Source: Opitutaceae bacterium
GTDB lineage: Bacteria; Verrucomicrobiota; Verrucomicrobiia; Opitutales; Opitutaceae
Length of the DNA stretch: 12,680 bases
NCBI GenBank assembly: GCA_031254955.1
Contig: JAIRTK010000246.1
Location: 1-12,680, forward strand
Direction: 5' to 3'
Position numbers and translations under genes: made by a program. The notes beneath the pieces were generated by a model. The model was not told the DNA's origin, searched no databases, and was given only the letters and a program-made list of their open reading frames with translations. Below, piece by piece: positions 1-12,680 of the stretch (its first letter is position 1; every line of letters begins with the position of its first letter).

Positions 1-118
1 CCGTGCGCCAGCAACGGGCGTGCTCCAGCAAAGGCCGTGCTCCAGCAACGGGCTTCGCAAGCGAAGCCCCTACATGGCTCTGCTTCTATAGGGTTCTGTT
101 CACTGGGAAAGGGGATAA
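1..118 (-). repeat. Family 1 MITE-like element, truncated by the window edge
   Basis: This segment matches the reverse complement of 8762-8874 at roughly 93% by eye, so the two are copies of one interspersed element in opposite orientation. It holds three 17-bp tandem units (3-19, 20-36, 37-53) of the type GTGCTCCAGCAACGGGC. Next is a hairpin with 9-bp arms GGGCTTCGC (50-58) and GCGAAGCCC (61-69). The terminus at 96-118 (CTGTTCACTGGGAAAGGGG...) is a variant of the family 1 end seen at 7831, 8940, 12505 and 12680. No coding capacity is evident. The other end lies outside the window. Confidence 0.75.
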
Positions 119-140
119 CCCAACGCAACCCGCCCAAGGC

Positions 141-243
141 GCGGCGGCCTCGCCGAGGCCGCCACGCCCACGCTCCGATTTACCCATGAAATTCCAAACC
201 ATCCATCCCGCCCGGCGGCGGCCTCGCCGAGGCCTCCCTGCCG
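141..243. repeat. Family 4 palindromic element (diverged copy)
   Basis: Two GC-rich palindromic arms (141-163 and 217-242, cores GGCCTCGCCGAGGCC and GCCTCGCCGAGGC) flank a spacer containing CGCTCCGATTTACCCATGAAATTCC-like sequence. The same arrangement, with a similar spacer and CCCGCCCGGCGG before the right arm, recurs at 12187-12290. One copy lies just upstream of the first autotransporter and the other just downstream of the second. The two arms are inverted repeats of each other, so the whole element could fold into one large cruciform or RNA hairpin. The rest of the gap, 244-313, holds the AT-rich leader of the next gene with no clear -35/-10 pair. Confidence 0.65.
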
Positions 244-313
244 TCGCTTCCGCGCCCGCGCTACGCCGGGCCGCGTAATCTCAATTATATAAAAATCCAG
301 AAAGGTTGATTCC

Positions 314-3300
314 ATGAAGAACACAAAACGCACCCTCGTCTCCCGCTTTTCCCGCCTGTGCGCGCCGGCGCTCGCCGCCCTCGCGCTCGCGCCGTGCGCC
401 CCGGCGCAGGAGCTGCCGCCGGTCAACGGCGTCTTTAACTTCGACGCGGACATGATGTATGCCCCCGCCGCCTTGCAAGCGCCGGGCGGAAACACCACCT
501 ATAACATCGCCGACGGCGTCACCGTCACCATCGCCAATGCCAACTCGACCGGCAACGGCGGCGTTTTCCAATTGACCAGCGCCCGTGTGTTCACGGTCGC
601 GCCGACCGGCTCGACCGGGCGGCTGGTGTTCCTGAACAACACCACCACCGGCGAGGGCGGCGTGATTTACAGCGGCAAATCCTGGCTGCTCACCAACGTC
701 TCCTTCATCGGCAACTCGACCACCCACAACAACGGCGGCGGCGCGCTCCGCACGCTCGGCGCCGCGTCCCCGACCGTGCTGGACAACGTGTATTTTGAAA
801 AAAACCACGCGCCCACCGCCGGGGCGATCAAGGCCTACAGCGGCATCTCCGTCACCACGGGAACCTTCGCCGGCAATTACGCCGACAGCACGAGCGCGAC
901 GCGCCCGCGCGGGTTTGGCGGGGCGATTCTCTTCCAAATCAGCGGCAACAAACCGCTGAGCGTGCTCCGGGAAAACGTCTTTGCGGACAACTGGTCGGCG
1001 TGGGGCGGCGGCGCCGTCGGGACGTGGGGCAATCACTCGGTCGAGTTCTGGGACACGCCTGCATTCAGCGGCAATTTCACCGGCCTGGGCGGCGGCGCGC
1101 TCCATGACACCGCCAACACCGGCGTCGCCGACGTGGACGGCATCTCGCTCCGGTTCACCGGCACGACCGGCGCCAGCGATTTTGTCTATTCGGGCAACGT
1201 CGCCAAGGGCGCGGTGCTCACGGCGGCGGAAGTCGCCGCGGCGCGCTCCGGCTCCATCGCCTTCACGCCCGCGGCCAAGGGCGGCGGCTTTTATTACTCG
1301 GGCACGCTCAACACCCGCCTCCGCTTCGACCTCGCCGCCGGCGTCACCGTCTCCATCGGCCAGGCCGGCAATCCCTCCTCGTGGGACTCCATCGCGTCGT
1401 CCGACGCCGGCGGCGACACCGGAAAAATTGACCTGACCGGCGCGGGCCGGCTCGTGCTGCACGCCGACAACTCCTACTGGCAGGGCGCGGTCAACCTCAA
1501 CGCCGGCGCCCTGTTCCTCGGCAACCCAAACGCCCGGCTCGGCGGCGCCGTCACCGTCGCCTCCGGCGCGACCCTCGGCGGCTCCGGCACGCTCGTCACC
1601 CGCAGGCAGGACGGCACGGTGGCCGCCGGGCGCACCAGCGTGACGCTCGACGCCGGCGCGACCCTCGCCGTCGGCACCGACACCGCCACGGACGCGGAGA
1701 CGCTCGCCGTGCTCGGCAACGTCACCGCCGGCGCCGGCGTCACCTTCAACCACGACCTCTTCGCCGGCGGCACGGCCAGCAGGCTCAACGTCGCCGGCGA
1801 CCTCGCCCTCGCCGGCCCCGCCACCATCAACATCGGCCTGCTGGCCACGGGCACGTTCACGCTCATGGAGTGGTCGGGCGCGGGCCTCTCCAGCCTCGCC
1901 GGCCTCTCCCTCACCATCGCCGGCGCCGCCGACAGCCCCCGCAGCGACGCCACGCTCTCCCTCGACGGCGGCTCCCTCGTCATCACCAACACCGCCGTCA
2001 ACAACCTCGTCCTGCGCTGGACCGGCGCCGAGGGCGGCGCGACGGGCGGCGAATGGACGCGCCGCCCCACGGGCGCGCAACGCAACTGGGCCGCCGCCGG
2101 CGCGCTGGCCGAGGACCGCTTTTTCAACGCCGACAGCGTCGTCTTCGACGGCGAGGCCGACGCCGACCACCCCGCCAGCCGCGACATCACCATCGAGGCC
2201 GGCGGCGTGGTCGTCTCGGGCATGGAGGTGTCGGGGACGGCGCGTTATGTGTTTCGCGGCGAAGGCGGCATCGAGGCCGATGCCGGCGCGGCGGGCGGCG
2301 CGGCCTTCGCGCCCACGGGCCGGTTGAAAAAAAGCGGCGCGGGCGAGCTGGTGTTTGCCAACACGGGGACCAACACCTTCGCGGGCGGCATCGAAATCGC
2401 GGGCGGCGCGCTGGTCTTTGACCGCGCGGCGCAGCTTGGGGCGGGCGCGGACGGCATCGTGTTTTCCGACTCGGGCACGTTGCGCGCCCTGGCCGCCGTC
2501 GGCGGCACGCTGGCGGAAACCATCGCCATCGCCGCCGGGAAAACCGCCGGGCTGCTGGTGGACGAAGGCGCCGCCCTCGTCCACGGCGGCACGCTCGTCG
2601 CGGGCGGCGCGGGCGCGACCCTGCGCAAGACCGGCGCGGGCGCCGTGCTCCTCATCGGCGCCAACGCGGGCTTCTCCGGCTCGGTCGCGGTGGACGAGGG
2701 CGCGCTCACGCTCGCGGAAACCGCCGCGCTCGGCGGCGCCGTCACCGTGGCCTCCGGCGCGACCCTCGGCGGCTCCGGCACGGCGGGCGCGGGCGGCTCG
2801 GTCAAGGTCGCCGCCGGCGGCATCCTCGACGCCGGCCTCGACGGCGCGCAGGCCGGCACGCTCACCGTGCGCAACCTCGCCCTGGCCGGGGACGCGGTGC
2901 TGCGCCTGGGCTTGTTCACCGCCGCCGACACCGGCGGCTACCTGAAAAGCGACCGCATCCTGGGCGAGGGCACGGCCTCCATCAGCGGCGTCAACAACAT
3001 CAATCTCGCCTCCTTCGCCTCGGGCACGTTCAACCTCGGCAACCTCACCGGCCTCGCCGCGCCCGGCGCCGTGCGCGTGACCCTCAGCGGCATGACGCTG
3101 CTCCCCGACGGGCGGCTCTCGGCGGAACTCGCCGACGCGGGCGGCGTGCTGCGACTGGTCACGACCGCCGACCAGTCCCGCGTGATGACTTGGACGGGCA
3201 GCAGCGGCTCCACTTGGAGCCTCGCGGCGGCAAGCTGGACGGACGGCGGCGCGGTGAACCAGTTCAGCTACGGCGACCGCGTCGTCTTCGACGGCGTCGC

Positions 3301-5929
3301 GGACGCCGCGCAGCCGGGCAGCCGGGACATTTTTGTTGACGCGGAAGAGGTGCGCGTCGCCGACATGACGGTCGGCGGCGGCGAGGATTACACCTTCACC
3401 GGCGGCGGCATCCACGCCGGCGCCGGCAACGTGCAGCCGGACGCGGGCGGCGTCGCCCACATCACCGACGCCACGGGCAAACTGGTGAAAACCGGCGCCG
3501 GCACGCTCACGCTGGCAAACGCGGCCAACACCTTCACCGGCGGCGTCGAAATCGACGGCGGCGTGCTCGCCTTCAGCCGGGGCGACCAGCTCGCCACGCC
3601 GGGCGGCGCGGGCATCGCGTTCCACGGCGGCGGCACGCTCCGGGCGGCGGCGGACTTGGCGCTCGACGCCGCCGTCTCCGTCGCGCCGGGCGTCACCGCC
3701 GTCATCGACAGCGCCGGCCACGCGCTGGCGCTGGGCGGCGCGCTCACCGGCGCGGCGGACTCCGCGCTGGCCAAGACCGGCGACGGCGCGCTCGCGCTCG
3801 GCGCGGACCTCGGCGGCTTTTCCGGCACGCTCGCGGTGCGCGCCGGCGTGGTGCGCGCCGGAGCCGCCGGCCTCCTCACCGCCGCCAGCGACGCCGGCGC
3901 CGTCATCAGCATCGACGCCGGCGCGACCCTCGACCTCGACGGCCACGACCAGACGCTCGCGCGGCTGCAAGGCGCGGGCACGGTCGGGCTTGGCCCGGCC
4001 CGGCTCACGATGGACATCGGCGCCGACACCGGTTTTGCCGGCGGTTTCGCCGGCGCGGGCACGGTCGTCAAGCAGGGCGCGGGCAAGTGGACGCTCTCCG
4101 GCCCAAGCTCGCACACGGGCGGCGTCATCTTGGAGGAAGGCCGGCTCGGGCTGGCCCACAACGAGGCGCTTGGCGCCGGCGCGCTGACGGTCACGGCCCC
4201 CGCCGCCGCGCTGGACATCGAGGCGGACGGGCTGGCCGTGGCCAACGACATCGCGGCGGGGTCAAACACGCTCACCCTCGCGACCCGCGGGCGCGGCGCG
4301 GAGTTTTCCGGGAAAATCAGCGGCGGGCGCCTCGTCATCGAAGGCACGGGCACGCTGGCGCTCTCGGGCAACAACACGGTCGCGTTGGAAATCAACAACG
4401 CCCGCACGATCGCCAAAAGGGCCGAGTCCATCGCCGACGCCGCGGACATCCGCGACGGCTCGGTGCTGGAGTTTCAGGATGTCGGCTCGGGGCAGGTGCG
4501 CGGAAGCCTTCGGGGAGGGCGCGTGCTGTTCACCTCCAGCACGCTGTCCCTCAACGGCGCGAACACCCTGCGGGCCTTCACCGTCGGCGCGGATTCCAGG
4601 ATCACCGCCGCCGCAGTGGACGCGCTCGGCGGGGCGGCGGCGGCGGTCAGGGTCGCGGAGGGCGGCTGGTTGAAAATTGTTTATCCGGGCACGCCGGCGG
4701 GCGGCATGGACGTGGACGGCGGCGCGCTGGTGTTTGCCCCGGTCTCCGGCACGGGCATGAGTTCGGTGGCGCTTTCCGGCGCGTTGAATTTCACGAACGG
4801 CGGCGAAATCCGCCTCGACGGCATCATGCCCACCGGCATCTACACCGCCGCCGTCGCCTACGGCGGCATCCCGCGCCCGCCCGCCTACGACCCGCACCAA
4901 GGCGGCATGTTCATGGTGGCGGACATCGTCAACGGCGACACGCTGCGCGTCACCGCCTACAACAAGGCGCTGGAGCCGGGCAAGGACATCGTCGTCGGCT
5001 TCGATGCCCTGCTCGCGGCCACGCGCGCCGTTTATAGCCACGTCAGCGAGGAGTTCATCGCGCCCTTTTCGGACAAGGCGGCGGGGCCGGACGGACGGGC
5101 GCTCTGGTTCCGCGCCATCGGCTCGTTCGCCGAGTATGGCGACGATGCCGGGCACCTCGGCCACACCGCGGCCTCTTACGGCGGCATCGTCGGTTACGAT
5201 TGGATTTCCAGCCGGGACCTCATGGCCGGCGTTTACGCGGGCTACACCGCCGCCCGTCTGGAAACCACCAACAACGCGACCACCGACATGGGCCTGCCGC
5301 ACTTGGGATTTTATGGCGCGCTCCGGCGGGGAAAGCTTTACGCCGCCGCCGATGTCAACCTCGGCTCCGGCTCCGCCGACACCGTGCGCCGCGAGGACCA
5401 CGGCAACACCGTCACCGGCTCCTATAACCTGGACCACGCCGGCGCCAAGCTTGAGGTCGGCTGCACGGTGCCCTTGTTCGCGCGCGGCAGCCTGCGCCCC
5501 TCGCTCGGGCTGCACTACATGAGCCTCGACTTCCGCCACTACGCCGAGACCGGCCAGGGCGCCGTGCGGCTGGACAACCTGGGCGCCCGCACCGTGCAAG
5601 CCGTGTTCGGCTGCGACGCCGCCAAGGAAATCACGACAGCCTGGGGCCTGCCCGGCATGGTGGACTTGAGCGCGGGCTGGCGCCAGCGCATCCACGCCAA
5701 AATCACCGACGCTTGGGCGACCTTGGTTGCCTATCCGGACGCGCGCCTGCAAATCCGGGGCGACGACTACGATTCCAGCGGAGTGACCGCGGGCGTGGGG
5801 CTGCGCCTGGCCCTCTCGCGCCGGATGCTGTTCGCGCTTGCGTATGACTTCGATTACATTCCGGCGGGCAACCATGACAACGACACCATCCGGCACACTT
5901 TTAATTCCCTCATCCGCCTGAGCTGGTGA
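314..5929 (+). CDS. Giant autotransporter (type Va) with Pmp-like and PATR repeats
   Basis: An 1871-aa self-secreted surface protein. The start is supported by AGAAAGG at 299-305, 8 nt upstream, and by an in-frame TAA at 290-292. Residues 1-31 form a signal peptide (KNTKR basic start, Ala/Leu core, APA cleavage site). Residues 80-330 carry alternating GG[A/V][I/L/V] (115, 142, 202, 232, 260) and FxxN (131, 161, 185, 223, 251) motifs, the pattern of chlamydial Pmp repeats, implying a right-handed beta-helix. About six autotransporter-associated strand repeats follow (near 373, 671, 770, 1057, 1152, 1251; core LxKTGAGxLxL). Two WTG...VVFDG...SRDI modules (569 and 960) reveal an internal duplication of about 390 residues. 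The beta-barrel runs from about 1596 to the terminal aromatic in LSW. No catalytic motif is visible, so the passenger is probably structural or adhesive. Ligand unknown. Confidence 0.93.
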   Translation: MKNTKRTLVSRFSRLCAPALAALALAPCAPAQELPPVNGVFNFDADMMYAPAALQAPGGNTTYNIADGVTVTIANANSTGNGGVFQLTSARVFTVAPTGSTGRLVFLNNTTTGEGGVIYSGKSWLLTNVSFIGNSTTHNNGGGALRTLGAASPTVLDNVYFEKNHAPTAGAIKAYSGISVTTGTFAGNYADSTSATRPRGFGGAILFQISGNKPLSVLRENVFADNWSAWGGGAVGTWGNHSVEFWDTPAFSGNFTGLGGGALHDTANTGVADVDGISLRFTGTTGASDFVYSGNVAKGAVLTAAEVAAARSGSIAFTPAAKGGGFYYSGTLNTRLRFDLAAGVTVSIGQAGNPSSWDSIASSDAGGDTGKIDLTGAGRLVLHADNSYWQGAVNLNAGALFLGNPNARLGGAVTVASGATLGGSGTLVTRRQDGTVAAGRTSVTLDAGATLAVGTDTATDAETLAVLGNVTAGAGVTFNHDLFAGGTASRLNVAGDLALAGPATINIGLLATGTFTLMEWSGAGLSSLAGLSLTIAGAADSPRSDATLSLDGGSLVITNTAVNNLVLRWTGAEGGATGGEWTRRPTGAQRNWAAAGALAEDRFFNADSVVFDGEADADHPASRDITIEAGGVVVSGMEVSGTARYVFRGEGGIEADAGAAGGAAFAPTGRLKKSGAGELVFANTGTNTFAGGIEIAGGALVFDRAAQLGAGADGIVFSDSGTLRALAAVGGTLAETIAIAAGKTAGLLVDEGAALVHGGTLVAGGAGATLRKTGAGAVLLIGANAGFSGSVAVDEGALTLAETAALGGAVTVASGATLGGSGTAGAGGSVKVAAGGILDAGLDGAQAGTLTVRNLALAGDAVLRLGLFTAADTGGYLKSDRILGEGTASISGVNNINLASFASGTFNLGNLTGLAAPGAVRVTLSGMTLLPDGRLSAELADAGGVLRLVTTADQSRVMTWTGSSGSTWSLAAASWTDGGAVNQFSYGDRVVFDGVADAAQPGSRDIFVDAEEVRVADMTVGGGEDYTFTGGGIHAGAGNVQPDAGGVAHITDATGKLVKTGAGTLTLANAANTFTGGVEIDGGVLAFSRGDQLATPGGAGIAFHGGGTLRAAADLALDAAVSVAPGVTAVIDSAGHALALGGALTGAADSALAKTGDGALALGADLGGFSGTLAVRAGVVRAGAAGLLTAASDAGAVISIDAGATLDLDGHDQTLARLQGAGTVGLGPARLTMDIGADTGFAGGFAGAGTVVKQGAGKWTLSGPSSHTGGVILEEGRLGLAHNEALGAGALTVTAPAAALDIEADGLAVANDIAAGSNTLTLATRGRGAEFSGKISGGRLVIEGTGTLALSGNNTVALEINNARTIAKRAESIADAADIRDGSVLEFQDVGSGQVRGSLRGGRVLFTSSTLSLNGANTLRAFTVGADSRITAAAVDALGGAAAAVRVAEGGWLKIVYPGTPAGGMDVDGGALVFAPVSGTGMSSVALSGALNFTNGGEIRLDGIMPTGIYTAAVAYGGIPRPPAYDPHQGGMFMVADIVNGDTLRVTAYNKALEPGKDIVVGFDALLAATRAVYSHVSEEFIAPFSDKAAGPDGRALWFRAIGSFAEYGDDAGHLGHTAASYGGIVGYDWISSRDLMAGVYAGYTAARLETTNNATTDMGLPHLGFYGALRRGKLYAAADVNLGSGSADTVRREDHGNTVTGSYNLDHAGAKLEVGCTVPLFARGSLRPSLGLHYMSLDFRHYAETGQGAVRLDNLGARTVQAVFGCDAAKEITTAWGLPGMVDLSAGWRQRIHAKITDAWATLVAYPDARLQIRGDDYDSSGVTAGVGLRLALSRRMLFALAYDFDYIPAGNHDNDTIRHTFNSLIRLSW
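1538..1591 (+). repeat. Direct repeat, copy 1, inside the giant autotransporter
   Basis: This 54-bp stretch differs from 2729-2782 at one base by my reading. It encodes LGGAVTVASGATLGGSGT at residues 409-426, which recurs unchanged at residues 806-823. The offset of 1191 bp is exactly 397 codons. Confidence 0.85.
2729..2782 (+). repeat. Direct repeat, copy 2, inside the giant autotransporter
   Basis: Second copy of the 54-bp repeat at 1538-1591, in the same reading frame, closing the third PATR repeat. It marks the equivalent point in the second ~390-residue passenger module. Recombination between the copies would keep the frame open. Confidence 0.85.
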
Positions 5930-5966
5930 GCGCCCCGGAACAATCAACCCAAAGCCGCGCGATTCG

Positions 5967-6271
5967 CCGCCGCCATTCGCCAGAGCCTTTCCGTAGCGCA
6001 GGTTTCCAAACCTGCTCGACGGCGCTCCGCGCCGCCCAATCCCCGCAAACTCGAAAGCCTGCGCCACTCCCCATTCCCAACGAAATGATGCCTTCAAGGC
6101 AGGACAGCCCCCCTCCGAGACCGCCGCCATTCGCCAAAGCCTTTCCGTAGCGCAGGTTTCCAAACCTGCTCGACGGCGCTCCGCGCCGCCCAAGCCCGAC
6201 AAACTCGAAAGCCTGCGCCACTCCCCATTCCCAACGAAATGATGCCTTCAAGGCAGGACAGCCCCCCTCCG
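5967..6271. repeat. 154-bp tandem duplication between autotransporter and pfp
   Basis: Two nearly identical units, 5967-6120 and 6121-6271, repeat with a period of 154 bp. Each contains an 8-bp-arm palindrome GCAGGTTT-CC-AAACCTGC (5998-6015; 6152-6169) and then a hairpin CGGCGC-TCC-GCGCCG (6020-6034 and its copy). Each also has CCATTCCCAACGAAATG, which resembles the family 1 terminus. The palindrome GTAGCGCAGGTTTCCAAACC also occurs at 7713-7732, and a variant at 8971-8992, so the unit is made of dispersed repeat parts. It starts 37 bp after the autotransporter stop codon, and its hairpins could act as a transcription end, but no T-tract follows either. No gene is evident. Confidence 0.85.
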
Positions 6272-6402
6272 CCCCCGGTTTGCCGCGCGCCCAAAACCCG
6301 CCCGCGCCGGAAATTTGAGTTTGCCACCCGTGGGGCACGGCGGATTGTCTCAACCCTCACGTTCATTTTTCAACCAGCACCCAAAACCATCACCACATCG
6401 CC
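6272..6402. other. Intergenic leader of pfp
   Basis: Non-repetitive sequence between the tandem duplication and the PFK start. A small hairpin CCGTG-GGG-CACGG lies near 6329-6341. TTGTCT near 6345 could be a weak -35, but no matching -10 box is visible. There is no clear Shine-Dalgarno sequence before the ATG at 6403, so initiation may rely on an unstructured leader; this is inference. Confidence 0.4.
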
Positions 6403-7662
6403 ATGGCCGAACTCGTAGGAAACGTCTTGGTGGGCCAGTCCGGAGGCCCCACCACCGTCATTAATGCCAGCATCGCCGGAGTCGTCTCCGAAGCGCTCAA
6501 CCACGAGTGCATCGAGGAAATTTACGGCTCGCTCAACGGCGTGCTCGGAATCCTCAACGAGGAATTCGTCGATCTCGCCTCCGAATCCCAGCAGACCATT
6601 CGCGGACTCCGCCACACACCCGGCGCCGCCCTCGGCACCTGCCGTTACAAACTCAAGAAAATCCAGGACTTCGAACGCGTCCTCGAAGTCTTCAAAGCCC
6701 ACAACATCCGTTACTTCTTCTATGCCGGCGGCAACGACTCGCAAGACACCGCCGACAAAATCTCCAAGCTCGCCCAAGAACAAGGCTATGACCTCCGCGT
6801 CATCGGCATCCCGAAAACCATCGACAACGACCTCCCCGTGACCGACCACTGCCCCGGCTACGGCTCCGTCATCAAATACATCTGCACCACCGTCCGCGAA
6901 GTCGCCTGCGACAACGAAGCCATGGGCCAGCGCGACCTCGTCCAAATCATCGAAGTCATGGGCCGCAACGCCGGCTGGATCGCCGCCGGCGCCGCGCTCG
7001 CCAAACGCCGCGACCACCCGCACGACCCGCCGCACCTCATCTACCTCCCCGAAGTCGCCTTCACCACCGAGAAATTCGTCGCCGACGTGCAGCACGTGCT
7101 CAAGCGCGAAAACTACTGCCTCATCGTCGTCGGCGAAGGCTTGGTTGACCCCGACGGCAACTACATCTCCGCCGACGACAAGACCGACGCCTTCGGCCAC
7201 GCCCAGCTCGGCGGCGCCGCCGACTACCTGCAAAGCCTCGTGGAGCAGCACCTCCCCGGCGTGAAAGCCCGCACCGTGAAACTCGGCATGGCCCAGCGCG
7301 CCGCCGCCCACGCCGGCTCGAAAGCCGACGCCGACGAAGCCTTCCTCGCCGGCCAAGCCGCCGTGAAAGCCGCCGTGCTCGAAGCCGAGACCGACAAAAT
7401 GGTCACGCTCGTCCGCGGCGACACCGACCACTACAGCTGCGAAACCGGCCTCGCCCCCCTCGCCGACATCGCCAACGGCGTCAAAAAACTCCCCCGCGAG
7501 TGGATCAACGAGGACGGCGTGAGCATGAGCCACCAATTCGTGCGCTACGCCCAGCCCCTCATCCAAGGCGAGACGGCGGTCCCGCACGAAACCGGCCTCC
7601 CCGTTTACGCCCGCCTCGACAAGATTCGCGTGGACAAACTCCTCACCCCCTACGAAGTCTGA
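6403..7662 (+). CDS. pfp: Pyrophosphate-dependent 6-phosphofructokinase
   Basis: A 419-aa cytoplasmic enzyme that interconverts fructose 6-phosphate and fructose 1,6-bisphosphate, using pyrophosphate as phosphoryl donor and working in both glycolysis and gluconeogenesis. The N-terminal loop is GQSGGPTTVINASI (11-24). The donor-site motif is GGNDS (109-113): Asp112 takes the place of the Gly of GGDGS that marks ATP-dependent enzymes. PKTIDND (137-143) has Lys138 in place of that family's Gly, and this Asp/Lys pair is the known signature of PPi use. Asp141 is the expected catalytic base; MGRNAG (186-191) and PE (216-217) bind the sugar phosphate. The length fits the ~400-residue long PPi-PFK clade. 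It appears to be transcribed alone, with repeat clusters on both sides. No strong ribosome-binding site precedes the ATG. Family assignment is firm; donor specificity is inferred from residues. Confidence 0.93.
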   Translation: MAELVGNVLVGQSGGPTTVINASIAGVVSEALNHECIEEIYGSLNGVLGILNEEFVDLASESQQTIRGLRHTPGAALGTCRYKLKKIQDFERVLEVFKAHNIRYFFYAGGNDSQDTADKISKLAQEQGYDLRVIGIPKTIDNDLPVTDHCPGYGSVIKYICTTVREVACDNEAMGQRDLVQIIEVMGRNAGWIAAGAALAKRRDHPHDPPHLIYLPEVAFTTEKFVADVQHVLKRENYCLIVVGEGLVDPDGNYISADDKTDAFGHAQLGGAADYLQSLVEQHLPGVKARTVKLGMAQRAAAHAGSKADADEAFLAGQAAVKAAVLEAETDKMVTLVRGDTDHYSCETGLAPLADIANGVKKLPREWINEDGVSMSHQFVRYAQPLIQGETAVPHETGLPVYARLDKIRVDKLLTPYEV

Positions 7663-7689
7663 GCCGCGCCCGCCGCTCCCAAACCATAA

Positions 7690-7831
7690 ACTGAGGTTAC
7701 GCGCAGCGCGTCGTAGCGCAGGTTTCCAAACCTGCTGACGGGCCGAAGGCCCGCCCTGAAGCAGCCTTGGTTTCGAGCGAAGCGACAGCCCACCAGTCTG
7801 CGCCACGACAGAAATTGCGCGTAACATCAGT
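7690..7831. repeat. Family 2 MITE-like element (copy 1)
   Basis: The ends are ACTGAGGTTACGCGC (7690-7704) and GCGCGTAACATCAGT (7817-7831), inverted repeats matching at 14 of 15 positions. The interior has the palindrome GCAGGTTT-CC-AAACCTGC (7718-7735), then CTGACGGGCCGAAGGCC and TTTCGAGCGAAGCGACAG. The same elements occur in the same order at 12333-12500. It lies 27 bp after the pfp stop and may serve as its transcription end. No ORF of its own. The right end abuts the family 1 element at 7831. Confidence 0.8.
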
Positions 7832-7975
7832 TATACCCTTTGCAAATAAAAATCCCCCTTCAGGTAGGGCGAGGCGTCCCGCCGAGCCGTGTGAACCGCT
7901 CGCGGCCCGGCGGAGCGCCTCGCCCTACCCCTTAACGGCCTCCATAGTGTGATTTTCATTAGGAAAAGGTATTAA
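7831..7975. repeat. Family 1 MITE-like element (copy 2)
   Basis: The ends TTATACCCTTTGCAAATAAA (from 7831) and the reverse complement of GATTTTCATTAGGAAAAGGT (from 7951) match at about 19 of 24 positions over the full terminus. Inside are perfect 13-bp inverted arms GTAGGGCGAGGCG (7864-7876) and CGCCTCGCCCTAC (7916-7928). This nested layout, AT-rich ends around GC-rich GTAGGG arms, is shared with 8757-8940. It is non-coding. The rest of the 7663-8115 gap holds AT-rich sequence and the TTCGCG array. Confidence 0.75.
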
Positions 7976-8022
7976 TTAGTTGAATATAAATCGACGGATA
8001 ATTCTGTTCACCTCCTGATAAC

Positions 8023-8066
8023 TTCGCGCCATTCGCGCCCATTCGCGTCCTTCGCGCCCTTCGCGG
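8023..8066. repeat. TTCGCG short tandem array
   Basis: TTCGCG occurs five times at 8023, 8032, 8042, 8051 and 8060, with spacings of 9, 10, 9 and 9 bp (units like TTCGCGCCCA and TTCGCGTCC). It lies 50 bp upstream of the gene at 8116. It could be a simple-sequence array or a cluster of protein-binding sites; nothing in the sequence decides between these. Confidence 0.6.
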
Positions 8067-8115
8067 TTAAAAACGACTTTTTCAAAATGCCCTGAAGATA
8101 TTCCAAAGGATAAAC

Positions 8116-8670
8116 ATGATCCCCCTCGGCTACATGGCTAAATTCGTGGTGAGCCGCCCGGACTGGCTCAAGGCCGGATATATCGACGACATATACTCTG
8201 TGAGTCCGTGCATCTCCAAGGACTTTTGCGAATGGATTGATTCTTGGAGGCATAATGGATTCTGGTTTTTTGATTCACCGGACATCATTCGTGAAATCGC
8301 CTCCAGCCGGAACGTGGAATTGGGCAATGCGACATGGTTTTACTACGAGGCATTTGAACAGGAATTTGTATCCGATGAAAGCCGTTGGCGTTTTTTCACG
8401 CCGGAGCCTTCGTTCCCCCTTGATATTCATCCACCCAAAAACCCTGTCCCGCGCGGCATTGATATCGTCACTTATTCTGGCGGCAACACGCCCGGCCACT
8501 CGCCTCTTTCCTGTAATCACATGGCGGAAGAGCTTGCGGTAAACAGGCACTGCCTTCTGGACCATTTCGACGAGGCAAAAGCCCTTGTGGACGCCGGCTG
8601 TTTTAATATGAGCGAGCCGGGGCCATACCGCCTTGTCGCGGTCCATACAATAGACGCCGCCCTCCAATAG
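8116..8670 (+). CDS. Uncharacterised 184-aa protein
   Basis: I do not recognise a named domain. AAAGGA at 8105-8110, five bases before the ATG, supports this start; Met7 is an alternative. There is no signal peptide or membrane segment, so it is probably cytoplasmic. It is rich in aromatics (WRHNGFWFFDSP near 44-55, WFYYEAFEQEF near 74-84) and ends in a Cys/His-containing tract: SPLSCNHMAEELAVNRHCLL near 133-152, then EPGPYRLVAVHTID. That pattern feels like a family of stand-alone Gram-negative hypothetical proteins of about this size, possibly immunity-like, but this is recollection and no toxin gene is adjacent. Base composition is less GC-rich than the flanking genes, with more A/T-ending codons, compatible with horizontal arrival. 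It is surrounded by repeat elements and has no operon partner. Confidence 0.75.
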   Translation: MIPLGYMAKFVVSRPDWLKAGYIDDIYSVSPCISKDFCEWIDSWRHNGFWFFDSPDIIREIASSRNVELGNATWFYYEAFEQEFVSDESRWRFFTPEPSFPLDIHPPKNPVPRGIDIVTYSGGNTPGHSPLSCNHMAEELAVNRHCLLDHFDEAKALVDAGCFNMSEPGPYRLVAVHTIDAALQ

Positions 8671-8677
8671 CACCCCT

Positions 8678-8694
8678 TCTGCCGCCGAGGCAGA
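8678..8694 (+). terminator. Possible weak terminator hairpin
   Basis: TCTGCC-GCCGA-GGCAGA forms a 6-bp GC-rich stem seven bases after the stop of the 184-aa gene. A C-rich tract follows rather than a run of T, so it is not a canonical intrinsic terminator. Confidence 0.3.
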
Positions 8695-8756
8695 GGCCCC
8701 CCTTTCCCGAGGCAGGCAGGACGAACAAGTCCAAAGCATCTGGAGCATTTCTCGTT

Positions 8757-8940
8757 TAAAACCCATTCCCAGTGAACAGGACCCTATAGAAGCAGAGCCA
8801 TGTAGGGGCTTCGCTTGCGAAGCCCGTTACTGGTGCACGGCCTTTACTGGTGCACGCCCGTTGCTGGAGCACGGTTATCAATCCGGGCGTCGCAAGCGAC
8901 GCCCCTACAAAAGAGTGATTTTCATTGGGAACTGGTATAA
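8757..8940. repeat. Family 1 MITE-like element (copy 3)
   Basis: The left end TAAAACCCATTCCCAGTGAA (from 8757) and the reverse complement of the right end (TTATACCAGTTCCCAATGAA, ending at 8940) match at about 16 of 23 positions. Inner arms of about 24 bp, GTAGGGGC[T/G]TCGCTTGCGA-type, lie at 8803-8825 and, inverted, at 8885-8908. Each arm is itself a hairpin (8806-8825; 8885-8904). Three 17-bp tandem units lie at 8822-8838, 8839-8855 and 8856-8872. The segment 8762-8874 is the inverted counterpart of 1-118. Non-coding. Confidence 0.75.
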
Positions 8941-8970
8941 AGCATTTTTCATTTAATCTGTCGCCTGACG

Positions 8971-9121
8971 TAGCGCAGACTTCCAAGTCTGCTTGGCTTG
9001 GGCGGCACCGCACTCCATAAAGCCTCCGGTAGGGAGGCCTCGGAGAGGCCTCCCTACCGGCGCTCCCGTGCCTGCATGACGCCGGCCCGTGCAACCTCGG
9101 TTAGTAACTGAGATTGCGCGG
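8971..9121. repeat. Degenerate palindrome cluster (family 2 and 4 remnants)
   Basis: This stretch holds GCAGACTT-CC-AAGTCTGC (8975-8992), a variant of the GCAGGTTT palindrome seen elsewhere. Next is a strong hairpin with 15-bp perfect arms CCGGTAGGGAGGCCT (9026-9040) and AGGCCTCCCTACCGG (9046-9060), identical in core to the family 4 arms at 12187-12290. Last is CAACCTCGGTTAGTAACTGA near 9094-9113, which looks like a family 2 right end abutting a family 2 left end. No gene is present. From 9122 to 9295 I see only unremarkable AT-richer sequence leading to the promoter. Confidence 0.55.
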
Positions 9122-9295
9122 AAGCAGCCAGATTGTCTGGTCCGGGGAGCGCACGCGTCCCCTCGATTATTTATCTTGAATTTACCTTGACTGCCGCCCT
9201 GTCGTTTTCTTTTTTCATGCCCTTTACCGCGTAAAAACACCCAAGAAAACACATCCGCAACCGAGTCGGGAAAACATAACTTCTTGAAAATGAGC

Positions 9296-9324
9296 TTGAC
9301 TACGACACACGCGGCTAGTATAAA
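9296..9324 (+). promoter_or_regulatory. Near-consensus sigma70 promoter for the second autotransporter
   Basis: TTGACT (9296-9301) and TATAAA (9319-9324) are separated by exactly 17 bp, each one base from the consensus hexamer. Transcription would start near 9331, inside the 8-bp repeat array that begins within the -10 box at 9323. The next plus-strand gene I accept starts at 9670, giving a leader of about 340 nt. This is a sequence prediction only. Confidence 0.7.
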
Positions 9325-9415
9325 GCTCCCAAGCTCCCAAGCTCCCAAGCTCCCAAGCTCCCAAGCTCCCAAGCTCCCAAGCTCCCAAGCTCCCAAGCTC
9401 CCAAGCTCCCAAGCT
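9323..9415 (+). repeat. 8-bp simple sequence repeat (AAGCTCCC) x 11.6
   Basis: Eleven perfect copies of AAGCTCCC run from 9323 to 9410, followed by AAGCT. The first unit overlaps the last two bases of the -10 hexamer. The unit length is not a multiple of three, and perfect copies of this kind are prone to slipped-strand mispairing. The array would be the first transcribed sequence of the autotransporter mRNA. Confidence 0.97.
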
Positions 9416-9669
9416 TTGCGTTCATAGTGTAAATCACTTTTCCGGGGTGTATTGTGCCCCGATGAAACGGCGTGGACAAACTTTCGGATGGAGGGCGGAT
9501 ATCCGCGTCGCCGTTACATGGAAAGAGTCGAATGACGAAACCTGCCACACGGCATTTCCGATGGCAGAGCAGTTTCACCGAAACCACCGCGGATGGCTTG
9601 GCGAGTCGTCCCTGCCTAAGGTCGAGAATTTGTTTGTAACCGGTATAGCACACACACACCGAAATCAAC
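9416..9669 (+). other. Long leader of the second autotransporter
   Basis: About 250 nt between the repeat array and the start codon. It holds a hairpin CGGGG...CCCCG near 9444-9462 and the 12-bp palindrome GCGGATATCCGC (9495-9506). An 80-codon frame from ATG 9447 to a stop at 9689 overlaps the autotransporter start by 20 nt. It has no clear ribosome-binding site and no recognisable protein, so I do not call it a gene, though it could act as an upstream ORF. I found no match to a riboswitch class I know. Confidence 0.4.
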
Positions 9670-12156
9670 ATGACCAAAATGACACGTAAGCATAAACCAC
9701 GCAAAAGCATCTTCGCCAAATGGGCCGCGTTGCTCGCCACCATCGGCGGCATGGCGGCGTTACCATTCAACACCATGGCGGCCAATAAATTGGTCAGTAC
9801 AGGCGAGGACATTGCCGACCCAGGCCCCGTTTTATACGATAACGACGTTAATGCGCATGCCGTGCAAGTGGCGGTCTCAGGCACTTACAACGGCACTAAC
9901 ATTCGGGTCACCTCCACGGTCAATGCGCGGCATGGGGTTTACACCACCGGCGGTAATATCACGCTCAGTTCGGGCACCGTCACCGCCAGCGGCTCGAATG
10001 CGCGGGGAATTTATATTCTTAACTCGTCCACCGTCACCGCTTTGGTCAGTTTAAATCAGCTTGCCATCAAGACCACGGGGGAACTGGGGCATGGCCTTTA
10101 TGTCTCCGCCTCCAGCGTCGCCACCGGCACGTCAGTCACGGTTGTCACGGGTTCGTTGTCTTACGGCATTTTCGCCGCCGCCGCCGGCACCATTGAACTG
10201 GCCCAAACCTCAATCACCACCACGGACGGATATTCTGCGGTCGGCGCCATGTCGGGCGGCGTCATCACCTTGCGGAACACCTCCATCACCGCCAGCGGTT
10301 CTTATTCCAGCGACAACTTGACAGACGGGGTGAGCACCAGTTCCGGCGCGACGATTACTTTGATTGATTCCACTGTTATCACCGCCGGCGGTTGTGGATT
10401 AAGAGTCGCCAATTCCAGCGCCAACCATGACTTTGCCATCATCAATATGACTGGCGGCAGCATTTCCACCGGCACGGGCGCGGCGTTGCAACTGATAAGC
10501 GGCACGATGGAGACGCACGGTCAGATTAATGTCTCGCAAGTGACGATTGATTCCGGTGCTTTGTATCAGACTAACAACAAGAATCCCGACAACGACATTT
10601 CCATTGCCATCAGAGACTCGGATATTTCCAATGCGGGCGGCATTGAACTTGTACCGGATAACAATGGCACGCATGAGATTACCGTCAGCGGCGGCAGCGG
10701 CATCACCGGCGATGTGACCAACAGCGGCAGCGGTGCGCTGACCGTGACCCTCGACCGCACCACCGCGCGCAGCAACATCACCAACAACGGCGGCGGCAGC
10801 ACGACCATCAGCTTGAACAACGACTCGCACGGCACCGGCGGCTGGAACGGCGGCAGCTTGAGCCTGATTGACAACGAGAGCACGTGGAACTTCAGCGGCA
10901 CCAACTCCGTTTTGGACAACGTGCGCAATGACGGCACCATCATCGTTGACGTGAACACCGACACTGGTGCCGGCGGCTCCATCACCGTCACCGGCACCGC
11001 CGGCGGCGCCGGCACCGTGCACATTGACACCACCGGCAACGGCACCCTGCACCCCGACGACGCCCTCAAGGACAAAGTGGCGGGCGACGGCACCGAAAAC
11101 TGGGTTTGGGACCCCATCGACTGGGGCCTCGAAACCGTGCTCAAGGACGGCGAAAACCCCGACGGCACCTCGCACTTCCGCATCGACGGCGCCAGCGCCG
11201 CCGGCGCCGTGCTCAACAGCGCCGTCGTGCTCCAGCAAGCGCTGTGGTTCGCGCAGCAGGACAGCCTCCACAAACGCCTCGGCGACCTGCGCCTCTCCCC
11301 CTCGTCCGCCGGTGATTCCTTTGTATCCAACCTCTGGATGCGCGCCCACGCCCAGCGCCTCAACCTCGACTCCGCCGTCGCCGGCCGCTCCGCCGCCCAA
11401 ACCCTCTACGGCATCGACATCGGCGCCGACAAACCCTGGAAACTCGACACCGGCAGCGCCGCCACCGCCACGCTTCACACCGGCCTCTACCTCGGCCACG
11501 GTCAAAGCACCGCCGACTACAAAACCCCCGGAGCCGAAGCCGAACTCACCACCACCCACGCCGGCCTCTACGCCACCTACCTCCGCGACAACGGCTTCTA
11601 CGCCGACGCCGTGCTCAAAATCGCCAGCGTCGAAAACACCCTCGAAGCCCCCAGCGGCGCGACTCTGCTCAAAGCCGATTACAAAAACCTGAACCTCGGC
11701 GCCAGCATCGAAATCGGCTACCGCTGCCCCCTGCAAAACGACTGGTATATAGAACCCCAACTCCAGCTCGGCTACCTCCATGTCTTCGCCAAAAACTACA
11801 CCGCCGCCGCTCCCGCCGCTCCCCCCGCCGCCCTCCACATCGCCGCCGCCGACATGGACGCCCTCCAGGCCCGCCTCACCCACACTCTCGGCAAAACCCT
11901 CCGCCTCGCCAACGGCAGCGTCCTGCAACCCTACGCGCGCCTCGGCGGCGCCGTGCTCACCAGCACCGGCGGCGAAATCCGCAACGGCTACCAACGTCTC
12001 CGCCCCAACATCGACGGCACCCGCCTCGAAGCCGGCGCCGGCATCCTCTGGCAACTCGGCGCGGCCCACCAACTCCACCTCGACTACGAAGCGAGCTATG
12101 CCGAAGACTACACCAAACCCTGGGGCCTCACCGCCGGCTACCGTTTCCAGTTCTGA
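9670..12156 (+). CDS. Pertactin-type autotransporter (type Va)
   Basis: An 828-aa secreted surface protein. An in-frame TAG at 9646-9648 limits the start to 9670 or ATG 9679; neither has a good ribosome-binding site. Residues 1-37 are a long signal peptide (TRKHKPRK, hydrophobic core, cleavage near TMA-A). Residues 40-480 are Gly/Ser/Thr-rich beta-helix turns such as GGNITLSSGTVTASGSNARG, passing into a pertactin-like tail (LIDNESTWNFSGTNSVLDNV). A helical linker precedes the barrel (QQALWFAQQDSLHKRLGDLR, near 522-541). The barrel spans about 550-828 and ends in YRFQF with the C-terminal Phe expected for BAM recognition. Linker and barrel differ from those of the 1871-aa autotransporter, so the two are not recent duplicates. 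The passenger coding DNA is visibly less GC-rich than the linker and barrel. No protease or lipase motif seen; adhesion is a guess. Confidence 0.92.
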   Translation: MTKMTRKHKPRKSIFAKWAALLATIGGMAALPFNTMAANKLVSTGEDIADPGPVLYDNDVNAHAVQVAVSGTYNGTNIRVTSTVNARHGVYTTGGNITLSSGTVTASGSNARGIYILNSSTVTALVSLNQLAIKTTGELGHGLYVSASSVATGTSVTVVTGSLSYGIFAAAAGTIELAQTSITTTDGYSAVGAMSGGVITLRNTSITASGSYSSDNLTDGVSTSSGATITLIDSTVITAGGCGLRVANSSANHDFAIINMTGGSISTGTGAALQLISGTMETHGQINVSQVTIDSGALYQTNNKNPDNDISIAIRDSDISNAGGIELVPDNNGTHEITVSGGSGITGDVTNSGSGALTVTLDRTTARSNITNNGGGSTTISLNNDSHGTGGWNGGSLSLIDNESTWNFSGTNSVLDNVRNDGTIIVDVNTDTGAGGSITVTGTAGGAGTVHIDTTGNGTLHPDDALKDKVAGDGTENWVWDPIDWGLETVLKDGENPDGTSHFRIDGASAAGAVLNSAVVLQQALWFAQQDSLHKRLGDLRLSPSSAGDSFVSNLWMRAHAQRLNLDSAVAGRSAAQTLYGIDIGADKPWKLDTGSAATATLHTGLYLGHGQSTADYKTPGAEAELTTTHAGLYATYLRDNGFYADAVLKIASVENTLEAPSGATLLKADYKNLNLGASIEIGYRCPLQNDWYIEPQLQLGYLHVFAKNYTAAAPAAPPAALHIAAADMDALQARLTHTLGKTLRLANGSVLQPYARLGGAVLTSTGGEIRNGYQRLRPNIDGTRLEAGAGILWQLGAAHQLHLDYEASYAEDYTKPWGLTAGYRFQF

Positions 12157-12186
12157 ACGGGAAAGGACGTGAGATTACACAGCACT

Positions 12187-12290
12187 GGTAGGGAGGCCTC
12201 TCCGAGGCCTCCGCGAGAACGCTTCGATTTCCCCATAAAAGTTCCAACCGTCGCCCCGCCCGGCGGAGGCCTCGGAGAGGCCTCCCTACC
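12187..12290. repeat. Family 4 palindromic element with 26-bp perfect inverted ends
   Basis: The arms at 12187-12212 (GGTAGGGAGGCCTC...) and 12265-12290 (...GAGGCCTCCCTACC) are exact reverse complements over 26 bp. They flank a 52-bp spacer that resembles the spacer at 164-216. Each arm also contains its own smaller palindrome. It begins 31 bp after the autotransporter stop codon and could form a large hairpin in the transcript, so it may act as a 3' end. No T-tract follows. Confidence 0.8.
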
Positions 12291-12332
12291 GGCGCTGTCG
12301 CACCCAAGGCTCGTTTCCTATGCGACAGAACA

Positions 12333-12500
12333 ACTGAGGTTACGCGCGGCCTCGGTGGTAGCGCAGGTTGCCAGGCTTCTCGCTTTGCCCGGAACCCAAT
12401 TTGCTGACGGGCCGATGGCCTGCCCTGAAGCAGACTTGGTTTCGAGCGAAGCGACAGTCCGCCAGTCTGCGCTATGACAGAGGTCGCGCGTAACCTCAGT
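12333..12500. repeat. Family 2 MITE-like element (copy 2)
   Basis: Perfect 15-bp inverted ends: ACTGAGGTTACGCGC (12333-12347) and GCGCGTAACCTCAGT (12486-12500). The interior shares GTAGCGCAGGTT, TGCTGACGGGCCGA, GGTTTCGAGCGAAGCGACAG and CCAGTCTGCGC with 7690-7831. It carries extra sequence near 12373-12400 in place of the intact GCAGGTTT palindrome. A family 1 element follows after four bases. Confidence 0.82.
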
Positions 12501-12504
12501 AAAT

Positions 12505-12659
12505 GATACCCTTTCCCAATGAGAAACAGCTTTAGCGGGCAGGGCGGTGTCGCCGTTCCGAGCGAAGCGAGATGCCTGTCAACCGCTGTGGCATCCCTTG
12601 GCAAACGGCGGCGGTCCCGGCGAGATCGCTCTGCCTAAAACTCATTCTGAATGGGTATA
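12505..12659. repeat. Family 1 MITE-like element (copy 4)
   Basis: GATACCCTTTCCCAATGAGA (from 12505) is mirrored by the reverse complement of ...CTCATTCTGAATGGGTATA (ending 12659). Inner GC-rich arms at 12538-12555 and 12618-12635 pair at 15 of 18 positions. The architecture is the same as at 7831-7975, and it again follows a family 2 element. Non-coding. Confidence 0.7.
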
Positions 12660-12680
12660 ATACCAGTTCCCAATGAAAAT
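12658..12680. repeat. Family 1 terminus, start of a further copy cut by the window end
   Basis: ATACCAGTTCCCAATGAAAA at the window edge is the reverse complement of the right end of the copy at 8757-8940. A further element probably continues beyond the window, head to tail with the one before it. Confidence 0.55.

What the first reader, a model, noticed from the sequence alone, without database searches (positions are those of the whole stretch)
9296..9415. 8-bp repeat array fused to a promoter: likely phase or level switch for an autotransporter
A TTGACT-17-TATAAA promoter runs straight into 11.6 perfect copies of AAGCTCCC, with the first copy starting inside the -10 box. The predicted transcription start falls in the array. 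Copy-number change by slippage would alter the initial transcribed region and leader length, and could reset start-site choice or mRNA structure, without touching the promoter hexamers or the coding frame. Repeat-tuned expression of surface proteins is well known in pathogens, but there the repeat usually lies in the coding frame or in the -35/-10 spacer. Placement at +1 of a Verrucomicrobiota-like autotransporter is unusual.
Basis: partly seen in the sequence, partly recalled or inferred. Interest (0 to 1): 0.72.

Follow-up and report, generated by a model that had tools for sequence, protein, structure and literature searches.

The report
Expandable 8-bp repeat in promoter-leader family
A little-studied bacterium carries a long run of an eight-letter DNA repeat at the likely start point of a surface-protein gene, inside a control element that recurs in its close relatives and has grown a long run at the same spot at least once more, so it may tune how much surface protein is made.

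Summary
In detail: 11.6 perfect copies of AAGCTCCC (9323-9415) begin inside the -10 box of TTGACT-17-TATAAA, 254 nt before an autotransporter gene. But it is part of something larger. The promoter region, the array slot and a conserved 50-nt core (9429-9480) form a dispersed element in all three held genomes of this Opitutaceae genus: 11 loci carry both halves; no convincing copy among 35 genomes outside the genus. Nine loci have at most 2.8 octamer copies in the slot; two have 11.6 and 12.4, of different units. In 1.06 Mb of background no perfect array reaches six copies, and in the whole of G002 six CCC at 8-nt spacing occur only in that element. So the slot really expands. Of ten elements with 300 nt or more of downstream sequence, five lead into an autotransporter-like or exported-looking protein and five do not. 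The placement is not new: in Haemophilus hmw1A the first 7-bp repeat also overlaps the -10 box, and more repeats generally mean less adhesin. Best reading: an HMW-like expression rheostat, probably convergent. Variation within a population and any effect on expression are untested; neutral slippage is the main rival.

The parts
9269..9295 (+). conserved upstream stretch of the element, ending TTGAAAATGAGC
   Evidence: inside the match of sequence model R2 (9269-9338, E 1.4e-18; the window was in R2's training set); alignment A3
9296..9301 (+). -35 box TTGACT
   Evidence: read; scan score 10 of 12 together with the -10 box
9319..9324 (+). -10 box TATAAA; its last two bases are the first two of the array
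   Evidence: read; the A at position 2 and the last three A of the box are invariant in the 8 elements of alignment A3, which leaves out G2a, G2b and G2d, where the box is absent
9323..9415 (+). octamer array, 11.6 perfect copies of AAGCTCCC; template strand reads (GGGAGCTT)n
   Evidence: TRF; three exact copies found nowhere else in 57 genomes
9331..9331 (+). predicted transcription start (7 nt after the -10 box); inference only
   Evidence: spacing rule from general knowledge; not mapped
9429..9480 (+). conserved downstream core of the element
   Evidence: model R1, E 7.9e-16 (the window was in R1's training set); alignment A2 of 13 cores
9443..9461 (+). hairpin in the core, 6 pairs, 7-nt loop (weak covariation support)
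   Evidence: 84.6% of cells paired; two pairs with changes on both sides, reached by 166 of 500 shuffles; covariation score reached by 2 of 500
9670..12156 (+). autotransporter gene, 828 aa
   Evidence: PF03797 E 5.9e-41; 34 proteins at E <= 0.001, P0001 being the query itself

Best explanation
The array is the expanded form of a short octamer slot inside a dispersed regulatory element (promoter region, slot, conserved core) of this Opitutaceae genus, which in at least five of its 11 copies stands in front of a surface or exported-looking protein gene. SHOWN: the element, its recurrence, its conserved order, and long expansion at the same slot in two of 11 copies with different, internally uniform units. 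INFERRED: transcription starts at about 9331 inside the array, so each slippage step of 8 bp changes the first transcribed bases and the 5' leader, and with them the output of the autotransporter gene, in steps rather than on/off (the array is outside the coding frame and outside the -35/-10 spacer). It would work like the hmw1A/hmw2A repeat rheostat of Haemophilus. The direction (more copies, less expression) is taken from that analogue only.
For: Two sequence models that share no columns, core R1 and upstream half R2, hit loci in the same order and strand (layout). The cleanest case is G2d, which was in neither training set: R1 1.0e-9, R2 6.5e-5. Octamer copies: at most 2.8 in nine loci, 11.6 and 12.4 in two. 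Background: 0 arrays of six or more copies in 1.06 Mb, and 0 in 204 kb of contigs fetched mostly for other autotransporter genes. In G002 the only place with six CCC at 8-nt spacing is element G2b (7 overlapping matches; pattern chosen after seeing the arrays); by arithmetic one random place would fall in its five slots (about 375 bp of 7.82 Mb) with chance about 5e-5. Paralogue pair in one genome: G2a 2.1 copies, G2b 12.4, between similar flanks. Downstream genes: autotransporter (C66), PATR proteins (G2c, G2e), BACON/NHL protein (G2b), two exported-looking proteins (G2d; by eye). Same architecture with a measured effect in hmw1A (passages).
Against: No strain pair or read data; the G001 relative of the gene is cut at a contig end, so no allele of this locus could be compared. 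At the aligned place only 5 of 11 elements score 8 or more as a promoter (C66, C482, C297, C9, G2e); C409, C123 and G2c keep TTG and an A-rich box but score lower; G2a, G2b and G2d lack the -10 box. So the second long array is not at a comparable +1. Of ten elements with 300 nt or more after the core, five have no convincing same-strand gene there: G2a, C9 (next gene at +553, no Pfam family), C482, C409, C123. The upstream half was found in none of 20 stretches and contigs fetched mostly for other autotransporter genes, nor in L010-L028, so it is not general to autotransporters.
Confidence: 0.45

Rival explanations
1. Neutral slippage: the element is a real promoter and leader, but the octamer slot is merely a slippage-prone spacer that sometimes expands, with no selected effect on expression.
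For: Nine of 11 elements persist with at most 2.8 copies, so a long array is not needed; the two expanded copies do not share one promoter arrangement.
Against: In G000 and G002 the only two true octamer arrays with six CCC both lie in this slot, and other perfect arrays stop at 5.5 copies in 1.06 Mb; a plain spacer need not be special. Not excluded.
Confidence: 0.32
2. DNA-structure switch: four or more CCC octamers make the template strand a canonical G-quadruplex motif (GGG every 8 nt) at the start of transcription, so the effect has a threshold at four copies rather than a smooth slope.
For: The motif is present in the two long arrays and in 0 of the 9 other elements. GGGNATC heptamers in Xanthomonas and Nostoc prefer four units, gave CD evidence of quadruplexes and sit on the antisense strand near starts (PMC4692102, abstract and passages).
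Against: Any array of CCC octamers gives the motif, so it may be a by-product; no structural test was made; those authors could not identify a role of their repeats in gene regulation.
Confidence: 0.1
3. Dispersed non-coding element or small RNA gene: the conserved core is the functional product or a mobile repeat, and nearby surface genes are incidental.
For: Five of ten elements with 300 nt or more of downstream sequence have no convincing same-strand gene there; two cores lack the upstream half (C146, C202); three G000 copies share a further downstream module.
Against: No Rfam match above threshold in the window, no terminator-like site between the core and the autotransporter gene, no inverted repeats round the window element within 9000-9700 at 10 nt or more, and the other five precede surface or exported-looking protein genes.
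Confidence: 0.1

Closest known systems
hmw1A/hmw2A 7-bp (ATCTTTC) promoter repeats of Haemophilus influenzae
   Same: Short tandem repeat whose first copy overlaps the -10 box, lies in the transcribed leader of a large adhesin gene, copy number varies (PMC8262952 passages; PMC10127715 and PMC2424069 passages).
   Different: 7 bp, not 8; 9 to 63 copies in the passages seen; a second putative promoter overlaps the far end; two-partner secretion (name recalled), not a classical autotransporter; effect on expression measured there, not here.
uspA2 AGAT repeats of Moraxella catarrhalis
   Same: Repeat upstream of a surface-protein gene, graded effect on mRNA (PMC7302503 passages). The same passages list an 8-bp repeat (GACTGTTT, 2 to 17 units) 25 bp upstream of another gene.
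   Different: 4-bp unit, listed 132 bp upstream of the ORF; no dispersed element in the passages I saw.
GGGNATC quadruplex-forming heptamers of Xanthomonas and Nostoc
   Same: GGG-containing short units, intergenic, often on the antisense strand upstream of genes (PMC4692102 abstract and passages).
   Different: 7-bp unit, spread all over the genome, preference for four units; here octamers in one element slot.
TAACTGA heptamer arrays of Beggiatoaceae
   Same: Short intergenic arrays before genes, proposed as regulatory (PMC4679880 passages).
   Different: Mostly within several nucleotides of start codons, many genes, one unit; here at the promoter, 254 nt upstream.

Membership tests
HMW-type promoter/leader repeat rheostat | tandem repeat whose first copy overlaps the -10 box | tested here: met
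   TATAAA 9319-9324, array from 9323; -10 box predicted, not mapped
HMW-type promoter/leader repeat rheostat | downstream gene is a large secreted surface protein | tested here: met
   PF03797 autotransporter, 828 aa
HMW-type promoter/leader repeat rheostat | repeat lies in the transcript | not testable with these tools
   start site only predicted
HMW-type promoter/leader repeat rheostat | copy number varies at the same locus between isolates or cells | tested here: inconclusive
   no allele of this locus found; only paralogous elements vary
HMW-type promoter/leader repeat rheostat | copy number changes expression | not testable with these tools
   needs reporters or RNA
HMW-type promoter/leader repeat rheostat | common descent with hmw promoters | not tested
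   no comparison with hmw promoters was run; the likeness is taken as convergence because the unit differs and the element was seen in one Opitutaceae genus only
Coding-frame SSR switch | repeat inside the reading frame of the surface gene | tested here: not met
   open frame starts 7 codons before ATG 9670
-35/-10 spacer switch | repeat between -35 and -10 | tested here: not met
   spacer 9302-9318 lies outside the array
Quadruplex-forming repeats | four GGG tracts with loops of 1-7 nt | tested here: met
   template strand of C66 and G2b; 0 of 9 other elements
Quadruplex-forming repeats | folds as a quadruplex | not testable with these tools
   needs CD or footprinting
Invertible promoter | inverted repeats flanking the promoter | tested here: not met
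   9000-9700 has one inverted pair of 10 nt or more, 9026-9041/9045-9060, not flanking it; wider spans not examined
Known RNA leader (Rfam) | match above gathering score | tested here: not met
   0 matches in the window; two at E 3.1 and 3.6 in 9250-9700

The most novel reading that the evidence does not exclude
A genus-wide surface-protein regulon whose members share one dispersed promoter-leader cassette with a built-in mutable octamer slot: any member can acquire its own contingency array there, and once past four CCC units a template-strand quadruplex at the transcription start imposes a thresholded, heritable expression state. That would be a transposable phase-variation cassette in the Verrucomicrobiota, far from the vertebrate pathogens where such switches are best known.
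Probability: 0.14. Interest if true: 0.78.

Novelty: new variant of a known kind. Interest (0 to 1): 0.5.

Why it matters
The repeat-tuned surface proteins in the papers I saw are in pathogens of the human airway. The same promoter architecture with an 8-bp unit, carried on a dispersed cassette in an Opitutaceae genus, would suggest that stochastic surface variation is used more widely, and it offers a natural set of 11 cassettes, from no repeat to 12.4 copies, in which array length could be tied to expression. The habitat of the organism was not established here.

Tried and rejected
Rejected: (1) Array as coding repeat: no plus-strand frame joins it to the autotransporter; minus-strand ORFs run through it (9315-9884 and 8953-9396) but were not tested against families. 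(2) Short upstream peptide from ATG 9290: the start codon is not kept in C409, C297, C123 or G2c. (3) ORF 9447-9689: no Pfam family, and part of it is a dispersed repeat. (4) Phage or plasmid origin: no match for 9160-9680 in phages, none for the G2b element in plasmids, none in two exact-pattern scans of viral contigs. (5) Invertible promoter. (6) Known RNA. (7) Array RNA structure: 9331-9480 folds better than shuffles (z -2.48), the leader 9331-9700 does not clearly (z -0.87); not used.

Limits: the R1 search scored at most 150 and the R2 search at most 123 first-look candidates per genome, so copies may be missed. The G001 listing was cut. G2e is a weak core hit (E 0.016), accepted because R2 hits the same place at 1.7e-11, but G2e was in R2's training set. 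G2a and G2b are weak R2 hits (E 0.036 and 0.084), accepted on strong core hits, but both were in R1's training set. Both models were built from loci first found, directly or through R1, with the window's own DNA. C545:540-607 (R2 E 0.0022) was not counted. On checking the draft I recounted the downstream genes (5 of 10 elements, not 5 of 7, since C482, C409 and C123 also have 300 nt or more) and for that lowered the best explanation from 0.5 to 0.45 and the most novel reading from 0.15 to 0.14, and raised the non-coding rival from 0.07 to 0.1; I also removed a habitat claim that no call supports.

Full report
WHAT IS THERE. The window is the whole contig C66 of a 3.58-Mb, 574-contig, 68.67%-complete genome (G000). 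Its genus has two other held genomes: G001, one of whose contigs agrees in length and match position with a record titled Opitutaceae bacterium isolate Nm470_bin120, and G002, 7.9 Mb in 2 contigs. The array is as reported: 9323-9415, 11.6 perfect copies of AAGCTCCC, its first copy sharing the last two bases of TATAAA (9319-9324), 17 nt after TTGACT (9296-9301). The next gene, 254 nt after the array, encodes an 828-aa autotransporter (PF03797, E 5.9e-41).

A DISPERSED ELEMENT. A DNA search with 9160-9680 over 57 genomes hit only the three of the genus, and some hits broke at the array: pieces before and after it matched elsewhere in the same order. Reading those loci shows a shared module: a conserved stretch with TTGAAAATGAGC, a promoter-like pair, an octamer slot, then a core resembling TTTTCCGGGGCGTATTGTGCCCCGATGAAACGG. 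A sequence-only core model (R1, 10 sequences) searched in 38 genomes gave 12 hits below E 1e-7, all in the genus: 6 in G000, 2 in G001, 4 in G002; ten of these were the training sequences, C123 (1.2e-8) and G2d (1.0e-9) were new. The next hit, E 0.016, is G2e in G002; the best outside the genus is E 0.024. A model of the upstream half (R2, 8 sequences), searched in 38 genomes, gave 8 hits below 1e-10, its training set, and G2d, not in it, at 6.5e-5; best outside the genus 0.0025. Eleven loci carry both halves: C66, C482, C409, C297, C123 (G000), C9 (G001), G2a-G2e (G002). G2a and G2b reach only E 0.036 and 0.084 with R2 but align by eye. Two cores, C146 and C202, have no upstream half.

THE SLOT EXPANDS. 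Octamer copies are 11.6 (C66), 12.4 (G2b), 2.8 (G2c), 2.1 (C297), 2.1 (G2a), 1.9 (C9), 1.5 (G2d); in C482, C409, C123 and G2e the longest repeat found in the interval was not an octamer. G2b's unit is GCTCCCAC where C66's is AAGCTCCC, each uniform through its array, and G2a has similar flanks to G2b with two copies. A variant unit uniform over 12 copies means the array grew or turned over after the variant arose (inference). Background: 80 stretches, 1,061,185 bases of G002 and G000, hold 90 perfect arrays of three or more copies with period 4-20, none of six or more. A whole-genome pattern of six CCC at 8-nt spacing, chosen after the arrays were seen, matches in G002 only inside G2b (7 overlapping matches), and in G000 83 times at nine places: eight are poly-C or C-rich runs, the ninth is C66. 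In G001 it matched 111 times and the list was cut, so G001 is open. C66 is how the family was found, so the independent evidence is G2b.

PROMOTER. The C66 pair scores 10 of 12; a score of 10 or more occurs 51 times in 2.12 million strand-bases. At the aligned place C482, C297 and C9 score 9 and G2e 8. C409, C123 and G2c retain TTG and an A-rich box but fall below my cut. G2a, G2b and G2d have no -10 box there. G2a and G2b instead have a distal TTGACA-16-TATCTT and TTGACG-17-TATCTT, and C409 a TTGATG-16-TATCAT, at -206, -286 and -192 relative to the core. So in G2b the long array would lie inside a leader, not at +1. This weakens any story that depends on the exact +1 position.

DOWNSTREAM GENES. 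Ten of 11 elements have 300 nt or more of sequence after the core (C297 has 215 nt). Five of the ten lead into a surface or exported-looking protein: C66 (autotransporter, ATG at +190), G2b (750-aa BACON/NHL protein, +199), G2c (PATR protein, open frame from +229, running off the fetched stretch after 3,700 codons), G2d (338-aa protein at +134, then a 354-aa one; signal-like N termini by eye), G2e (PATR protein, over 3,100 codons, frame already open in the element, start not determined). Five do not: G2a has only a convergent gene; C9's next gene is at +553 without a Pfam family; C482, C409 and C123 show no convincing gene start before the contig ends. Gene finding was by open frames of 120 aa or more. 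In 20 stretches and contigs fetched mostly for other autotransporter genes, and in L010-L028, the upstream half was not found at E 5 and the best core match was E 0.033.

CORE. A 6-pair hairpin is kept in 84.6% of cells, a level reached by 7 of 500 shuffles; the covariation score is reached by 2 of 500, the number of doubly changed pairs (two) by 166 of 500. I call this weak. Rfam has no match above threshold.

MECHANISM. Shown: element, conserved order, slot expansion. Inferred: start at about 9331, so copy number alters the initial transcript and leader length and thereby output, without changing promoter spacing or reading frame. The precedent is close: in hmw1A the first repeat overlaps the -10 box of P2, the repeats are in the P2 transcript, more repeats lower expression, and which step is affected is still unclear (PMC8262952 passages; the trend is described as general, with exceptions, in PMC10127715 and PMC2424069 passages). 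The template strand of the two long arrays, and of none of the other nine elements, is a canonical quadruplex motif; this could give a threshold at four units, but it follows automatically from any CCC octamer array.

NOVELTY. Searches for Opitutaceae with tandem repeats and promoter (one paper, unrelated by title and abstract start), two of Opitutaceae/tandem repeat/phase variation (303 papers, 15 listed, none of the 15 mentions Opitutaceae) and Verrucomicrobia/autotransporter/termite (two papers, neither about this by title and abstract start) found no description; the library holds open-licence papers only. I file it as a new variant of a known kind: HMW-like by architecture, not shown to be related by descent, and new in riding on a dispersed cassette with a mutable slot.

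Noticed in passing
G000:C482, C409, C123, about 65-400 nt after the core (L091, L092, L090): Three elements share a further downstream module (54 to 195 aligned nt, 73-85% identical); a related stretch lies in G002 sample L104 near 3088-3185, where no core was found.
   Followed up: partly
G2a and G2b (L087, L086) and G000:C409, 192-286 nt before the core: A second, distal promoter-like site, TTGACA-16-TATCTT, TTGACG-17-TATCTT and TTGATG-16-TATCAT, reminiscent of the two-promoter layout of hmw1A.
   Followed up: partly
window 9554-9618: Part of the autotransporter leader is a dispersed repeat with copies in C386, C331 and C302.
   Followed up: partly
window 9026-9060: Perfect 16-nt inverted repeat with 3-nt loop, CCGGTAGGGAGGCCTC; similar sequence recurs after element C482.
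   Followed up: no
window 5967-6271: Two tandem copies of a 154-bp unit, 97% matches, between the first autotransporter-like gene and the phosphofructokinase gene.
   Followed up: no
window 314-5929: A second large passenger-repeat (PATR) protein, 1871 aa, on the same contig; models R1 and R2 report no element before it, though only 313 bases of upstream sequence exist.
   Followed up: no
G000:C545:540-607 (minus): Possible diverged relative of the upstream half, R2 E 0.0022; not counted.
   Followed up: partly
G001:C202 (L096:325-1785, minus): A core without the upstream half lies about 900 nt before a 487-aa exported-looking protein with an oligogalacturonate-lyase-like match (PF14583, E 1.7e-8).
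   Followed up: no
G000:C13:7320-7410, C466:1-75; G001:C299:4904-4974: Very long poly-C runs, one at a contig end, which may be real or assembly artefacts.
   Followed up: no
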